64,000 bases of DNA from Cytophagales bacterium. Its GTDB lineage: Bacteria; Bacteroidota; Bacteroidia; Cytophagales; Thermoflexibacteraceae. The notes under the pieces are model-generated. The model was not told the origin of the DNA. It made no database searches and saw only the letters and a list, made by a program, of their open reading frames with translations. Both the position numbers and the translations under genes were made by a program. Positions 1 to 64,000 of the stretch are shown here, piece after piece (the first letter of the stretch is position 1; the number at the start of each line of letters is the position of its first letter). The stretch covers positions 62,001 through 126,000 of the forward strand of contig JAAFKA010000005.1 of assembly GCA_013299115.1 (NCBI GenBank). The letters run 5' to 3'.

Positions 1-620
1 TTGCCGATGGTTTTGCATTGGTTACTAACGAAGAAGGCAAATTTGGTTTTATAGACAAAACAGGCAAAGAAGTTATTGCACTGAAATACGAATATGCTGC
101 AAGTTTTAGCAACGGATTAGCCCCTGTGAGTATCAACGGCAAATATGGATTCATAGACCGCAATGGTTCGCAAGCAATTCCTATCAAATATGACGAAGTA
201 TCTGGTTTTTCCGAAGGGTTGGCAAGGGTGCAAAGTGGAGGAAAATATGGATTTGTAAACAGCCAAGGCAGAGAAGTGGTAGCCCTCAAATACACCAAAG
301 CCGATAATTTTTCAGAAGGTTTGGCTTCGGTTACTGTTGGCGGTAAATTGGAAGGAAATGTAGTAGTAGGTGGCAAAAGTGGACACATAGACTACAACGG
401 CAAAGAAGTAGTGAGTCTAAAATACGAGCAAACAGAAAGTTTTGCAGAAGGTTTGGCAGTGGTCAAACTGAATGGGAAATTTGGTTATGTAGATTGTCAA
501 GGCAACGAGGTAATTGCTTGCAAATATCAAGGGGCTGGTGCTTTCAACAATGGCGTAGCAGAAGTTATTTTGTCTTCGGGTATGTCGAAAAAAATAGACA
601 AAGAAGGCAAAGAAAATTAA
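1..620 (+). CDS. WG-repeat protein, 5' end outside the window
   Basis: The frame is open to the window edge: in-frame residues ADGFALVTNEEGK run from base 3, so the TTG at 18 is not the true start and the gene is 5'-partial. About 205 residues are visible, built almost entirely of WG-type repeats of 45-50 aa. Each repeat has a G-K-[YF]-G-[FY]-[IV]-[DN]-x-x-G segment, then E-[VA]-[VI]-x-x-K-Y, then F-x-x-G-L-A-x-V. Examples are GKYGFIDRNG and FSEGLARV. WG-repeat proteins are common in Bacteroidota and are thought to be beta-propeller-like or interaction modules; no catalytic residue is seen. One repeat carries a longer insertion (around KLEGNVVVGGKSG). Localisation cannot be judged because the N-terminus is missing. 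Confidence 0.85.
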   Translation, partial: ADGFALVTNEEGKFGFIDKTGKEVIALKYEYAASFSNGLAPVSINGKYGFIDRNGSQAIPIKYDEVSGFSEGLARVQSGGKYGFVNSQGREVVALKYTKADNFSEGLASVTVGGKLEGNVVVGGKSGHIDYNGKEVVSLKYEQTESFAEGLAVVKLNGKFGYVDCQGNEVIACKYQGAGAFNNGVAEVILSSGMSKKIDKEGKEN

Positions 621-630
621 AAAAACGTGC

Positions 631-699
631 TTTGGGATTCTCAAATCCCAAAGTAAAAGTTTTTCAAACTCTGCGTTTCGGTTTTGAGAAACCGAAACG
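631..699. repeat. REPIN-like inverted doublet of CTCA/TGAG-loop hairpins
   Basis: Two hairpins lie 19 bp apart. The first (631-654) has arms CTTTGGGATT and AATCCCAAAG around a CTCA loop. The second (674-699) has arms CGTTTCGGTTT and AAACCGAAACG (sharing the central TGAG) around a TGAG loop. The loops are reverse complements, so the pair is inverted. The same layout recurs at 25007-25060, 38491-38840 and 39192-39288. Confidence 0.75.
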
Positions 700-730
700 A
701 CGTTACTTTTACCGAAACCACGTTACTTTC

Positions 731-765
731 AAAGATGACATCTTCCGAAAAAAGATGTCATCTTT
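731..765. terminator. Bidirectional terminator hairpin between convergent genes
   Basis: Arms AAAGATGACATCTT and AAGATGTCATCTTT enclose a 7-nt loop and are followed by a T-rich stretch. The hairpin lies between the WG-repeat gene (+) and purU (-), so it can serve both. The same arm sequence forms the centre of the 75-bp palindrome at 39519-39593. Confidence 0.65.
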
Positions 766-771
766 TTCATT

Positions 772-1614
772 TTAGTCCAAAATAATAGTTTTGTTGCCAC
801 TCACAAACACACAATCTTCAAAAACTAACCGCAAAGCATTGGCAAGTACCAATTTCTCCACATCTCTGCCCGTTTGTGCCATATCAAACGGCGTTTGGCT
901 GTGGTCAACATGGTGAACTGCTTGCTTGATAATAGGACCATCATCGAGGTCGTTGTTTACAAAGTGAGCCGTAGCCCCTATGATTTTCACGCCACGTTGG
1001 TAGGCTTGTTTGTAGGGATTAGCACCAATGAAGGCGGGCAAAAACGAATGGTGAATATTGACTATTCGATTAGGAAAATCAGCAACAAATTCAGGGGTTA
1101 GTATCCGCATAAATTTGGCAAGTACCAAATAATGTGGGTTGTATTGATTGACTAATGCTTTTATTTCCTGCTCGTGTTCTTGCCTGCTCTTGCCCTCGTG
1201 TGTGAGGTAATGATAAGGTATGTCAAACTTTTCGGTAAATTTTTGCAAGGTATTGTAATTGCCAATAACAGCTAAAATATTGGCATTCAGGTCTTTAAAT
1301 TGATACCTGCAAAGCAATTCCGCCAAACAATGGTGTTCTTTGGTTACCAAAATAACAATATTTTTTTTGACCTTAGACGACATTTTTATCACTGCTTCGG
1401 GAGGCAAGGCTGCTTTGAGTTGCTTCATTACCGACTCCTCGTATAATTCGCCTGAAAATTCTGTTCGCATAAAAAAGTGATTGGTTTCTTTCTCTACAAA
1501 CTCACTATTGCGAATGATATTTAGTTGGTTGTTATACAAAATATTGGTTATCCGATAGACCAGACCTATTTGGTCTTGGCAATCTATCAATAACGTATAA
1601 GTAAGATTTTCCAT
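772..1614 (-). CDS. purU: Formyltetrahydrofolate deformylase PurU
   Basis: Hydrolyses 10-formyl-tetrahydrofolate to formate and tetrahydrofolate, supplying formate for purine synthesis and balancing one-carbon pools in the cytoplasm. The 280-aa length is normal for PurU. The first ~85 residues form an ACT domain (start MENLTYTLLIDCQDQIGL). The rest is a formyltransferase fold with VNIHHSFLPAF and GATAHFVNNDLDDGPII, which carry the family's catalytic His and Asp. A longer frame reaches 1701, but its first codon lies inside the putative -7 box, so I chose the ATG at 1614, where the family homology starts. Single gene, convergent with the WG-repeat gene. Confidence 0.95.
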   Translation of the reverse strand: MENLTYTLLIDCQDQIGLVYRITNILYNNQLNIIRNSEFVEKETNHFFMRTEFSGELYEESVMKQLKAALPPEAVIKMSSKVKKNIVILVTKEHHCLAELLCRYQFKDLNANILAVIGNYNTLQKFTEKFDIPYHYLTHEGKSRQEHEQEIKALVNQYNPHYLVLAKFMRILTPEFVADFPNRIVNIHHSFLPAFIGANPYKQAYQRGVKIIGATAHFVNNDLDDGPIIKQAVHHVDHSQTPFDMAQTGRDVEKLVLANALRLVFEDCVFVSGNKTIILD

Positions 1615-1700
1615 TAGCTCTGTATGGGGCTTGTACCTATTTAAAAGAATAAGAATTAAATAAACTGACCTTTTGGCTTTATTCGGTCTGGTAAACGCCA

Positions 1701-1732
1701 CAAAGATAGAATAAAAAAGTTGCTTTATTCAA
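1701..1732 (-). promoter_or_regulatory. Putative Bacteroidota-type promoter of purU
   Basis: On the minus strand, TATCTTTG (1708-1701) fits the TAnnTTTG -7 consensus. A TTG at 1732-1730 lies 21 bp upstream, where the -33 element is expected. The predicted leader is about 80 nt. Confidence 0.55.
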
Positions 1733-1760
1733 TTTTTGTTAGTTAGTATTTTCTGTTGTC

Positions 1761-1841
1761 TGAAAATTTTGTGAGAATCTTTTGGGCAAAACATTTGATA
1801 AATCAAATGCCTACATTGTTTCCATTTCACAAAAATTTTCA
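1761..1841. repeat. Nested inverted repeat upstream of purU
   Basis: Outer arms TGAAAATTTTGTGA (1761-1774) and TCACAAAAATTTTCA (1827-1841) pair with one bulged base. An inner pair CATTTGAT/ATCAAATG lies at 1792-1809. It sits between purU and the end of the neighbouring minus-strand gene's template, so it may be a terminator for neither; its role is unknown. Confidence 0.45.
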
Positions 1842-1861
1842 TCAAAAAAGCAAGGACAAAA

Positions 1862-2950
1862 TTATTCAGAAATAGGTACATACTCCAATGGAAGTTCAGT
1901 AGCCACTCCTAAAAAAGACCAATATCCATACTGTAAAATAGATAAAGGATTTTCTAAATAGCCATTGAGATAAAAAGTAGCTGGTTTGGTTTGATTCATT
2001 TTTAGCCAACTTGTTTGCAAATTGTCTGTATATTTGTCTGTGCTGATGTCATAGGTACTTTCTTTTTTATAGACAACTTTTAGGTAATTGTCAAATAGAA
2101 TCAACTTTTTATCTACCATTTCACTTGGAGGACAAAGGTCTGTATAATTTTTTACCATCTTTCCTTCTCCATACATATTTTCGTTTTTCGACACCGTAAA
2201 ACCTGCTTTTTGGGTAGTGTCTGTTGCTACTGTATGTAAAAAATGTCTTAGTGAACCTTTGTAGGCTTCAAAACGAGCTTTTTCCCATTTGATTTCCTCT
2301 TTTTTGTCTTTTGGTGTAAGAAACTCATACTTAGGTTGTGCCAAGTATAGAAACATACTGCCTCCTACCTCAAAATCTTGCAAAAGAAAGGTTATTTTGT
2401 ATCCTAATGCTCTATTTTCAACTTGCAACAAACCAGATGCTTTTGCTTTTAAAGTTTTCTTGTTGTCCTTCTTCTCTTCTACAAAATCTAAGACATAACT
2501 GTTCAGAATAGTACAATATTCGGTATTAGGGTTATTGCCCAAAAAATATTTCTTGAATTTTTCTAATTGTTTTTTCCATTTTTTATCCACTTTTGAAGAA
2601 ACTACCACTTCATTTAGGCTTACTTCTTCAATGACAAGCTGTATGTTCAGACGAGTGGTATCTGCCACAATGTTTACCAATAAAGTATGAGGCAAATAGC
2701 CCACACAAGAAAAAACAATGGTGTGCTTTCCTACTGGAAGATTTTTGATAATAAACAAACCACCTTTGTCAGTAATGCAACCACTCATTGTATTGGCTAC
2801 ATATACATTGGCAAATTCAATGGGCTTATTTGTTTTTATCTCTGTTATTTTGCCTGCTACTATACCTTTATAGGCACTTTGTGAGAAACCTACTGAATAC
2901 AAAAAAAGCAAGACAATAGTAAGTGTCGAAGTACAGAAATAAGATGCCAT
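1862..2950 (-). CDS. Secreted carboxypeptidase-regulatory-like domain protein
   Basis: 362 aa with a signal peptide (TIVLLFLYSVGFSQS). Residues ~28-110 form a CarboxypepD_reg-like beta-sandwich: GKITEIKTNKPIEFANVYV, then TDKGGLFIIKNLPVGKHTI, then FSCVGY. This domain is typical at the N-terminus of Bacteroidota TonB-dependent receptors and related surface proteins. The remaining ~250 residues have no domain I can name and no beta-barrel signature, so this is not a full TonB receptor. It is probably periplasmic or outer-membrane associated. It lies 222 bp downstream of the MG2/plug gene on the same strand, with a hairpin between them, so co-transcription is uncertain. Specific function unknown. 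Confidence 0.75.
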   Translation of the reverse strand: MASYFCTSTLTIVLLFLYSVGFSQSAYKGIVAGKITEIKTNKPIEFANVYVANTMSGCITDKGGLFIIKNLPVGKHTIVFSCVGYLPHTLLVNIVADTTRLNIQLVIEEVSLNEVVVSSKVDKKWKKQLEKFKKYFLGNNPNTEYCTILNSYVLDFVEEKKDNKKTLKAKASGLLQVENRALGYKITFLLQDFEVGGSMFLYLAQPKYEFLTPKDKKEEIKWEKARFEAYKGSLRHFLHTVATDTTQKAGFTVSKNENMYGEGKMVKNYTDLCPPSEMVDKKLILFDNYLKVVYKKESTYDISTDKYTDNLQTSWLKMNQTKPATFYLNGYLENPLSILQYGYWSFLGVATELPLEYVPISE

Positions 2951-3067
2951 AATTGTTTTAGTTGTTTTGAGATAATTAGTTAGTAAATTTATTGAATATT
3001 TTTAATTGCAACAGCCTTTATACTTTGTCAATGGTCAAAGACTTTGACAAGGTAAGCAGTTAAATCT

Positions 3068-3100
3068 AATTATCCGACACCTTTGAGGTGTCGGATAATT
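3068..3100. terminator. Hairpin terminator after the MG2/plug gene
   Basis: Near-perfect palindrome with arms AATTATCCGACACCT and AGGTGTCGGATAATT and a TTG loop. It lies 74 bp downstream of the minus-strand MG2/plug gene. A variant (TTATCAGACACCT arms) sits inside a coding region at 20374-20406. Confidence 0.55.
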
Positions 3101-3173
3101 CTGATAATTAGATACTTAGCACTTGAAATATTGTCGATTATTTAAGTCTAACTACTTATAAGGCTGTTACTCC

Positions 3174-5654
3174 CTATTTCCTAATCCCAATCTCCTGCTC
3201 CTTCCTGCCCAACAACAGCCCTTTTTGTGCAATTCCCTCTACAATGATTTTGTAATTTGTGGGCAAATCGGCAGCAAAAAAACTAAGGCTTGCTCTGCCT
3301 TGTTGGTCTGTTTTTACCTTTCCTTTCCAATAAATGGTAGTTCTTGTATCTGGGTTTGGCATTTTCAAAGTATCATAATTTGGGCTAAAAAACTCTTGGG
3401 CTGTATAAAAGCCCTTGATTTTAGTCTGTAGTTTGTTTGGATAGACGATTGGTGGATTTTTTGCCGTACCTTTTTTGCTATACACAGCAATCACGCCACT
3501 CGCACCACGACTGCCATAAATTGCCCGTTTAATTGATTTAATTACCTCAATAGCTGCAATATCACCTGCTGATATCGTATTAAAAAAATCTGCACTAACG
3601 GGCATTCCATCATACAAAATTAATGGGTTAGCATCTGTATAAACCCCTCCTGTACTCATTCCTCTTATGACTATTTCAGGAGCCCCTGTTGCAGTATCTG
3701 CTGCTACCTGCACCCCAGCAACCCTGCCTTGTAATGCAAACAATACATTCATACCTTGTACAGATTGGAAATTCTCGTCACCTTTTACAATGCCGTCATA
3801 ACTACCATGCAAACTTATTACTCCTTGTCTGTAATCAGGAATTTTTTCTTCCTTTTTACCTTTTACTTCCACCGTTTTTAAGATAGTGGTGGTTTTATCG
3901 AAATAAAAAGATTTCATAAAACTACTATTTTCAAGAACTGCTGCCATATAAGCCTTTTTATCAAATGAGGGCAGTGGGCTGAGTTGATAAGTAGAACCAA
4001 TGGGCTGAGGTTTATCCAACTGTATTTTCACGTATTGGTTGTTTTTTTTACCCAAAGCCGTAAGTAAAACAGGTACAGAGTCAGCAAAACTCAATCCGCT
4101 AAACATAAATTTGCCCTCTTTGGTCGTATAATTGACATAAGTGTTTCGCCAATCATAGTTGAGTAGCAGGCTTACATTGGCACTGTCTACTGGAGTACTT
4201 TTGCGGTTGTCGTTTGCCACCACGCCTGAAAATGCCAGACTTTGTTCTACGGGATAAGTCAAATTTGGGGCTTTGCCATTCAACAATTCACGCCACGTAA
4301 ACCTGCGAAATCCTTGTGTCATCATCAAATAATCGAGGGCTTGTTTGGCTTGTTCTGTATTTTGTAGATAATAAGCAGGATTTTCTATGTTGCCCCTTAG
4401 CTCTGTGCCTAACAAAAACCTTGTCAAAATATTTTCCTCGTGTTCTTGGCTTGTAACCAAATTGTTATCAACAACTAAAACAGAAAGTTCTGCTTCGATG
4501 GCTGCCTTATTATTTGGGTTGGTGGTGATATCGAGTTGTATTTTTTCTCTGGGTTTATAAACTGTTTTGTTGGCTTGCAAGCCAATCTGCAAACCGTCAT
4601 GGTGATTGATAAAAACCAATCTTTCGCAGTGCGGAATTTTATTCTCGTCAACCAAACTAAGCTGCAAGACACCTGTGGGTATGTTTTGGGTGCTAATAGC
4701 CAAAGTTTGCACTGGTTTTTCGAGTGAAGTAGAGGCTGTAAACACAACTTTTCCGCCACTCTGAGCAATTAAATGATAGTCCTCTTCGTCATTTTCAAAA
4801 CTTACTAAATTGCTTTGCAACAATAGTTTTAGACTATCTTTGGTCAGTTGGGTTACAGATAAAAGCAAACCTTTTTCCAAAATAGTAGGCAAGGGATAAC
4901 TCAACGTATCACCATTAACTCCAACAATTTTGGCAGTCAATGGCGTACCCAAAGGCACAATCCGAAAACTACCTAAGCCCAATTCATTGCTCTTGAAATT
5001 GGCACAAATTTTACCCTCTTCGTTTTGAATAGCCCCCTCTACAAAAATTCCTCTACCTTCGCCATCTGTTGCCTTAAAAGCTACATGGTTTCGCAACAGT
5101 TTTACCATATCGCCGCCTTCGGGGAAAAATTGTAAGACAGGTTTATCCGTTAATGTTGTAAATTTTTCAGATGTAATATTTTGCGATTTATCGGCTACAT
5201 TTTTAGTAATCGAGTTTTGAAAAATAGTTAGTGTCTTGTGAAAAAAACTTTCCTCTCCAAAATTACACAACCAAGAAGTATAAGCCCGCAATTCATAATT
5301 TCCAGCCAACAAACTATCCGATAGGCTAATATCTCCAACAGCAGTATTGTTTTCTACCTGTAAAGTGCGTTGTACTATCAATTTATGCTCGGCATCGAGC
5401 AATTCTACATATAAAACTTTGCTCAAAGAATCTACAAATAAAGTATCTTCATAACGCATAATTGCCTTAAACCATATTTTTTCGCCTGTAGCATAGTAGG
5501 TTTTATCAGTTTGCACGTAAATCTTTTCGATAGGATAAGTTGTGTAATATTTTTCCAATAGAACCATTATTTCATTCGGTATATCCAAATACTTAGGACA
5601 CACAAAAGCAAGTGAAACAAAACAAAACAGGGTAGCAACAATAATTTTTTTCAT
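3174..5654 (-). CDS. MG2 / TonB-plug domain surface protein
   Basis: 826 aa, signal peptide MKKIIVATLFCFVSLAF. Residues ~40-150 resemble the macroglobulin MG2 domain (IYVQTDKTYYATGEKIWFKA; GNYELRAYTSW). A long beta-rich middle follows. Residues ~640-745 form a TonB-dependent-receptor plug domain: ALQGRVAGVQV, IVIRGMSTGG, NPLILYDGMPV, IEVIKS, AIYGSRGASGVIAVYSKKG. No C-terminal 22-strand barrel follows, because the protein ends ~80 residues after the plug. This architecture recurs in Bacteroidota and is usually annotated as a plug-domain protein. How a plug works without its own barrel is unknown; it may dock on another receptor. Start ATG directly before the signal peptide. Confidence 0.85.
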   Translation of the reverse strand: MKKIIVATLFCFVSLAFVCPKYLDIPNEIMVLLEKYYTTYPIEKIYVQTDKTYYATGEKIWFKAIMRYEDTLFVDSLSKVLYVELLDAEHKLIVQRTLQVENNTAVGDISLSDSLLAGNYELRAYTSWLCNFGEESFFHKTLTIFQNSITKNVADKSQNITSEKFTTLTDKPVLQFFPEGGDMVKLLRNHVAFKATDGEGRGIFVEGAIQNEEGKICANFKSNELGLGSFRIVPLGTPLTAKIVGVNGDTLSYPLPTILEKGLLLSVTQLTKDSLKLLLQSNLVSFENDEEDYHLIAQSGGKVVFTASTSLEKPVQTLAISTQNIPTGVLQLSLVDENKIPHCERLVFINHHDGLQIGLQANKTVYKPREKIQLDITTNPNNKAAIEAELSVLVVDNNLVTSQEHEENILTRFLLGTELRGNIENPAYYLQNTEQAKQALDYLMMTQGFRRFTWRELLNGKAPNLTYPVEQSLAFSGVVANDNRKSTPVDSANVSLLLNYDWRNTYVNYTTKEGKFMFSGLSFADSVPVLLTALGKKNNQYVKIQLDKPQPIGSTYQLSPLPSFDKKAYMAAVLENSSFMKSFYFDKTTTILKTVEVKGKKEEKIPDYRQGVISLHGSYDGIVKGDENFQSVQGMNVLFALQGRVAGVQVAADTATGAPEIVIRGMSTGGVYTDANPLILYDGMPVSADFFNTISAGDIAAIEVIKSIKRAIYGSRGASGVIAVYSKKGTAKNPPIVYPNKLQTKIKGFYTAQEFFSPNYDTLKMPNPDTRTTIYWKGKVKTDQQGRASLSFFAADLPTNYKIIVEGIAQKGLLLGRKEQEIGIRK

Positions 5655-5835
5655 AACAGTTTAGATTTACAGTAAAATAGAAAACGCAACAAAAGTAGGA
5701 ACAAAGTTTTACTTTTTGTTGCGTTTGAAAGTTAGAAAAAAATTAGAAAAAGGAAATTTATGATTTGCTTCACTACTGCAAAAATAATTAAGTACATCTA
5801 AATTTGGTACAAAGCAAAGAGAGCTAAAACAACTG

Positions 5836-5858
5836 TCATGACGCTAAAGCGCAGGACA
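5836..5858 (-). repeat. Degenerate REP-like palindrome (CTTTAG family)
   Basis: Short palindrome with centre CGCTAAAGCG and outer complementary GTC/GAC ends, in the gap between the MG2/plug gene and the DPP IV gene. The family tetranucleotide GTAG is replaced by GTCC on the minus strand, so it is a divergent member. Confidence 0.45.
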
Positions 5859-5864
5859 CTTTTT

Positions 5865-8090
5865 TTACAATTTCCTTTTAATAAAATCAGTCATCATTTG
5901 ATAAAGGTGCAAACGAGTGTTGCCCCCATAAATGCCATGATTTCGGTTTGGATAGTAAAAAGATTCAAACTGTTTGCCTGCTTTAATCAAAGCATTTTGC
6001 ATTAAAATTGCGTTTTGAAAATGCACATTGTCGTCGCCAGTTCCATGCACGAGGAGGTAAGAGCCTTTGAGTTTGTCGGCATGAGTAATCGGCGAATTTC
6101 TATCATAACCTTCTGCATTTTCGAAAGGTCTTTTCAAAAATCTTTCGGTGTAAATGGTGTCGTACAACCGCCAAGTGCTAACAGGGGCAACGGCAATGGC
6201 TGTTTTGAACACATCTGCACCCAACGTGATGCACAAAGAACTCATATAACCTCCATAACTCCAACCCCAAATGCCTATTCTGCTTTTCTCCACAAAAGGC
6301 TGGGCTGCTATGTAGTTGGCTGCATCTATCTGGTCTTGTACTTCATACTTGCCCAAGTTGGCGTAGGTAGATTTTTTGAAAGCTGCCCCGCGTGCTACTG
6401 TGCCTCTGTTGTCCACACAAGCCACCAAATAGCCTTGTTGTGCCAAATAATGGTGAAAATATTGCTGTCCATCTGCCCAAGAGTCTTTTACGTTTTGCGA
6501 GGCTGGTCCACCATAGACAAACATCAAAACAGGATATTTCTTTTTGGCATCGAAGTCTTTGGGTTTTATCCAATAGCCGTACAAAATGGTATTGTCGGTG
6601 GCTATAACCTGAAAAAACTCTTTGGGTTGCAAGCCATATTCGGCTATTTTTTTGCGGAGGTCTGCATTGTCTTCTCTTACCGACTGCAAGGCGTGTTTTT
6701 CGGTTTTGAAAATACTCACTTTCATCGGGCTTGCCACGTGGCTGTTAAACAAAATGTAGTGGCTAAAATCTGGACTCATATTGACTGTGTGCGTACCTTT
6801 TTCTACAGACAATCTTGCTTTGCCTTTGCCCTCTATGTCTATGCTGTAAAAATGACGTTCTAAGGGAGAATGTTCGGTAGAGGTAAAATAAACAACGGCG
6901 GGCGTTGCACTTTCGTTGATACCTACAAATTCTGCCACTTCCCATTTGCCATCTGTAACTTTTTTTACCAAACGGCTGGTGTCTGCCGAAAATTCATAGA
7001 GGTAAAAATGTTTGTAACCTTCGGCTTCGCTGGTCATCATAAATTGCTTGCCATTGCGGAGATAAATCAAATCATCTGCATACTCCACGTCCACGTAGGT
7101 ATCACTTTTTTCGGTAAAAATTACCTTGCTTTTGCCTGTGTTGGCGTTGGCGTGCAAAATCTCCAATTTGTTTTGCAGACGATTCATGCGGCGAATAGCC
7201 AAAGTTTCGGGTGAGTTTGTCCACTTGATTCTCGGAATGTAAATATCGGTTTCTTTGCCAATATCCATTTGCATAGTTTGTTTGCTTGCCAAATCATAAG
7301 TAAAAATATTGACAACAGAGTTTGCCTCGCCTGCTTTTGGGTATTTGAAACGGTAGTCAACGGGATAGAGTTGCTTGTCGTCCCAAACCTGCATATTGTA
7401 CTCCTTCACTTTGCTCTCGTCAAATTGATAAAAAGCAATTTTTTTGCTATCTGGCGACCAAAAAAAGGCTTGAGCAAAACCTAATTCTTCTTCATAAACC
7501 CAATCGGTGCTGCCGTTGATAATAGAATTAAATTTGCCGTTGCTTGTAATTTGGGTTAGGGCAAAGCCTTTGTTGATATCGACTACAAACAAATTATTTT
7601 CACGCACAAAGGCAACTTGGCTACCATCAGGCGAAAAAGTAGCATAAGATTGTCTGCCTTCGGTGGTCAGGGGTTTTAGGGTTTTGGTAGTGAGGTCATA
7701 CACATAATAGTCTGCTCGAAAAGAACGGCGGTAGATAGGCTCGGTATTGGTGGTAAACAATATTTTTTTTTCATCGGCACTGAGAGCATAGTCGTCAGGC
7801 TGTATTTTGGGCGAAAGCGAAGCAAAAACCGCCAAATTTTCTACGGCTTTGCCTGTAACAATATCGTATTTTACTATACCTTCTGCGTCAAGCGAAGTAT
7901 AATATTGTCCGTTTTTTGTCCAATTAATTCCCTGAACTGTTTTTTCTACAAATACTCTTTTGGTGTAAATGTCTTCTAAGGTCAATGGTGTGTGCGTAGT
8001 TGCCACCGCAGGTTTGCTTTGTGCCTGTATGGTTTGCAAGCTGACCCACAGCAAGCCCAACAAGATAAAGAAATGAGATAGTTTTTTCAT
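5865..8090 (-). CDS. Dipeptidyl-peptidase IV (S9 family)
   Basis: Removes N-terminal X-Pro or X-Ala dipeptides from peptides in the periplasm. 741 aa from the ATG at 8090, which begins the signal peptide (MKKLSHFFILLGLLWVSL, cleaved near TIQAQ). An upstream in-frame start at 8153 would precede the promoter and is rejected. The N-terminal two thirds is a beta-propeller carrying the paired-Glu motif of DPP IV enzymes (STDWVYEEELGFAQAFFWS). The C-terminal alpha/beta hydrolase has GWSYGGY (Ser611), HGTGDDNVH (Asp at 686/687) and NRNHGIYGG (His718). All catalytic positions are intact. Single-gene unit. Confidence 0.95.
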   Translation of the reverse strand: MKKLSHFFILLGLLWVSLQTIQAQSKPAVATTHTPLTLEDIYTKRVFVEKTVQGINWTKNGQYYTSLDAEGIVKYDIVTGKAVENLAVFASLSPKIQPDDYALSADEKKILFTTNTEPIYRRSFRADYYVYDLTTKTLKPLTTEGRQSYATFSPDGSQVAFVRENNLFVVDINKGFALTQITSNGKFNSIINGSTDWVYEEELGFAQAFFWSPDSKKIAFYQFDESKVKEYNMQVWDDKQLYPVDYRFKYPKAGEANSVVNIFTYDLASKQTMQMDIGKETDIYIPRIKWTNSPETLAIRRMNRLQNKLEILHANANTGKSKVIFTEKSDTYVDVEYADDLIYLRNGKQFMMTSEAEGYKHFYLYEFSADTSRLVKKVTDGKWEVAEFVGINESATPAVVYFTSTEHSPLERHFYSIDIEGKGKARLSVEKGTHTVNMSPDFSHYILFNSHVASPMKVSIFKTEKHALQSVREDNADLRKKIAEYGLQPKEFFQVIATDNTILYGYWIKPKDFDAKKKYPVLMFVYGGPASQNVKDSWADGQQYFHHYLAQQGYLVACVDNRGTVARGAAFKKSTYANLGKYEVQDQIDAANYIAAQPFVEKSRIGIWGWSYGGYMSSLCITLGADVFKTAIAVAPVSTWRLYDTIYTERFLKRPFENAEGYDRNSPITHADKLKGSYLLVHGTGDDNVHFQNAILMQNALIKAGKQFESFYYPNRNHGIYGGNTRLHLYQMMTDFIKRKL

Positions 8091-8126
8091 GATGTTTTTG
8101 AAATATAAATTGTGAGATATTATAGG

Positions 8127-8134
8127 CAAAGTTA
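8127..8134 (-). promoter_or_regulatory. Putative -7 box of the DPP IV gene
   Basis: Minus-strand TAACTTTG matches TAnnTTTG and ends 37 bp before the chosen ATG. No clear -33 TTTG is seen at the usual spacing. Confidence 0.45.
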
Positions 8135-8173
8135 CTAAAAAAATAGAGGGCATTAAGTAGTATCAGTTAAATA

Positions 8174-8207
8174 TTTGCTGTTATTTTTATTATTTTTTCT
8201 ATCTTTG
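8174..8207 (+). promoter_or_regulatory. Putative promoter of the HMG-CoA reductase gene
   Basis: TTTG (8174-8177), a 22-bp spacer and TATCTTTG (8200-8207), the Bacteroidota -33/-7 arrangement. The ATG follows 39 bp later. Confidence 0.6.
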
Positions 8208-8245
8208 CCTTATAAAACCTTATAATCTTGTAACTAAAATAAAAA

Positions 8246-9565
8246 ATGGAATCAATTTCAGGATTTTCTAAATTGTCTAAAATAGACAAAATCAAGTGGT
8301 TAGCTGCACAAATTGGTGATGAGAAACTGACAGCCGAAATGCAGAGTTTTTGGCATGGCAACCCTGCGGTGCAAAAACATTTCGACGAGTTTAGCGAAAA
8401 CACTTTGACCAACTATTATTTGCCGTTTGGCATAGCCCCCAATGTGTTCATCAATGGCAAATGCTATGCCGTACCGATGGTGATAGAAGAAAGTAGTGTG
8501 GTGGCGGCGGCTTCCAAAAGTGCTAAGTTTTGGGCAGACAAAGGCGGATTCAGGGCAGAAATTATAGGCACAAAAAAAATAGGGCAAGTCCACTTTATTT
8601 GGGAGGGAGATTTCAACAAATTATATGTGTTGTTTGATGACTTGAAAGAAAAATTTTTAGATTCAACGGCTTTGCTCACCAAAAATATGCGAGCAAGAGG
8701 CGGCGGCATAACCAACATAGAATTAGTCAATCAGACGCATTTAGAACCAAATTACTACCAATTCAAGGCAACTTTTGAAACTTGCGACTCGATGGGGGCA
8801 AACTTCATCAATTCTTGTTTGGAGGCTTTTGCCAAAACTTTTATAGAATGGGCTGCGGTGCAGGAGATTTTTACGCCTGCCGAAAAACACCCAACTATTA
8901 TTATGTCTATCTTGTCGAACTATACGCCAGAGTGTTTAGTCAGGGCTTGGGTGGAGTGCGAAATACCAAAATTGGGCGAAGTGGAAGGTTTTGCTCCCGA
9001 AGTATTTGCCCATAAATTTTACAAGGCAGTGCAGATAGCTGAAAAAGATACGTACAGAGCCACTACACACAACAAGGGAATTTTCAACGGAATAGATGCC
9101 GTTGTGTTGGCTACGGGCAATGATTTCAGGGCAGTGGAGGCTTGCGGACACACCTACGCCTCACGTACAGGCAAGTACAGCAGCCTAAGCCACGCCAGCA
9201 TAGAAAATAATCACTTTAAGTTTTGGATAGACCTCCCCATAGCCTTGGGCGTGGTCGGTGGCTTGACTTCCTTGCACCCCTTGGCAAAGAGAAGTTTAGA
9301 GATTTTGGGCAATCCTTCGGCACAGGAACTGATGAAAATTTGTGCTGTTGTTGGTTTGGCTCAAAACTTCGGCGCCGTAAAATCTCTCACGACCACAGGC
9401 ATACAAAAAGGACACATGAAAATGCACTTGCTCAATATCTTGCGTACTTTCAACGCCTCCGAAGCCGAACAAATGCAAGCCGTTGAGTATTTTAAAACCA
9501 ATGTGGTTTCGTACTCGGCAGTGCAGAGCTTGCTCGATGGTATAAGAGTAAAAGCTAAAGTGTAA
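8246..9565 (+). CDS. mvaA: Hydroxymethylglutaryl-CoA reductase, class II type
   Basis: Converts HMG-CoA to mevalonate (or the reverse), feeding isoprenoid synthesis by the mevalonate route. 439 aa, the size of soluble class II enzymes, with no membrane domain. Family catalytic residues are visible: Glu in VIEESSVVAAAS, Lys in NKGIFNGIDAVV, Asp in ATGNDFRA and His in IQKGHMKMHL. SLPHAS-like and GGLTSLHPLA segments also fit. A promoter stands just upstream, and a small gene follows after 24 bp and is probably co-transcribed. No other mevalonate gene is in the window, so the direction of the reaction cannot be told from context. Confidence 0.94.
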   Translation: MESISGFSKLSKIDKIKWLAAQIGDEKLTAEMQSFWHGNPAVQKHFDEFSENTLTNYYLPFGIAPNVFINGKCYAVPMVIEESSVVAAASKSAKFWADKGGFRAEIIGTKKIGQVHFIWEGDFNKLYVLFDDLKEKFLDSTALLTKNMRARGGGITNIELVNQTHLEPNYYQFKATFETCDSMGANFINSCLEAFAKTFIEWAAVQEIFTPAEKHPTIIMSILSNYTPECLVRAWVECEIPKLGEVEGFAPEVFAHKFYKAVQIAEKDTYRATTHNKGIFNGIDAVVLATGNDFRAVEACGHTYASRTGKYSSLSHASIENNHFKFWIDLPIALGVVGGLTSLHPLAKRSLEILGNPSAQELMKICAVVGLAQNFGAVKSLTTTGIQKGHMKMHLLNILRTFNASEAEQMQAVEYFKTNVVSYSAVQSLLDGIRVKAKV

Positions 9566-9589
9566 TTAATAACCTCTATTCACAGAAAT

Positions 9590-10030
9590 ATGACAATTTA
9601 CACAAACGAGCAGATGATTTACACGTTGGTAGAGGGTTTTAAAAACAAAACTTTACCCAAAACCGCGTGGACACACGAGGCACATCTGACTGTTGCTTTT
9701 TGGTTTTTATTTCATAATGAATTAGCAACAGCCACCTGCCTTATTCGCAGCGGTATTATTACCTATAACCAAGCCACTGATACGCCCAACGATGCTCAAA
9801 AAGGTTATCACGAAACCTTAACTTTGTTTTGGATTAAAACCATAGCCAATTATTTGCAAGAGCATAGACAAGGCAAAGATTTACTTAAGATTTGTAATCA
9901 ATTTTTGCAAACCCCCGAAGCCTCTCGCCAATATCCTATGCAGTTTTACGAGCCTACTTTGTTGTTTTCAACCCACGCAAGAGCTTTTTGGGTTGCCCCA
10001 ACTATTTTAGGAACTCATTTTGAAATATAA
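9590..10030 (+). CDS. Conserved hypothetical protein downstream of mvaA
   Basis: 146 aa, soluble, no signal peptide or membrane segment. It is rich in aromatic and histidine residues, with WTHEAHLTVAFWFL near residue 30 and GYHETLTLFWIKTI near residue 80; the two conserved-looking His-Glu pairs (HEAH, YHET) could bind a metal. I do not recognise a named domain. The start ATG is 24 bp after mvaA, so it is probably the second gene of that operon. It is followed by a strong hairpin at 10069-10111. Function unknown. Confidence 0.75.
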   Translation: MTIYTNEQMIYTLVEGFKNKTLPKTAWTHEAHLTVAFWFLFHNELATATCLIRSGIITYNQATDTPNDAQKGYHETLTLFWIKTIANYLQEHRQGKDLLKICNQFLQTPEASRQYPMQFYEPTLLFSTHARAFWVAPTILGTHFEI

Positions 10031-10068
10031 AAAATTTTTGAATGAGCAGTATTAAACTTCGTTGAAAC

Positions 10069-10111
10069 TTTTACGATTGTCAAGACACAAGTGCTATTGA
10101 CAATCGTAAAA
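10069..10111. terminator. Bidirectional hairpin between convergent genes
   Basis: Perfect 15-bp arms TTTTACGATTGTCAA and TTGACAATCGTAAAA with a 13-nt loop containing GTGC. It lies between the mvaA operon end and the DUF4249 gene end. The ACGATTGTCAA arm is shared with the hairpin at 32096-32147. Confidence 0.65.
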
Positions 10112-10126
10112 ATTCAGAATTCAAAA

Positions 10127-11023
10127 CTACTTTATCTCTATGCTTCTTGTATTTACTGCTGATGTACAAAACCACCCAACCACTTTACTTTTGGAATTTG
10201 GAGTCAGGCTTTTAAAATTAGTAGGTACATTGGCAGGTGGCGTAGCAAATAAACCGCCATTGGTTTGCTGTTCTTGTACCAAAATCAAGAAATCAAAAGT
10301 AGGTTCTGTCAAAGATAAAATTTCTACTTTGCACTTGTCCCCTTTTTTGTAAGGCTTGTCCCTGTCATTCACATTATTGAGGATAGGGAAAATAAACTTC
10401 AATGCTACAGTATCATTTACACTACTCCCTTTGTTAAATACGCCATCATACGACAAGTTGAGTTGTTGAGGGGCAGCCAATAAAGTATCGTTTTTATAGG
10501 ATTTTATTCGGTAGCAATCTCCTCTGCCTTTAAAGTCTTTAACAGCCATTGTAACAAAATAACCGTCTTTTGTGCCACCACCAAAATCTCCTACTTTTCT
10601 GAACTCATAGCCCATAGAGTCTATGGTTGGCACTCTGTTTATTTTGGAGTCTGCCACGAAAGTTTCATTATTATAGGTTACAGAGAGTTTAAAGGTAGTG
10701 CCTACTTCACCCAAGCGAGGCATCATAGCCGTTGGTTGCCAAGTGTAGTTGCCATCTTTTTTTTCATCTATAAAATTGAATACGTTGTTTTTGTTGTCTG
10801 CCAACTGAATGGTAGCCCCTGCAATGGCAGGAGGTTGTTCTTTGTTATCCAAAAAACCAATTGACTTTGTAAGTCTAATGGTCTGCGGTTTGGCTTCGTT
10901 GGTAATAAAAGCATCAATCGTGAGCAGTGGAACCGATGGATTGAGTTGAGGATTAATTACGGTTTCGCAAGCCGAAAACCCTAATAAAATGAAGAATAAA
11001 ACGACTAAAAGGTATTTTTTCAT
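10127..11023 (-). CDS. DUF4249 family lipoprotein
   Basis: 298 aa beginning MKKYLLVVLFFILLGFSAC, a lipoprotein signal peptide with the lipobox cysteine in FSACE. The sequence then follows the DUF4249 pattern (PLLTIDAFITNEAKPQTIRL; IAGATIQLADN; YNNETFVADSKI). DUF4249 proteins are Bacteroidota outer-membrane lipoproteins, usually encoded directly after a TonB-dependent receptor and presumed to assist uptake. Here no receptor gene is adjacent, so this one is an orphan. The frame is open to 11098, but the signal peptide fixes the start at 11023. Substrate unknown. Confidence 0.85.
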   Translation of the reverse strand: MKKYLLVVLFFILLGFSACETVINPQLNPSVPLLTIDAFITNEAKPQTIRLTKSIGFLDNKEQPPAIAGATIQLADNKNNVFNFIDEKKDGNYTWQPTAMMPRLGEVGTTFKLSVTYNNETFVADSKINRVPTIDSMGYEFRKVGDFGGGTKDGYFVTMAVKDFKGRGDCYRIKSYKNDTLLAAPQQLNLSYDGVFNKGSSVNDTVALKFIFPILNNVNDRDKPYKKGDKCKVEILSLTEPTFDFLILVQEQQTNGGLFATPPANVPTNFKSLTPNSKSKVVGWFCTSAVNTRSIEIK

Positions 11024-11054
11024 GTTGGTAGTAATGCTTAAAAACAAATTGCTG

Positions 11055-11062
11055 CAAATATA
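11055..11062 (-). promoter_or_regulatory. Putative -7 box of the DUF4249 gene
   Basis: Minus-strand TATATTTG matches TAnnTTTG, 31 bp upstream of the chosen ATG. It lies inside the longer open frame, which supports the shorter start. No convincing -33 box. Confidence 0.4.
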
Positions 11063-11133
11063 AGCATTTTTAGGGGCAAAAAGTTTGAAAAATTGCAAGC
11101 AAATTATTTTTTTTTGCTTTTACAAAACTAACA

Positions 11134-11754
11134 TTACCTATTTACAAAATCAACTTTCCAATACCCTTGCATATACCTTGCCTTAGACATAGCCCCGTAC
11201 TCCATTCCAAAACGGAAAGTATTGTCTAAGGGCATCCCCAAACATTGGGTTAGCATGGTGCGGATAGAGCCTGCATGGGCAAAAATCAAAACAGTTTCAG
11301 GAGTTAGACTGTCGGCTTTGTCGTGTTTTTGCACAATTTCGTTTATAAAATTGGTAGTTCTGTCGTGGAGTTGCAATAGGTTTTCGCCATTAGGCACTTG
11401 CGTATTCACGAAAGCAGTCATCCATGCCTGAAAAGAATCTATGGGCAATTCGTCCCATTTTTTCATTTCCCAATCGCCAAAGTGCATTTCTTGCACTCTT
11501 TTGTCTAAATTAACTGCCAATTTATCGTTAATTTGGTTGCCAATAAACTCCGCCAATAATTTACAGCGTTGCAACGGGCTGGAGTAAATGTGTACTTGCT
11601 TGGTGTGCAAGGCAGAGGCAGATTTTTGGAATTTTTGCAGCACTTCTTGTTTCTCATAAACAAAGTTGTCGCTAAGTGGCACATCACTGCTGCCATAACA
11701 AACAGCTTTACTTACGCCCACGCTGGTATGACGGATAAAATAAATGTCTAACAT
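11134..11754 (-). CDS. Histidine phosphatase (alpha-ribazole phosphatase-like)
   Basis: 206 aa, cytoplasmic. The phosphohistidine motif is YFIRHTSVG near the N-terminus, a CobC-like variant of RHG. Further family signs are SSPLQRCKLLAEFI, the acid/base region MHFGDWEMKKWDELP, and the second His in LIFAHAGSIRTML. The RHTSV/CYGSSDVPL pattern is that of alpha-ribazole-5'-phosphate phosphatases of cobalamin assembly. No cobalamin gene is in the window, though the B12-linked GTPase meaB is present further on, so the substrate stays inferred. The gene ends 110 bp from the DUF4249 start, on the same strand. Confidence 0.85.
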   Translation of the reverse strand: MLDIYFIRHTSVGVSKAVCYGSSDVPLSDNFVYEKQEVLQKFQKSASALHTKQVHIYSSPLQRCKLLAEFIGNQINDKLAVNLDKRVQEMHFGDWEMKKWDELPIDSFQAWMTAFVNTQVPNGENLLQLHDRTTNFINEIVQKHDKADSLTPETVLIFAHAGSIRTMLTQCLGMPLDNTFRFGMEYGAMSKARYMQGYWKVDFVNR

Positions 11755-12062
11755 TGTTTTTCGTTTTTATTTTGGGTAATGTCGCAGGATTTTGTCCCCT
11801 ATTTTCACAATTCAGTTTTTGTCTGCTGCAATATTACTAAAAAGATTACAAAGTTTCAATCTTTTAGGTGGTTTCTTTGTTTTTTGGAAAGCCCCGATTG
11901 TCTATTTGCCTTTAGGCGAATATAAGAAAACAACTAATTTAGCTACCCCAAAAACAAAAAATTATCATACTTTTTTATACTTCTTTGCACTATCCTTTTC
12001 TTTTTCTTTTCTTTTCCTTTACTTAGGGTTTCGAAAGCACTTAGACCACTTTGCCTTTGCTT
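11755..12062. other. Intergenic region without a supported gene
   Basis: 308 bp between two divergent genes. It is T-rich and low in complexity near 11990-12020 (repeated TTTTC). Frames on both strands give only hydrophobic, low-complexity translations without family features. No clear TAnnTTTG box with a partner was found for the sensor gene. Confidence 0.5.
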
Positions 12063-14360
12063 ATGCAACCAGCTACTTCTGCTACTACCAAAAAAATATT
12101 GTCGGTACATGACTTTGTGCCTACCCCCGAACAGTTCCATACTTTTAAGGAAAATGTCTTTACAAAGATAGACCGAGGCATGGATTACCTTATTTTTGTG
12201 CAATTTTTAGTAGGACTTTGCATTGCTTTTTACACCCAAACTTGGTACACTGCCGTAGGCATGGGCGTCATCAATTTGGCTATTTATTGTACGTTTCGGT
12301 TTTTGTTTACAGGCTTGTCCTCCTTTCGTTACCTCACCAGCACCTTAGTAACATTGTTTGTAGTGCAGTATCTTTTCCAACTTGAAGGGTTGCTTATTGT
12401 GCAAAGGCTTTTTGCCATTATTCTTACAGTGTTACTTTTTTATCAAAATTGGCGAATTTTAGCACCAAGTTTTTTGGTCAGTGCGGTGTATATGCTTTTG
12501 AGTTTGTATGCAGTGAGTTTTCCTGATGCAAGTTTTAAGCATTATTTTGCAGATATTTCAGATTATGATGCAACACGCATTATTTCGTATCTTATTTTTC
12601 ACCTCTTGCAATTTGTGCTTTGCGTCATTATTGCGGTGCAGTTAGAAAGACGTTTTACTTCGGGTATTCGCAACATGATTTATATCAACGAGCAACTGAA
12701 TTTGGAGGCAAATATCAAGTTGGCAAACGAAATAGCCGAAGGAAATTTTGAGGGCAACTACGAACACAAAGGCAACGACTACATGGGCGAAACCTTGCTC
12801 AGTATGCGTGAAAACCTGAAAAATTATAGGGAACAAGAAAACCGCAACTATTGGATAAACGAAGGCATAGCCCAGATTAGCCAAGTGCTGATGCAATATA
12901 ACGACATGGAAGTATTGGCAGAACAGACTTTGCTCCACGTCATTAAATATGTCAAAGCCTCGCAAGGTTTGCTGTTTTTGATAAAACACGAAGATAAAAA
13001 TCAACAAAGTTTTTTGGTGCTAACGGCTTGCTACGCCTACGAAAATCAAGACGAAAAAGGCAAACCCAAAGAAATTGGCAATGATTTGGTGGGTGAAGTG
13101 GTCTTGCGAAAAAAGACTATCCATCTCAAAGAAATACCCGAAAACTATACGCAAATTTCATCGGGTTTGGGTGCTGCCAAAGCCAATGAAGTGGTTTTAG
13201 TGCCGTTGAAAGTACAAGAGGAAGTGATTGGCGTGATGGAAGTAAGCACTTTTGCCAAGTTTAGAAGTCGCCAAATTGAGTTTTTGGAAAAAATAGGAGA
13301 ACGGATAGCCACCTCACTTTTATCTGTACAGGCAAACCAACGCAACAACGACTTGCTCAAAGAGTCGCAACTGCTGACCGAGCAAATGCAGCAACAAGAA
13401 GAATTTTTGCGAAAAAATATGGCTGAATTGCAAAGCACACAACAAGCCATATCGGAGGCTAATAACAAACTTAATTCCTTGTTATTCAACGTACCTGGTA
13501 TGATTTTTACCCAACGCAAACACGAGGGCGTATGGTCTATCAATTTTGTGTCGGCAGGGGCAAAAAATTTAATTGGTTACGAACCCCAAGAAATCACGAG
13601 TGGCAAGGTGCATTTCTCCGACCTCATTCACCCCGAAGACCTGCAAACGTCTTATCAAGAATCGGACAAAATAGTGGCAGACGCCTTAGCCAACAAAACG
13701 GTGTATGAAATCAGATACCGAATTGTAGATGCCAAAAAAACAATTAAATGGGTGTGGGAAAAAGGCAATGGTTTGTATGACGACAAAGGACAACTCATTG
13801 GTTTACAAGGGTTTGTAACAGATATTACGGAACAAATAGAGGCAAGCAAACAAGTACAAGAACAGTTGGAGGAGATGCAAGCCCAAGAAGACGTGATACG
13901 AAGCACCATGCAAGAGGTGGACGCCATACGCAAAAAAATGGAGGACAAAAACACCGAACTCCAAAATACGCTAAAAGCCATAGACCAAGTGCTGGTGATT
14001 TTGGAATTGTCGCCAGATAGAAAAGTGCAGTACGTCAATCATAAATTTACAGAAATTTCGCAATACACAATAGACGAAGTATTGGGCAAAGATTTGAATT
14101 TTTATGCCGTAGAAGAAGACAAGCCCATGATAGATAAATTGTGGCAAGAACTCCTCAAAGGACAACCTGCGGTGCGGGAAGTACGCCGCCTACGCAAAGA
14201 CGGCAAGCTGTTTTGGATGCAAGCCTACTACATTCCCACCATTGACGCACAAGGCAATTTGGTAAAAATTACTTCTATGTCCATTGATATTACCGAACAA
14301 AAAAACAAAGAGGAGGAAGTAAGCAACCTACTCAAAGAGTTGGGGAGCAGAATAAGTTAG
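12063..14360 (+). CDS. Membrane GAF/PAS sensor protein lacking an output domain
   Basis: 765 aa from ATG 12063; an in-frame TTG 12 bp upstream is less likely. Residues ~40-200 hold about six membrane helices. A HAMP-like linker follows (LANEIAEGNFEGNY). Residues ~275-425 are a GAF domain (VKASQGLLFLIK; VPLKVQEEVIGVMEV). A coiled coil, a PAS/PAC pair near 470-600 (FSDLIHPEDLQTSYQES; GFVTDITEQ), another coiled coil and a second PAS/PAC (VQYVNHKFTEISQYTIDEV; SMSIDITEQK) complete it. The protein stops 20 residues after the second PAC, and no histidine kinase, cyclase or phosphatase domain follows in any frame before htrA. It may signal through a partner or be truncated. Confidence 0.85.
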   Translation: MQPATSATTKKILSVHDFVPTPEQFHTFKENVFTKIDRGMDYLIFVQFLVGLCIAFYTQTWYTAVGMGVINLAIYCTFRFLFTGLSSFRYLTSTLVTLFVVQYLFQLEGLLIVQRLFAIILTVLLFYQNWRILAPSFLVSAVYMLLSLYAVSFPDASFKHYFADISDYDATRIISYLIFHLLQFVLCVIIAVQLERRFTSGIRNMIYINEQLNLEANIKLANEIAEGNFEGNYEHKGNDYMGETLLSMRENLKNYREQENRNYWINEGIAQISQVLMQYNDMEVLAEQTLLHVIKYVKASQGLLFLIKHEDKNQQSFLVLTACYAYENQDEKGKPKEIGNDLVGEVVLRKKTIHLKEIPENYTQISSGLGAAKANEVVLVPLKVQEEVIGVMEVSTFAKFRSRQIEFLEKIGERIATSLLSVQANQRNNDLLKESQLLTEQMQQQEEFLRKNMAELQSTQQAISEANNKLNSLLFNVPGMIFTQRKHEGVWSINFVSAGAKNLIGYEPQEITSGKVHFSDLIHPEDLQTSYQESDKIVADALANKTVYEIRYRIVDAKKTIKWVWEKGNGLYDDKGQLIGLQGFVTDITEQIEASKQVQEQLEEMQAQEDVIRSTMQEVDAIRKKMEDKNTELQNTLKAIDQVLVILELSPDRKVQYVNHKFTEISQYTIDEVLGKDLNFYAVEEDKPMIDKLWQELLKGQPAVREVRRLRKDGKLFWMQAYYIPTIDAQGNLVKITSMSIDITEQKNKEEEVSNLLKELGSRIS

Positions 14361-14497
14361 CAATATGGCAAACATTAGCCTGAAAATATACAACTCTTGA
14401 CAGCAAAAATTCACATGAAGGCGAATATACAGTTTTTTCATTGCTGTCTTTCACAATTCTTAACAAAAAAATTAGAACAGAATTAATATGGTTTCGT

Positions 14498-14505
14498 TAA
14501 TTTTG
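14498..14505 (+). promoter_or_regulatory. Putative -7 box upstream of htrA
   Basis: TAATTTTG fits TAnnTTTG and is 78 bp before the htrA ATG. The two REP-like palindromes at 14512-14561 would then lie in the transcribed leader. Confidence 0.4.
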
Positions 14506-14511
14506 TAAAAT

Positions 14512-14561
14512 CACACGCTAAAGCGTATGTTACATATTTCACACGCTAAAGCGTATGTTAC
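14512..14561 (-). repeat. Two direct copies of the GTAA/CTTTAG palindrome
   Basis: Identical 22-bp units at 14512-14533 and 14540-14561, 28 bp apart. On the minus strand each reads GTAA, then CATACG-CTTTAG-CGTGTG, where the GTAA is the variant family tetranucleotide. They lie between the sensor gene and htrA, ending 22 bp before the htrA start. Confidence 0.75.
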
Positions 14562-14583
14562 ATACTATACCATTCTGAAAAAC

Positions 14584-16032
14584 ATGACTCAACAATTTAA
14601 AACCATTGCCCTTGGCGTTACATCGGGCTTTGTGGGGGCAGCCCTATTTTTTGGTGTAACTCGTGCATTTGATACCTCCATTTCTCCTGCGGAGTTGGTG
14701 GTCAATAGAGAAACTTCGCCTCGCCAACAAATGCAATTTGCTGATTTTAATAAAGTTGCCAATTTAAACGAAAACGGCAATTTTGTAATGGCTGCTACCG
14801 CCAGCACCCCTTCGGTGGTCTATATCAAAACGGTGGCACAAGGCAGACAAACCTACTCGTGGTTTGATATGTTTTTTGATGGCACGAACAGAAACAACAG
14901 CGTATTAGGCTCTGGTTCGGGGGTTATTTTTACCAAAGACGGCTACATCATGACCAACCACCACGTGATTAATGATGCCGACAAAATAGAAGTTATCCAC
15001 AACAAACGGACTTACATAGCCAAAGTGATTGGTACTGACCCTTCTACGGATTTGGCTTTGTTGAAAGTAGAGGCAAATAACTTGCCTGCGGTCAAAGTGG
15101 TTTCTGCAACTACGGTCAATGTCGGCGATTGGGTCTTGGCAGTTGGCAATCCGTTTAATTTGACCTCTACGGTTACGTCGGGCATTGTGAGTGCCAAAGG
15201 CAGAGATATAGGTGTATTGAAAGGGCAATTTCCATTGGAGTCTTTCATTCAGACCGATGCAGCCATTAACCCTGGAAATTCGGGCGGGGCTTTGGTTAAT
15301 TTGAAAGGCGAATTGATAGGCATCAACACCGCTATTTTGTCGCAAACAGGTTCTTATTCAGGCTATGGTTTTGCTGTGCCTTCGGATATAGTGGGCAAGA
15401 TTTACAACGACCTCAAACAGTTTGGGCAGGTGCAAAAAGCCTTTATGGGTGTGCAGGTGGCAGATGTAAGCGAAGAAAACTACCAAAATCTGGCACTGCC
15501 CGAAATTTCAGGCGTAGTCATTAACACCATAGAGGAAGACGGGGCTGCTGCACGTGCAGGGCTGCAACGCAATGATGTCTTGCTCAAAATCAACGGCAAA
15601 CCCATTGCATCGAGGGCAGCTTATGACGAACAGCTAAGTTACTACAAACCCGCCGACAAAATTACAGTGCAACTTAGTAGAAACGGAAAAATTGTAGAAA
15701 AAATAGTAGAATTAACCAACATAAATGGCACAACTTCCGTTACAAAGAAAGAAGTCTATAAGGCAGAAAGCCTGAATGCAGAGTTTGAATTAGTCCCCAA
15801 AGGCGAAAGAAGTCGGTTAGGCATTGCCAATGGCGTGAGAATAGTGAAAGTCAATAATGGATTTTTGGCACAAGTGGGGTTTGAGGAAGGTTTTATTGTT
15901 ACATCTGTAAACAATGTGGAGGTGGACAGTCCCCAAAAATTGGCTTATTTGTTAGAAAATACCAGAGGCAGAGTCATTGTGCGGGGTATCAACAAACAAG
16001 GTGTGGCTTCATATTATTCTTACGTATTTTAA
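14584..16032 (+). CDS. HtrA/Do-family periplasmic serine protease
   Basis: Degrades or holds misfolded envelope proteins. 482 aa from the ATG at 14584 (MTQQFKTIALGVTSGFVGAA, signal or anchor). The longer frame to 14527 is translated REP repeat and is rejected. The trypsin-like domain carries the triad: His127 in MTNHHVI, Asp156 in STDLALLK and Ser233 in NPGNSGGAL. PDZ1 covers ~300-390 (AFMGVQVADV; GAAARAGLQRNDVLLKING). A second PDZ is at ~410-482 (GFLAQVGFEEGFIVTSVNN). All key residues are intact. It has its own terminator at 16132. The degP/degQ/degS distinction is not made. Confidence 0.94.
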   Translation: MTQQFKTIALGVTSGFVGAALFFGVTRAFDTSISPAELVVNRETSPRQQMQFADFNKVANLNENGNFVMAATASTPSVVYIKTVAQGRQTYSWFDMFFDGTNRNNSVLGSGSGVIFTKDGYIMTNHHVINDADKIEVIHNKRTYIAKVIGTDPSTDLALLKVEANNLPAVKVVSATTVNVGDWVLAVGNPFNLTSTVTSGIVSAKGRDIGVLKGQFPLESFIQTDAAINPGNSGGALVNLKGELIGINTAILSQTGSYSGYGFAVPSDIVGKIYNDLKQFGQVQKAFMGVQVADVSEENYQNLALPEISGVVINTIEEDGAAARAGLQRNDVLLKINGKPIASRAAYDEQLSYYKPADKITVQLSRNGKIVEKIVELTNINGTTSVTKKEVYKAESLNAEFELVPKGERSRLGIANGVRIVKVNNGFLAQVGFEEGFIVTSVNNVEVDSPQKLAYLLENTRGRVIVRGINKQGVASYYSYVF

Positions 16033-16131
16033 TAGCAAATTTAAAAATTATTTTTTAACTTTGTGTAAAGTGAAAAAGTGCAATACAATAGAATTTTCAT
16101 ATTGTAAGTTTAGGTTTATTAATGGGTCTGA

Positions 16132-16166
16132 CCTCAACAAGTTCTTTGGATTTGTTGAGGTTTTTT
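16132..16166 (+). terminator. Rho-independent terminator of htrA
   Basis: Perfect 9-bp arms CCTCAACAA and TTGTTGAGG with an 11-nt loop, directly followed by six T. Confidence 0.8.
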
Positions 16167-16197
16167 GCGGAAAAAATAAAAACTTCAAAAAAAACAC

Positions 16198-16205
16198 TAC
16201 CTTTG
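16198..16205 (+). promoter_or_regulatory. Putative -7 box of the SDR gene
   Basis: TACCTTTG matches TAnnTTTG. It lies after the htrA terminator and 23 bp before the SDR ATG. Confidence 0.5.
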
Positions 16206-16228
16206 CCCCTCAAAACAATCCAATTTGT

Positions 16229-17023
16229 ATGTACGCACTCATCACAGGGGCAAGCAAAGGCATAGGCAAAGCCATAGCCGTAGAACTTGCCAAAAGAAAA
16301 TATAATTTGCTATTGGTGGCTCGGTCAGAAGAAATTTTGCAAAAATTGGCTTCTGAACTCACCCAGCAATATGGAATCAAGGCAAACTATTTGGCTCTGG
16401 ACTTATCTGCACCCAAAGCTGCCGAAACTATTAAAAATTGGTGCGAAAGCAAACAATATGAGTTGAGTATCTTGGTAAACAATGCAGGGTATGGCTTGTG
16501 GGGTTGGTTCGAAAAAATGTCGTTGGAGGAGCAACGCAACATGATGCAACTCAATATGAATGTAGTGGTCGACCTGACCTACGTTTTGTTACCTCTCTTG
16601 CGTCAATGTGCCGAAAAAACAGGGCAACAATCTTATTTGCTCAACGTGGCAAGCACCACTGCCTACCAAGCCGTACCTACGCTAAGTGTTTATGCAGCCA
16701 CCAAATCTTTTGTGGTTTCTTTTACCAGAGGTTTGCGTTGTGAGTTGCAAAACAGCAACATCTCTGTTACTTGTCTTAGTCCAGGGGCTACGGATACGGA
16801 GTTTTCTGACCGAGCAAAAATGACTGATTCGCTAAAAGCTACTGCCCAAAAAGTAAATATGACTCCCGAACAAGTAGCCCAAATTGGCATTGCAGGTTTG
16901 TTTAAAGGAGATGCCGAAGTGATACCGGGCTTTATCAATTCGTTTTCAGCCAAAATGACAAGTTTTGCACCGAAATCATTGGTAGAAAAAATAGCTGCGG
17001 GCATTTATACCAAACATTTGTAA
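16229..17023 (+). CDS. Short-chain dehydrogenase/reductase (SDR)
   Basis: 264 aa NAD(P)-dependent oxidoreductase. The nucleotide-binding motif TGASKGIGKAIA is at the N-terminus, NNAGYGLWG follows near residue 88, then the Ser of NVASTTAYQ and the catalytic YAATK. Basic residues after the first beta strand (LVARSEE) suggest NADP(H). Similarity to the DltE/YqjQ-like SDR group is suggested by the ending, but the substrate is unknown. The frame is open to 15977 inside htrA, but the terminator and promoter in between fix the start at 16229. Confidence 0.9.
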   Translation: MYALITGASKGIGKAIAVELAKRKYNLLLVARSEEILQKLASELTQQYGIKANYLALDLSAPKAAETIKNWCESKQYELSILVNNAGYGLWGWFEKMSLEEQRNMMQLNMNVVVDLTYVLLPLLRQCAEKTGQQSYLLNVASTTAYQAVPTLSVYAATKSFVVSFTRGLRCELQNSNISVTCLSPGATDTEFSDRAKMTDSLKATAQKVNMTPEQVAQIGIAGLFKGDAEVIPGFINSFSAKMTSFAPKSLVEKIAAGIYTKHL

Positions 17024-17131
17024 GTAGTTGTTAATTCTTAGTTCTAAGTTTTTAATTGTAAATTATTAGTTGTAAATAATTGATTACCAATTAATTGCAA
17101 CTAAAATAAAAATCTATTAAAACCAAATTGA

Positions 17132-18151
17132 ATGAAAACCATTTTAGTAACAGGCGGTGCAGGCTTTATAGGCTCAAATTTTCTGCCCTATTTTTTGGCT
17201 CAACACCCCGATTACTTTCTGATTAATTTGGATTTGCTCACCTATGCGGGCAATCTGAACAATCTGAAAGAAATTGCTCGCCAACTCAATTATAAATTTG
17301 TGAAAGGCAATATTTGCAATCGGGAGTTGGTGCAGCACCTTTTTGAGCAACACGACATCAAAAGTGTTATTCATTTTGCTGCCGAATCTCATGTGGATAA
17401 TTCTATTGCCAATCCAGAGGCTTTTATCCAAACCAATATCAATGGTACGTTTACGTTGATAGACGTAGCCAAACGCCATTGGTTGGCAGCCCCTTTTCAG
17501 CACAAAGAAGGCTACGAAAATTGCCGTTTTCACCATATCTCTACTGATGAGGTCTATGGCACATTGGGCAGCACAGGCTTGTTTCACGAAACCACGCCTT
17601 ATGCCCCAAACAGCCCTTACAGTGCCTCCAAAGCTGCTTCTGATATGATTGTGCGGAGTTATCACCACACTTACGGCATGAATGTTGTAACGACCAACTG
17701 CTCGAACAACTACGGACAAAAGCAACATGACGAAAAGCTAATTCCTACCATTATTCGCAAGGCAATACAAAAACAGCCCATTCCTATCTATGGCGATGGA
17801 TTGAATGTAAGAGATTGGCTCTATGTACTCGACCACTGTAAAGGTATAGATTTGGTCTATCACAAGGGCGTGGCTGGCGAAACGTATAACATTGGTGGGC
17901 GGAACGAAAAAAATAATTTGTATATTGTCCACACTATTTGCAATTTGTTAGACGACCTGAAACCTTTGGGCGGCGGACAATCTTACAAGCAATTTATTTC
18001 CTTCGTAACAGACCGAGCAGGACACGACCGCCGTTATGCCATCGATGCCACCAAAATAGAAACCGAACTGGGCTGGAAAGCCGATGAAAATTTCGAAACA
18101 GGTATTGTCAAAACGGTGAAGTGGTATTTGGAGAAATATACAAAAAATTAG
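17132..18151 (+). CDS. rfbB: dTDP-glucose 4,6-dehydratase
   Basis: Converts dTDP-glucose to dTDP-4-keto-6-deoxyglucose, the second step of dTDP-rhamnose and other deoxysugar pathways. 339 aa extended SDR. GGAGFIGSNF binds NAD. Active-site residues are in HISTDEVYGTLG (Thr-Asp-Glu of the dehydratase) and YSASKAASD (Tyr-x-x-x-Lys). RDWLYVLDHC and VAGETYNIGG are typical of the family. rfbA, rfbC and rfbD are not nearby, so it is a stand-alone copy. It is convergent with the ABC permease gene; the two together suggest surface polysaccharide work. Confidence 0.94.
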   Translation: MKTILVTGGAGFIGSNFLPYFLAQHPDYFLINLDLLTYAGNLNNLKEIARQLNYKFVKGNICNRELVQHLFEQHDIKSVIHFAAESHVDNSIANPEAFIQTNINGTFTLIDVAKRHWLAAPFQHKEGYENCRFHHISTDEVYGTLGSTGLFHETTPYAPNSPYSASKAASDMIVRSYHHTYGMNVVTTNCSNNYGQKQHDEKLIPTIIRKAIQKQPIPIYGDGLNVRDWLYVLDHCKGIDLVYHKGVAGETYNIGGRNEKNNLYIVHTICNLLDDLKPLGGGQSYKQFISFVTDRAGHDRRYAIDATKIETELGWKADENFETGIVKTVKWYLEKYTKN

Positions 18152-18242
18152 TGCAAATTTTTGGAATTGATAGTAAACCATTGGCAGTAGCTTAGTTAGC
18201 CCAGCCAATGGTTAGACAGGAAAATTAAAAGCTCAAAAACCT

Positions 18243-19121
18243 TTACACCGTATCTATGAAATTTCTTTCGGTTTGGTTAAACAAAATAACGCCAATCACA
18301 AAAAGTACCACACTCAAACCCGCCGCATACAACAAATAAATTGTATGAAAACCACCAATATTGAGAAAAGCATAACGAAAAGCCTCTATCAATGACACGA
18401 TTGGGTTGAGCAAAAGCAAATCTTGATATTTTGCAAAAAAAGACAGTGGATACATTACCGAAGAAACATACAACAGTACTTGGGTAGCATAGCCTACAAA
18501 AATGCCAAAATCTCTGTATTTGGTGGTAAAAGAAGCAATAACAGCCCCTGCACCTGTTGCCAAAAGTGCCAAAATAAGTAATAAAAACGGCAAAAATAGC
18601 AATCCTTGCCAATTCATTTGAAGAGGATAACCCAACCAAAATTTATAGACCAGAAAGCAACCCAGAAACAAGGTTAGTAAAATTCCAAATTGTATTAAGT
18701 TGGAAATAATGCCCGCAATAGGAACTGCCAAACGAGGGAAATAAACTTTGCTAAAAATCCCTGCATTAGCTCCAAAAGTATTTTGAGTAGAGTTTAAGCA
18801 ACGCAAAAAGAAACTCCAGCAAGTCATGCTGCATAGTTGAAACAAAAAAGGAGGCACTCCCTCTGTACCAATATTGGCTACTACGCTGAAGATGAGGGTA
18901 AACAAGATGCTACTCAACAAAGGATTGATAAACAACCAAGCAGGTCCTAAAATAGTCTGCTTGTAAGAAGCTATGAAATCTCGCCAAACCAACAACCTTA
19001 CCAAATCTCTATACCGCCAAACTTCGTTTAATTTGAGGTCGAATAAATTATTTTTTTCAGATATGATTTCTGTCCATTCGTTTTCGACAGTTTGATTGGT
19101 CTTTGAATCCATTGAATTCAT
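18243..19121 (-). CDS. ABC-2 type polysaccharide export permease (Wzm-like)
   Basis: 292 aa inner-membrane protein with about six helices after a cytoplasmic N-terminus of ~55 residues. The conserved entry segment is WRYRDLVRLLVWRDF, then YKQTILGPAWLFINPLL, as in permeases that export O-antigen or capsule. ATG codons at 19121 and 19112 are both possible starts. The ATP-binding partner (Wzt/TagH) is not adjacent, so it must lie elsewhere. The direction and spacing suggest a single-gene unit upstream of which a REP-like palindrome lies. Confidence 0.9.
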   Translation of the reverse strand: MNSMDSKTNQTVENEWTEIISEKNNLFDLKLNEVWRYRDLVRLLVWRDFIASYKQTILGPAWLFINPLLSSILFTLIFSVVANIGTEGVPPFLFQLCSMTCWSFFLRCLNSTQNTFGANAGIFSKVYFPRLAVPIAGIISNLIQFGILLTLFLGCFLVYKFWLGYPLQMNWQGLLFLPFLLLILALLATGAGAVIASFTTKYRDFGIFVGYATQVLLYVSSVMYPLSFFAKYQDLLLLNPIVSLIEAFRYAFLNIGGFHTIYLLYAAGLSVVLFVIGVILFNQTERNFIDTV

Positions 19122-19149
19122 AAATTAGTATATTGAGTTAAGTAGTTTT

Positions 19150-19171
19150 GTAACACAGGCTTTAGCCTGTG
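19150..19171 (+). repeat. REP-like palindrome (CTTTAG family)
   Basis: GTAA followed by a perfect palindrome with arms CACAGG and CCTGTG around CTTTAG. It lies in the divergent promoter region between the ABC permease gene and the sigma factor gene. Confidence 0.7.
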
Positions 19172-19311
19172 CATATAAACTGCAACGCAAATTACAAAAT
19201 TGCGTGGGTAAAACAATAAACTTTTTATGAAACTAAGTTTTTTCCATTTTGTATTTTTTTAATTGGCTTAATTTATTAGATTTACACCATTAAAATACCT
19301 CATTTTTTAGC

Positions 19312-19950
19312 ATGGACAACAACTACATAGAAACAACTGACGAAAACCAAGAAGAACGTATTTTTTCTGAAAAAGCCTTAGCAGATTTTAAGCTCATAGA
19401 CCAAGCCATAGCTGGAGATGAAAAGGCTTATGGCGAACTTATGAAAAGGTATTGGAAGCCTGTTTATCATACTTTGCTCAAAATGATTCGCAACACTGAT
19501 GACGCAGACGACCTCACGATTGAGGCTTTTGCTAAGGCTTTCAAAAATTTGCCCCGTTTCAAGAAAGACTATACATTCAGTACTTGGCTTTTTCGGATTG
19601 CCACTAACAACTGCATCGACTTTATTCGCAAGAAAAAACTCGAGACCATGAGTATTAATACTTCCTTTACTGACGACAACGGCGACCCTGTAGATATTGA
19701 CCTTAAAGACTCAAATCCCAACCCACAAGAGGAGGCAATAAACGAACAAAAGAAAGAACTCATCCGCAGTATTGTGGCTTTATTGCCCGCAAAATACCAA
19801 CGATTGGTTAATCTACGATACTTCGACGAATTATCGTATGAAGAAATAGCCGTAGAGATAGATGCCCCCTTAGGCACAGTGAAAGCACAACTACACCGAG
19901 CAAGGGAACTGCTCTACGATTTGATAAAACACAAAAAAGATGTGATTTGA
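19312..19950 (+). CDS. ECF-type RNA polymerase sigma factor
   Basis: 212 aa. Region 2 covers ~residues 40-110 (YGELMKRYWKPVYHTLL; ADDLTIEAFAKAFKNL; FSTWLFRIATNNCIDFIR). Region 4 covers ~150-205 (LPAKYQRLVNLRYFDELSY; IDAPLGTVKAQLHRAREL). No anti-sigma factor gene follows; instead the stop overlaps the start region of a methyltransferase gene. The regulon is unknown. Confidence 0.92.
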   Translation: MDNNYIETTDENQEERIFSEKALADFKLIDQAIAGDEKAYGELMKRYWKPVYHTLLKMIRNTDDADDLTIEAFAKAFKNLPRFKKDYTFSTWLFRIATNNCIDFIRKKKLETMSINTSFTDDNGDPVDIDLKDSNPNPQEEAINEQKKELIRSIVALLPAKYQRLVNLRYFDELSYEEIAVEIDAPLGTVKAQLHRARELLYDLIKHKKDVI

Positions 19951-19952
19951 TA

Positions 19953-21245
19953 GTGGATTTACAAACCTTCATCAAGCAATATGCAGAGGCAGATGTGGTA
20001 GCCCTTGCCCTCAAAGCCCATTTGTTCCCAAATGTGGATATGCAGCAGGCATTGGTACAGATAGCAGGCAAGCAAAAGGCAAAAAGCAAGCTACCTACGT
20101 GGGTGCAGGTAGAAGGTTTGGAGTTTCCTGTTGCTTTGTCCTTAGCTCAGTGTTCTTCGGAAATTACGGCTTTATTCAAGGCAAATTGGCTCGCCGAGCA
20201 ACTGCAACAAGCAGACCAACCCTGCACCAGTCTTGCCGACCTTACAGGAGGTTTGGGTGTGGATAGTTGGGCTTTTGGTAAATTTTTTGAGCAGGTTTTA
20301 TATGTAGAGCAAAATGAAAAATTGGCAACTATTGCCAAAAAAAACTTTGAATTGCTTGAAAAAGCCCGAAGCAATTTATCAGACACCTCACAGGTGTCTG
20401 ATAAATGGGATTTACTCAATGCACAAGCCCTTGATAATCAAAAACAAAACATTCAAGTTTTGAATTTGCAACTCAATAAAGAGAATTTGCAAACATTAGC
20501 AAAGTATATCTCCACGCCTTTGAGTTGTTTGTATTTAGACCCTGCCCGCAGAAACGAAAAACAGCAAAAAGTGGCTTCTTTGCAAGATTGTGAGCCAAAT
20601 ATAGTGGATTGGTTGCCCCATTTATGGCACTATGCCCCAGTAATTTTGCTCAAAACTTCGCCCATGCTCGATGTGCAGCAAGCCGTAGCCGAACTAAAAA
20701 CAGTGCAAAAAATAGTGGTGCTTGCCCACGAAAACGAATGTAAAGAAGTTTTGTATTTATTGTCTAATCAGGCAATTAACTATCAAGAAATTCCAATTTT
20801 GGCAGTTAATTTGACTAAAAACGGCAACCAAATTTTTACTTTTACTCGGCAGGAGGAACAAGCAAAGCAAGCCAATTTGGTACTTCCGCAACAGTATCTT
20901 TACGAACCCAATGTAGCTTTGTTGAAGGCGGGGGCTTTCCAGACCATAGCCCAACGATGGCAAGTGGGCAAACTGCACACGCATACGCACCTCTACACAA
21001 GTGAAACGCCAATAACGGATTTTATGGGGCGTAGTTTCAAAATTTTGCACCAAACACAGTTGGATAAAAAAATATTGGCAACACTTTTGCCTGAAGGCAA
21101 AGCAAACATTACCATTAGAAACTTCCCTCTGTCAGTGGAGGAAATTCGCAAAAAAACAGGTATCAAAGAAGGTGGTTCTACTTATATTTTTGCAACTACT
21201 AACTACAAAAATCAAAAAATTTTGTTACTTTGCAAACAAGTTTAA
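19953..21245 (+). CDS. Class I SAM-dependent methyltransferase with THUMP-like C-terminus
   Basis: 430 aa from GTG 19953, two bases after the sigma factor stop; a TTG at 19947 overlapping that stop is the alternative. Either way the two genes are probably translationally coupled. The Rossmann SAM-binding motif is DLTGGLGVDSWAFG near residue 95, followed by an acidic YVEQNEKL strand. The catalytic-type motif is YLDPARRNEK. The C-terminal ~80 residues (TIRNFPLSVEEIRKKTGIK; YIFATTNYKN) form the THUMP-like domain known from Bacteroidota homologues. The substrate is probably RNA but unproven. A 33-bp palindrome lies inside the gene (20374-20406) and encodes SDTSQVSDK. Confidence 0.82.
   Translation: MDLQTFIKQYAEADVVALALKAHLFPNVDMQQALVQIAGKQKAKSKLPTWVQVEGLEFPVALSLAQCSSEITALFKANWLAEQLQQADQPCTSLADLTGGLGVDSWAFGKFFEQVLYVEQNEKLATIAKKNFELLEKARSNLSDTSQVSDKWDLLNAQALDNQKQNIQVLNLQLNKENLQTLAKYISTPLSCLYLDPARRNEKQQKVASLQDCEPNIVDWLPHLWHYAPVILLKTSPMLDVQQAVAELKTVQKIVVLAHENECKEVLYLLSNQAINYQEIPILAVNLTKNGNQIFTFTRQEEQAKQANLVLPQQYLYEPNVALLKAGAFQTIAQRWQVGKLHTHTHLYTSETPITDFMGRSFKILHQTQLDKKILATLLPEGKANITIRNFPLSVEEIRKKTGIKEGGSTYIFATTNYKNQKILLLCKQV
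20374..20406. repeat. Palindrome inside the methyltransferase coding region
   Basis: Perfect 15-bp arms ATTTATCAGACACCT and AGGTGTCTGATAAAT with a CAC loop. It is in frame and leaves the reading frame intact. It is close to the intergenic hairpin at 3068-3100, so it looks like an inserted repeat. Confidence 0.65.
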
Positions 21246-21327
21246 GAGATTTTAAATACTAATTGACCCTGCAGTTGGAGGCAACCCCCGCCAAAGGGTA
21301 TAGTACAAATCGTAATAACCTCTTTTT

Positions 21328-21648
21328 ATGGGAAAACATAAACATTTGCCATTTCTCCGCACTTTGCAACAAAGTTGTGAGACTATTCGCCAAAGTTTGC
21401 AGACTTTGCAAACAGTACAGCAACAACAAGTAGAATTATTGGCAAATTGTATTAGCACCATACAAAGTAAACACGCAGACCTGTTGCCACCTGCTTTGCA
21501 AGTAGCCCCTACCCTACCCTACTCCTCTACAAACTTGCAAAATATGGCTCTTATTCTCAATGAAACCCTAACAACTACCTTGTTGCAAATAGAAAAAATT
21601 TTGCAAGAAGCTGATAAACAAGACTTTGATACGGATTTTTATTTGTAA
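21328..21648 (+). CDS. Small helical hypothetical protein
   Basis: 106 aa, no signal peptide, rich in Gln and Leu (LRTLQQSCETIRQSLQTLQ), mostly amphipathic helix and likely coiled coil. No named domain is recognised. The stop is followed after one base by the ATG of the L,D-transpeptidase gene, so the two are probably co-translated. Function unknown. Confidence 0.6.
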   Translation: MGKHKHLPFLRTLQQSCETIRQSLQTLQTVQQQQVELLANCISTIQSKHADLLPPALQVAPTLPYSSTNLQNMALILNETLTTTLLQIEKILQEADKQDFDTDFYL

Positions 21649-21649
21649 T

Positions 21650-22402
21650 ATGCAACACTATTTTTTCTTTATTTGCTGTTTTTTACTTACCAGTTGTTCA
21701 TTGTTTGCCCAAAATAAGAAAAAAACTTTTTTGGAACAGCAACTACAACACGAAAGAGTCAAAGTAGCCCAACAAGAAACCACCTCAACTTTACAGGTGC
21801 TTTTTGCTGCCAAAGGCTTATCTTTCCCTGCAAAAAAAATTTTTATCAGAGTTTTTAAAGCTCTTTCACAATTAGAATTATGGGCGGAAAACCCTATCAA
21901 TCAGCAATTTGTATTGATAAAAACTTATCCCATCTGTTATATGTCAGGTGTGTTGGGTAGCAAAAATAAACAAGGAGATTTGCAAGTTCCCGAAGGTTTT
22001 TATGTGATAGACTACTACAATCCTGTGAGTGATTTTTACTTGTCAGTCAAAATCAATTACCCCAATGCTTATGATATACATTGGAAAAAAACAGGCAGTG
22101 CCATTTGTATTCATGGAAATTGTGTTTCTATTGGCTGCATTTCCATAGAAGACAACCCAATTAAGGAATTGTATTGGGTATTGATACAAGCTCATAACCA
22201 AGGGCAAGCCGAAATTCCTGTGCATATTTTTCCAAAACCTTTGACCACCGACAATTTGGCTACTCTCCGCCAAGAATTTGCTGCCGAACCTGAAAAAATT
22301 AGCTTTTGGGAACAAATCAAAGCTGGTTATGAGTATTTTGAAAAATACAAAAAAGTACCAACTATTAAAGTAATAAAAGGAGTTTACAAAATAAAAGAAT
22401 AA
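21650..22402 (+). CDS. L,D-transpeptidase (YkuD) family protein
   Basis: 250 aa with a signal peptide (FFICCFLLTSCSLFAQ; the Cys could also be a lipobox). The YkuD catalytic motif is complete: IHGNCVSIGCISI, with the His and the nucleophilic Cys. Upstream residues PEGFYVIDYYNP and YPNAYDIHW fit the murein L,D-transpeptidase subgroup (YafK-like). Such enzymes make or edit 3-3 peptidoglycan cross-links or attach proteins to peptidoglycan in the periplasm. The frame is open to 21626, but the ATG at 21650 precedes the signal peptide and follows the previous stop by one base. Confidence 0.88.
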   Translation: MQHYFFFICCFLLTSCSLFAQNKKKTFLEQQLQHERVKVAQQETTSTLQVLFAAKGLSFPAKKIFIRVFKALSQLELWAENPINQQFVLIKTYPICYMSGVLGSKNKQGDLQVPEGFYVIDYYNPVSDFYLSVKINYPNAYDIHWKKTGSAICIHGNCVSIGCISIEDNPIKELYWVLIQAHNQGQAEIPVHIFPKPLTTDNLATLRQEFAAEPEKISFWEQIKAGYEYFEKYKKVPTIKVIKGVYKIKE

Positions 22403-22406
22403 AAAT

Positions 22407-23393
22407 TTAAGGAGATAAAAACAACTTTACCAAATCTGCTGCTGCTTGGGTGGCGTGCTGTTTGCCTTCTTGCACTTGCTTTTCGGTGGTTTCCAATAAA
22501 TTTTTGATACTTGGATTTTGATAAAACTGTTCTTCCAGAAGTTGTTTGATGGTGTCGTGCAACCATTCAGTTTGTTGTTGTTGGCGTTTGTGTTGCCAAA
22601 AGCCGTTGGTTTGGGTCTGTATTTGGTAGTTTTGCAACTGTTCCCAAATTTGGTCTAACCCTGTCCCTTGCACTGCCGAACAAGTGAGGACAGGCGGAAA
22701 CCAGCCTCCTGCGTGAGCAGGAAAAAACATGAGGGAATTTTGATAAGTGGCTTTGGCTCTTTCGGCTTTCAGTTCGTTGCCCTCGTCGGCTTTGGTAATT
22801 GCCACTAAATCTGCCATTTCCATAATTCCTTTCTTTATTCCTTGCAACTCGTCGCCTGCCCCCGCCAACATGAGCAAGAGAAAAAAATCTGTCATTTGGG
22901 CTACTGCCGTTTCAGACTGCCCCACGCCTACGGTTTCTATCAGCACCACGTCAAAGCCTGCTGCCTCGCACAAAAGCATAGCTTCTCTGGTCTTGCGACT
23001 GACCCCACCCAAAGAAGTACCCGAAGGCGAAGGACGAATATAGGCTGCGGAGAGGGTGCTAAGGGTAGCCATGCGGGTTTTGTCGCCCATGATGCTGCCC
23101 CTGCTTCGCTGGCTGCTGGGGTCTATTGCCAATACTGCCAATTTTTTGCCCTGCCCTATCAAATATAGCCCAAAAGCCTCGATAAATGTACTTTTGCCCA
23201 CCCCAGGTACACCTGTGATGCCTATGCGGTAGCTTTTGCCTGTGTAGGGCAATAGCCTATCTATCACTTGCAAAGCCAATTCATTGTCTTGGGCAAGTTG
23301 GCTTTCTACGAGGGTAATAGCTTGGCTCAACACAAACCTGTTTTGTGCCAAAATTCCCGATACATATTCTTCGAGTGATAGCCGATGACGCAT
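22407..23393 (-). CDS. meaB: Methylmalonyl-CoA mutase-associated GTPase MeaB
   Basis: G3E-family GTPase that guards and reloads the B12-dependent methylmalonyl-CoA mutase. 328 aa from ATG 23393 (MRHRLSLEEYVSGILAQNR). The P-loop is TGVPGVGKSTFIEAFG. The family motif DPSSQRSRGSIMGDKTRM and the Walker-B-like VLIETVGVGQSE follow, and the base-specificity motif is ITKADEGNE. The longer frame reaches back through a REP palindrome into the preceding gene's stop and is rejected. The mutase genes are not in the window. It lies 38 bp after the manC stop, so it may be co-transcribed with it. Confidence 0.93.
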   Translation of the reverse strand: MRHRLSLEEYVSGILAQNRFVLSQAITLVESQLAQDNELALQVIDRLLPYTGKSYRIGITGVPGVGKSTFIEAFGLYLIGQGKKLAVLAIDPSSQRSRGSIMGDKTRMATLSTLSAAYIRPSPSGTSLGGVSRKTREAMLLCEAAGFDVVLIETVGVGQSETAVAQMTDFFLLLMLAGAGDELQGIKKGIMEMADLVAITKADEGNELKAERAKATYQNSLMFFPAHAGGWFPPVLTCSAVQGTGLDQIWEQLQNYQIQTQTNGFWQHKRQQQQTEWLHDTIKQLLEEQFYQNPSIKNLLETTEKQVQEGKQHATQAAADLVKLFLSP

Positions 23394-23411
23394 GATATAT
23401 GAAATGGTAAA

Positions 23412-23435
23412 GGTGTGGACTAAAGTCCACACTAC
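23412..23435 (-). repeat. REP-like GTAG palindrome supplying the manC stop codon
   Basis: On the minus strand GTAG is followed by arms TGTGGA and TCCACA around CTTTAG-like ACTTTAGT. The TAG of GTAG is the stop codon of the manC gene. The unit fills the gap between manC and meaB. Confidence 0.75.
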
Positions 23436-24508
23436 ACAAATTGTCTGCCTTTTTGTTTAACTACGTCCTCCAAAAACTGTTTGATTCGTTGTTCTTGGTC
23501 TTTTTGGCAAACCAACAAGACATTTTGGTACTCCACTACAATATAATTGCTTAAACCTTGCAAAACTACCAATCTTTCATTGGGAGTTTTAACCATACAG
23601 TTGGTTGTTTCGTAAGTTAAAATATTGCCAATCAGCACGTTATTGTCTTTATTTTTTGGCAAAAATTCGTACAAAGATTTCCACGTGCCTAAGTCCGACC
23701 AGCCCAAATCGCAAGGCAGGACATAAACATTTTCGGCTTTTTCCATAATGGCATAGTCTATCGAAATGTTGTGGCACTGTTGGTAAAGTTGCTTAATTGC
23801 TTTGCCCTCGTTGGGAGAGAAAAAACTGTATTGAGCCTCTGCAAACAAACCTGCCATCTCGGGCATATAGGTTTCGAAGGCTGCAATGATAGTTTTAACA
23901 TTCCACACAAAAATTCCTGCATTCCAAAGGTAGTCGCCACTTTCCACAAATTCTATTGCCAAAGCAAGGTTAGGTTTTTCGGTAAAAGTTTTGACTTTTT
24001 GCAGTTTGCCATCGGTGTCGTGGTCTGCCAACTGAATGTAGCCGTAGCCTGTGTCTGGTCGGGTGGGGACTATGCCCAGCGTAAGCAAAATTGGATTTTG
24101 GGCTACAGTATCTAAGGCAATTTGAATACTTTGCAAAAAATTATCCTCTTTCAATATCACATGGTCGGCAGGGGCAATGATGATATTGGCATTGTCTGTC
24201 CGTTTTCTAATTTTATAAGAGGCGTATGCAATACAAGCTGCCGTATTTCGCATATAAGGCTCTAACAAAATTTGACTTTCGGCAAGTTGAGGTAATTGCG
24301 ACTTGATTTGAAAGTAAAAATCTTGATTGGCTACAACAAAGATATTTTCGAGGGGGCAAACAGCCAAAAACCTTTCTACAGTCATCTGAATCAGGGTTTT
24401 GCCTGAGTCTAATATGTCTAAAAACTGTTTGGGGTGGCTGGCTCGGCTGAAGGGCCAAAACCTTGTGCCTATGCCACCTGCCATAATGACTACATAGTTA
24501 TTTTTCAT
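23432..24508 (-). CDS. manC: Mannose-1-phosphate guanylyltransferase
   Basis: Makes GDP-mannose from mannose-1-phosphate and GTP for glycan synthesis. 358 aa, nucleotidyltransferase domain only, without the C-terminal isomerase domain of bifunctional ManC. The signature is VIMAGGIGTRFWPFSR with HPKQFLDIL, followed by the metal/sugar-binding region IIAPADHVI, the conserved FTEKP and the WNAGIFVW segment. Start ATG 24508, chosen because the family begins here; the upstream frame to 24541 is AT-rich. Its last codons run into a REP palindrome. Confidence 0.92.
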   Translation of the reverse strand: MKNNYVVIMAGGIGTRFWPFSRASHPKQFLDILDSGKTLIQMTVERFLAVCPLENIFVVANQDFYFQIKSQLPQLAESQILLEPYMRNTAACIAYASYKIRKRTDNANIIIAPADHVILKEDNFLQSIQIALDTVAQNPILLTLGIVPTRPDTGYGYIQLADHDTDGKLQKVKTFTEKPNLALAIEFVESGDYLWNAGIFVWNVKTIIAAFETYMPEMAGLFAEAQYSFFSPNEGKAIKQLYQQCHNISIDYAIMEKAENVYVLPCDLGWSDLGTWKSLYEFLPKNKDNNVLIGNILTYETTNCMVKTPNERLVVLQGLSNYIVVEYQNVLLVCQKDQEQRIKQFLEDVVKQKGRQFV

Positions 24509-24636
24509 TCGTCTTTTAAAAATTGCCACAAAAGTAAGCAACTAAACTACTAATATCAAAAAACTAAGAATGATTTTGTTTTTTTTGCTATTCTCTTGTG
24601 GCTGAAGCAAAAAACAGAAGAAAAATTTGCTTAAAA

Positions 24637-24906
24637 CTAATCTTTTTTTGCCTTATAAACTATTCTTAGCACCACTTTTCGGTCTTCTGCATCTTTTAGT
24701 TTGTCGTAGTTTGGTCTTGCAAAAGTGTCGCCATAACCTTTGGGCATGAGTCTATATGCTGCAATACCTTGTTTTTTGAGGTATTTTGCTACTGACTCTG
24801 CTCGCAATAATGAAAGCAAATAATTATCTTCTGCCTTGCCATTTGCATCACTATAACCCTCAATGCTGATGCCTAAAATATCGTTTATAGGGATTTTTTC
24901 TAACAT
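24637..24906 (-). pseudogene. OmpA-like C-terminal domain fragment
   Basis: 89 aa that match only the second half of an OmpA peptidoglycan-binding domain: SIEGYSDANGK, LSLLRAESVAKYLKKQGI and MPKGYGDTFARPN. The signal peptide, the beta-barrel or PD-repeat region and the first strand of the OmpA fold are absent, and the upstream frame is stopped (ends ALN-stop). It lies directly downstream of porP/sprF on the same strand, where gliding/T9SS clusters usually have a full-length OmpA-family gene. I infer a decayed remnant whose 5' part was lost near the hairpins at 25007-25060. A functional small protein is possible but less likely, because there is no export signal. Confidence 0.6.
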
Positions 24907-25006
24907 ATTATTATTTTGTGAGCCTGTTTTTTATTTAATTCAGGGCTACGGTAAGTCCTATTTTTGACAAAATATTTTTTATTTCGTGCTTGCAGGTTCG
25001 GTGTGT

Positions 25007-25060
25007 TTGCGGGTTCTCAAACCCGCAACGTGCATACTTTCGGTTGTGAGCAACCGAAAG
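25007..25060. repeat. REPIN-like inverted hairpin doublet
   Basis: First hairpin 25007-25028 has arms TTGCGGGTT and AACCCGCAA with a CTCA loop. Second hairpin 25037-25060 has arms CTTTCGGTTG and CAACCGAAAG with a TGAG loop. Same inverted order as at 631-699; it sits between porP/sprF and the OmpA remnant. Confidence 0.75.
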
Positions 25061-25091
25061 CACACCACAAGCAGAAGTATAGCTGCAATTA

Positions 25092-26033
25092 TTATTTCTG
25101 CCAGCCCTTTTTGGGCATGGTGGCAGTGATGCCTATTTCGGCAATGGTGGTGGCATTGCGGCTGACCAACTGCCCTGAGCTGGGGAAAAAGAAGGCAAGA
25201 TTGAGTTTTAAGTTGCAGTCATTTTCCTCTGCGTTCATCAGTCGGCAGCCTGCCTGAAACCCAAAAGACGACAAGGGTTTTAGGTCTTCGGCTCGCAGCA
25301 CCAAGCCCAATGATAGGATTTCTTTGTACGTTACCATGCCATGCAAATTGGCTGTTAAAGTAGTTTCTTTGCGGACTTCGAGGGCAGTGTTTACCAAAAA
25401 GTCGTCATCAATCACTTTGCCCTTTGCTCCTATCATGCCTGTAAACATGAGGGGAAAGGTGCTTTCGGTTACGCCTTGATAGGGAAATAGTTTTTTCATT
25501 GCCACCGTTGCATACAAAGCACCTTTTTTGCTCCGATTTTCATAATACAGCCCAAAGTCGAGGGGAATTGCGTTGCCGTTTATGCCAATAGACTTGATGG
25601 GGTCGTTGGGGACGGCAAAAACGGCTCGGTTCATGTCAAATGTATAACGAATAAAACCGCCATGCAAGCCAAAACTCAACTCACTGTTTTTACCTAATTG
25701 CACTTCATAGCTTGCCCCTGCTTGAAACATTGTGTTGGAAAAGTAGCCAATTCTGTCGTGCCAGACAACCATGCCAATTCCCATTTTTTTGGGTTTAAAC
25801 TGCAAGTTGAGGTACGAAGTTTCGGGACTACCGTCTATGGCTGGCGTTGCTCGTTGGTGAGAAACTGCCCCTAAAAACTTTTCGTTTTCCATGCACAGAT
25901 AGGCAGGATTGGACAAGCCCAAATTCATTAAACCCATTTGCGACTGTGGGACAAATTGGGCAAAAAGTGGGTTATTTGCAACTAAAACAAGTATTGCAAA
26001 TAACAAGGTACATAAAAGTGTAATTTTTTTCAT
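25092..26033 (-). CDS. PorP/SprF family type IX secretion outer-membrane protein
   Basis: 313 aa with a signal peptide (LCTLLFAILVLVANNPLFAQ) and a beta-barrel-like remainder ending in QK. Family features are QMGLMNLGLSNPAYL near the mature N-terminus, KKMGIGMVVWHDRIGYF and LSFGLHGGFIRYTFD. PorP/SprF proteins are paired with type B T9SS cargo and are needed for its display. The 1757-aa type B adhesin lies just upstream on the same strand, but a solitary nuclease-like gene on the other strand separates them. This pairing is strong support for the assignment. Confidence 0.88.
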   Translation of the reverse strand: MKKITLLCTLLFAILVLVANNPLFAQFVPQSQMGLMNLGLSNPAYLCMENEKFLGAVSHQRATPAIDGSPETSYLNLQFKPKKMGIGMVVWHDRIGYFSNTMFQAGASYEVQLGKNSELSFGLHGGFIRYTFDMNRAVFAVPNDPIKSIGINGNAIPLDFGLYYENRSKKGALYATVAMKKLFPYQGVTESTFPLMFTGMIGAKGKVIDDDFLVNTALEVRKETTLTANLHGMVTYKEILSLGLVLRAEDLKPLSSFGFQAGCRLMNAEENDCNLKLNLAFFFPSSGQLVSRNATTIAEIGITATMPKKGWQK

Positions 26034-26045
26034 GGCTATTAAAAT

Positions 26046-26077
26046 TTTGTTTGTGTTAAGAAAAAATTGTAACTTTG
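26046..26077 (+). promoter_or_regulatory. Putative promoter of the first PD-(D/E)XK-like gene
   Basis: TTTG (26046-26049), 20-bp spacer, TAACTTTG (26070-26077), then ATG at 26097. It lies in the 63-bp gap to the divergent porP/sprF gene. Confidence 0.6.
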
Positions 26078-26096
26078 TGTATAAAACAATATAATT

Positions 26097-26735
26097 ATGG
26101 TAAAAACAAGAAACAAGGCTTTCAAGGCTTGGTTATATGAAGAAGTAGAACAAGCATTTGGCTTGACAAGACTTCGTACAAAACCTGTTTTACAGCAATT
26201 AGAAAATTTGACTCCCACACCTTTTGATAAATCTATAGAAAACTTACGCATTTGCTTATTAGATTATGTGGACACTTGGAACGAAGACGAATTAAAATTT
26301 ATGTTTATTAGCCCTTTTGTGCATTTGGTAAATTTTGTGGGTGCAAACTATAAAGTTTTTACACAACGCATTATGTCTGTAAACTATGAAAATGACAAAA
26401 AAACTACTTCGGGCAAAGTTGAATTTATGTTGGCAAAAGGTAAGCAAACTCCTCAAAAACCATTTTTCTTTTTACACGAGTATAAACAGGAAAACCGTAA
26501 AGACAACGACCCATTAGGTCAGCTTATGATAGCTATGGTGGCTGCACAAGTTCAAAATGCCGACAACGAAACCTTATATGGTTGCTATGTTTCGGGGCGA
26601 AGTTGGTTCTTTGTAGTTCTCGAAGGCAAAGAATATGCTGTTAGCAATGCTTACAACGCAACAAGCAAAGATATTTTTCAGATTTTTGCCATTCTTTTGT
26701 GGTTTAAACAGAAAACAGAAGAAAAATTTGCTTGA
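26097..26735 (+). CDS. Solitary PD-(D/E)XK nuclease-like protein
   Basis: 212 aa, no signal peptide. It has a helical N-terminal half (KAWLYEEVEQAFGLTRLRTK), then ISPFVHLVNFVG. A nuclease-like core follows: SGKVEFMLAKGK as the first acidic motif, FFFLHEYKQE as the E-x-K motif, then an AMVAAQ helix and YGCYVSGRSWFFVVLEGKEY. The same layout occurs in the gene at 53051 (GEIDFFFAK, CIVEAKIG, IPQAAAQLYAAR, YGAVTDGKTWRFLKLE). This resembles the N-terminal nuclease domain of type I restriction HsdR, without helicase or methylase. It has its own promoter and terminator and splits the porP/sprF-adhesin pair, so it looks inserted. Family assignment is by motif only. Confidence 0.65.
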   Translation: MVKTRNKAFKAWLYEEVEQAFGLTRLRTKPVLQQLENLTPTPFDKSIENLRICLLDYVDTWNEDELKFMFISPFVHLVNFVGANYKVFTQRIMSVNYENDKKTTSGKVEFMLAKGKQTPQKPFFFLHEYKQENRKDNDPLGQLMIAMVAAQVQNADNETLYGCYVSGRSWFFVVLEGKEYAVSNAYNATSKDIFQIFAILLWFKQKTEEKFA

Positions 26736-26748
26736 TTTTTCATATTTT

Positions 26749-26781
26749 AACCTCGCAAGGGTTTAAAAACCTTGCGAGGTT
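26749..26781. terminator. Bidirectional terminator hairpin
   Basis: Arms AACCTCGCAAGG and CCTTGCGAGGTT with an AT loop, between the convergent ends of the PD-(D/E)XK-like gene and the type B adhesin gene. Confidence 0.75.
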
Positions 26782-26794
26782 GTTGTAAAACTAT

Positions 26795-29700
26795 TTACCT
26801 TAGCACATTAATAAACCTCTGATACGTTTTGCCATTACCCAACACAATTTGGTAAAAGTAAACTCCAATGGTTTCGTTGGTTTCGTTTGGATTCCAATCT
26901 TTGTAAATGCCTTTGTAAATCACCCTGCCCACTCTGTCTTGCACTTCTAAGGTCATTTCGGGATAAAATTGTGCATTTGGAATAACGAAAGTGTCGTTAA
27001 TGCCATCGCCATTTGGTGTGATGGTGTTTGGCAATTTGTGAAATTCTATCTCACAACTTTCGTTCTGAATTTCCACCACTTTTGGGTATTTATACACACA
27101 ACTGTTTGCCTCCCGCACAAAAACCTCATAACTACCTGCTGCCAAATTCTCAAATCTGGTAGTTTTGGCAAAATTCAAATTGTCTTTGCTGCCCGTTTTT
27201 TGAATAGCAAACTCAAAGGGTGCTTTGCCTGCGGTTACATCTTTTTCGGAGAGCAAAATGGTGGCATCTTTCAATCCACAATTTTCTTGTGTAGCCTGCA
27301 CATTGAGCAAAACAGGCAAAGGATTGACTTTGACCCAAGCCTGAGCCGCTGCAATAGTTCCTGTACAATTTGCCCCATAACTAAGCCTTGTGATTTTGTA
27401 AATGGTGGCAATTTTGGGCGAAACTTCTACTTTGAAACTACTATCCATCACGTTATTGACTGTAAAGTTTTCACGATTTGCCGAATAACTAAACGAATAG
27501 GGGTAAACCGAACCTTTGTAACGGACTGAAAATGAAGTAGTTGCACCTTCGCAAATGGTGGTGGTGTCCGAAATGGTTAGGGTTGGAATTGGGGCTTTGC
27601 GTATGCGGGTGCGTGCAACGACTTTGCAACCTGTGGCATCTGTGATGACAAAGATATATTCATTTGCTGTTACTGCCAAGCCCGAAATTTCATTAGAAGT
27701 TGCGGTTTTTACTGTGCCTGTTACCACGTCTGTATATTCGTAGGTGTAAGGTTTGCGACCACCTTTTGTGTCTAAAATCACTTTGCCATCGTCTATGCAG
27801 CTTGCATCGAAGGCACGCAAGTTGGTAGCCAGAGGGTCGGCAGAGGCAAGCAAAATGTCGCCACTTTGGTTTTGGTCTGTGCTGTCTATGACTGTCCATT
27901 TATAAAATCCAGCTTTTAGTCCGCCTAAGTAGCCATTGGTAACAGTTTTTCCGTCTATGGTTACTTTCTCGTTGCCATTGCCTGTGATTTTTAGGGTGAT
28001 GCTTCCATTTGCCCCGCCACAACCTGTGTCGTCTTGTTTTTCGGCTGTAACTTTTAATACAATGGGTGCTTTTATTTCCACCTTGTAAGTGCGTGGGCAT
28101 AGCGTATCTTTTACAGTAAATTCGTAAATTCCAGCTTTCAAACCTGTGCGTTTGCGTTGCACCGAAGGAATATCTGCCCACATAATTGTCGCATTTCCAA
28201 TGTTGCCCACAATATTGGTAACGTCAATTTCTCCATTGGCAATGCTTCCGTTTCCTCGCAGGTGCGTAACTTTTGTGGTGGCAACCAAATTGCTTATCTG
28301 TACTTTTATTGTATCCAATATTTGGCACAAACCCGAATTGATTGTAACAATGTAAGTGCCTGATTTTGTTACTGTTATGCGTTGTGTGGTTTCGCCTGTA
28401 CTCCACCTGTATGTTGCATTGCTTAAATTGCTATTGGCTGCGTCTAAAACTGTGCTACTACAAGCTATGATGGTTTTGTTGTTAAACTGCTTAGTCGGCA
28501 AGCCAAAAATATTAATGGTTGTATTGGCTATGCAACCTGCGGGAGTCGCAACTATCACATTATAATTTCCTGTTTTAGATTTTTGCAAATCTATTGTACC
28601 CGAATCCAAAAATACAATTCCCTGTGGTTGGCTTGCAAAACCATAATTATAAAGCCCTTCTATGGTTGCTTTTGGGTTTGTTTCGGTGTTGCAATAATTA
28701 TTTTTGGCATAGCTAATTTTTGGGCTTCCTTTGGGTACAGGCAAATTAATTTTTAGGCTCACTTTTTTGCCATTAGCATCAAAAACATTGACAGTCAAGG
28801 GCGAAGTTGTATAGCCCAAATTACTAATAGTGGCGGTGGTATCTCCTGTACTCCAACGAACTTTTACGGGCAAAGCCTTAGTAGAGATATTGAGTCTTAC
28901 GCTGCCATTTTTGGAATCAAAACAGTCGGACAAACTAACAATAGGCACAACTAATAGCGAATCGGTGGCAACTAACTGAAACGTAAATTTTGCGGTGTCG
29001 CAAACTGCCACGCCTGTACTATACCGCACAGTATAAGTTCTGTTTACAATGCTTTGCTCTAAATTTACTTTTCCTGCACTGTCTATCACAGCACCGTTTG
29101 GTGTGATGGAATACCTGCCATAACGCACATTTTCAAGCATAGGGCTAATAATTCCGTCTGCAAAGGTGTAAATAGTTTTGGTATAACTCAACTTTGGTGT
29201 TCCTGTTGGGCTACCAATGGTGGTGGTTTTGGAAGCTGAAATGCCTCTTGCATCTGTTACTTTTATTTCGTAGCTTCCGTTTGCCAAGTCTGTCAAGTTG
29301 GCTGTTGTTTGCCCACTGTTCCATTGAATTGTGTAGGGTGCTATGCCCCCTGTGATGGTTGCGTTTGCTGTGCCAACTTTTGCATTTTGGCAAGGATTTT
29401 CTGTTTTCTTGATGTTAATTACAATCGGATTTGGAACAGTGATTAAAAAACTTTTTGTGGTGGTGCAGCCCAAAGCATCTGTTACTAAAACAGTGTGCAA
29501 CCCTGCCGACAAGTTGTCTATGTCTTCTGTTGTTTGGTTGCTACCGTTGGGCAGAGTCCACAAATAGCTGTAAGGTTGTGTGCCTCCTCTGGTAATCAAA
29601 TTGATTTTATTGGTGGTGCTATTGGCAGAAACCAAAATTATCTCACCTGTAATAGCCAATAAATCAGGCTGTGTAATGGTAACAGAGGCTGTATAATAAT

Positions 29701-32068
29701 CTGTTGGCGAGAGGAATACTTTTACGCTGTATGTGCCAGCCCCTATGCTTCCGTTTGCTTTGCCCACTTGTCCGTTTGACCATTCATAACGATTTACAGG
29801 TAAGTCGCAATTAAAAAATGCTTCGGCACTACCTGTTCTTTCTCCAAAACATTTTACATCTATTTTTTTGATTTCAATAGCACTTTGCAAATTGGGTGCA
29901 TTTAATAACGTGAGATTGATGCCATTATCGGGGCTTGTGTAGCAAGGGTGAGAGGCTACCATACGCAAACGGTAGGCGTTGCCTTGTGGCAAATTTGAGG
30001 GAATAACCACTTGCACAAAACCACTTATGTTGCTGTCAAAAGAAACTAATTGGGTGGGTAAAATAAAATTGCCAAATTCATCGGATAGTTCTAAGGTAAA
30101 GAAATTATCTAAGGCAAAATTAGGCGAAACAGTGTAGTAAACCTTGATGGCTGCATTGCCACAAATAAATTTTGAACTTACAGAGTCTATTCGTATGCTG
30201 TGGTTAGTGGGTTGGATAGCAACCAAGCCATTTTGCCCATTAAATTCCATAATACTGCTATTGCCACTTCTGACAATGTTTGCACTGCTGTTGGTAGAAA
30301 ATTTGATTTCCGAATTTGTATTGCTTGCCAATACAAAAAACTTCACTTTGAATAAAATACTGTCATTGGCAATAGTCAAATTATCCATTAAAGGCAATCT
30401 GTCCCAGAAGAACCGCAGACTGCCATTTGAGCTATTGGTGTAATCAAAATTATTCAACACATTAGCATTGGGTATGCGAAAATCTATGACTTCCAAAAAT
30501 TCAAGTTGTGAGGAGTTCCATTCTGTAAGAAAAGTTAAGCCTCCTATTTTTTTGAAATCTTTTGCCCGAAAAGGTACTTCCAAAATATCGCCACATATAG
30601 CAGTTTTATTGTCTATGCTTACCGTTGCCGACTTTTGCAATTTTGCACTCACTTCATTGCTTGCAGTAGAGGTATAATTACCTTTGAGAGCTACCACCTT
30701 GTAAAAATAGGCAAGGTCAGGCAAACCTGTGGAGTCGGTGTAGGTCGTAAGATTGGCTGCTAAGGTATCTAAAATACTGTAAGCCTGCCCCGAAATCGTA
30801 GAACGAAAAACCACAAAACCATCTTCGTTATTGCTGTTATCTTGAAAATCAAGTTTAATTTGATATGATGACAAAATGGTGGCTACTAAATTTGAAGGTG
30901 GGCTAACCAAAATAGTTGTTGCTTGCAAGCCCGACAAGCCTGACAAACCATTGTTCGCAAATTGATTAGTGTGTGTGTAGGGAGTACCTACAACATAAGT
31001 TGGATTTATATCGACTACCAAATTATCAGGTTGGCGTTTGATTTTCCAAATAAAATTTTCGTTGAGTAACATACCTTCTCTTATGCTCGTTGTGGTGGCA
31101 TCATCGCCATAAACTGTTAAAGTGGCTGTGATGCCTGCCCAAGTTACAAGTCCTGCGGGTTTGTAGCCTGTTTGTGTGAGATAAAAAACCCCAATAATAC
31201 TTCCGTTTTGCAGGGGAACTCCGTCTATGGTGGGATTGATACTTGCCTCTATCACAACGGTATGGCTGCTTGCTTGCGGTGTTGGCGGTGCCCAATCTGT
31301 GGGCAGCGTATTGCCAATGTTTAGCGTAGTGGCAGATGCAATGTTGCTATCACTTGAATTGGCAGTATTCCGAATTGCCTTTATTTTGAAAAAATAAGTA
31401 GTCAAAGGCAATAAACCTGTGATTTGTGCAGTGGTGCTGTTGGCTGCCGTGGTACTCATGGCTGTAAATGTGCCTGTGGCAGAAGTAGCCATATAAATCT
31501 CAAAACCTGTTTCGCCTACTGAATTATCTAACCAAGATAAACTAATTACTGTTGCACCTGTGGCTATGGCAACAAGATTAGAGGGAGCAAGCAAAGGCAG
31601 TGGGGCATTGGAAATAGTGCCTGTGAGTGATGCCAGACCAGATAAGCCGTTGTCTGCAAAATTGCCTTGATGACTAAACGGGGGCGTAGTCAATGGCTTG
31701 TAAGTGGCTGTGGCGTTGCCCTCTTGTGTATCAGAAGCACGCCAAATCTTAAAGTTAAAGGCTTCGTTTACTGCAAAACCGTCTTTTGTTGGCGTTGCCA
31801 AATCATCGCCATAGGCTGTGAGGGCAATATTGTTGCCTGTCCACGCTGCTTTTCCGCCACAAACCAAAGTGCCGTTTTGGTCAAAAAAAACGCCAATATA
31901 ATCTCCTACGCTAATTCCAAGTCCGTTTATGGTTGGATTGATAGCTGTTTCTATGACTATGGTGTGCGAAGAACCTGTAACAACCACATTCCAAGCAGGC
32001 TGGGCAACAGCCAAAACTGAGGAAATAAGAAACAAAAAGGTTGATAAAAAAGTGTATAATTTTTGCAT
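26795..32068 (-). CDS. Giant T9SS type B surface adhesin with SprB repeats
   Basis: 1757 aa, secreted (signal peptide MQKLYTFLSTFLFLISSVLA). Order of parts: module A (~22-150, with GDYIGVFF, LVCGG, AYGDD); fibronectin III (~160-247, TGFEIYMATSATG); a second module A (~255-385); another fibronectin III (~388-478); a cohesin-like domain (~479-620, FRAKDFKKIGGLTFLTEW); SprB-type repeats (~745-1500, such as GGTQPYSYLWTLPNG, GGIAPYTIQWNSGQTT and ATYRWSTGETTQRI); and a gliding-motility-associated C-terminal domain (~1676-1757, LPNTITPNGDGINDTF, GVYFYQIVLGN). The last is the type B T9SS signal. Likely a cell-surface adhesin in gliding or attachment, exported with the adjacent PorP/SprF. Confidence 0.9.
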   Translation of the reverse strand: MQKLYTFLSTFLFLISSVLAVAQPAWNVVVTGSSHTIVIETAINPTINGLGISVGDYIGVFFDQNGTLVCGGKAAWTGNNIALTAYGDDLATPTKDGFAVNEAFNFKIWRASDTQEGNATATYKPLTTPPFSHQGNFADNGLSGLASLTGTISNAPLPLLAPSNLVAIATGATVISLSWLDNSVGETGFEIYMATSATGTFTAMSTTAANSTTAQITGLLPLTTYFFKIKAIRNTANSSDSNIASATTLNIGNTLPTDWAPPTPQASSHTVVIEASINPTIDGVPLQNGSIIGVFYLTQTGYKPAGLVTWAGITATLTVYGDDATTTSIREGMLLNENFIWKIKRQPDNLVVDINPTYVVGTPYTHTNQFANNGLSGLSGLQATTILVSPPSNLVATILSSYQIKLDFQDNSNNEDGFVVFRSTISGQAYSILDTLAANLTTYTDSTGLPDLAYFYKVVALKGNYTSTASNEVSAKLQKSATVSIDNKTAICGDILEVPFRAKDFKKIGGLTFLTEWNSSQLEFLEVIDFRIPNANVLNNFDYTNSSNGSLRFFWDRLPLMDNLTIANDSILFKVKFFVLASNTNSEIKFSTNSSANIVRSGNSSIMEFNGQNGLVAIQPTNHSIRIDSVSSKFICGNAAIKVYYTVSPNFALDNFFTLELSDEFGNFILPTQLVSFDSNISGFVQVVIPSNLPQGNAYRLRMVASHPCYTSPDNGINLTLLNAPNLQSAIEIKKIDVKCFGERTGSAEAFFNCDLPVNRYEWSNGQVGKANGSIGAGTYSVKVFLSPTDYYTASVTITQPDLLAITGEIILVSANSTTNKINLITRGGTQPYSYLWTLPNGSNQTTEDIDNLSAGLHTVLVTDALGCTTTKSFLITVPNPIVINIKKTENPCQNAKVGTANATITGGIAPYTIQWNSGQTTANLTDLANGSYEIKVTDARGISASKTTTIGSPTGTPKLSYTKTIYTFADGIISPMLENVRYGRYSITPNGAVIDSAGKVNLEQSIVNRTYTVRYSTGVAVCDTAKFTFQLVATDSLLVVPIVSLSDCFDSKNGSVRLNISTKALPVKVRWSTGDTTATISNLGYTTSPLTVNVFDANGKKVSLKINLPVPKGSPKISYAKNNYCNTETNPKATIEGLYNYGFASQPQGIVFLDSGTIDLQKSKTGNYNVIVATPAGCIANTTINIFGLPTKQFNNKTIIACSSTVLDAANSNLSNATYRWSTGETTQRITVTKSGTYIVTINSGLCQILDTIKVQISNLVATTKVTHLRGNGSIANGEIDVTNIVGNIGNATIMWADIPSVQRKRTGLKAGIYEFTVKDTLCPRTYKVEIKAPIVLKVTAEKQDDTGCGGANGSITLKITGNGNEKVTIDGKTVTNGYLGGLKAGFYKWTVIDSTDQNQSGDILLASADPLATNLRAFDASCIDDGKVILDTKGGRKPYTYEYTDVVTGTVKTATSNEISGLAVTANEYIFVITDATGCKVVARTRIRKAPIPTLTISDTTTICEGATTSFSVRYKGSVYPYSFSYSANRENFTVNNVMDSSFKVEVSPKIATIYKITRLSYGANCTGTIAAAQAWVKVNPLPVLLNVQATQENCGLKDATILLSEKDVTAGKAPFEFAIQKTGSKDNLNFAKTTRFENLAAGSYEVFVREANSCVYKYPKVVEIQNESCEIEFHKLPNTITPNGDGINDTFVIPNAQFYPEMTLEVQDRVGRVIYKGIYKDWNPNETNETIGVYFYQIVLGNGKTYQRFINVLR

Positions 32069-32095
32069 AAGATTGAGGTTTTAAAATAAGCTAAG

Positions 32096-32147
32096 TATGT
32101 TATACGATTGTCAAGGTGCAAAAGCACCATTGACAACGTATAACATA
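32096..32147. terminator. Long hairpin between the two giant genes
   Basis: Arms run TATGTTATACG...TTGTCAA-GGTGC and GCACC-TTGACAACGTATAACATA, with one bulge and an AAAA loop. It follows the amidase gene on the minus strand, so it is a likely terminator. The ACGATTGTCAA segment is shared with 10069-10111. Confidence 0.65.
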
Positions 32148-32156
32148 AAATAAAAT

Positions 32157-35100
32157 TTACTGCACAACTAACTTCCCTACTTTTACTGTATTGCCTGCCT
32201 TAAATTGGTAGCTATACATACCCGAAGCAACATCGATTTTTATAGTTTTTTGGTTATTGCCACCAACAGCTACAAAGTTTTCTTGCGTTACTACTCTACC
32301 CAAAACATCTGTAATTACTAAGATTACTTCGGTTTCTGTTTCTATATTGAAATCAAAAGTAACTTGTTTGTTGTCTTGAATTGGATTTGGATAGACCTGC
32401 AATTCGTTTTTGTAACCACCACCATCGGCAGAGAAAGTAACAAAATCTACGTTGATAATAGCATTGGCTGCATAACCCTGATTGACAAACAGAATTTCTG
32501 AACTTCTTTCTGTTTTGGTTTGTGGGTTATAAATTTTCAAGGTAAAAAACTCATCTTGTGCCAAACCTAAATTTTTGTTGTAGTTGTCTTGCCCAAAAAT
32601 TGGTGTACCTAAATTTAGTTCTGCCAAAGTTGCAGCCCCAACTAACACACCCGAAGGGCTGTAAACTGCAATCTCCTCGCCTTGTTTTACTCCCGCAGCC
32701 AGCAAAACTTCTTCTTTAATAAGCAAAGTTGCGTTATTGTCTGTTTGGGCTTCCAAAATAAAGTGCGAAGTTTGGCTGCTGTTGCCCTCACTACGCATAG
32801 CACCTGCTGGTAGGCTGGTTGGGGGTGTGGGGTAGATTAAGGTACAAGGACTGGACACCCGCACCATATACGCCTCGCCTGGGGCTGCTGGTCCTGCCTG
32901 ATTCACGCCAAAACTTGGTAGCCAAGGCAAGCCTGCTTCGTTTTTGGCAATCTCGATTCTGCTTACAATGGTTGCAAAAGCATCTGCCATTCGGTTGGGT
33001 TTGTCGCCCATATATGCCAGCATATTCCAACCTGTTGTCAAGTTTAGTGGAGTTTGTGCCAAATTGATTGGCGTACCTGTGATAGTCAGTGTAAATGGTG
33101 CATTTGCAATCACTGTATAACCAACCCCTTTAACTAAATTACCAATCGTATTGATAGACAAACTCGGTAGGTAGTTTTTGCCGTCTATGGTTTTTATTTG
33201 GCGAATTTTGCTATCATGAACCCCAAAAATGGCTGCTATAGCAGGATTGGTTGGCTCTACACCAGCTCCGAAGAAATTAACCCCTTCTCTAAATTCAATG
33301 GTTTGCGTTACCGTAGTTGGTGCTGCCACAACTAAGGTAAGGTTGGTGATTTTGCTCAATCCATTTATCGCAAAGCTACCTTGGTGCGTAAAAGTAATAT
33401 CGAGGGGTGCGTAAGTTGGTGTAAAATCTATGACTGTTCCATTTACTTTTTTTACTTTCCAAACCATTACTTCTGCATTGTCAAAACCTTCTTTTACATT
33501 GGTAGTTTGTGTGTCATCACCATAAGCATTGAGGGCTTGATTGGTGGCGCTATAATTGATAGCCCCGCCACAAACTAATTGGTTGTTGCGAGTGAAAAAC
33601 ACACCAATTACATCTCCCGTTGTCAAAGTTGCCCCTGTTACTGTCAAATTATTAGGCACAACAACAGTATGTGTAAAAGGCGTGGCTACGGGTACAAAAC
33701 TTAGCCCTCCTGTTGGTGGCGGCACAATGGCTGCTGCTGCTTGCTGTATGCGTATGGTGCGTGTGATGCCGCCGCCTATAAAGGTCAAATCTGTGTTGCG
33801 TGCTGCTCCTGTGTTGGCTGCAACAGTGATGGTGCTTGTGCCATTGCCCGAACCACTTACATTGTTCAGAGTTGCCCAATTAGCCCCGTTGGTGCTGCCT
33901 GTCCACGTGCCATTGGTGGTTATGGTAAAGGTTTCGGTATTGCCCGCCGCACTGAAATTGATGGTGGCGTTGGTGTTGTATGAAGTTGCGCCTACGGAAA
34001 TATCAAGGAAATTTGCAGGCGGAGCAGGCGAAAGATTTTTTGCATATACATTTAAACCGTCTGCATAAACCACATACCAATCTGCACCTTTTTTCAATAA
34101 ACTCGGTGCTTGTCCTGATAACACATAGCCTACTTCCGAACCATTCACTAAACCTGTTGTGTGTTCATAAATTGATGTCCAAGTACCCGAAGTTTTGCGG
34201 AATACTTTTGTGTGCAATTTATTGTTTTGAAAAGCTACCAATAAATCTCCATTAGTATCTTGCACCAATGAAGCCCGATGATAAATAGTATCAGCTTCTG
34301 TGGTTACTGTTTCTATTGTCCAAGTTGCACCTGTCTTGGTAGCTAATTTCAAAGTCGTGTAATCCATAGCCAAAAATAATGAATGAGGGACACCACCCAA
34401 AAAGCTAAAATCACAATTTGAAAGCACATTATTTGTTATAGGCTCAGGCTGCCAAGTTGGATTTTTAGTAAACATCACCAATTCATTTGTGTTACTTCTG
34501 GTAACAGTAAAATAATGTTGATTATTATTGGCTGTTGCACACATAGCATTATAATGCGTGCCATAACCTGTAATAGCATTACTTGTCCAAGTTGCACCTG
34601 ATTTGGTGTGTTCAAACAAAGCATAGCCTGCGTGAGCAAAAGAAATAAGCAAAGGATTGCTATTGCTGTCAAAACTCAAACGAGGCCAAGTTCCCCAGTT
34701 TGCATTGGCAAATACTGTTTCTGAATTTAGGTTTGCACCGTCCCAAGTTTTGTATCCCATGTGGAAACCATAGCCTGAGCCTGTTGGTATTTGTCTTGCA
34801 ATGTGTAGTTTTCCATTGGCACTTGACAAATTCCAGCCATTTTGCAAATTATCTGCCACAGTAGTAGTTTCAATAGGTGCAATGATACCTGTTTCATCAA
34901 CTAAATTTGCTTTTAGCCATCGGACAGGGTCAGGATAACCAGCCAATAAAGCCGAAGGATTAGTACCTGCAATGAAAGTAAATTTGTTGTTGTAAAGATG
35001 TACTTTTGAAATACCTGCCAAATTTGCATTGGTGTAAATGATGGTGGCAGAAGAAGGAGTTGGAGGAGGATTTACCACTGCTCCTGCTGCCTGATTGACA

Positions 35101-38100
35101 TTGATTGTTGCAGTTTGTCCTCCGCCTGAAACCGTAATAGTTCCGTTGCGTGCTGCTCCTGTATTGTTAGCAACATTGAAGTTTAATGTACCATTGCTAT
35201 TGCCCGAAGTTGTGTTTAAGGTAATCCAAGATGTTGTTGTTGATACTGTCCAAGCTATGTTCGAACTGATTGCACTGCTTGCAGCACCACCCGCAGCCAA
35301 AACATTTACCGAAGTTGGATTGGCAACCAAAGAGGCAGGCGTAACATTGACCGTAAACGAAACCCTTGTGCTTGCAGGACAACCCGAAATATATTGAGAT
35401 ACCCAATAAGTTGTGGTTGTTGTGGGGCTAACTGTGTAGGAATTGCCTGTAAACAATGTATTACCACCTGTTTGGGCAGCAAACCACTCAATAACTGCAC
35501 CACCAGCAGCACCGTTTGTTGTCAAATCTGTGCTTTGCCCAGCTATGATATTGCGGGTAGAATTAACAGCCACCAAAGGTTGAGGCATCGTGGTAAAAGT
35601 AATGGTATTAGAAACAGGACTTGCCACATTGCTTGCGTTATATGCTCTTGCTTGAATGTAAACAGTTCTGCCAAAACCATAGGTTGCAGGGTCAAAGTTC
35701 AAACTGCGGGGTGGTAAATTTGGCGATATTGTTGCAGCACCATTCATAGCTGAATTATCTGCAACAAAAAAAGCATACCTTGTTGCACCTGCCACGTCTG
35801 ACGAGAAAATGCTTACCAACGAACCTACACAAGCCGAAGCCGAAGTAGTTAGCACAGGGGAAGCCAGAGAAGTGGGCAAGGCTACGACAGTAAAAGGTCT
35901 TCGTTCTGATAATTGCCCCAAACCTGCGGGGTTGCGTGAAGCTACTTGAAACTCATAAACTCCTGGCGAAACAGTCAAAACAAAGAAATTATTGGTTGTT
36001 TGTGTAGGGTTTATTAAGGCTACGCCATTTTTCCAAATTTGCAACATATAACTCTGCACGCCACAATTAGTAGGGTTAGTAACAATGCCTTCCCATGCAA
36101 GGGTTACGGTTGTAGTGGTGATTTGTTCATTAACTCTTGGAAAATCTAAATTTGTTGACGGCGTAACACAAGCCACAGGTGGGGCAGTTACGTTAATGGT
36201 ATGCGTTGGGCTTTCTCCCCATATAAAACCGTTGAAAGCACGAATTTTAATGTTATAAGTGCCTGTTGTTGGGAATACATGATTTGAAACTCCTGAAAGA
36301 TTTGTAGGCAGTGGCGTTTCTGTTCCGTTTACTACCACTCTTGCAGCTTGCAAAGCACAATTATTGCCTACATTGATTGAATAACCGACATTAACAGATT
36401 GATTAACTTGCGCAGTAGTAGGTGCAGAAGTTATGGCAACGGTTGGCGTTGTTTGGCAACTTGGTGTAGGCGGTGGCGTAACGGTGGCAGGTAAAATTGT
36501 ATAGTTTACCTCTCTTGATATTGGTGTGCCATTTGACGCATTTAACACCATACGTACATTGATAGCAGAGTTACCGCCGTTAGTAGCTGCTCCCAAAGTA
36601 TTACCTGTATCTGTAGTTAAATTCCTTACTGTGCCAGCCACGCCATTTGCAAAAGGCTGTAAAGTACGAGTAAGAATAGGACAATTTGTTGCGGTTCTAA
36701 TAGTCCAAGAATGACGCATCTGCGTGCCTGATGGTATGCTCATTCCGTTTGCATCTTGCCAAACTCCGTTTAGCTGGGCTTCGGCGGTGAAAGTTACAGA
36801 GGGGGCAGGGCAACTTCCTGCAACTACTCTGTAAGGATAAGGATTTAAAACACTTGTAGAATTAGTACCTATTCTATGCCTGAAATTAGCAGCCCCACTA
36901 CTTAGGCTTGCCTCCATATCATTTTGACTGGGATTAGCTAAAAAATACATATTCCAATTACCCAAAGAACCCTGAATAGTTCCTGTGATAGATATTGTTT
37001 TGGTTTCGCCGGGTTGCCAAGTTTGTGTTTGCCCACCTTGTAAAACTCCATAGTGAGTTCCATTCTGGTCTACGGGTACAGCACCCACAAATCTTGTAAT
37101 GACACAAGTAGAAATATTTTTGATAGAAAAAGTCAAAGTATATCCTTGTCCGTTAATCATTTCTGTAGTAGAACCAGACGCAGCCTGCATACGTGAGGCT
37201 GTAAGCTGGAGGGTGGTGCCAGGACATACGTTTCCATTCAACAAATCGTAATATTTTTGCCATTGCCAATTTACACCAGGGTCTGTGTGTCCATTTGAAT
37301 TGACTGTAACAGGAAAATGTACGTGTCCTTTAATGTGATAATTATAGGAATCGGCTAAAGCAGAGTTTTGCGTACCTTTATAGCAACTTGTTTTAGCTAT
37401 ATTATTTCTATTACAAATATCTTTGGTTAAGCTCGTAGAAGCATTGTACATATCTTCTGTAAAATATGATGGTTGTGCAACAAATCCCTCATGTTCTATC
37501 CCTACTGTATAAGAATTGGCATTACCAATGTGCCATGCACGGTCTGATTCTCTAACTAATTGCACTACTCTACCACCAGAGCCTACTAAATAATGAGAAC
37601 TTACAGGATTAGCAGCAGTAGTATTACGTAGTGTATTCAAAGCAGAAGTAAAACTGCCTTGTGCTACGTGAATAGCTACATCAGTAATTCGTGTATTTCC
37701 TCTGCTACTGTAGTTCAGTGATGGTATCCATTCAGCAGATGGATAATCTACAGCTTCTACTCTTCCAGAAGATAAATTGATAGAAACTTTGTTGCTTTCA
37801 AGCACATTCAATTCTTTAGCATTAAAAGCCTTACTCATTTCAACCTTATTTTGAATGAAAGTATCACCTAATTTGATACCTGAACTGACGGATAAGAGTA
37901 TACGGTAGGTATATTCTTGTCTAATAAAGCTACTCATTTCGTCTGTTGAAGGCACTCCTGAAAACTCTTCAATAACTTCTCTATAAAAGCTTAGATTTTT
38001 GTGGCTAATAATGTCATTATGAATACCTTTGGAATGTGCAATCTTATTGAGATAAGCTGCTGCACCCATTATATTGTGTTCAGTAGATTTTTTCAATGTT

Positions 38101-38435
38101 TCAACAGAAATACCAGAATATTTGCTGGCAGAGTCTAAAGTGCTTATAAAACCGTTTGATGAGGAGGCATATAAGCCCATCACTCCGTAAATTTCAGGCA
38201 TCTCATGGTGATGTTCTCCTGTGAGTCCATCTTCGTTGATGTGCGTAAATCGGGTGTTGTGAAAACTAATAGACTCTAACAATCCTTCGGGTAGTTGTGA
38301 ATAGGTTTTGTAGGCATTTTCAAACAAGGGCTTGAGTTCTTGTGGCTGCTGCCCCCACAGCGTGGAATACAAGCCTACGAGTAGCCAAACAGACCAAAGG
38401 CTTGTGAGTTTAAAATTGTGTTTTAGTTTTAACAT
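32157..38435 (-). CDS. Giant secreted N-acetylmuramoyl-L-alanine amidase with BACON domains and T9SS type A signal
   Basis: 2092 aa, signal peptide (LTSLWSVWLLVGLYSTLWGQ). Residues ~30-200 are a helical domain. An Amidase_2/PGRP-like domain covers ~236-398, with His255 in AIHVAQGS, AWHIGNANSYTVGIEHEG and NGHTDPGVNW (His382, Asp384) as the probable zinc ligands. A beta-sandwich-rich middle follows. BACON domains are at ~1035-1117 and ~1475-1567 (IAWTVSTTTSWITLN; VNQAAG). Module A is at ~1578-1702 (GDVIGVFF, LVCGG, AYGDD). A type A sorting domain is at ~2012-2092 (LQVYPNPIQDNK; SGMYSYQFKAG). It probably cuts peptidoglycan stem peptides outside the cell, as a lytic or predatory factor or for turnover. 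Confidence 0.9.
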   Translation of the reverse strand: MLKLKHNFKLTSLWSVWLLVGLYSTLWGQQPQELKPLFENAYKTYSQLPEGLLESISFHNTRFTHINEDGLTGEHHHEMPEIYGVMGLYASSSNGFISTLDSASKYSGISVETLKKSTEHNIMGAAAYLNKIAHSKGIHNDIISHKNLSFYREVIEEFSGVPSTDEMSSFIRQEYTYRILLSVSSGIKLGDTFIQNKVEMSKAFNAKELNVLESNKVSINLSSGRVEAVDYPSAEWIPSLNYSSRGNTRITDVAIHVAQGSFTSALNTLRNTTAANPVSSHYLVGSGGRVVQLVRESDRAWHIGNANSYTVGIEHEGFVAQPSYFTEDMYNASTSLTKDICNRNNIAKTSCYKGTQNSALADSYNYHIKGHVHFPVTVNSNGHTDPGVNWQWQKYYDLLNGNVCPGTTLQLTASRMQAASGSTTEMINGQGYTLTFSIKNISTCVITRFVGAVPVDQNGTHYGVLQGGQTQTWQPGETKTISITGTIQGSLGNWNMYFLANPSQNDMEASLSSGAANFRHRIGTNSTSVLNPYPYRVVAGSCPAPSVTFTAEAQLNGVWQDANGMSIPSGTQMRHSWTIRTATNCPILTRTLQPFANGVAGTVRNLTTDTGNTLGAATNGGNSAINVRMVLNASNGTPISREVNYTILPATVTPPPTPSCQTTPTVAITSAPTTAQVNQSVNVGYSINVGNNCALQAARVVVNGTETPLPTNLSGVSNHVFPTTGTYNIKIRAFNGFIWGESPTHTINVTAPPVACVTPSTNLDFPRVNEQITTTTVTLAWEGIVTNPTNCGVQSYMLQIWKNGVALINPTQTTNNFFVLTVSPGVYEFQVASRNPAGLGQLSERRPFTVVALPTSLASPVLTTSASACVGSLVSIFSSDVAGATRYAFFVADNSAMNGAATISPNLPPRSLNFDPATYGFGRTVYIQARAYNASNVASPVSNTITFTTMPQPLVAVNSTRNIIAGQSTDLTTNGAAGGAVIEWFAAQTGGNTLFTGNSYTVSPTTTTTYWVSQYISGCPASTRVSFTVNVTPASLVANPTSVNVLAAGGAASSAISSNIAWTVSTTTSWITLNTTSGNSNGTLNFNVANNTGAARNGTITVSGGGQTATINVNQAAGAVVNPPPTPSSATIIYTNANLAGISKVHLYNNKFTFIAGTNPSALLAGYPDPVRWLKANLVDETGIIAPIETTTVADNLQNGWNLSSANGKLHIARQIPTGSGYGFHMGYKTWDGANLNSETVFANANWGTWPRLSFDSNSNPLLISFAHAGYALFEHTKSGATWTSNAITGYGTHYNAMCATANNNQHYFTVTRSNTNELVMFTKNPTWQPEPITNNVLSNCDFSFLGGVPHSLFLAMDYTTLKLATKTGATWTIETVTTEADTIYHRASLVQDTNGDLLVAFQNNKLHTKVFRKTSGTWTSIYEHTTGLVNGSEVGYVLSGQAPSLLKKGADWYVVYADGLNVYAKNLSPAPPANFLDISVGATSYNTNATINFSAAGNTETFTITTNGTWTGSTNGANWATLNNVSGSGNGTSTITVAANTGAARNTDLTFIGGGITRTIRIQQAAAAIVPPPTGGLSFVPVATPFTHTVVVPNNLTVTGATLTTGDVIGVFFTRNNQLVCGGAINYSATNQALNAYGDDTQTTNVKEGFDNAEVMVWKVKKVNGTVIDFTPTYAPLDITFTHQGSFAINGLSKITNLTLVVAAPTTVTQTIEFREGVNFFGAGVEPTNPAIAAIFGVHDSKIRQIKTIDGKNYLPSLSINTIGNLVKGVGYTVIANAPFTLTITGTPINLAQTPLNLTTGWNMLAYMGDKPNRMADAFATIVSRIEIAKNEAGLPWLPSFGVNQAGPAAPGEAYMVRVSSPCTLIYPTPPTSLPAGAMRSEGNSSQTSHFILEAQTDNNATLLIKEEVLLAAGVKQGEEIAVYSPSGVLVGAATLAELNLGTPIFGQDNYNKNLGLAQDEFFTLKIYNPQTKTERSSEILFVNQGYAANAIINVDFVTFSADGGGYKNELQVYPNPIQDNKQVTFDFNIETETEVILVITDVLGRVVTQENFVAVGGNNQKTIKIDVASGMYSYQFKAGNTVKVGKLVVQ

Positions 38436-38490
38436 AACATTGTTGGTTAAAAATTTGAAAATATTTAATTGATTCTTGTTTAATATCCTT

Positions 38491-38840
38491 GCACTTTCGA
38501 TTGCTCACAACCGAAAGCACTTTATTTTGTGTTTGCGATTTCTCAAAACCGCAATTTCTACACTTTCGGTTGTGAGCAACCGAAATCACACCGAAAGCAC
38601 TTTATTTTGTGTTTGCGGTTTCTCAAAACCGCAATTTCTACACTTTCGGTTGTGAGCAACCGAAATCACACCGAAAGCACTTTATTTTGTGTTTGCGGTT
38701 TCTCAAAACCGCAATTTCTACACTTTCGGTTGTGAGTAACTGAAAGCACACCGAAGGCACTTTATTTTGTGTTTACGGTTTCTCAAAACCGCAATTTCTA
38801 CACTTTCGGTTGTGAGCAACCGAAAGCACACCGAAAGCAC
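38491..38840. repeat. 80-bp tandem array of inverted hairpin doublets
   Basis: Four head-to-tail 80-bp units at 38521-38600, 38601-38680, 38681-38760 and 38761-38840, preceded by a partial unit from 38491. Each unit has one hairpin with arms TTGCGGTTT/AAACCGCAA (loop CTCA-type) and one with arms TTTCGGTTG/CAACCGAAA (loop TGAG). Units differ by a few substitutions, some compensated. With flanks, this fills the 475-bp gap between the giant amidase and the next gene; frames across it are translated repeat, not genes. Confidence 0.9.
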
Positions 38841-38910
38841 TTTCATAGTTTTTGCGGTTTTCTACGATATAAAAGTAAAAAGCAGCCACACCAACCTCAA
38901 TAGGATTCCC

Positions 38911-39162
38911 CTATTTATATTCATCTTCGCCAGCTTGCAGATATTTTATGATTTTGGCAAACAAGCCTGTTTTCTTGTGATGCCCTTGCAAGCCGAAGCC
39001 TGCATAAATCAAGGTCAGTTTTTGCTCTAATTTCTCTTCGGACATATTCAGGTTGCGGGCAATTTCTTTGTTCGTATTGCCTGCAATGAGTTTGTCCATG
39101 ATTGCCTTTTCTTCGGCAGTCAGTTTTTTGTAATCGGAGTAGTTTTCAAATTGATAACACAT
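38911..39162 (-). CDS. Orphan LuxR-type helix-turn-helix protein
   Basis: 83 aa, essentially one DNA-binding domain: LTAEEKAIMDKLIAGNTNK, then EIARNLNMSEEKLEQKLT, then LIYAGFGLQGHHKKTGL. This is the LuxR/GerE fold with no receiver domain. ATG 39162 is the start; the upstream frame to 39243 is translated repeat (CGCEQPQ). It lies near a response-regulator/kinase pair, but repeats separate them. It could regulate neighbouring surface genes; there is no direct evidence. Confidence 0.65.
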   Translation of the reverse strand: MCYQFENYSDYKKLTAEEKAIMDKLIAGNTNKEIARNLNMSEEKLEQKLTLIYAGFGLQGHHKKTGLFAKIIKYLQAGEDEYK

Positions 39163-39191
39163 AAGAGTTTTTGGGTTAAAAGTTTTTCGTG

Positions 39192-39288
39192 CTTGCGGTT
39201 GCTCACAACCGCAAGTTTTACGTTTCGTTTCGGTTGTGAGCAACCAAAATCACCTTATTTCGTGCTTGCGGGTTCTCAAACCTACAAG
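39192..39288. repeat. Three CTCA/TGAG-loop hairpins
   Basis: CTTGCGGTTG/CAACCGCAAG with CTCA loop (39192-39215), TTTCGGTTG/CAACCAAAA with TGAG loop (39228-39249), and a degenerate CTTGCGGGTT/AACCTACAAG with CTCA loop (39264-39288). Confidence 0.7.
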
Positions 39289-39346
39289 TATTCAAGTTTC
39301 AGTTTTGAGGACAGTAACGACTGCCGACCGAAACCACCATTACGTA

Positions 39347-39370
39347 GGTGCGGACTGAAGTCCGCACTAC
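39347..39370 (-). repeat. REP-like GTAG palindrome
   Basis: On the minus strand GTAG followed by arms TGCGGA and TCCGCA around CTTCAG, a one-base variant of the CTTTAG core. Confidence 0.7.
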
Positions 39371-39518
39371 AGCAAAAAAGCCTTACCAAAAACCATTTTT
39401 CGGTTTCTGATAAGGCAAAGGTAATTGGGTAATCCCTTAAAAATGGTAGCCAAAAGGATACTACCAGCAATCAAAAAGATACTTTTGGCAAACGATGGGC
39501 TACTGCTAACCAAAACGT

Positions 39519-39593
39519 AGTAATGAGAAAGATATTGCCAAAGATGACATCTTTTTAAAAGATGTCATCTTTGGCAATATCTTTCTCATTACT
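39519..39593. repeat. 75-bp perfect palindrome downstream of the response regulator
   Basis: Two 37-bp arms around a single T at 39556, with no mismatch in the arms; the outer part is AGTAATGAGAAAGATATTG and the centre ACATCTTTTTAAAAGATGT. It ends 11 bp before the response-regulator stop on the minus strand, so it can act as a terminator. Otherwise 39163-39603 (441 bp) holds only the repeats listed here and a weak hairpin with arms GCCTTA/TAAGGC (39380-39416). Confidence 0.85.
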
Positions 39594-39603
39594 GCCCAAA
39601 AAA

Positions 39604-40263
39604 CTAATATTTTATTCCTTTTTGGGCAAATACAGTGAGCAAAGAGGCTATTTTATTCACATTATGTAAATCGAACAAACCCTTTATAACTTTTTTTACA
39701 TTTGCCTCACTCTGCTTGGTAAGTAGGGCAACTTCTTTGTAGGTTTTGCCTTGCTTTACCAAATTAATGATAGTCTTTGCATTATTTGACAAATCATCAC
39801 TTCCCAATTTATTTTGATTTTGTGTTTGCAACCACGCTGCCAACTGCGGGCTGAGGTAAGTTAGGTTGCGGTCTGTAATGGTCTGAATGGCACTTGCCAA
39901 ATCTGTCATTTCATAGTTTTTTGACAGCAGCCCATCGGCTGCCAGCACCTTGATAACTTGGTGATACCACGAAAATTCAGTATCATAAGTAACCACCAAT
40001 ACCTTTAACTTAGGTTGCTTTGACCTGCAAAGTTCAATGATTTTCAAGCCGTCTAATTCCGTAGTTTCGCCTTTTCTGAACCGCAAGTCCGTTATCACCA
40101 AATCAAACGGCGGCACTTCGGCTGATAGCAGTCTTTTGGCTTCCTCCAAACTTTGGGCTTCGGCAGTAATCTTGGCGTTTACCAAACCCATTATTTTCTC
40201 TATGTCGTTGCGTAAACTCCGCAAAGCAGACGAGTCGTCATCTATGGTAAGTATTCGTTTCAT
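39604..40263 (-). CDS. Response regulator with LuxR-type HTH
   Basis: 219 aa. The receiver domain starts MKRILTIDDDSSALRSL with the acidic pocket, has the phospho-acceptor Asp in LVITDLRF and the conserved Lys in LLSKNY. The C-terminal HTH is SNNAKTIINLVKQGKTYKEVALLTKQSEANVKK-like (about residues 150-205). ATG 40263 is preceded by TTG, but the ATG gives the family start. It is 39 bp downstream of the histidine kinase gene and forms a two-component operon with it. Target genes unknown; the surface adhesin genes flank the operon on both sides. Confidence 0.9.
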   Translation of the reverse strand: MKRILTIDDDSSALRSLRNDIEKIMGLVNAKITAEAQSLEEAKRLLSAEVPPFDLVITDLRFRKGETTELDGLKIIELCRSKQPKLKVLVVTYDTEFSWYHQVIKVLAADGLLSKNYEMTDLASAIQTITDRNLTYLSPQLAAWLQTQNQNKLGSDDLSNNAKTIINLVKQGKTYKEVALLTKQSEANVKKVIKGLFDLHNVNKIASLLTVFAQKGIKY

Positions 40264-40302
40264 CAAAAAATTTGTTTAGGTTGCTTGCAAAAGCCTTTCT
40301 TA

Positions 40303-42465
40303 TCAGGCATAGACCAACGGCACTTTTATCACCACATTTGTTCCTTCGTTTGGCTGGCTAAAAAGCTGCATTGTGCCACCCAAATTTTTTGCTCTTTCTT
40401 GTATATTTTGCAAACCTGTACCATTTTTTAGCTGTTCGGGCAACATACCATCGCCGTCATCTGTAAGGGTAAGCAACAACTGATTGTTTTCCATTTGCAA
40501 ATTCAGACTAATAAAAGTAGCATTTGCCTTTACTGCATTCAGAGTTAGCTCCGTTACCATACGCCAGAGGTGCAGGGCAGTGTTGCGGTCGAGCTGCTGC
40601 CAATTTACAGTAGGCGTAAACTCCACTTTGTACGACAATTTGCTGGCTATATTGCGGTGCATAAACCACTGTATTCTTTCGGGCAGTGGCAGTTGGGGCT
40701 GCTCGGCTGCTTTGTCGGCAATGATGCTAATTTCGTCTATAATAGCCTGCAATTCTTGCCCCTCTTCGGCAGAGATTTGTGAGGCTATTAACTTCAACCT
40801 ACTTTTTACCCCATCGTGTAGTTCGGTAGAAAAATAACCAAAAACATTTTCTATCTCTGCCAATTTCTCTTGTATCATTGCCAACTCCTTAGCCTGCAAA
40901 GCCTGTGTAGCTTTTTGGCGGTTGCGGTAGAAAAAGAAAATTGCACCCAAAACCAAAACCAAAAGCCCTGCACCAAAAAGGTATTGTTGTTGGCGGTTGG
41001 CTTTATCTTTGAGTTCATTTTCGGCTTTCAGCTTGGCGTTTTCAAGGTCTTTTTTCTCAGTTTCATATTTTACAAGTTTTTCTGCTACTTCTCCTTTATA
41101 CTTATTTTTCGCAATACTATCTGTTAGGTTATTTACTGAGTTTATATAAGTAAAAATACTATCTTGAACAGCCTTTGGTAAACTTGATTTTTCCAAATAT
41201 ACTACAGATAAGAATTGATATTGTTTTTTTAATTGTTCTCTGAAATTATATTGTTTGCTGAGATTTATAGCCTCTCTGCTATAAATAACTGATTTATTGT
41301 AATCTTTAAGCTTTCTATAAGTATCAGCTAAAAGACCTAAAGAAATTACATAAGTCTGAATATTACCATTATGTTTTTTATTAATCAAACAACCTTCTTC
41401 TAATAATATAACTGCTTCTTTATATTTTTCTATATATATGTAGTTTTGCCCTAAACAATATTTTATGTCACCTATACCAATACTATCCCCTATTACTTGA
41501 TAGGCATCAAGGGCTTGATTAAAATATTTATTTGATTTATTAATATCTTTTTTACCAAAAAAAATATTTCCTAATTCTTGATATACTAAACCTATTTCTT
41601 TGTCTTTTATTTCTATTTTAATTTTTAAAGCAGTCTCAACATATGTGATTGCATTGTCAAAGCTTTCTAAACTACTGTAAATAATTCCTGCGTTTAAATA
41701 CATTGCACTTTCATTAATCTTATCTCCTATTTTTTGATAGATTTTAATAGCTTGTAACAAATAATCTACAGCTTCAGCATAATGTCCTTGTCTTTTTAAG
41801 GCAGTACTCATATTGTTTAACAGCCCAGCTTCACCTCGTAAGTTGTTAGTTTTTTGAGCTACTTTAATGCCTTCCAATGTCAAAATTTTCACACTATCAT
41901 ACTTTCCTTCATTCAAATAAATGCCACCCAAATGACCAATAATAGTGGGTTCTTCTTTTTCATATTTCTCTTGTTTAGCCATTTTCCAAAGAGACAATAA
42001 CATTATTTTTGCCTCTAAAGAATTTTGAGTACGAGCCATAACTCCTGCCTTTGTAAGCATCACTTTTAATAAATCTTTTTTAAAATTATATTTTTTCGCA
42101 ATCTCCATTGCCTTGTCCAAATATTCATAAGATTTTGTATTGTTTGCTATGATTTGGTATAAATTGCCTTTCGCCCCATAAATTCCTATCATTCGTTTAG
42201 GAGAATTTACTTTGGGCAAAATGGCTTCTGCTTCGTTAAGATATTCCTCAGCAATTGCAGGATTATTAAACATAAATTCATAAGCTAAATCTTGTAAAAG
42301 TTTTACCCTCACCGTATCCTCCTCCTTATGCCTCTCCAACTCCCTTTTCAAACTATCCACCACCGCATTTTGCCCATATACAGCCATAAAACAGCCATTT
42401 GCCAGCCATAAAACAGCTATCAACAAAATTTTACATATTTTAGCAACATTTGTAGAAATAAACAT
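40303..42465 (-). CDS. TPR-containing sensor histidine kinase
   Basis: 720 aa. Signal or first membrane segment near the N-terminus (ICKILLIAVLWLANGCFMA). Residues ~40-440 form tetratricopeptide repeats (for example AVDYLLQAIKIYQKIGDKI, AITYVETALKIKIEIKDKE and SNKYFNQALDAYQVIGDSI). A coiled coil follows, then one membrane helix (~493-513, QYLFGAGLLVLVLGAIFFF). The kinase part has ELHDGVKSRLKLIA (phospho-acceptor His) and an HATPase with TLTDDGDGM and NGTGLQNIQERAKNLGG. The periplasmic TPR sensor is a Bacteroidota design. It partners the response regulator 39 bp downstream. Confidence 0.92.
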   Translation of the reverse strand: MFISTNVAKICKILLIAVLWLANGCFMAVYGQNAVVDSLKRELERHKEEDTVRVKLLQDLAYEFMFNNPAIAEEYLNEAEAILPKVNSPKRMIGIYGAKGNLYQIIANNTKSYEYLDKAMEIAKKYNFKKDLLKVMLTKAGVMARTQNSLEAKIMLLSLWKMAKQEKYEKEEPTIIGHLGGIYLNEGKYDSVKILTLEGIKVAQKTNNLRGEAGLLNNMSTALKRQGHYAEAVDYLLQAIKIYQKIGDKINESAMYLNAGIIYSSLESFDNAITYVETALKIKIEIKDKEIGLVYQELGNIFFGKKDINKSNKYFNQALDAYQVIGDSIGIGDIKYCLGQNYIYIEKYKEAVILLEEGCLINKKHNGNIQTYVISLGLLADTYRKLKDYNKSVIYSREAINLSKQYNFREQLKKQYQFLSVVYLEKSSLPKAVQDSIFTYINSVNNLTDSIAKNKYKGEVAEKLVKYETEKKDLENAKLKAENELKDKANRQQQYLFGAGLLVLVLGAIFFFYRNRQKATQALQAKELAMIQEKLAEIENVFGYFSTELHDGVKSRLKLIASQISAEEGQELQAIIDEISIIADKAAEQPQLPLPERIQWFMHRNIASKLSYKVEFTPTVNWQQLDRNTALHLWRMVTELTLNAVKANATFISLNLQMENNQLLLTLTDDGDGMLPEQLKNGTGLQNIQERAKNLGGTMQLFSQPNEGTNVVIKVPLVYA

Positions 42466-42493
42466 TTTTGTAAGAGTTTTAAAGGTGAAACCT

Positions 42494-42554
42494 GTAGCTG
42501 CGGAGCTTTAGCACGCAGAACTACTAATACTGCGGGCTAAAGACCCGCAGCTAC
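42494..42554. repeat. Convergent pair of GTAG/CTTTAG palindromes (REPIN-like)
   Basis: Forward unit 42494-42518 starts GTAG with arms CTGCG and CGCAG around a CTTTAG core. Reverse unit 42530-42554 is its inverted partner, with arms CTGCGGG and CCCGCAG around a CTTTAG core. Eleven bp separate them. It lies between the histidine kinase and the adhesin gene. Confidence 0.85.
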
Positions 42555-43559
42555 AGCCAAATCACAGCAAGCATAGCAAAAACAAAAGAGAAAAACAAAT
42601 TTGGGTAAACCCTATTTTTTGTAAGGTGGTTCATGTTACCTATCAAGTTACGCCTGTTTATTTTAACTCCCCTTTTGGCTTGATGCTTTACTTTTTTTAA
42701 TTCATCTTATGCCAACTGCTGCCATCACTTACCACTTGTACCTTGCTACCAGCCGTAACAACAGGCGTAGCCGTACCATTAGCAATAACATAAGTGTCTG
42801 TAACAAGTACAGAACTTGTCGAGTGATTGACTATCATATATGCTCTTCCTACACAAGTGCTTGCAGTAGGCAAGTTTATTGTATTGCCTGAAGTAGAACC
42901 ACTGTAAATAATCATATAATCATTTGCACCTAATGAAGTAGCATTACTGCTGGTGTTGATAGTCATTACTGAATAGGAAACTGAGCCGTTGATGTGCATT
43001 TTGCTATTGGGTGCTGTAGTGCCAATGCCTACACTGCCTCCGCCTGCGGCTATTTCCACATTGCCTGCATTATCGCCATTGAGTAGCAAAGCACCTGTGC
43101 CTTTGCTGCGGACTTGCAAACCTAAATCGGCAGGTGTGTTTGTTCCGTTGGGGTAGATAGTTGAACGGGTGGCGGTGTTAAACAGAAAATCTGAATTGGC
43201 AGATGAGCTACTCAACATCAAGGCACCCGCCACTTCTAATTTTTCAGTGGGTGTATTTGTGCCAATGCCTACATTGCCCCCTGTGCCATAAACGGTTAAA
43301 AATCTTGTTCCACTTTTTTCTAAATACAAGTCTGCACCTGTTTGAATGTTCCAACTGTTATTGAAATTGACTTGTCCTGCTAAGGTGCTATTGCCTACTA
43401 CGTGCAACTTGGTTGTAGGCGAAGCAATACCAACACCCAAATTGCCCGATAAGGCATTGTATTGATTGCTACCTGAAACAGTCCAACTTGCACTGGAAAC
43501 TGCCGCCACCCATGAGGCATTGCCCGAAGCATCGGATTGGAGAAGGTAGCCATTGCTTG

Positions 43560-44495
43560 CTCCGTTAGTTAGTTGAAAATTGGTAGTTTTGGTTTTGCCT
43601 GAAACTTCTAATTTTTCGGTAGGTGAGGTAGTGCCAATGCCCACGTTTCCTGTGTCATTAATGACCATTCGGATATCAGAGGAAGCTGTATTTGTACCAG
43701 AGGCAATTCTAAATAAGTCATTGTAGGTATCTATGTAGTAGGCTTGTGTGGCAGCAGTCCCATGGTTTAATTGTAATTGCCCACCTTCTGAACTTGATAT
43801 TGCCCCTAAAGCTAAACTACTTCCGTTAGGCAAAATAGCAGAACTAAATGTGGTTGTTTTGATACCCACTGTATAGGTATTGTCATATACCAAACTGTTG
43901 GAAAGATTACTTCCATTCCATTTAGGAGTATAATTTGTGGTTACACCACTTAAGCCTAATAAATTGTTTAAATCTGCCCAAGTTCCATTACCAGTGGCAT
44001 CAGATTTTAACACATAACCATTAGTTGCACCATTCGTTAGCTGAAAATTAGTAGTTTTGGTTTTGCCCGAAACTTCTAATTTTTCGGTAGGTGAGCTTGT
44101 GCCTATGCCCACGTTTCCTGTGTCATTAATGACCATTCGGATATCAGTAGAGGCTGTATTTGTACCAGAGGCAATTCTAAATAAGTCATTGTAAGTATCT
44201 ATGTAATAGGCTTGTGTGGCAGCAGTCCCATGGTTTAATTGTAATTGCCCACCTTCTGAACTTGATATTGCCCCTAAAGCTAAACTACTTCCGTTGGGCA
44301 AAAGAGCAGAACTAAATGTGGTTGTTTTGATACCCACTGTATAGGTATTGTCATATACCAAACTATTGGAAAGATTACTTCCATTCCATTTAGGAGTATA
44401 ATTTGTGGTTACACCACTTAAACCTAATAAATTGTTTAAATCTGCCCAAGTTCCATTACCAGTGGCATCAGATTTTAACACATAACCATTAGTTG
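43560..44495 (-). repeat. In-frame 468-bp tandem duplication inside adhesin 1
   Basis: Two nearly identical 156-aa segments in tandem, each holding SGVTTNYTPKWNGS, LGAISSSEGGQLQLN, then the linker VSGKTKTTNFQLTNG. Common motif points are 468 bp apart (for example bases 43663 and 44131). The exact edges are approximate. A third partial copy of the linker follows near 44508. Confidence 0.75.
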
Positions 44496-45379
44496 CACCA
44501 TTCGTTAGTTGAAAATTGGTAGTTTTGGTTTTGCCTGAAACTTCTAATTTTTCGGTAGGCGAGGTAGTGCCTATGCCTACATTGCCACTCAAGGCATTGT
44601 ATTGATTGCTACCCGAAGTTGTCCAGTTGCCTGTTCCAAATGTGGTAGGATTTACCCAAGTTCCATTGCCCGAAGCATCAGATTGCAAGACATAACCATT
44701 GGTAGCACCATTAGTCATTTTGAAATATTTGGTGGCTAAATTGTCGTTGATAGTCAAGGTTTTAGTACCAAAATCTCCATATAGCAAAGGCGAAGAAGTA
44801 TTGGAATTAGCGATGTACAATTTGTCGAAACCTGTTTCATTATACCCTGCTTCATATCCTATAAAAATGTTACCATTGCCATTGTTATTATTCCCCGCTT
44901 GATATCCTACTGCTATATTGTTATTGCCCGCTGTGTTATTTCTTAATGAGAATTTTCCAACTGCAATATTATAGCTTCCTGTTGTGTTATTGTTAAGGGA
45001 TCCATTGCCAATTCCCAAATTGTTGAAACCTGTCGTGTTGGCATCTAAGGCATTTTGACCAATGGCTACATTCTCAAAACCTGATGTATTGTTTTGCAAA
45101 GCAAAGCTCCCTATAGCAGTATTTAACTCACCTGTTGTATTATTTTTCAATGTTTCTTTGCCTATGGCAATGTTCCAAGTTCCTGTGGTGTTGGCATTTA
45201 AAGCCTGATAACCCAGGGCTATATTGTTTTCTCCTGTCGTATTGGCATTCAAAGCACCATTGCCAATAGCCACCAAACCCCGATTACTACTTGTACCTTC
45301 GCTTGTGCCTGTGCTTCCTGCACCCGAAGTTTGCCCTAAGTAAGAAGTGCCAACATAGCGCAAAGCACTTAAATTATTT

Positions 45380-45633
45380 GCTACCCAAGTTCCATTGCCC
45401 GAAGCATCAGATTGTAAAACATAACCATTCGTTGCACCATTGGTTAGTTGGAAAGTGGTAGTTTTGGTCTTGCCTGAAACGTCTAACTTTTCGGTGGGTG
45501 TATTAGGCTACCCAAGTTCCATTGCCCGAAGCATCAGATTGTAAAACATAACCATTCGTTGCACCATTGGTTAGTTGGAAAGTGGTAGTTTTGGTCTTGC
45601 CTGAAACGTCTAACTTTTCGGTGGGTGTATTAG
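45380..45633. repeat. Exact 127-bp tandem duplication breaking adhesin 1
   Basis: 45380-45506 and 45507-45633 are identical as far as I can read. 127 is not a multiple of three, so it shifts the frame and creates a stop (V-A-stop) at the junction. The unit corresponds to the common linker TPTEKLDVSG...SGNGTWVA. Confidence 0.9.
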
Positions 45634-46243
45634 TACCAATGCCCACATTGCCATCTGTTCTAATACTCATACGATGCTGCCCTGTCGAAGTTTGATAAAT
45701 GGTAAAGTCCTTAGTGCCTGAGCCATTCATATCTTGTAAAATTGCCCATGTATCTAAACGCATAGCAGCACGTCGGCTGGTTGTATGTGTGGAAGGTGCA
45801 ATAAACAGTGTATGTGGAAACTGGGTACTACCCGACTCCAAATATAATGAGGGACTTGTGCCTGTGTGTCCAAGATGTAACAGTGAAGTGGGCGAAGTAG
45901 TACCAATACCTACATTGCCACTTAACGCATTGTATTGATTGCTACCCGAAGTTGTCCATGTGGTTGTGTTGGGTATAGCCGTCCAAGCCGAACCACTGTA
46001 AAAATAAAAACTGTTTAGGTCTGTATCATAGACCAGCAGCCCTGTGGCAGGTGTACTAATACCTGTGCGTTGCGTAGTGGTTAGGCGTGGCACTAATACA
46101 CCTCTGTCGGTGCTGCTCACGTCTAAAATAGCCGAATTGTCGGCTGCATTGCCCGAAGTGTTGATAGCAACAGATTGGGCTTGGGCAGTAAAATGCAAAG
46201 CAAATGCTGCCAAAATGGAGAAAAGTGTTTTTTTCATAATAAG

Positions 46244-46312
46244 AAGCCCCCCAACCCCCAAAGGGGATTTTTGAAGTGTTTGCGTAAGCCCCCTTTGGGG
46301 GTTGGGGGGCTT
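46244..46312. promoter_or_regulatory. GC-rich leader hairpin of adhesin 1
   Basis: Arms AAGCCCCCCAACCCCC(AAAGGGG) and (CCCCTTT)GGGGGTTGGGGGGCTT, about 23-24 bp, start six bases upstream of the adhesin ATG. Identical at 49321-49389 before adhesin 2 and near-identical at 52680-52748 before adhesin 3. It would fold over the ribosome-entry site. Confidence 0.75.
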
Positions 46313-46444
46313 AGGTTAGGTTTTTTATTTTTATTTATTATAAAAATTACTTGTGTAAGTTTTATTACGTAAAATAATAAATTTAGATACAAAGGAAGTA
46401 ATCTTTTTTGAATAAAAAAATAAAAATAGTTAGTTTTTATTTTG

Positions 46445-46452
46445 TATCTTTG
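46445..46452 (+). promoter_or_regulatory. Putative -7 box of the first nuclease fragment
   Basis: TATCTTTG matches TAnnTTTG, 21 bp before the ATG at 46474. No partner -33 box is clear. Duplicate at 49522-49529. Confidence 0.4.
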
Positions 46453-46473
46453 TCGTATCAAATTGATACAATT

Positions 46474-46704
46474 ATGGCATACCGAAAATACACTTCAAAA
46501 TTGCTAACGGAAAATTTGGGTTTGAAAGTTCAAAAGATAAACCTGTTTAAAGGTTGTACGATACCTAACGTAATAGCAAGCCAACGCCTACAACTTGTTT
46601 TGGAAGTTCACAAAGTTCTTAATTTAAGCACAGAAAAAGCCGTTTCAGAACAATTAGTTGCACCTATTTTAACAGAAGTAAGGTTAAATATTCCTGAAAA
46701 CTAA
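46474..46704 (+). pseudogene. N-terminal fragment of a PD-(D/E)XK-like protein, copy 1
   Basis: 76 aa that align with residues 1-72 of the 203-aa protein at 53051: AYRKYTSKLLTENLGLK, LNLSTEKAVSEQLVAPILTE against ALTTEKSVSEYLVSPILTE. It stops just where the nuclease core would begin, and a hairpin terminator follows 8 bp later; no frame downstream restores the rest. ATG 46474 is chosen over the earlier in-frame ATG at 46408 because homology starts there. Identical copy at 49551. A surviving small protein cannot be excluded, since a promoter-like box, start and stop are tidy. Confidence 0.6.
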
Positions 46705-46711
46705 TTAAAAC

Positions 46712-46749
46712 AAAAGAAGTAACATTTTTTGAAAAATGTTACTTCTTTT
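46712..46749. terminator. Terminator between the nuclease fragment and adhesin 2
   Basis: Arms AAAAGAAGTAACATTTTT and AAAAATGTTACTTCTTTT with a TG loop, between convergent ends. Identical at 49789-49826. Confidence 0.8.
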
Positions 46750-46776
46750 TTACTTTTCTCTGCGGTTGGTAGCTTT

Positions 46777-49314
46777 TTAATTTATCTTATGCCAATTACT
46801 CCCTGTGCTTACCAACTGGACGGTGGTACCTGCTGCAATGCTGGTGCTGGTTGTTCCGTTGGCAGTAGTATAGGTGCTGCTGGTTACAGCATTGCTGCTG
46901 TGGTTCACAATTATATAAATACGCCCTGCATTGGTACTGCTGGCAGTTGGCAGATTGACTTGGTTATTGCTAATTGTACCATTATAAATCACCATATAGT
47001 CTGTATCTCCCAACGTGGTATTGTTGTTGTTGGTCGTGATAGCAGTTGTTTTTACAGCCATACTTCCGTTTAACTGTAAAGTGCTGTTGGGCGAAGTAGT
47101 GCCAATGCCCACATTGCCTCCATTGCCATAAACAGTTAAATACCTTGTGCCACTTTTTTCTAAAAAGAAATCTGAGCCTGTTTGCATATTCCAACCACTG
47201 TTCATATTCACTGTCCCTATGAAAGTTGCATCGCCTATTACGTGCAGTTTGGTAGCAGGTGTGGTAGTGCCAATACCCACATTGCCACTCAAGGCATTGT
47301 ATTGGTTGTTGCCCGAAGTAGTCCAATTGGTTGTAGAACTTGGTGCTGCCCATGACGCATTGCCCGAAGCATCGGATTTGAGAACATAACCGTTGGTTGC
47401 CCCATTAGTCATTTGAAAATTGGTGGTTTTGGTTTTGCCCGAAACTTCTAATTTTTCGTCAGGCGAAGTAGTGCCAATGCCCATTTTTCCATCACTCTCA
47501 ATTACAATTAATTGGGAAACAGAACCTGAATTTGTTCCTGATTTAATACGGAGTTTATCTGCATAATTGTCAATAAAATAAGCTGTTGTTTGTGTTGCAC
47601 CTCTGTTCAGTTGAATTTCGCCTCCTTCGGTATTAGACACACTGCCAATAGCTAATTTACTTTCAGGAGCAATATCAAATGTTCCAACACCAACTTGATT
47701 GTTGTTGTCGTGTAGTGTCCCATCGATAAGTGTTGAGCCAGTCCAGCGAGGTATATAATTAGCATTTGTACTACTTACTTTGGGGTCTGTTTCGGTGGCT
47801 GATGTCCAAGTTCCATTTCCCAAAGCATCAGATTTTAACACATAACCATTCGTTGCTCCATTGGTCATTTTGAAATATTTAGTGGCTAAATTTTCATTGA
47901 TAGTTAAAGTTTTGGTAGAAAAATCACCATGAATTAAAGGCGAATTTGTATTGGAATTACTGATATACAGTTTATTAGAACCTGTTTCAAAATAACCTGC
48001 TCTATAACCAAGATATACATTGCCGCTACCCACAACATTTGTAGCACCGCTTAAATACCCCAAAGACGTATTGTTATTTCCTGTATTAGTTGCAAAACCT
48101 GCATAATTACCCAATGTAGTATTAAAATTGCCCGTAGTAACTTTCCCTAAAGTTTCATATCCTATGGCTACATTATGCAATCCTTCTGTGTTGGAATTGA
48201 GTGAACCATTGCCAACAGCTATGTTAAATTCGCCTATTGTGTTATCATCTAACGAGTTTTGACCTATGGCGACATTATTAGAACCTGTTGTGTTTTTGGT
48301 AAGGGCAAAGTTCCCAATGGCAGTATTCAAATCGCCTGTTGTGTTAATTTTTAGTGCTTCTTTACCTATAGCAGTGTTCCAACTACCTGTAGTGTTGTTA
48401 TATAGAGCCTGATAACCCAAGCCTATATTATTCTCGCCTGTAGTATTGGCATTCAATACATTGTTGCCAATAGCCACTAAACCCCGATTACTACTTGTGC
48501 CTTCGCTTGTACCTGTGCTTCCTGCTCCCGAATTTTGTCCCAAGTAAGAAGTGCCAACATAACGTAAAGCCCCTGAAGTATTGGCTACCCAAGTTCCATT
48601 GCCCGAAGCATCAGATTGTAAAACATAACCATTCGTTGCACCATTGGTTAGTTGGAAAGTGGTAGTTTTGGTCTTGCCTGAAACGTCTAACTTTTCGGTG
48701 GGTGTATTAGTACCAATGCCCACATTGCCATCTGTTCTAATACTCATACGATGCTGCCCTGTCGAAGTTTGATAAATGGTAAAGTCCTTAGTGCCTGAGC
48801 CATTCATATCTTGTAAAATTGCCCATGTATCTAAACGCATAGCAGCACGTCGGCTGGTTGTATGTGTGGAAGGTGCAATAAACAGTGTATGTGGAAACTG
48901 GGTACTACCCGACTCCAAATATAATGAGGGACTTGTGCCTGTGTGTCCAAGATGTAACAGTGAAGTGGGCGAAGTAGTACCAATACCTACATTGCCACTT
49001 AACGCATTGTATTGATTGCTACCCGAAGTTGTCCATGTGGTTGTGTTGGGTATAGCCGTCCAAGCCGAACCACTGTAAAAATAAAAACTGTTTAGGTCTG
49101 TATCATAGACCAGCAGCCCTGTGGCAGGTGTACTAATACCTGTGCGTTGCGTAGTGGTTAGGCGTGGCACTAATACACCTCTGTCGGTGCTGCTCACGTC
49201 TAAAATAGCCGAATTGTCGGCTGCATTGCCCGAAGTGTTGATAGCAACAGATTGGGCTTGGGCAGTAAAATGCAAAGCAAATGCTGCCAAAATGGAGAAA
49301 AGTGTTTTTTTCAT
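46777..49314 (-). CDS. Head-repeat adhesin 2
   Basis: 845 aa from ATG 49314, the start of the signal peptide (SILAAFALHFTAQAQS). The N-terminal ~100 residues are GNAADNSAILDVSS and GLLVYDTDLNSFYFY. Linkers of the pattern VGIGTTSP-EKLEVSGKTKTTNFQ recur. A block of ~23-aa YadA-head-like repeats (NTTGSNNVAIGQNSL, GNYAGFATNTGNNN) follows. The tail is LPTASSTNAGRIYIIVNHSS to HKIN. No T9SS C-terminal signal or trimeric-autotransporter anchor is seen, so export and attachment are unclear. It is intact, unlike adhesin 1. Confidence 0.85.
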   Translation of the reverse strand: MKKTLFSILAAFALHFTAQAQSVAINTSGNAADNSAILDVSSTDRGVLVPRLTTTQRTGISTPATGLLVYDTDLNSFYFYSGSAWTAIPNTTTWTTSGSNQYNALSGNVGIGTTSPTSLLHLGHTGTSPSLYLESGSTQFPHTLFIAPSTHTTSRRAAMRLDTWAILQDMNGSGTKDFTIYQTSTGQHRMSIRTDGNVGIGTNTPTEKLDVSGKTKTTTFQLTNGATNGYVLQSDASGNGTWVANTSGALRYVGTSYLGQNSGAGSTGTSEGTSSNRGLVAIGNNVLNANTTGENNIGLGYQALYNNTTGSWNTAIGKEALKINTTGDLNTAIGNFALTKNTTGSNNVAIGQNSLDDNTIGEFNIAVGNGSLNSNTEGLHNVAIGYETLGKVTTGNFNTTLGNYAGFATNTGNNNTSLGYLSGATNVVGSGNVYLGYRAGYFETGSNKLYISNSNTNSPLIHGDFSTKTLTINENLATKYFKMTNGATNGYVLKSDALGNGTWTSATETDPKVSSTNANYIPRWTGSTLIDGTLHDNNNQVGVGTFDIAPESKLAIGSVSNTEGGEIQLNRGATQTTAYFIDNYADKLRIKSGTNSGSVSQLIVIESDGKMGIGTTSPDEKLEVSGKTKTTNFQMTNGATNGYVLKSDASGNASWAAPSSTTNWTTSGNNQYNALSGNVGIGTTTPATKLHVIGDATFIGTVNMNSGWNMQTGSDFFLEKSGTRYLTVYGNGGNVGIGTTSPNSTLQLNGSMAVKTTAITTNNNNTTLGDTDYMVIYNGTISNNQVNLPTASSTNAGRIYIIVNHSSNAVTSSTYTTANGTTSTSIAAGTTVQLVSTGSNWHKIN

Positions 49315-49320
49315 AATAAG

Positions 49321-49389
49321 AAGCCCCCCAACCCCCAAAGGGGATTTTTGAAGTGTTTGCGTAAGCCCCCTTTGGGGGTTGGGGGGCTT
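49321..49389. promoter_or_regulatory. GC-rich leader hairpin of adhesin 2
   Basis: Exact copy of 46244-46312, six bases before the ATG of adhesin 2. Confidence 0.75.
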
Positions 49390-49550
49390 AGGTTAGGTTT
49401 TTTATTTTTATTTATTATAAAAATTACTTGTGTAAGTTTTATTACGTAAAATAATAAATTTAGATACAAAGGAAGTAATCTTTTTTGAATAAAAAAATAA
49501 AAATAGTTAGTTTTTATTTTGTATCTTTGTCGTATCAAATTGATACAATT

Positions 49551-49781
49551 ATGGCATACCGAAAATACACTTCAAAATTGCTAACGGAAAATTTGGGTTT
49601 GAAAGTTCAAAAGATAAACCTGTTTAAAGGTTGTACGATACCTAACGTAATAGCAAGCCAACGCCTACAACTTGTTTTGGAAGTTCACAAAGTTCTTAAT
49701 TTAAGCACAGAAAAAGCCGTTTCAGAACAATTAGTTGCACCTATTTTAACAGAAGTAAGGTTAAATATTCCTGAAAACTAA
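49551..49781 (+). pseudogene. N-terminal fragment of a PD-(D/E)XK-like protein, copy 2
   Basis: Exact copy of 46474-46704, offset 3,077 bp. The truncation therefore predates the duplication. Confidence 0.6.
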
Positions 49782-49788
49782 TTAAAAC

Positions 49789-49826
49789 AAAAGAAGTAAC
49801 ATTTTTTGAAAAATGTTACTTCTTTT
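49789..49826. terminator. Terminator between the second nuclease fragment and adhesin 3
   Basis: Exact copy of the hairpin at 46712-46749. Confidence 0.8.
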
Positions 49827-49853
49827 TTACTTTTCTCTGCGGTTGGTAGCTTT

Positions 49854-52673
49854 TTAATTTATCTTATGCCAATTACTCCCTGTGCTTACCAACTGGACGG
49901 TGGTACCTGCTGCAATGCTGGTGCTGGTTGTTCCGTTGGCAGTAGTATAGGTGCTGCTGGTTACAGCATTGCTGCTGTGGTTCACAATTATATAAATACG
50001 CCCTGCATTGGTACTGCTGGCAGTTGGCAGATTGACTTGGTTATTGCTAATTGTACCATTATAAATCACCATATAGTCTGTATCTCCCAACGTGGTATTG
50101 TTGTTGTTGGTCGTGATAGCAGTTGTTTTTACAGCCATACTTCCGTTTAACTGTAAAGTGCTGTTGGGCGAAGTAGTGCCAATGCCCACATTGCCTCCAT
50201 TGCCATAAACAGTTAAATACCTTGTGCCACTTTTTTCTAAAAAGAAATCTGAGCCTGTTTGCATATTCCAACCACTGTTCATATTCACTGTCCCTATGAA
50301 AGTTGCATCGCCTATTACGTGCAGTTTGGTAGCAGGTGTGGTAGTGCCAATACCCACATTGCCACTCAAGGCATTGTATTGGTTGTTGCCCGAAGTAGTC
50401 CAATTGGTTGTAGAACTTGGTGCTGCCCATGACGCATTGCCCGAAGCATCGGATTTGAGAACATAACCGTTGGTTGCCCCATTAGTCATTTGAAAATTGG
50501 TGGTTTTGGTTTTGCCCGAAACTTCTAATTTTTCGTCAGGCGAAGTAGTGCCAATGCCCATTTTTCCATCACTCTCAATTACAATTAATTGGGAAACAGA
50601 ACCTGAATTTGTTCCTGATTTAATACGGAGTTTATCTGCATAATTGTCAATAAAATAAGCTGTTGTTTGTGTTGCACCTCTGTTCAGTTGAATTTCGCCT
50701 CCTTCGGTATTAGACACACTGCCAATAGCTAATTTACTTTCAGGAGCAATATCAAATGTTCCAACACCAACTTGATTGTTGTTGTCGTGTAGTGTCCCAT
50801 CGATAAGTGTTGAGCCAGTCCAGCGAGGTATATAATTAGCATTTGTACTACTTACTTTGGGGTCTGTTTCGGTGGCTGATGTCCAAGTTCCATTTCCCAA
50901 AGCATCAGATTTTAACACATAACCATTCGTTGCTCCATTGGTCATTTTGAAATATTTAGTGGCTAAATTTTCATTGATAGTTAAAGTTTTGGTAGAAAAA
51001 TCACCATGAATTAAAGGCGAATTTGTATTGGAATTACTGATATACAGTTTATTAGAACCTGTTTCAAAATAACCTGCTCTATAACCAAGATATACATTGC
51101 CGCTACCCACAACATTTGTAGCACCGCTTAAATACCCCAAAGACGTATTGTTATTTCCTGTATTAGTTGCAAAACCTGCATAATTACCCAATGTAGTATT
51201 AAAATTGCCCGTAGTAACTTTCCCTAAAGTTTCATATCCTATGGCTACATTATGCAATCCTTCTGTGTTGGAATTGAGTGAACCATTGCCAACAGCTATG
51301 TTAAATTCGCCTATTGTGTTATCATCTAACGAGTTTTGACCTATGGCGACATTATTAGAACCTGTTGTGTTTTTGGTAAGGGCAAAGTTCCCAATGGCAG
51401 TATTCAAATTGCCTGTTGTGTTAATTTTTAATGCCTCTTTGCCTATAGCAGTGTTCCAACTACCTGTAGTGTTGTTATATAGAGCCTGATAACCCAAGCC
51501 TATATTATTTTCGCCTGTGGTATTGGCATCCAAAGCATTATTACCCATGGCAATCAAATTTCGATTACTACTTGTGCCTTCACTTGTGCCTGTACTGCCT
51601 GCCCCCGAAGTTTGCCCTAAATAAGACGACCCTACATAACGCAACGTACCTATCCCACTGCTGTTTGTCCAAGTTCCATTTCCCAAAGCATCGGATTTTA
51701 ACACATAGCCATTCGTTGCACCATTGGTTAGTTGAAAATTGGTAGTTTTGGTTTTGCCCGAAACTTCCAATTTTTCGGTTGGTGAAGTTGTGCCAATTCC
51801 TAAGCCTATTCCTGTAAAAACATAATTATTTGAGTTTACAGTGTTGTTAAACATACTTGTATAAAATTTGAAATCTCCCGCAGAAATAAAATTATTTGTT
51901 CCCCCAGCATAACCTCCATTATCAAATAATGTCCAGAGAATAACACTGGAAATGTGCATAGAGTATTTTGTACCTGCTGTGAGTGGAATATTACTAAAAT
52001 TGAAAGTAACAGTTGTTCCATTGGGTGTGATGGTAGATTGCCCAAGCAAAGTACCAGCAGTACCCTCACCTTCATAAATAGACAAGGTACGGGTGTCGGA
52101 AATAGAAAGTTCGAAAAATAAGGTAGCACTTGTCAAAAAACCTGTTGTGCCAACCGTAAAAGACTGCCAAGCATCAGTTGGCAAATTATATCCATTGGTA
52201 ACACCCGATAAGGTGGTTGTATTTTGGTCGGTGTAAGCCCCTCCTGTAGATGTCCCTACAAAATGCACTGTTTCCAAAGGGCTAAGTGTGCCTATGCCAA
52301 CTTTTCCGTTGTCATCTATTTTTATGCCACCTGTGCCATTATTATTGAGTTTTTGCCCATTCAATTTTATATCTTGTGTGGCAGTGTGATTTCCCAAATT
52401 GTCGGCTGCAATAGCAGTCCATACAGTTCCGTTATAAAAATAAAAACTGTTCAGGTCTGTGTCATACACCAGCAAGCCTGTGGCGGGGGTGCTGATACCT
52501 GTGCGTTGTGTAGTGCTTAGGCGTGGCACAAGCATACCTTTGCTGGTGCTGCTCACGTCTAAAATAGCCGAATTGTCGGCTGCATTGCCCGAAGTGTTGA
52601 TAGCAACAGATTGGGCAGAGGCTGCAAAATGCAAAGCAAATGCTGCCAAAATGGAAAAAAGTGTTTTTTTCAT
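49854..52673 (-). CDS. Head-repeat adhesin 3
   Basis: 939 aa with signal peptide MKKTLFSILAAFALHFAASAQ. The C-terminal ~660 residues are nearly or fully identical to adhesin 2. The N-terminal part is different: after TSKGMLVPRLSTTQ it has a unique insert of ~150 residues (ETVHFVGTSTGGAYTDQN, YNLPTDAWQSFTVGTTGFL, LSISDTRTLSIYEGEGTAG) resembling a carbohydrate-binding-like beta sandwich, before joining the linker VSGKTKTTNFQLTNG. So adhesins 2 and 3 share tails and differ in heads. No sorting domain seen. Confidence 0.85.
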   Translation of the reverse strand: MKKTLFSILAAFALHFAASAQSVAINTSGNAADNSAILDVSSTSKGMLVPRLSTTQRTGISTPATGLLVYDTDLNSFYFYNGTVWTAIAADNLGNHTATQDIKLNGQKLNNNGTGGIKIDDNGKVGIGTLSPLETVHFVGTSTGGAYTDQNTTTLSGVTNGYNLPTDAWQSFTVGTTGFLTSATLFFELSISDTRTLSIYEGEGTAGTLLGQSTITPNGTTVTFNFSNIPLTAGTKYSMHISSVILWTLFDNGGYAGGTNNFISAGDFKFYTSMFNNTVNSNNYVFTGIGLGIGTTSPTEKLEVSGKTKTTNFQLTNGATNGYVLKSDALGNGTWTNSSGIGTLRYVGSSYLGQTSGAGSTGTSEGTSSNRNLIAMGNNALDANTTGENNIGLGYQALYNNTTGSWNTAIGKEALKINTTGNLNTAIGNFALTKNTTGSNNVAIGQNSLDDNTIGEFNIAVGNGSLNSNTEGLHNVAIGYETLGKVTTGNFNTTLGNYAGFATNTGNNNTSLGYLSGATNVVGSGNVYLGYRAGYFETGSNKLYISNSNTNSPLIHGDFSTKTLTINENLATKYFKMTNGATNGYVLKSDALGNGTWTSATETDPKVSSTNANYIPRWTGSTLIDGTLHDNNNQVGVGTFDIAPESKLAIGSVSNTEGGEIQLNRGATQTTAYFIDNYADKLRIKSGTNSGSVSQLIVIESDGKMGIGTTSPDEKLEVSGKTKTTNFQMTNGATNGYVLKSDASGNASWAAPSSTTNWTTSGNNQYNALSGNVGIGTTTPATKLHVIGDATFIGTVNMNSGWNMQTGSDFFLEKSGTRYLTVYGNGGNVGIGTTSPNSTLQLNGSMAVKTTAITTNNNNTTLGDTDYMVIYNGTISNNQVNLPTASSTNAGRIYIIVNHSSNAVTSSTYTTANGTTSTSIAAGTTVQLVSTGSNWHKIN

Positions 52674-52679
52674 AATAAG

Positions 52680-52748
52680 AAGCCCCCCAGCCCCTAAAGG
52701 GGGATTTTTGAAGTGTTTGCGTAAGCCCCCTTTGGGGGTTGGGGGCTT
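52680..52748. promoter_or_regulatory. GC-rich leader hairpin of adhesin 3
   Basis: Near-identical to 46244-46312 with a few substitutions (AGCCCCTAAAG instead of AACCCCCAAAG). Six bases upstream of the adhesin 3 ATG. Confidence 0.7.
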
Positions 52749-52876
52749 AGGTTAGGTTTTTATTTTTATTTATTACAAAAAATTACTTGTGTAAGTTTTA
52801 TTACGTAAAATAATAAATTTAGATACAAAAGAAGTAATATTTTTTGAATAAAAAAATAAAAGTTATTGTTTTTTAG

Positions 52877-52967
52877 GGTAGTGCCACAGATGTAATGTTC
52901 AGAACTAACATTTCTTTGAGAAATGTTAGTTCTAATGCAGTTTCAGCATTAATTGTGTGGCACTACC
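52877..52967. repeat. 91-bp nested hairpin element between adhesin 3 and the nuclease-like gene
   Basis: Outer perfect 12-bp arms GGTAGTGCCACA/TGTGGCACTACC; inner perfect 15-bp arms AGAACTAACATTTCT/AGAAATGTTAGTTCT with a TTG loop. Absent from the equivalent gaps of copies 1 and 2, so it looks inserted. With flanks, the 377-bp gap 52674-53050 holds this, the GC hairpin and a weak TAAATTTG box (53023-53030). Confidence 0.7.
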
Positions 52968-53050
52968 AAAATTCACAGCAAATATAAAACATCATTGCAT
53001 TTTATGTTTGCAATTATTTTCTTAAATTTGGCAAAATACAACGACTTAGC

Positions 53051-53662
53051 ATGGCATATAAAAAATATACAGGTTCGGAGATAACAGATTTGTTGGGTTT
53101 GCAGTTACAAACTGCCGAACTATTTGAAAACCATAAAATACCAACAAAACAACCCAGTATTTTGCTGACATCTTATTTGGATAGGGTAAGAGAAATGGCA
53201 TTGACAACTGAAAAATCTGTGTCTGAGTATTTGGTTTCTCCAATTCTTACAGAAATAAAAGTAGATAATAAAATTCATATTACGCTATTTTCTGGCGAAC
53301 AACTCAACGTAGATAGAAAAAGAAACCTAAACGGAGAAATAGATTTTTTCTTTGCCAAAACTACCCATGCCCTTGCCAAAAAAGCACCAATTTTGTGTAT
53401 TGTGGAGGCAAAAATAGGTTTGATAGACACAGGCATACCGCAGGCAGCAGCCCAACTTTATGCTGCACGTCTGAAAAATGAGCAAGAGGGGAGTAATATT
53501 CGTATTATTTATGGAGCTGTTACCGATGGCAAGACGTGGCGGTTTCTGAAATTAGAAGACCAAATTTTATACACAGACCTTAGCATTTTGTACTTAGATA
53601 ATTTGCCTCTATTGTTAGGCACTTTGCAATGGATTATAGATTTTTATGTATTGGCAAAATAA
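53051..53662 (+). CDS. Solitary PD-(D/E)XK nuclease-like protein, full length
   Basis: 203 aa, cytoplasmic. The N-terminal ~75 residues are helical (TTEKSVSEYLVSPILTEIK). The nuclease-like core has LNGEIDFFFAK and PILCIVEAKIG (acidic motif and E-x-K), then IPQAAAQLYAAR and RIIYGAVTDGKTWRFLKLE, as in HsdR N-terminal domains. It is the full-length relative of the fragments at 46474 and 49551 and a distant relative of the gene at 26097. Divergent from adhesin 3. No methylase, helicase or toxin partner is adjacent. Function unknown beyond the fold. Confidence 0.7.
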   Translation: MAYKKYTGSEITDLLGLQLQTAELFENHKIPTKQPSILLTSYLDRVREMALTTEKSVSEYLVSPILTEIKVDNKIHITLFSGEQLNVDRKRNLNGEIDFFFAKTTHALAKKAPILCIVEAKIGLIDTGIPQAAAQLYAARLKNEQEGSNIRIIYGAVTDGKTWRFLKLEDQILYTDLSILYLDNLPLLLGTLQWIIDFYVLAK

Positions 53663-54025
53663 ATAGCGTTGTATTAACTTTGGCAGTGGCTTTTTTTGCC
53701 CTGCCAATAGTTCAACCATCAATAAAATAAATTTGAAACAAAAATAACTTTTTTACTAACTTTGAAAAACCTGTAGAGTTGACAGACACAAAAATTAAAT
53801 AAAATAGTTTGGACAGGCAAAAGGGTGCGGCAATAAGTTTTTTTGTTTATTTATTTGTGTAATCGTATAAGCAATTAGGATTTTAAAAAATAAAAACTAT
53901 TTTTGGGCAATAAATGTTACACAAATAACAACACCAAATTAGTTATAAGATTGATTGAATAAATTAGGCACAAAACTAACTTTTGAAAATTCAAAATTCA
54001 AAATTCAAAATTTACCACATTGACA
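53663..54025. promoter_or_regulatory. Long leader region of odhB with putative promoter
   Basis: 363 bp without a gene. A TTTG (53732-53735), 21-bp spacer and TAACTTTG (53757-53764) form a good promoter, giving a leader of over 250 nt. A short direct repeat (AAAATTCAAAATTC) lies just before the start, around 53988-54013. I see no riboswitch fold that I can name. Confidence 0.5.
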
Positions 54026-55237
54026 ATGGAAAAAATCACAATGACTGTGCCACCTGTTGGCGAGTCTATCAATGAAGTTACGATTGGTAACTGGACAAAA
54101 AAAGATGGTGATGCAGTCAAAATAGACGAAACTATTTGCGAAATAGAGTCGGACAAAGCCACCTTTGAGGTTACAGCCAAAGCAAGTGGCGTGTTGCGAA
54201 TCATAGCCCAAAAAGGAGATACCCTCAAAATTGGTGAGGTAATTTGCGAAATAGCTGCTTCGGGTGCTGCCGTTGCCACTGCCCAAACTCCTGCCACGCC
54301 GCCACCAGCTACCGAGCAACCTGCTACCGTTGAAAACTACGCCAAAGGACATACTTCGCCTGCGGCGGGCAAAATCTTGTCTGAAAAAGGAATCAATCCC
54401 GAAGAAGTGGCTGGTACAGGCAAAGACGGCAGAATCACCAAAGAAGATGCCCAAAATGCCCAAAAAACCACGACTTCTGTTCAGACTCCTGCTGCTCAGG
54501 TGGTTACACCTGCGGTAAGTGCTGCCCCTACAGACAACAGAGGTACGAGGAAAGAAAAAATGACTTCGTTGCGGAAAACAGTAGCCCGCCGTTTGGTGGC
54601 AGTGAAAAACGAAACGGCTATGCTCACCACTTTCAACGAGGTGGACATGAAACCTATTATGGATTTGCGAGCAAAATACAAGGAAAACTTTACCAAAAAA
54701 CACGAAATTGGCTTAGGTTTTATGTCTTTCTTTGTCAAAGCCTGCACCATAGCCCTCAAAGAATTTCCTGCGGTCAATGCCCAAGTGGAAGGCGAGGAAA
54801 TTGTGTTTAGCAACTTTGTAGATATGTCTATTGCGGTTTCTGCCCCCAAAGGCTTGGTAGTGCCTGTGATACGCAATGCAGAGGCTATGAGTTTTGCCGA
54901 AATAGAGAAAGAAATTGTCCGTTTGGCTACCAAAGCAAAAGAAAACAAACTAAGTATTCCTGAAATGACAGGAGGCACATTTACCATTACCAATGGCGGT
55001 ATTTTTGGCTCTATGCTTTCCACACCTATTATCAATGCCCCGCAGTCGGCTATTTTGGGTATGCACAACATAGTAGAAAGACCCGTTGCAATAAATGGCG
55101 AGGTGGTCATACGCCCCATCATGTACGTAGCTTTGTCTTACGACCACCGAATCATCGATGGCAGAGAGTCCGTAGGTTTCTTGGTAAGAGTCAAACAACT
55201 TTTGGAAGACCCAAACAGAATGTTATTGGCGGTGTAA
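54026..55237 (+). CDS. odhB: 2-oxoglutarate dehydrogenase E2 (dihydrolipoyl succinyltransferase)
   Basis: Core enzyme of the 2-oxoglutarate dehydrogenase complex in the TCA cycle; transfers succinyl from lipoyl to CoA. 403 aa from ATG 54026 (a TTG six bases earlier is rejected). One lipoyl domain with the lipoylated Lys in [10 protein letters not shown], a Pro/Ala/Thr linker, an E1/E3-binding domain ([20 protein letters not shown]) and a catalytic domain with [16 protein letters not shown], the His-x-x-x-Asp-Gly active site. A single lipoyl domain and ESDK pattern fit the succinyl enzyme better than acetyl. The E1 gene is not adjacent. Confidence 0.9.
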
Positions 55238-55248
55238 GTTATTTGAAT

Positions 55249-55270
55249 GTAGCATAGGCTTTAGCCTGTG
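55249..55270 (+). repeat. REP-like GTAG palindrome after odhB
   Basis: GTAG followed by arms CATAGG and CCTGTG around CTTTAG, 12 bp after the odhB stop. Confidence 0.7.
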
Positions 55271-55311
55271 TGCTTTTGGTTGTAGTTGCGCCACTGTGTT
55301 ACAACCGAAAG

Positions 55312-55338
55312 GCTTGCGGGTTTGAGAAACCCGCAAGC
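55312..55338. repeat. TGAG-loop hairpin between odhB and the OM barrel gene
   Basis: Arms GCTTGCGGGTTT and AAACCCGCAAGC around TGAG-type loop, perfect. It lies 15 bp before the stop of the convergent outer-membrane protein gene and could terminate both. Confidence 0.75.
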
Positions 55339-55353
55339 ACTTATAATTTTCTA

Positions 55354-56034
55354 TTACCTATATTGTCTCTTTTTCAATCCCAGTGTGGCGTGAAGCCAAA
55401 TAGATTGGTAGGAAGCCGAAGAATTATAATTAGTTGAGCTTTTCCAAGGATTTTCTGCAACCAAATTTTTTACACCGTGATTATACCGCAAATCTGTTTG
55501 CAAAGCAAAAGGCAAATTTAACCACCTATAACCTACGCCTATCATGGGCGAAATTTCCCATTGTTTGTAAAAATAATCTGTAATAGGCACAGCCACTAAA
55601 TTGTCTACATCAAGCATATAATCTGCACGCAAACCTCCTAAAACATACCAATTAGGCAATCTGTCTAACAAAAAAACTTTTACTATTGGTGTAACACCAA
55701 CATAACTAACAAAAGCCTCTCGATTATTTCGGTTCAATCCACGTAAAAAAACATTGCCTGTAGCACCTATTACTACTTTCCTCGATAATTGATACTCTAA
55801 TGAAACTCCTAACGACATACTAAAAGCCATTTTAGTAGCACCGCTTACCATTGGAGGCAAGTTAAGATTGCCCAATGTATTGTATAAAAAAGGAGAAGAA
55901 GGAATTTGTTGAAAGTTCATTACATTACCAACGGCTGCGAGGTCTAAACCAAATTTCCATCTTGTTTGGGCAAAACTGGTTGAATTGCTAAATAACAAAA
56001 AAGAAAAACAAAAGAATAAAAGAATACGAAACAT
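55354..56034 (-). CDS. Outer-membrane beta-barrel family protein
   Basis: 226 aa with signal peptide (ILLFFCFSFLLFSNSTSFA). Alternating hydrophobic/polar strands with aromatic ends (WKFGLDLAAVG, FSMSLGVSLEYQLS, WYVLGGLRADYML, EISPMIGVGYRWL) and a final strand SIWLHATLGLKKRQYR indicate an 8-strand-type porin or OmpA-like barrel of the Bacteroidota DUF type. Specific function unknown. Convergent with odhB. Confidence 0.75.
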   Translation of the reverse strand: MFRILLFFCFSFLLFSNSTSFAQTRWKFGLDLAAVGNVMNFQQIPSSPFLYNTLGNLNLPPMVSGATKMAFSMSLGVSLEYQLSRKVVIGATGNVFLRGLNRNNREAFVSYVGVTPIVKVFLLDRLPNWYVLGGLRADYMLDVDNLVAVPITDYFYKQWEISPMIGVGYRWLNLPFALQTDLRYNHGVKNLVAENPWKSSTNYNSSASYQSIWLHATLGLKKRQYR

Positions 56035-56322
56035 AAAAGTTTGTAGTAAATTTATTAAAAACAGAAAATCAACATCTGAAAAAATTAATTGATAGATTGC
56101 TGCCTAACAGACCCACAGGAACTTAATAGGATGATTTATTAAGTTTTCAAAATCTGAAAATCTAACTTATGATAACCTTCATAGACCTTACCTCTACAAT
56201 TTTTGCCCATTAATTGTTTTCGCAAGCTATTTTCTTTAACTTTCGGCACGCTAAAAAAATATTCTATGCAGTTCTACATGATTATGATGTTGTTTAGTAT
56301 TCCTATTTGAGAACTTAAAAAA

Positions 56323-56698
56323 TTATAGCAGTAGGCAGCGAATGGCAGGAAAAATTGCAACTATTAACCTCTGTGCTATGGCTATTTGTGGATATTTGTA
56401 AGTTTGGTTGTGTATTTGGCAACTCCCCACACTTTGCATACCTTGTATGCTGTTGGTCAGAAAAACTTCTTGGGCATCTTGCAAAGCCAATAGAGGTAAG
56501 GGTTGTTCTTGGTAGCTAAGTTTCTGTTTTTCAGCTATTTGCAAGATGATTGTTCGCATAATTCCGTTGATACAACCTTCTTATAACGGTGGCGTAAGCA
56601 GCAATTTATCAAAAATACCCATACCGAAAACCTCGATTGGTAGTAGAGAAAATAGGCTGATTGGCAGGTAAAATTTGTCCGTTGTAGTTGATAAACAT
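56323..56698 (-). pseudogene. Class IV aminotransferase remnant with internal deletion
   Basis: The N-terminus is present at 56698 (MFINYNGQILPANQP, FSTTNRGFRYG), which is the start of a BCAT/4-amino-4-deoxychorismate-lyase type protein. After GFRYGYF comes a stop. The C-terminus then reappears in another frame: EGCINGIMRTIILQIAEKQ, then LPLLALQDAQEVFLTNSIQG, KYPQIAIAQRLI. Residues that should lie between (about 150, with the PLP lysine) are missing. So the gene has lost its active site and is dead. The 78-aa ORF 56559-56323 should not be annotated as a gene. Confidence 0.8.
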
Positions 56699-56762
56699 GG
56701 GTTCACATAATAATTTTGAATGCTTAATGCTTTTGGTTTGCAACCGTTACTATACAACTGCT

Positions 56763-57557
56763 TTACTTTTCTCCTTGATTGATCAAGTAAGGAGTCTTAC
56801 CATCAGTAATAATAATTTTGGTATTTGGTGACAAAGAAAGTTTTTGCATAACCTCCAAACTTTTATATTGGATTAAGATAGGTGTGAGACCTTCCGCTAT
56901 TATTTTTTGGGCATCTCTTATACCTTCCGCCTCTATTCTTTTTCTTTCTGCCTCCTGTTTTTCTTTGTTTAACACAAACTCCATACGTTGAGCATCTTGT
57001 TCGGCTCTTAGTTTAGATTCTATTGCCTCAGACAACCCATTAGGTAATTTGATAGACTTAAGCAATACATTTTCTATAACAAAACCTCTATTTCCCAAAA
57101 TGGTTGTCATTTTTTGAGCTATTTCTGTTTCTATTGTTTCCCTTTGAATGGTGTGCATATCTTTGGCGTAAAATTTTGCCGTTACGTCTGCGGTGGCAGA
57201 CCTTAATACACTCATAATAATTTGTTCGCCAAAACGGATTTTGCCTACGTCTTTTAGAATCTGAACTGCTTGGTCGCCTCGTATATGATATAAAATAGAC
57301 AATTCTGCCCCAATAGTTAATCCCTCTTTGGAGGGCAAGGCATCGAGAGCCACCTGCATATTGAGGGTTCGAGTAGGTATTTTCAAAATGGTAGCAGTAA
57401 AAGGATTGACCACATACATACCCGCAGACAATACACGCGGAATCAGCTTACCCATGCGGCGGCGAACTCCTACCTCATCTTGGCGAACTATTGCACAACT
57501 CGTCAATATTGTAGTCAAGATACAGACCACAAGAGTCTTATTTAAAAACTTAATCAT
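56763..57557 (-). CDS. Prohibitin/SPFH-domain lipoprotein
   Basis: 264 aa. Signal peptide with lipobox (LTTILTSCAIVRQ). The SPFH domain covers ~residues 25-180 (VGVRRRMGKLIPRVLSAGMYVVNPF; FYAKDMHTIQRETIETEIA). A charged coiled coil follows (RAEQDAQRMEFVLNKEKQEAERKRIEAEGIRDAQ, split here) and GKTPYLINQ at the end. Prohibitin-like proteins form ring-shaped membrane scaffolds. A lipidated SPFH protein is less common than a membrane-helix one. The function in this organism is unknown. Confidence 0.88.
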   Translation of the reverse strand: MIKFLNKTLVVCILTTILTSCAIVRQDEVGVRRRMGKLIPRVLSAGMYVVNPFTATILKIPTRTLNMQVALDALPSKEGLTIGAELSILYHIRGDQAVQILKDVGKIRFGEQIIMSVLRSATADVTAKFYAKDMHTIQRETIETEIAQKMTTILGNRGFVIENVLLKSIKLPNGLSEAIESKLRAEQDAQRMEFVLNKEKQEAERKRIEAEGIRDAQKIIAEGLTPILIQYKSLEVMQKLSLSPNTKIIITDGKTPYLINQGEK

Positions 57558-57643
57558 AGTTTGTCGTAAAGTTATTTGATAAGTTTAACAAAGAAAAGGT
57601 AAAAAAGTTTAAAGTTAATTTGAATAATTGGCTAAAATTAAAG

Positions 57644-57707
57644 AAACTGTCTGAAAAGTTGGTAGTGCGTTGATGTAATGCTGCAACTACTAACTTTCAG
57701 ACAGTTT
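57644..57707. terminator. Terminator after the pspC gene
   Basis: Arms AAACTGTCTGAAA and TTTCAGACAGTTT, extended inward by GTTGGTAGT/ACTACTAAC-like pairing. It lies 54 bp downstream of the PspC/GIN gene (minus strand), before the SPFH gene. Confidence 0.6.
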
Positions 57708-57760
57708 GTTCTCTGTCAAAATTCAAAACTAAATTAAAAGTCCAACCTTTAAAACTCCTT

Positions 57761-60244
57761 TTAATCCTCGTCCTCTTTCTCTATATTTCCTTTGCCCGAT
57801 ATTTTGGCGTCGCCTTTGTGCGATATTTTGCTGGCAGCTAAACTGTTGAAAGTCAATGTTTTTTCTACATTTACTTCGGCTTCGCTTGCCCCGTTGGTTT
57901 GCAAATTGGCAGTCGACAATTCCAAATCAAAAGCATAGAGTTCAGAAGCTCCGTCGAGGTCGAAGTCGCCAGAGTCGGCTGTGCCTTTGATACGTAGGCT
58001 GGCTTTTCCGTTGAGTTTGGTTATCACTTTTTTGGCTGTAACCTCTGCGTCTATGTCCACCGCATCATTCGCCTCAATGGTCAAGTTGTCGACTTTAAAA
58101 TCAACAATATTGATGTCGCATTTGCCGTTTGCTTTCAAAGAAGTGAGCAAAGGCATTCTAATTGTAACATCGGGGGCATCTGCCATGACGTTGATAGTCA
58201 ATACTTTGCCATTTTGCGTTACTGTAAAATCTTTGAGTTCGTTGTCTTCGCCTTCAATGATTACGCCAAATTCGTTTGCTTGTTCTATGGTAACATCAGC
58301 CGTAGAATTGATGACTAAGGCATCGAAATCTTTGTTCAAAAACTTCCTGTACCCTTCCTCTGAATTTTCAGATTCTATGCCTGCTGTTTTGTCTTTGTCG
58401 CAAGTCAAACAACGCAAACCTTTGCCTTCTTCGTACCGCCAACGATTGGTTTCTATCACATCTTTGCGGTTGTACCCATGTGGTGTTACGGTATTGCGAA
58501 GTATTTTTCGCAAGTTTTTGGTCATCACAAACTCTTGATTATAAGGCATTAAGAACTCCAATTTTACAGTTTGTCCTCTGAAAATAGACTCCGCACCAAA
58601 CTCGGCTTGGTTGTCAAAAACAATTCGGTTTTTGTCCTGCACTATTTCATAATTGAGCATTTGGGCATTTTGGGCAGCATCTGCATTGTCCAGCCCTCTT
58701 GCCGTAATGTGTTTGATAACTTTTGCCTCTTTGCCTTCATAACCTTTGATAGTCAAAGCTACTTCGTTCCATTCTAAGGCATCGGAGTCAGAGTCATTGA
58801 GGTCGAGAATCAAGGCTTCGTTAGAGTCTTTGAAAGTAATAGCCTGTTCCACTGTTTCGCTGTGTTTGAATTTTTGAGCAACTTGGGCAGTAACCGAAGT
58901 GGCAACTACGGCACTCAAAATCCAGACTCCAAACAAAGACCAAGCAAAAATATTGCTTACAATTTTGCGTTTGCTGATGAGAGAAATCCCTGTTAGCACT
59001 AAGGCAATGGAAGGAATGAGGAGCAACACATAGCCCGCATAAATTCCCGTAGTTGGTATAATTTCTGCCACCATACTCACTGGCATATCTCCTAATTTGA
59101 TAAATCTATTGGAATAGCCACCAAAAGTACCTAAAATTCCCAACAAAGCACCAGTAAAAGCTACAATGAAAACAAAGCCTAAAAATGTAAACTTCAAGCC
59201 CAAAATGATACGCAAGACCTGCAAAGTGAAGTTGCCAAAAGGCTGCACCAAAGGCGTAAGAAAACCAATGACCTGAGCCACCAAACGGAAGGGGAACAAC
59301 AAGATTTTTGCAAACAGAGTTTCGTCTTGATTTTCGCCTATGTTCAGGTTTTCTTTCACTTTTTCCTCTATGTTTCGCAGCGTAATGGGTTCTCCTTCCA
59401 TTTGCATTTTTTCGGTCAAGGTTTTAGCCTCTGGCGTGATTGCCCACAAAATACAGTATGCAATCAAGGTAGTACCTCCCAAAATCATACCCAAAGCCAA
59501 CAAAATACGGATAACCGTAACATCTACGCCAAAGTAAGCAGCCAAACCACTTGCCACGCCACCCAGCACTTTGTTGTCGGGATTGCGGAATAGTTTTTTG
59601 ATTCGTGTATCTTCTTCCAAGTCGTTAGATTCGGGCAAAGAAACCCAGCAAACGACATAAACAATGAAGGCAACGCCACTCACCGAAACCATGTAAAACC
59701 AGTCGAACAGCGTAGCCAAAAACAACAATCGTATCCACAAAGGGTCTAAGCCTAAGTAGTGGGCTATGCCCGCCGCCACGCCGCCAATTAGCTTGCGTTT
59801 GTTGTCTTTATACAGCTTGCGTGCCTCTTTGGGCTGCGAAGTCGTATAGGTTTGGCTTTTGGTTTGTTGTTGGTAACTTTTCCCAAAATCCTGTTCCTGA
59901 TAGTTTGGATTGGTGTTTTGGGTAGAAGAATAATTAGGTTGAGCCGTTTTTTGGGTGTTTTTTGCAAAAACATTTTCCTCTACTGCCTGAAAATCCTCTA
60001 CGCTACCCATAGTAGCCACCAAGTCATCGATGTCTTCTACGTTTATTACCTGTTTATTGTCGCCCAACCTTGCCAAAAAGATTTCGGCAATGCGGTTTTC
60101 TATGTCTGCAATAATTTCATTGCTGTCTTCATAGCTCGAAAAATAGCGGTGAATAGACAACAAATATTCTTTCAGCCTGTCGTAGCCATCTTCTTCTATG
60201 TAAAAGATAATGCCCGATATATTGATATTGATGTTCTTTTTCAT
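57761..60244 (-). CDS. Double PspC-domain membrane protein with GIN (DUF2807) domain
   Basis: 827 aa. Residues 1-95 form a PspC-associated N-terminal domain (IIFYIEEDGYDRLKEYL; IADIENRIAEIFLARLG). Two PspC domains follow: ~145-205 (KLYKDNKRKLIGGVAAGIAHYLG) and ~225-290 (RNPDNKVLGGVASGLAAYFG). Several membrane helices lie at ~335-470. A C-terminal beta-helix GIN/DUF2807 domain (~610-800) has LTINVMADAPDVTIRMPLL and VKGKASLRIKGTADSG. PspC-like proteins act in envelope stress. It is directly downstream of the padR gene (12-bp gap) and presumably under its control, as in related Bacteroidota. Confidence 0.9.
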   Translation of the reverse strand: MKKNININISGIIFYIEEDGYDRLKEYLLSIHRYFSSYEDSNEIIADIENRIAEIFLARLGDNKQVINVEDIDDLVATMGSVEDFQAVEENVFAKNTQKTAQPNYSSTQNTNPNYQEQDFGKSYQQQTKSQTYTTSQPKEARKLYKDNKRKLIGGVAAGIAHYLGLDPLWIRLLFLATLFDWFYMVSVSGVAFIVYVVCWVSLPESNDLEEDTRIKKLFRNPDNKVLGGVASGLAAYFGVDVTVIRILLALGMILGGTTLIAYCILWAITPEAKTLTEKMQMEGEPITLRNIEEKVKENLNIGENQDETLFAKILLFPFRLVAQVIGFLTPLVQPFGNFTLQVLRIILGLKFTFLGFVFIVAFTGALLGILGTFGGYSNRFIKLGDMPVSMVAEIIPTTGIYAGYVLLLIPSIALVLTGISLISKRKIVSNIFAWSLFGVWILSAVVATSVTAQVAQKFKHSETVEQAITFKDSNEALILDLNDSDSDALEWNEVALTIKGYEGKEAKVIKHITARGLDNADAAQNAQMLNYEIVQDKNRIVFDNQAEFGAESIFRGQTVKLEFLMPYNQEFVMTKNLRKILRNTVTPHGYNRKDVIETNRWRYEEGKGLRCLTCDKDKTAGIESENSEEGYRKFLNKDFDALVINSTADVTIEQANEFGVIIEGEDNELKDFTVTQNGKVLTINVMADAPDVTIRMPLLTSLKANGKCDINIVDFKVDNLTIEANDAVDIDAEVTAKKVITKLNGKASLRIKGTADSGDFDLDGASELYAFDLELSTANLQTNGASEAEVNVEKTLTFNSLAASKISHKGDAKISGKGNIEKEDED

Positions 60245-60256
60245 GGATTCAAGTTG

Positions 60257-60586
60257 TTAATTTTTCTGAACAATTTGATTGGTAGAAACAACCAAATCGA
60301 ACCAAGTAGTGCGGATTTGATTGAGAAAATCCTGCCCTTTGGCAGTGATGGAGTAGTATTTTCGGGGAGGTCCTGCAATGGACTCTACCCACCGATAGTC
60401 TAACAATTCGGCTTTGCGGAGTCGGGTCAGCAGAGGGTACAAAGTACCTTCCGCAGCCATAATCCTTGCCCCTGTGAGTTCTGTAAGCATATCCGTAGCA
60501 TAAACTTCGCCGCGTGAAATGATGCTCAGGATACAAAACTCTAAAATGCCTTTTCGCATTTGTATTTGCGTGTTTTCCAAGTCCAT
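60257..60586 (-). CDS. PadR-family transcriptional regulator
   Basis: 109 aa from ATG 60586: a winged helix with RKGILEFCILSIISRGEVYAT, TLYPLLTRLRKAELL and GPPRKYYSITAKG. These are PadR signatures; family length is ~110, which favours 60586. A longer frame to ATG 60637 exists and would overlap a small upstream ORF by ATGA; it adds 17 residues not seen in the family. Probable local repressor of the pspC operon, sensing an unknown ligand. Confidence 0.88.
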   Translation of the reverse strand: MDLENTQIQMRKGILEFCILSIISRGEVYATDMLTELTGARIMAAEGTLYPLLTRLRKAELLDYRWVESIAGPPRKYYSITAKGQDFLNQIRTTWFDLVVSTNQIVQKN

Positions 60587-60633
60587 ATTGAAATCATGAA
60601 TTTGCGTGTGATGTTGATTAAAAAATTGGCGTG

Positions 60634-60747
60634 TCATTGGTTTTGCTTTACAGCCTCCGTCTGCGAAATTTTACCTCCCTTTACTTTAGAGGTATTGGTG
60701 GCAACTTCCAATCCTGTAATTGCCACCTGTCCTACATTATTTTTCAT
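60634..60747 (-). CDS. Possible 37-aa leader or small protein upstream of padR
   Basis: Frame MKNNVGQVAITGLEVATNT, then SKVKGGKISQTEAVKQNQ, then TGA. Its TGA overlaps an in-frame ATG of the padR frame by four bases (ATGA), which suggests translational coupling. It follows an A/C-rich (CAAAA)n leader. No recognised family; could be a coupling leader peptide. Low confidence because it is short. Confidence 0.35.
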   Translation of the reverse strand: MKNNVGQVAITGLEVATNTSKVKGGKISQTEAVKQNQ

Positions 60748-60760
60748 AGTAGTTTTACTT

Positions 60761-60802
<42 letters not shown>

Positions 60803-60824
60803 ATTTTACCTACTTTTTGCTTTA

Positions 60825-62216
60825 TTACTCAATTTTCTTTGCATTAAAATTTTCGCCATTCCCCTTCACATTAAAGCCTATAATTTTTCCAGTTTTATCT
60901 TGTAAAAATGTATTGGTCATCATAAAGCCGTAGTCGTAAAAAAAGAAAGTTGTATCGTTATTAAAACGCATCAAACTACGCTGAGGACTGTAACTGTCCT
61001 TAAAAAACAGTTTCCCATTTTGTTTGGTAATAGTTACTTTTTGGTCTGTTACATCATTCCATTTGTAAGTTCCTGTGTATTTGTCTAATATTTTTTCGTT
61101 AACTTTTGCCTCCTTAAAGTTGTATCTTTTACCTGATGCAATATGCGTTAAGATTGTCCCTAAACTTAAAAAATCAGTCATACTTTGATTATTCAAGATA
61201 AGAACTAAGACATCTTCTTTTGGATTATAAATTTCACAAGCATTATAGCCAAAATTTCTACCACCGTGATGAATAATTGGAATGCCAAAAGCATCATGTA
61301 TTTCAAAGCCAAAACCATAATTTACTGGTTCGCCATTTTTGAGTAGGTAGGGCATAGTGGCTTTATCTAACAATTCTTTTGAAACAATTTTATAATTAAA
61401 AACGGCTGTATGCCACTTATAGTAATCATCAACGGTTGTAGCTATTCCGCCTGCACCATTATTATTAATGTAGTCGGGTCTGCATTTCAGTATTTTTCCT
61501 GTACTATCTCTTTCATAACCCTCCGCTTTATTGGGAATAATTGCAAATGAATTTTCTATAAAAGTATTTTTCATTTGTAGTGGCTCAAAAAAATTAGTTC
61601 GCAGATAATTACAAAATGATTGATTGGATACTTGTTCTATAATAGATTCCAAAAGCAAATAAGAAGGATTGCTGTAACTAAACTGAGTACCTGGTTCAAA
61701 TTTTAGTGAAATGTTCTTAAATAGGCTAATTAATTGATTTTTTGAGTAATTTTTAAGTTGGCTTATATTATCGTCAAATTCTTTTACATCGTCTGTGATG
61801 CCAGAAGTATGACTTAATAAATGCTCGATAGTAATCGAATAATTTCCTGTATTGAAATTTGGAAAGTACTTCTTTAAATCATCTTTTAAGTTGATTTTAC
61901 CCTCCTGAACCAATTTGAGAATGGCTAATGCAGTAAATTGTTTTGTAATAGACCCTATTTCAAAGACTGTTTGGGAGGAAACAAGTGTATTTAATTCTAT
62001 GTTAGATTTGCCAAAGGCTTTTTTATAAAAAATAGTACCTTTTTTAGCAATTAAAATAGATATTCCAATGCTATCGTTTGAACAATGGTCTTTAATAACC
62101 TTGTCAATCGTATTTTCGACACCCCAAAATTTTTCTTTGGTTGTTTTTTGAGCAAATACAAATATTGGCAAAAAACTATTTGCAAACAACATCAATAGGA
62201 GTATCATGTTTTTCAT
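60825..62216 (-). CDS. Serine hydrolase of the beta-lactamase/class C family
   Basis: 463 aa from ATG 62216 (MKNMILLLMLFANSFLPIF, signal peptide). Active-site Ser-x-x-Lys in EIGSITKQFTAL, Tyr-x-Asn in FSYSNPSYLLLE, and the HHGG-like motif IIHHGGRNFGYNA. A C-terminal ~100-residue lipocalin-like domain (TGTYKWNDVTDQKVT) follows. Such proteins are usually D-amino-acid or peptide hydrolases/esterases rather than true beta-lactamases. Longer starts at 62267 and 62318 are possible, but a -7-like box at 62276-62283 argues for a start downstream. Confidence 0.85.
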   Translation of the reverse strand: MKNMILLLMLFANSFLPIFVFAQKTTKEKFWGVENTIDKVIKDHCSNDSIGISILIAKKGTIFYKKAFGKSNIELNTLVSSQTVFEIGSITKQFTALAILKLVQEGKINLKDDLKKYFPNFNTGNYSITIEHLLSHTSGITDDVKEFDDNISQLKNYSKNQLISLFKNISLKFEPGTQFSYSNPSYLLLESIIEQVSNQSFCNYLRTNFFEPLQMKNTFIENSFAIIPNKAEGYERDSTGKILKCRPDYINNNGAGGIATTVDDYYKWHTAVFNYKIVSKELLDKATMPYLLKNGEPVNYGFGFEIHDAFGIPIIHHGGRNFGYNACEIYNPKEDVLVLILNNQSMTDFLSLGTILTHIASGKRYNFKEAKVNEKILDKYTGTYKWNDVTDQKVTITKQNGKLFFKDSYSPQRSLMRFNNDTTFFFYDYGFMMTNTFLQDKTGKIIGFNVKGNGENFNAKKIE

Positions 62217-62275
62217 TTTGTATAATAATAGTATGATGAGTAAAGAAGTTATACTTTGTTTTTTCATTAACGTAA

Positions 62276-62283
62276 CAAAGGTA
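62276..62283 (-). promoter_or_regulatory. Putative -7 box of the serine hydrolase gene
   Basis: Minus-strand TACCTTTG fits TAnnTTTG, 59 bp before the chosen ATG and only 8 bp before the alternative ATG at 62267. Confidence 0.45.
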
Positions 62284-62432
62284 TAAAAAGTTACTATGTA
62301 ATGCAAGGTACTGAACATATTTTTTTACTATTTATTAGCAGCTACCAATTATAGAAACTATTGCAGGGAATATTAGATAGAAAATATGAGATTAAATAAC
62401 TGATAATCAATTATTTAACTTTAAAACAGGTA

Positions 62433-62485
62433 AAAATACCAAGCATAAAAGATAGTTTCTTTTTTGTATGCTTGGTATTTTTTCT
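62433..62485 (-). terminator. Terminator of the S41 protease gene
   Basis: Arms AAAATACCAAGCATA and TATGCTTGGTATTTT, perfect 15 bp, with a 19-nt loop, 44 bp after the S41 stop. Confidence 0.75.
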
Positions 62486-62528
62486 AAGCATTATTTTATG
62501 ACACGACCAAATTATTTGTTCAGTTCAC

Positions 62529-64000
62529 TCACTTCCCTGTTTTTATCAACTTCCAAAGCTCTTGTGTTTGTTCAATCCAATCCTTTTCGTTAGCAGCCCG
62601 AATTTTGGGCGGAATACCTAATCTCTCGTACTGAAATCTTTGTAAAGTTCGTTGCGTGGCTGTTTGCAAAACAAACTTTGAAGGAGTGTCGACAGTCATC
62701 ACATTGCCAAAAGCAATGTAGCCACCCGAATTTTCGCCAAAGGTAAGCACCTTGCTACTATGCAAACCGTCGAGTATCAACCCTTCGGCTGCACTTGCAC
62801 TGTTGCGGTTATACATCAGGATAACTTTTCTTGGCAAATCGTAAACTTTGTTTTGTTTATACCTTTTCATATTGATAAACAGCCGTCCAATGGTGGGAAT
62901 GGAGGAATTGGTAGCTGAAATAAAACTACCCACAGGTGCTTTTTTCATTGCCTTGATTCTTTTTTTGAGAAAAGCAGCCTTTTGCCAACCATAAGCCTTG
63001 CGGTCTTTTTGCACCCTTGCCAAATATTCTTCGTATCTTTTGATAGTTTCAGGCGTGCAATAGACATCGGTTGTGTCGTAGGCAAAAGGTTTGGTATAAA
63101 AATATTTTGCCAATTTTTTCCAGCAATTATCACTTCCACCGCCATTATCTCTGATGTCAATCAATAAATTTGGTTTGGTAGCAATGATGGGCAATATTTT
63201 TTTGTAAGCCGAATCAAATTTGCTTTGCAAAGCACCATTAAAAGTTTTGATATGCAAATAAGTTGTGCTGTCGTTTAAGACCTTAAATTGCAGCCAATCT
63301 CCTGCGGGGGCAGTCCTGAAACTGACTTTTTGCGTAGCCTTGTCAAATTTGGGATAGATTTTGGTAAGTCCCGAAAATATATCAAAAACAGGGTTTTCAG
63401 CCTCCACTTTTTTGATATTAATGCTGTGGTTTCGCAAATACAGCGTAGTTTGGAAGTTATTGGGAGCTAAGTTTTTTATCTCCAATTTTACTTGTCCTTT
63501 TTCCCACAAAGAAGTTGTACTTTTGATTATCACACCATAATAATCTCGCCAGGCTTTGGGGTTTCGCAAAACAGCCACTTGGTAGGTTTCGTTTTCATAC
63601 ACTCCCTCGATGGCATCTTGGCTTTGGGCTAAGGTATTCCAGATGGCAGCCGAATCAAAAACTATCCGTTCTCTGTTCGCAAAAACAGGACTTGCCTTAA
63701 ATTTTTTGACAGCCTCTGTGGATTTTTCATCTACATTTTCGCCTCCACCTGTCCAAATCATGAGGTGATTGTCCCTAAAAAATTGTAAATATTCTTGCAA
63801 CAGCAGCAAACAACTTACCTGATTTTGGGCTTCTTTGACTATTTTTTCGGCTACCAAAACCTTGTGTGCCTCATACTGCTGGCGGTTTTCATTGGTAACA
63901 TTGTAGCTAAACCCAGAATAGTGATTTTCTACATAGTTGCTCACAAAGGCAAAATCTTTTTTGCAATCACAGGTTTCTTGCGTTTGGTCTTGCGTTGGGA
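62529..64000 (-). CDS. S41-family (C-terminal processing-like) protease, 5' end outside the window
   Basis: The frame is open to the window edge (PTQDQTQETCDCKKDFAF precedes the GTG at 63944), so the gene is 5'-partial. About 490 residues are visible. An N-terminal helical domain (YVENHYSGFSYNVTNEN) is followed by the S41 core: DIRDNGGGSDNCW and the catalytic region MYNRNSASAAEGLILDG, with the nucleophilic Ser. A Lys is expected later in the core; KVLTFGENSGGY fits the usual position. Such proteases are periplasmic or secreted. An N-terminal Cys-rich CDC segment could be a lipobox-proximal region, not confirmable here. Confidence 0.88.
   Translation of the reverse strand, partial: PTQDQTQETCDCKKDFAFVSNYVENHYSGFSYNVTNENRQQYEAHKVLVAEKIVKEAQNQVSCLLLLQEYLQFFRDNHLMIWTGGGENVDEKSTEAVKKFKASPVFANRERIVFDSAAIWNTLAQSQDAIEGVYENETYQVAVLRNPKAWRDYYGVIIKSTTSLWEKGQVKLEIKNLAPNNFQTTLYLRNHSINIKKVEAENPVFDIFSGLTKIYPKFDKATQKVSFRTAPAGDWLQFKVLNDSTTYLHIKTFNGALQSKFDSAYKKILPIIATKPNLLIDIRDNGGGSDNCWKKLAKYFYTKPFAYDTTDVYCTPETIKRYEEYLARVQKDRKAYGWQKAAFLKKRIKAMKKAPVGSFISATNSSIPTIGRLFINMKRYKQNKVYDLPRKVILMYNRNSASAAEGLILDGLHSSKVLTFGENSGGYIAFGNVMTVDTPSKFVLQTATQRTLQRFQYERLGIPPKIRAANEKDWIEQTQELWKLIKTGK

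Follow-up and report, generated by a model that had tools for sequence, protein, structure and literature searches.

A hairpin array in a Cytophagales genome, in all likelihood a DNA element copied by a matching RAYT

Introduction

As described in the text of PMC6006769, RAYTs belong to the HUH single-strand nucleases; what they recognise is a 5' guide tetranucleotide together with a hairpin, and their presumed role is the mobilisation or amplification of REPs. The best-known case is that of the GTAG REPs of E. coli with their BIMEs, REPINs and RAYT (PMC6006769, PMC3116915, PMC2817692), in which a short hairpin bearing an unpaired foot on one of its sides occurs extragenically in high copy, in inverted doublets and arrays, and the cognate RAYT carries the same hairpins on its flanks. 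According to the text of PMC3733652, tagged stem-loops of 20-40 bp make up the GTAG and CGTC super-families (24 GTAG and 4 CGTC families) and form HH, TT and HT dimers as well as groups. The same text notes a GTGG tag for one family and records that REPtrons can be missing by deletion, so that orphan REP populations survive the loss. For Bacteroidetes, the text of PMC6006769 defines RAYT subclass 2.6 (group 5 of Bertels), with about 179 aa, the motifs NH[LIV]H and YIH[QN]NP and a conserved SS, and describes its REPs there only as 'atypical secondary structures'. The IS200/IS605 elements also use a Y1 HUH transposase, subterminal hairpins with a 5' guide sequence and a ssDNA mechanism.

The hairpins analysed here belong to a Cytophagales genome of 5.5 Mb in 74 contigs (G000, the host genome), and a tandem array of them lies in a stretch of 64,000 nucleotides, C45:62001-126000, referred to below as the window. 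They share the listed traits of the E. coli GTAG REPs, the flanked cognate RAYT being found in relatives; unlike these, they have a GTG foot and a CTCA tetraloop that is fixed while the stem covaries, their host is a member of the Cytophagales, and the RAYT of the clade linked to them was not found in the genome of the window. The tagged stem-loop, the dimers and the groups are also those of the GTAG and CGTC super-families as the text of PMC3733652 presents them, from which the CTCA hairpins differ in their 4-nt loop and longer stem of 9-10 bp; a GTG/CTCA type was not found described in that text, in which neither Runella nor Cytophaga appears. The linked transposases resemble subclass 2.6 by motif and length only, going by the description in PMC6006769, and one of them, L129, has WE where the subclass is listed with WQ. 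Likeness to IS200/IS605 extends to the enzyme fold, the hairpins with a guide and the single-stranded mechanism, but the present repeats number hundreds of dispersed copies, with a gene of RAYT type that is mostly single-copy. The REP/RAYT literature searched, in which PMC6006769 was compared by its text description, yielded no combination of a GTG foot with a fixed CTCA loop. The system is a REP/RAYT system and hence of a known kind, unusual in its fixed loop and GTG foot.

Results and discussion

The hairpins, doublets and array reported for the window in the earlier note are present at the positions given there or a few bases off, as judged by Tandem Repeats Finder and inspection (Table 1). 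Tandem Repeats Finder returned the array as a single one with 96% match, and the most plausible view is that a single inverted pair, together with a half-hairpin linker, was amplified locally. A CRISPR array was considered and rejected, units and linkers both being repeated and solitary copies being dispersed genome-wide. When folded as ssDNA, the doublets of the window form far better structures than dinucleotide shuffles (z -5.3 to -7.9); the first of them folds into two 11-bp hairpins (z -7.9). The placement of the array between a giant T9SS gene and an HTH gene was likewise read correctly, both neighbours lying on the minus strand. The T9SS-secreted protein carries Amidase_2, Ig_7, BACON and Por_Secre_tail domains. 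The array is located upstream of the start of its gene, with the first hairpin about 56 bp away, and could belong to the leader of this amidase gene, where any regulatory role would be putative. The last doublet of the window is situated upstream of the ATG that probably starts the LuxR-type HTH gene. Elsewhere in the window, two large minus-strand ORFs (46777-49338 and 49854-52673) display the same pattern of small overlapping ORFs and are apparently a tandem duplication.

Table 1. Hairpin features and neighbouring genes of the window, and RAYT genes of the host genome flanked by other palindromes
Feature	Location	Strand	Description
Inverted doublet	627..701	.	627-653 on +, GTG foot and CTCA hairpin; 675-701 on -, foot GTC; just 3' of ORF ending at 620
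Inverted doublet	25003..25063	.	25003-25029 +, 25037-25063 -; GTG feet outermost
Single degenerate CTCA hairpin	38491..38517	+	Foot GCA; at array edge; absent from the list of the earlier note
Tandem array	38505..38843	.	Period 80, 4.2 copies; unit is inverted doublet GTGTTTGCGGTTTCTCAAAACCGCAA ... TTTCGGTTGTGAGCAACCGAAATCAC plus half-hairpin linker ACCGAAAGCAC; doublets at 38529-38589, 38609-38669, 38689-38749, 38769-38829
Inverted doublet	39189..39253	.	39189-39215 +, 39227-39253 -
Single copy GTGCTTGCGGGTTCTCAAACCTACAAG	39262..39288	+	Missed by the earlier note
T9SS-secreted protein, 2092 aa	32157..38435	-	Neighbour gene; not part of element
LuxR/GerE-type HTH ORF	38911..39243	-	Neighbour; true start probably ATG 39162; not part of element
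RAYT L151	C74:148622		Flanking palindrome GTGTGGRCT...AGTCCACACTAC
RAYT L152	C11		Flanking palindrome TTACCTATCGGGTGGCT...
RAYT L154	C74:79463		Flanking palindrome AAACCTTATAAGGTCT...
RAYT L155	C16		Flanking palindrome ACTTTCCAAGTCT...
RAYT L158	C28		Flanking palindrome TTGTCCGACACCT...

The basic unit proved to be smaller than the doublet, which is not a unit of its own kind. It is a 27-bp asymmetric hairpin composed of a 5'-GTG foot, a covarying stem of 9-10 bp and a CTCA loop, with the consensus 5'-GTG, [C/G]TT(T/G)CGGTT(T/G), CTCA, (A/C)AACCG(A/C)AA(G). The reality of the CTCA/TGAG-loop family is attested by a 464-kb sample of the host genome (400 kb plus the window), in which this loop accounted for 47 of 136 perfect hairpins with a 7-bp stem and a 4-nt loop, followed by TAAA with 8; in the shuffled control the best loop reached a count of 2, and neither CTCA/TGAG nor TAAA was among its top loops. 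In 64 aligned copies, GTG was present at -13 to -11 in 55-58 copies per position, with no matching foot on the 3' side. Because these 64 copies had been chosen for pairing, a re-selection was made on the left half alone, which yielded 50 unique copies. Their right halves paired in 92.6% of cells, against at most 82.8% in 1000 shuffles, and 47 cells were changed on both sides, against a shuffle maximum of 23; the stems do differ and yet pair, as had been claimed. None of the 50 carried a 3' CAC, and a 5' GTG was found in 28 of 31 core-selected copies. As in REPs, the unpaired 5' foot is conserved, and it is GTG (mostly GTGC or GTGG), not GTAG.

Covariation also held on a wider alignment. In a mixed-genome alignment that includes RAYT-linked copies, and whose rows from relatives were selected for pairing, compensatory changes were observed in 9 of 10 pairs and the covariation score was 0.488, compared with 0.132 for the shuffled alignment and at most 0.081 for slid versions. 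The invariance of loop and foot in this alignment is by construction, since both were part of its selection; independent evidence for them is provided by the loop ranking in the 464 kb and by the foot counts in the core-selected and left-selected copies.

The family extends far beyond the window. The core pattern matched 215 times in the host genome, against 4 matches of the reversed pattern, and the pattern that includes the foot 191 times, against 0, for an overall copy number of about 190-215. With these many further copies and the strong covariation, neither of the outcomes that the earlier note named as a refutation came about. Almost all copies are intergenic, whether single, in inverted doublets or in tandem arrays; in the 464-kb sample only 7 of 58 copies fall inside ORFs of at least 150 aa, though such ORFs cover 83% of it, and copies are often found just downstream of, or between, co-directional ORFs. 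The 27-bp unit is in these respects a REP, that is, a short palindrome of roughly 20-40 bp present in high copy between genes. The order with CTCA first and TGAG second, which had been noted for the doublets, holds in the window and fails in general: the 38 close neighbour pairs of the sample comprise 11 inverted pairs with feet outermost, the arrangement of BIMEs and REPINs, 4 inverted pairs with feet inward and 23 direct pairs, so the order is one arrangement among several. The covariance-model matches listed for the host genome include 28 copies with an identical top score, which suggests recent activity.

Among relatives the distribution is patchy. A genome of the same genus holds about one match and most genomes of the same family none to few, while dozens occur in one genome from a different family within the order. 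A count over 390 genomes of the order showed the pattern to be concentrated in a few, with 327 copies in G334, 306 in G360, 146 in the host genome, 61 in G375, 39 in G021 and 19 in G167, with counts of 0-2 for the control pattern throughout. Of the named records that gave matches, nearly all are Runella (R. limosa, R. defluvii, R. aurantiaca). In pairwise alignments, orthologous loci of sister Runella species differ by whole units; for example, L117 has one doublet more than L112, and L102 one repeated block more than L107. A clean empty site for a single element was not obtained in the same-genus genome G001, the DNA of which is too divergent over the window. A match of G001 around window positions 39540-39572 is found again at the ends of many contigs.

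A Pfam Y1_Tnp search of the relatives led to a protein of 179 aa in G011, a genome of the same family, the gene of which (L129) is flanked on both sides by GTG/CTCA hairpins. This protein scored 93.3 bits against the NCBIfam model NF047646 for REP-associated tyrosine transposases (cut-off 80) and contains the motifs NHIH (HUH) and YIHNNP (tyrosine), and the only PDB match of its family profile was the solved TnpA-REP 4er8, an HUH Y1 nuclease. Relatives of L129 were searched in the 390 genomes and the flanks of the returned loci inspected. A tree of 41 RAYTs contains a clade (support 94/99) in which 11 of 12 members have CTCA hairpins beside the gene, on both sides in L129, L177, L178, L180, L181 and L184 and on one side only in five others; the exception, L186, has an internal stop and no CTCA hairpin. 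Beside the 29 RAYTs outside the clade, no bona fide GTG/CTCA hairpin was found, the matches there being isolated, weak and devoid of the GTG foot. The flanking-hairpin label changes twice on the tree, as compared with 9.8 times when shuffled. A RAYT flanked by its cognate REPs, as expected of a REP-RAYT system, is thus present in relatives.

The association is also evident at the level of genomes. Thirteen of the 390 contain a clade RAYT and 13 contain at least 5 pattern copies, with 6 in common (hypergeometric p 5.6e-7). Covariance-model counts, which are lower bounds (150 best candidates scored) from a model built partly from RAYT-linked copies, were at least 28, 57, 64, 117, 121 and 133, among others, in genomes with a clade RAYT, and 0-2 in most genomes chosen without one. 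In G334 and G360, the clade RAYT sits inside long arrays. Several observations speak against the link: some members of the clade have hairpins on one side only, L182 is accompanied by a non-GTG foot, L183 is devoid of a plain HUH motif, L176 reads NHTH, and the Runella-genus genomes G021, G167 and G175 carry copies without a clade RAYT. Two further loci deserve mention. In G009 (L130/L136, C108:4669-5204), a RAYT 75% identical to that of G011 is broken by in-frame stops and has a CTCA hairpin nearby, an instance of the system decaying within the host's own family. In G021 (L132/L163, C55:73167), GTGGTCTGTGTCTCCACAGACC hairpins flank a RAYT that does not belong to the CTCA clade; they share the GTG foot, have TCTC as a related loop and may represent a sister recognition type.

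Taken with high confidence, the hairpins represent a REP family of the Cytophagales with a GTG foot and a fixed CTCA loop, their doublets correspond to BIMEs or REPINs, and the whole would be mobilised by a RAYT; it is very probable that the array, as a DNA element, is copied by such a matching enzyme. The earlier suggestion that an unknown enzyme mobilises the array as a DNA element was essentially right, and the type of enzyme can now be named as a RAYT of one clade in relatives. The same note had offered transcription as a structured RNA, and hairpins that act mainly as RNA, as transcribed stem-loops under RNA-level selection with a role in transcript protection, termination or regulation at the ends of genes or within 5' UTRs, would agree with the strong folding (z-scores of -5 to -8, obtained for ssDNA), with the covarying stems, with the intergenic placement beside co-directional ORFs and with one terminator-like site at 39191-39216. 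This reading is possible and not needed, because stem covariation is equally expected for a ssDNA hairpin read by a Y1 HUH nuclease. Given further the want of any Rfam match at the gathering threshold, the occurrence of copies beside unrelated genes, in both orientations and in arrays, the near absence from the same-genus genome and the linkage to a transposase clade, we consider a mainly RNA-level function quite improbable; a secondary RNA role of the DNA element is possible.

As the clade RAYT was not found in the 74 contigs of the host genome, its CTCA repeats seem to be orphans, either because the RAYT was lost or because of a gap in the assembly, and any mobilisation there must be past, in trans or due to a gene missing from the assembly. 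The cognate RAYT was either lost recently or lies inside a repeat array that the assembly did not close; populations of REPs that outlive their REPtron are known from the text of PMC3733652. The host genome does possess at least 8 RAYT-like genes, none of which belongs to the CTCA clade. These were rejected as cognates, five being flanked by other palindromes and the others by none. At least five of them (L151, L152, L154, L155 and L158; Table 1) have their own distinct palindromes on both sides, each RAYT with a different family, which indicates several independent REP systems in one genome. A palindrome at window 39344-39373, GCGGACT(GAA/TTTA)AGTCCGCACTACAG, resembles the hairpins that flank L151, and GCGGACT recurs at window 25371 and 43108.

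The host genome also offers an IS200-type candidate at C35:23112, and the repeats might be viewed as ends or MITE-like relics of IS200/IS605 elements moved by such a TnpA. One CTCA element does lie directly (about 40 bp) upstream of this Y1 gene; it is a single copy on one side, amid other repeat families, and the gene was rejected as the mobiliser for that reason. With 54.0 bits, slightly short of the 55-bit cut-off, the protein matches the IS200 model and not the RAYT model, and the other IS200-like Y1 loci that were checked are all without these hairpins, whereas members of the RAYT clade have them, which leaves an IS200/IS605 origin even less probable than a mainly RNA-level function. The locus itself (L051, 1001-2500) contains the IS200-like TnpA gene within dense arrays of at least 3 other repeats (CCCTACGTTTCACGTAGGG, AACCCCTTCGGGGTT and GCACGTGAATCYG), in addition to the CTCA hairpin upstream. 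Least credible of all are palindromes bound by a transcription factor or nucleoid protein, kept by the host and arrayed by replication slippage alone: their position upstream of some genes and the fixed period of the tandem arrays would fit, but a stem that is free to change if paired, next to a fixed loop and a fixed one-sided foot, is the opposite of a duplex-binding site, and the patchy distribution tracks the transposase clade.

Proposed mechanism and implications

For mobilisation by a RAYT, the following course is proposed. By analogy with described RAYTs, the clade enzyme, a Y1 HUH ssDNA transposase, would read GTG(N) plus the hairpin, and probably also the loop, in ssDNA, for instance on the lagging strand. 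It would cleave there and thereby copy or move REPs and REP pairs between genes, and we infer this catalytic action of the clade RAYT on the hairpins. In the host, where the cognate RAYT presumably was lost or falls into an assembly gap, an orphan REP population would remain. The 80-bp array may have grown by local unequal exchange, by slippage or by repeated RAYT action.

That the loop stays fixed while the stem drifts and yet pairs suggests that the RAYT probably reads the loop as well. We tentatively propose that the clade RAYT might read the CTCA loop and the GTG foot, with drift of the stem sequence tolerated wherever pairing is preserved, although the chances stand somewhat against so specific a code. 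If true, this loop and foot code would differ from TnpA-REP recognition based on the stem and a GTAG guide, and one enzyme could maintain many stem variants, or mosaic families, per genome. A previously 'atypical' group of Bacteroidota RAYTs gains a clearly defined REP partner, in which the fixed parts of the hairpin (loop and foot) can be told apart from the part that drifts and compensates (the stem). The genomes with a RAYT (with more than 300 copies in two of them), those without (none to few copies) and the orphaned host genome provide a natural contrast, which makes the maintenance of REPs after the loss of their RAYT directly testable.
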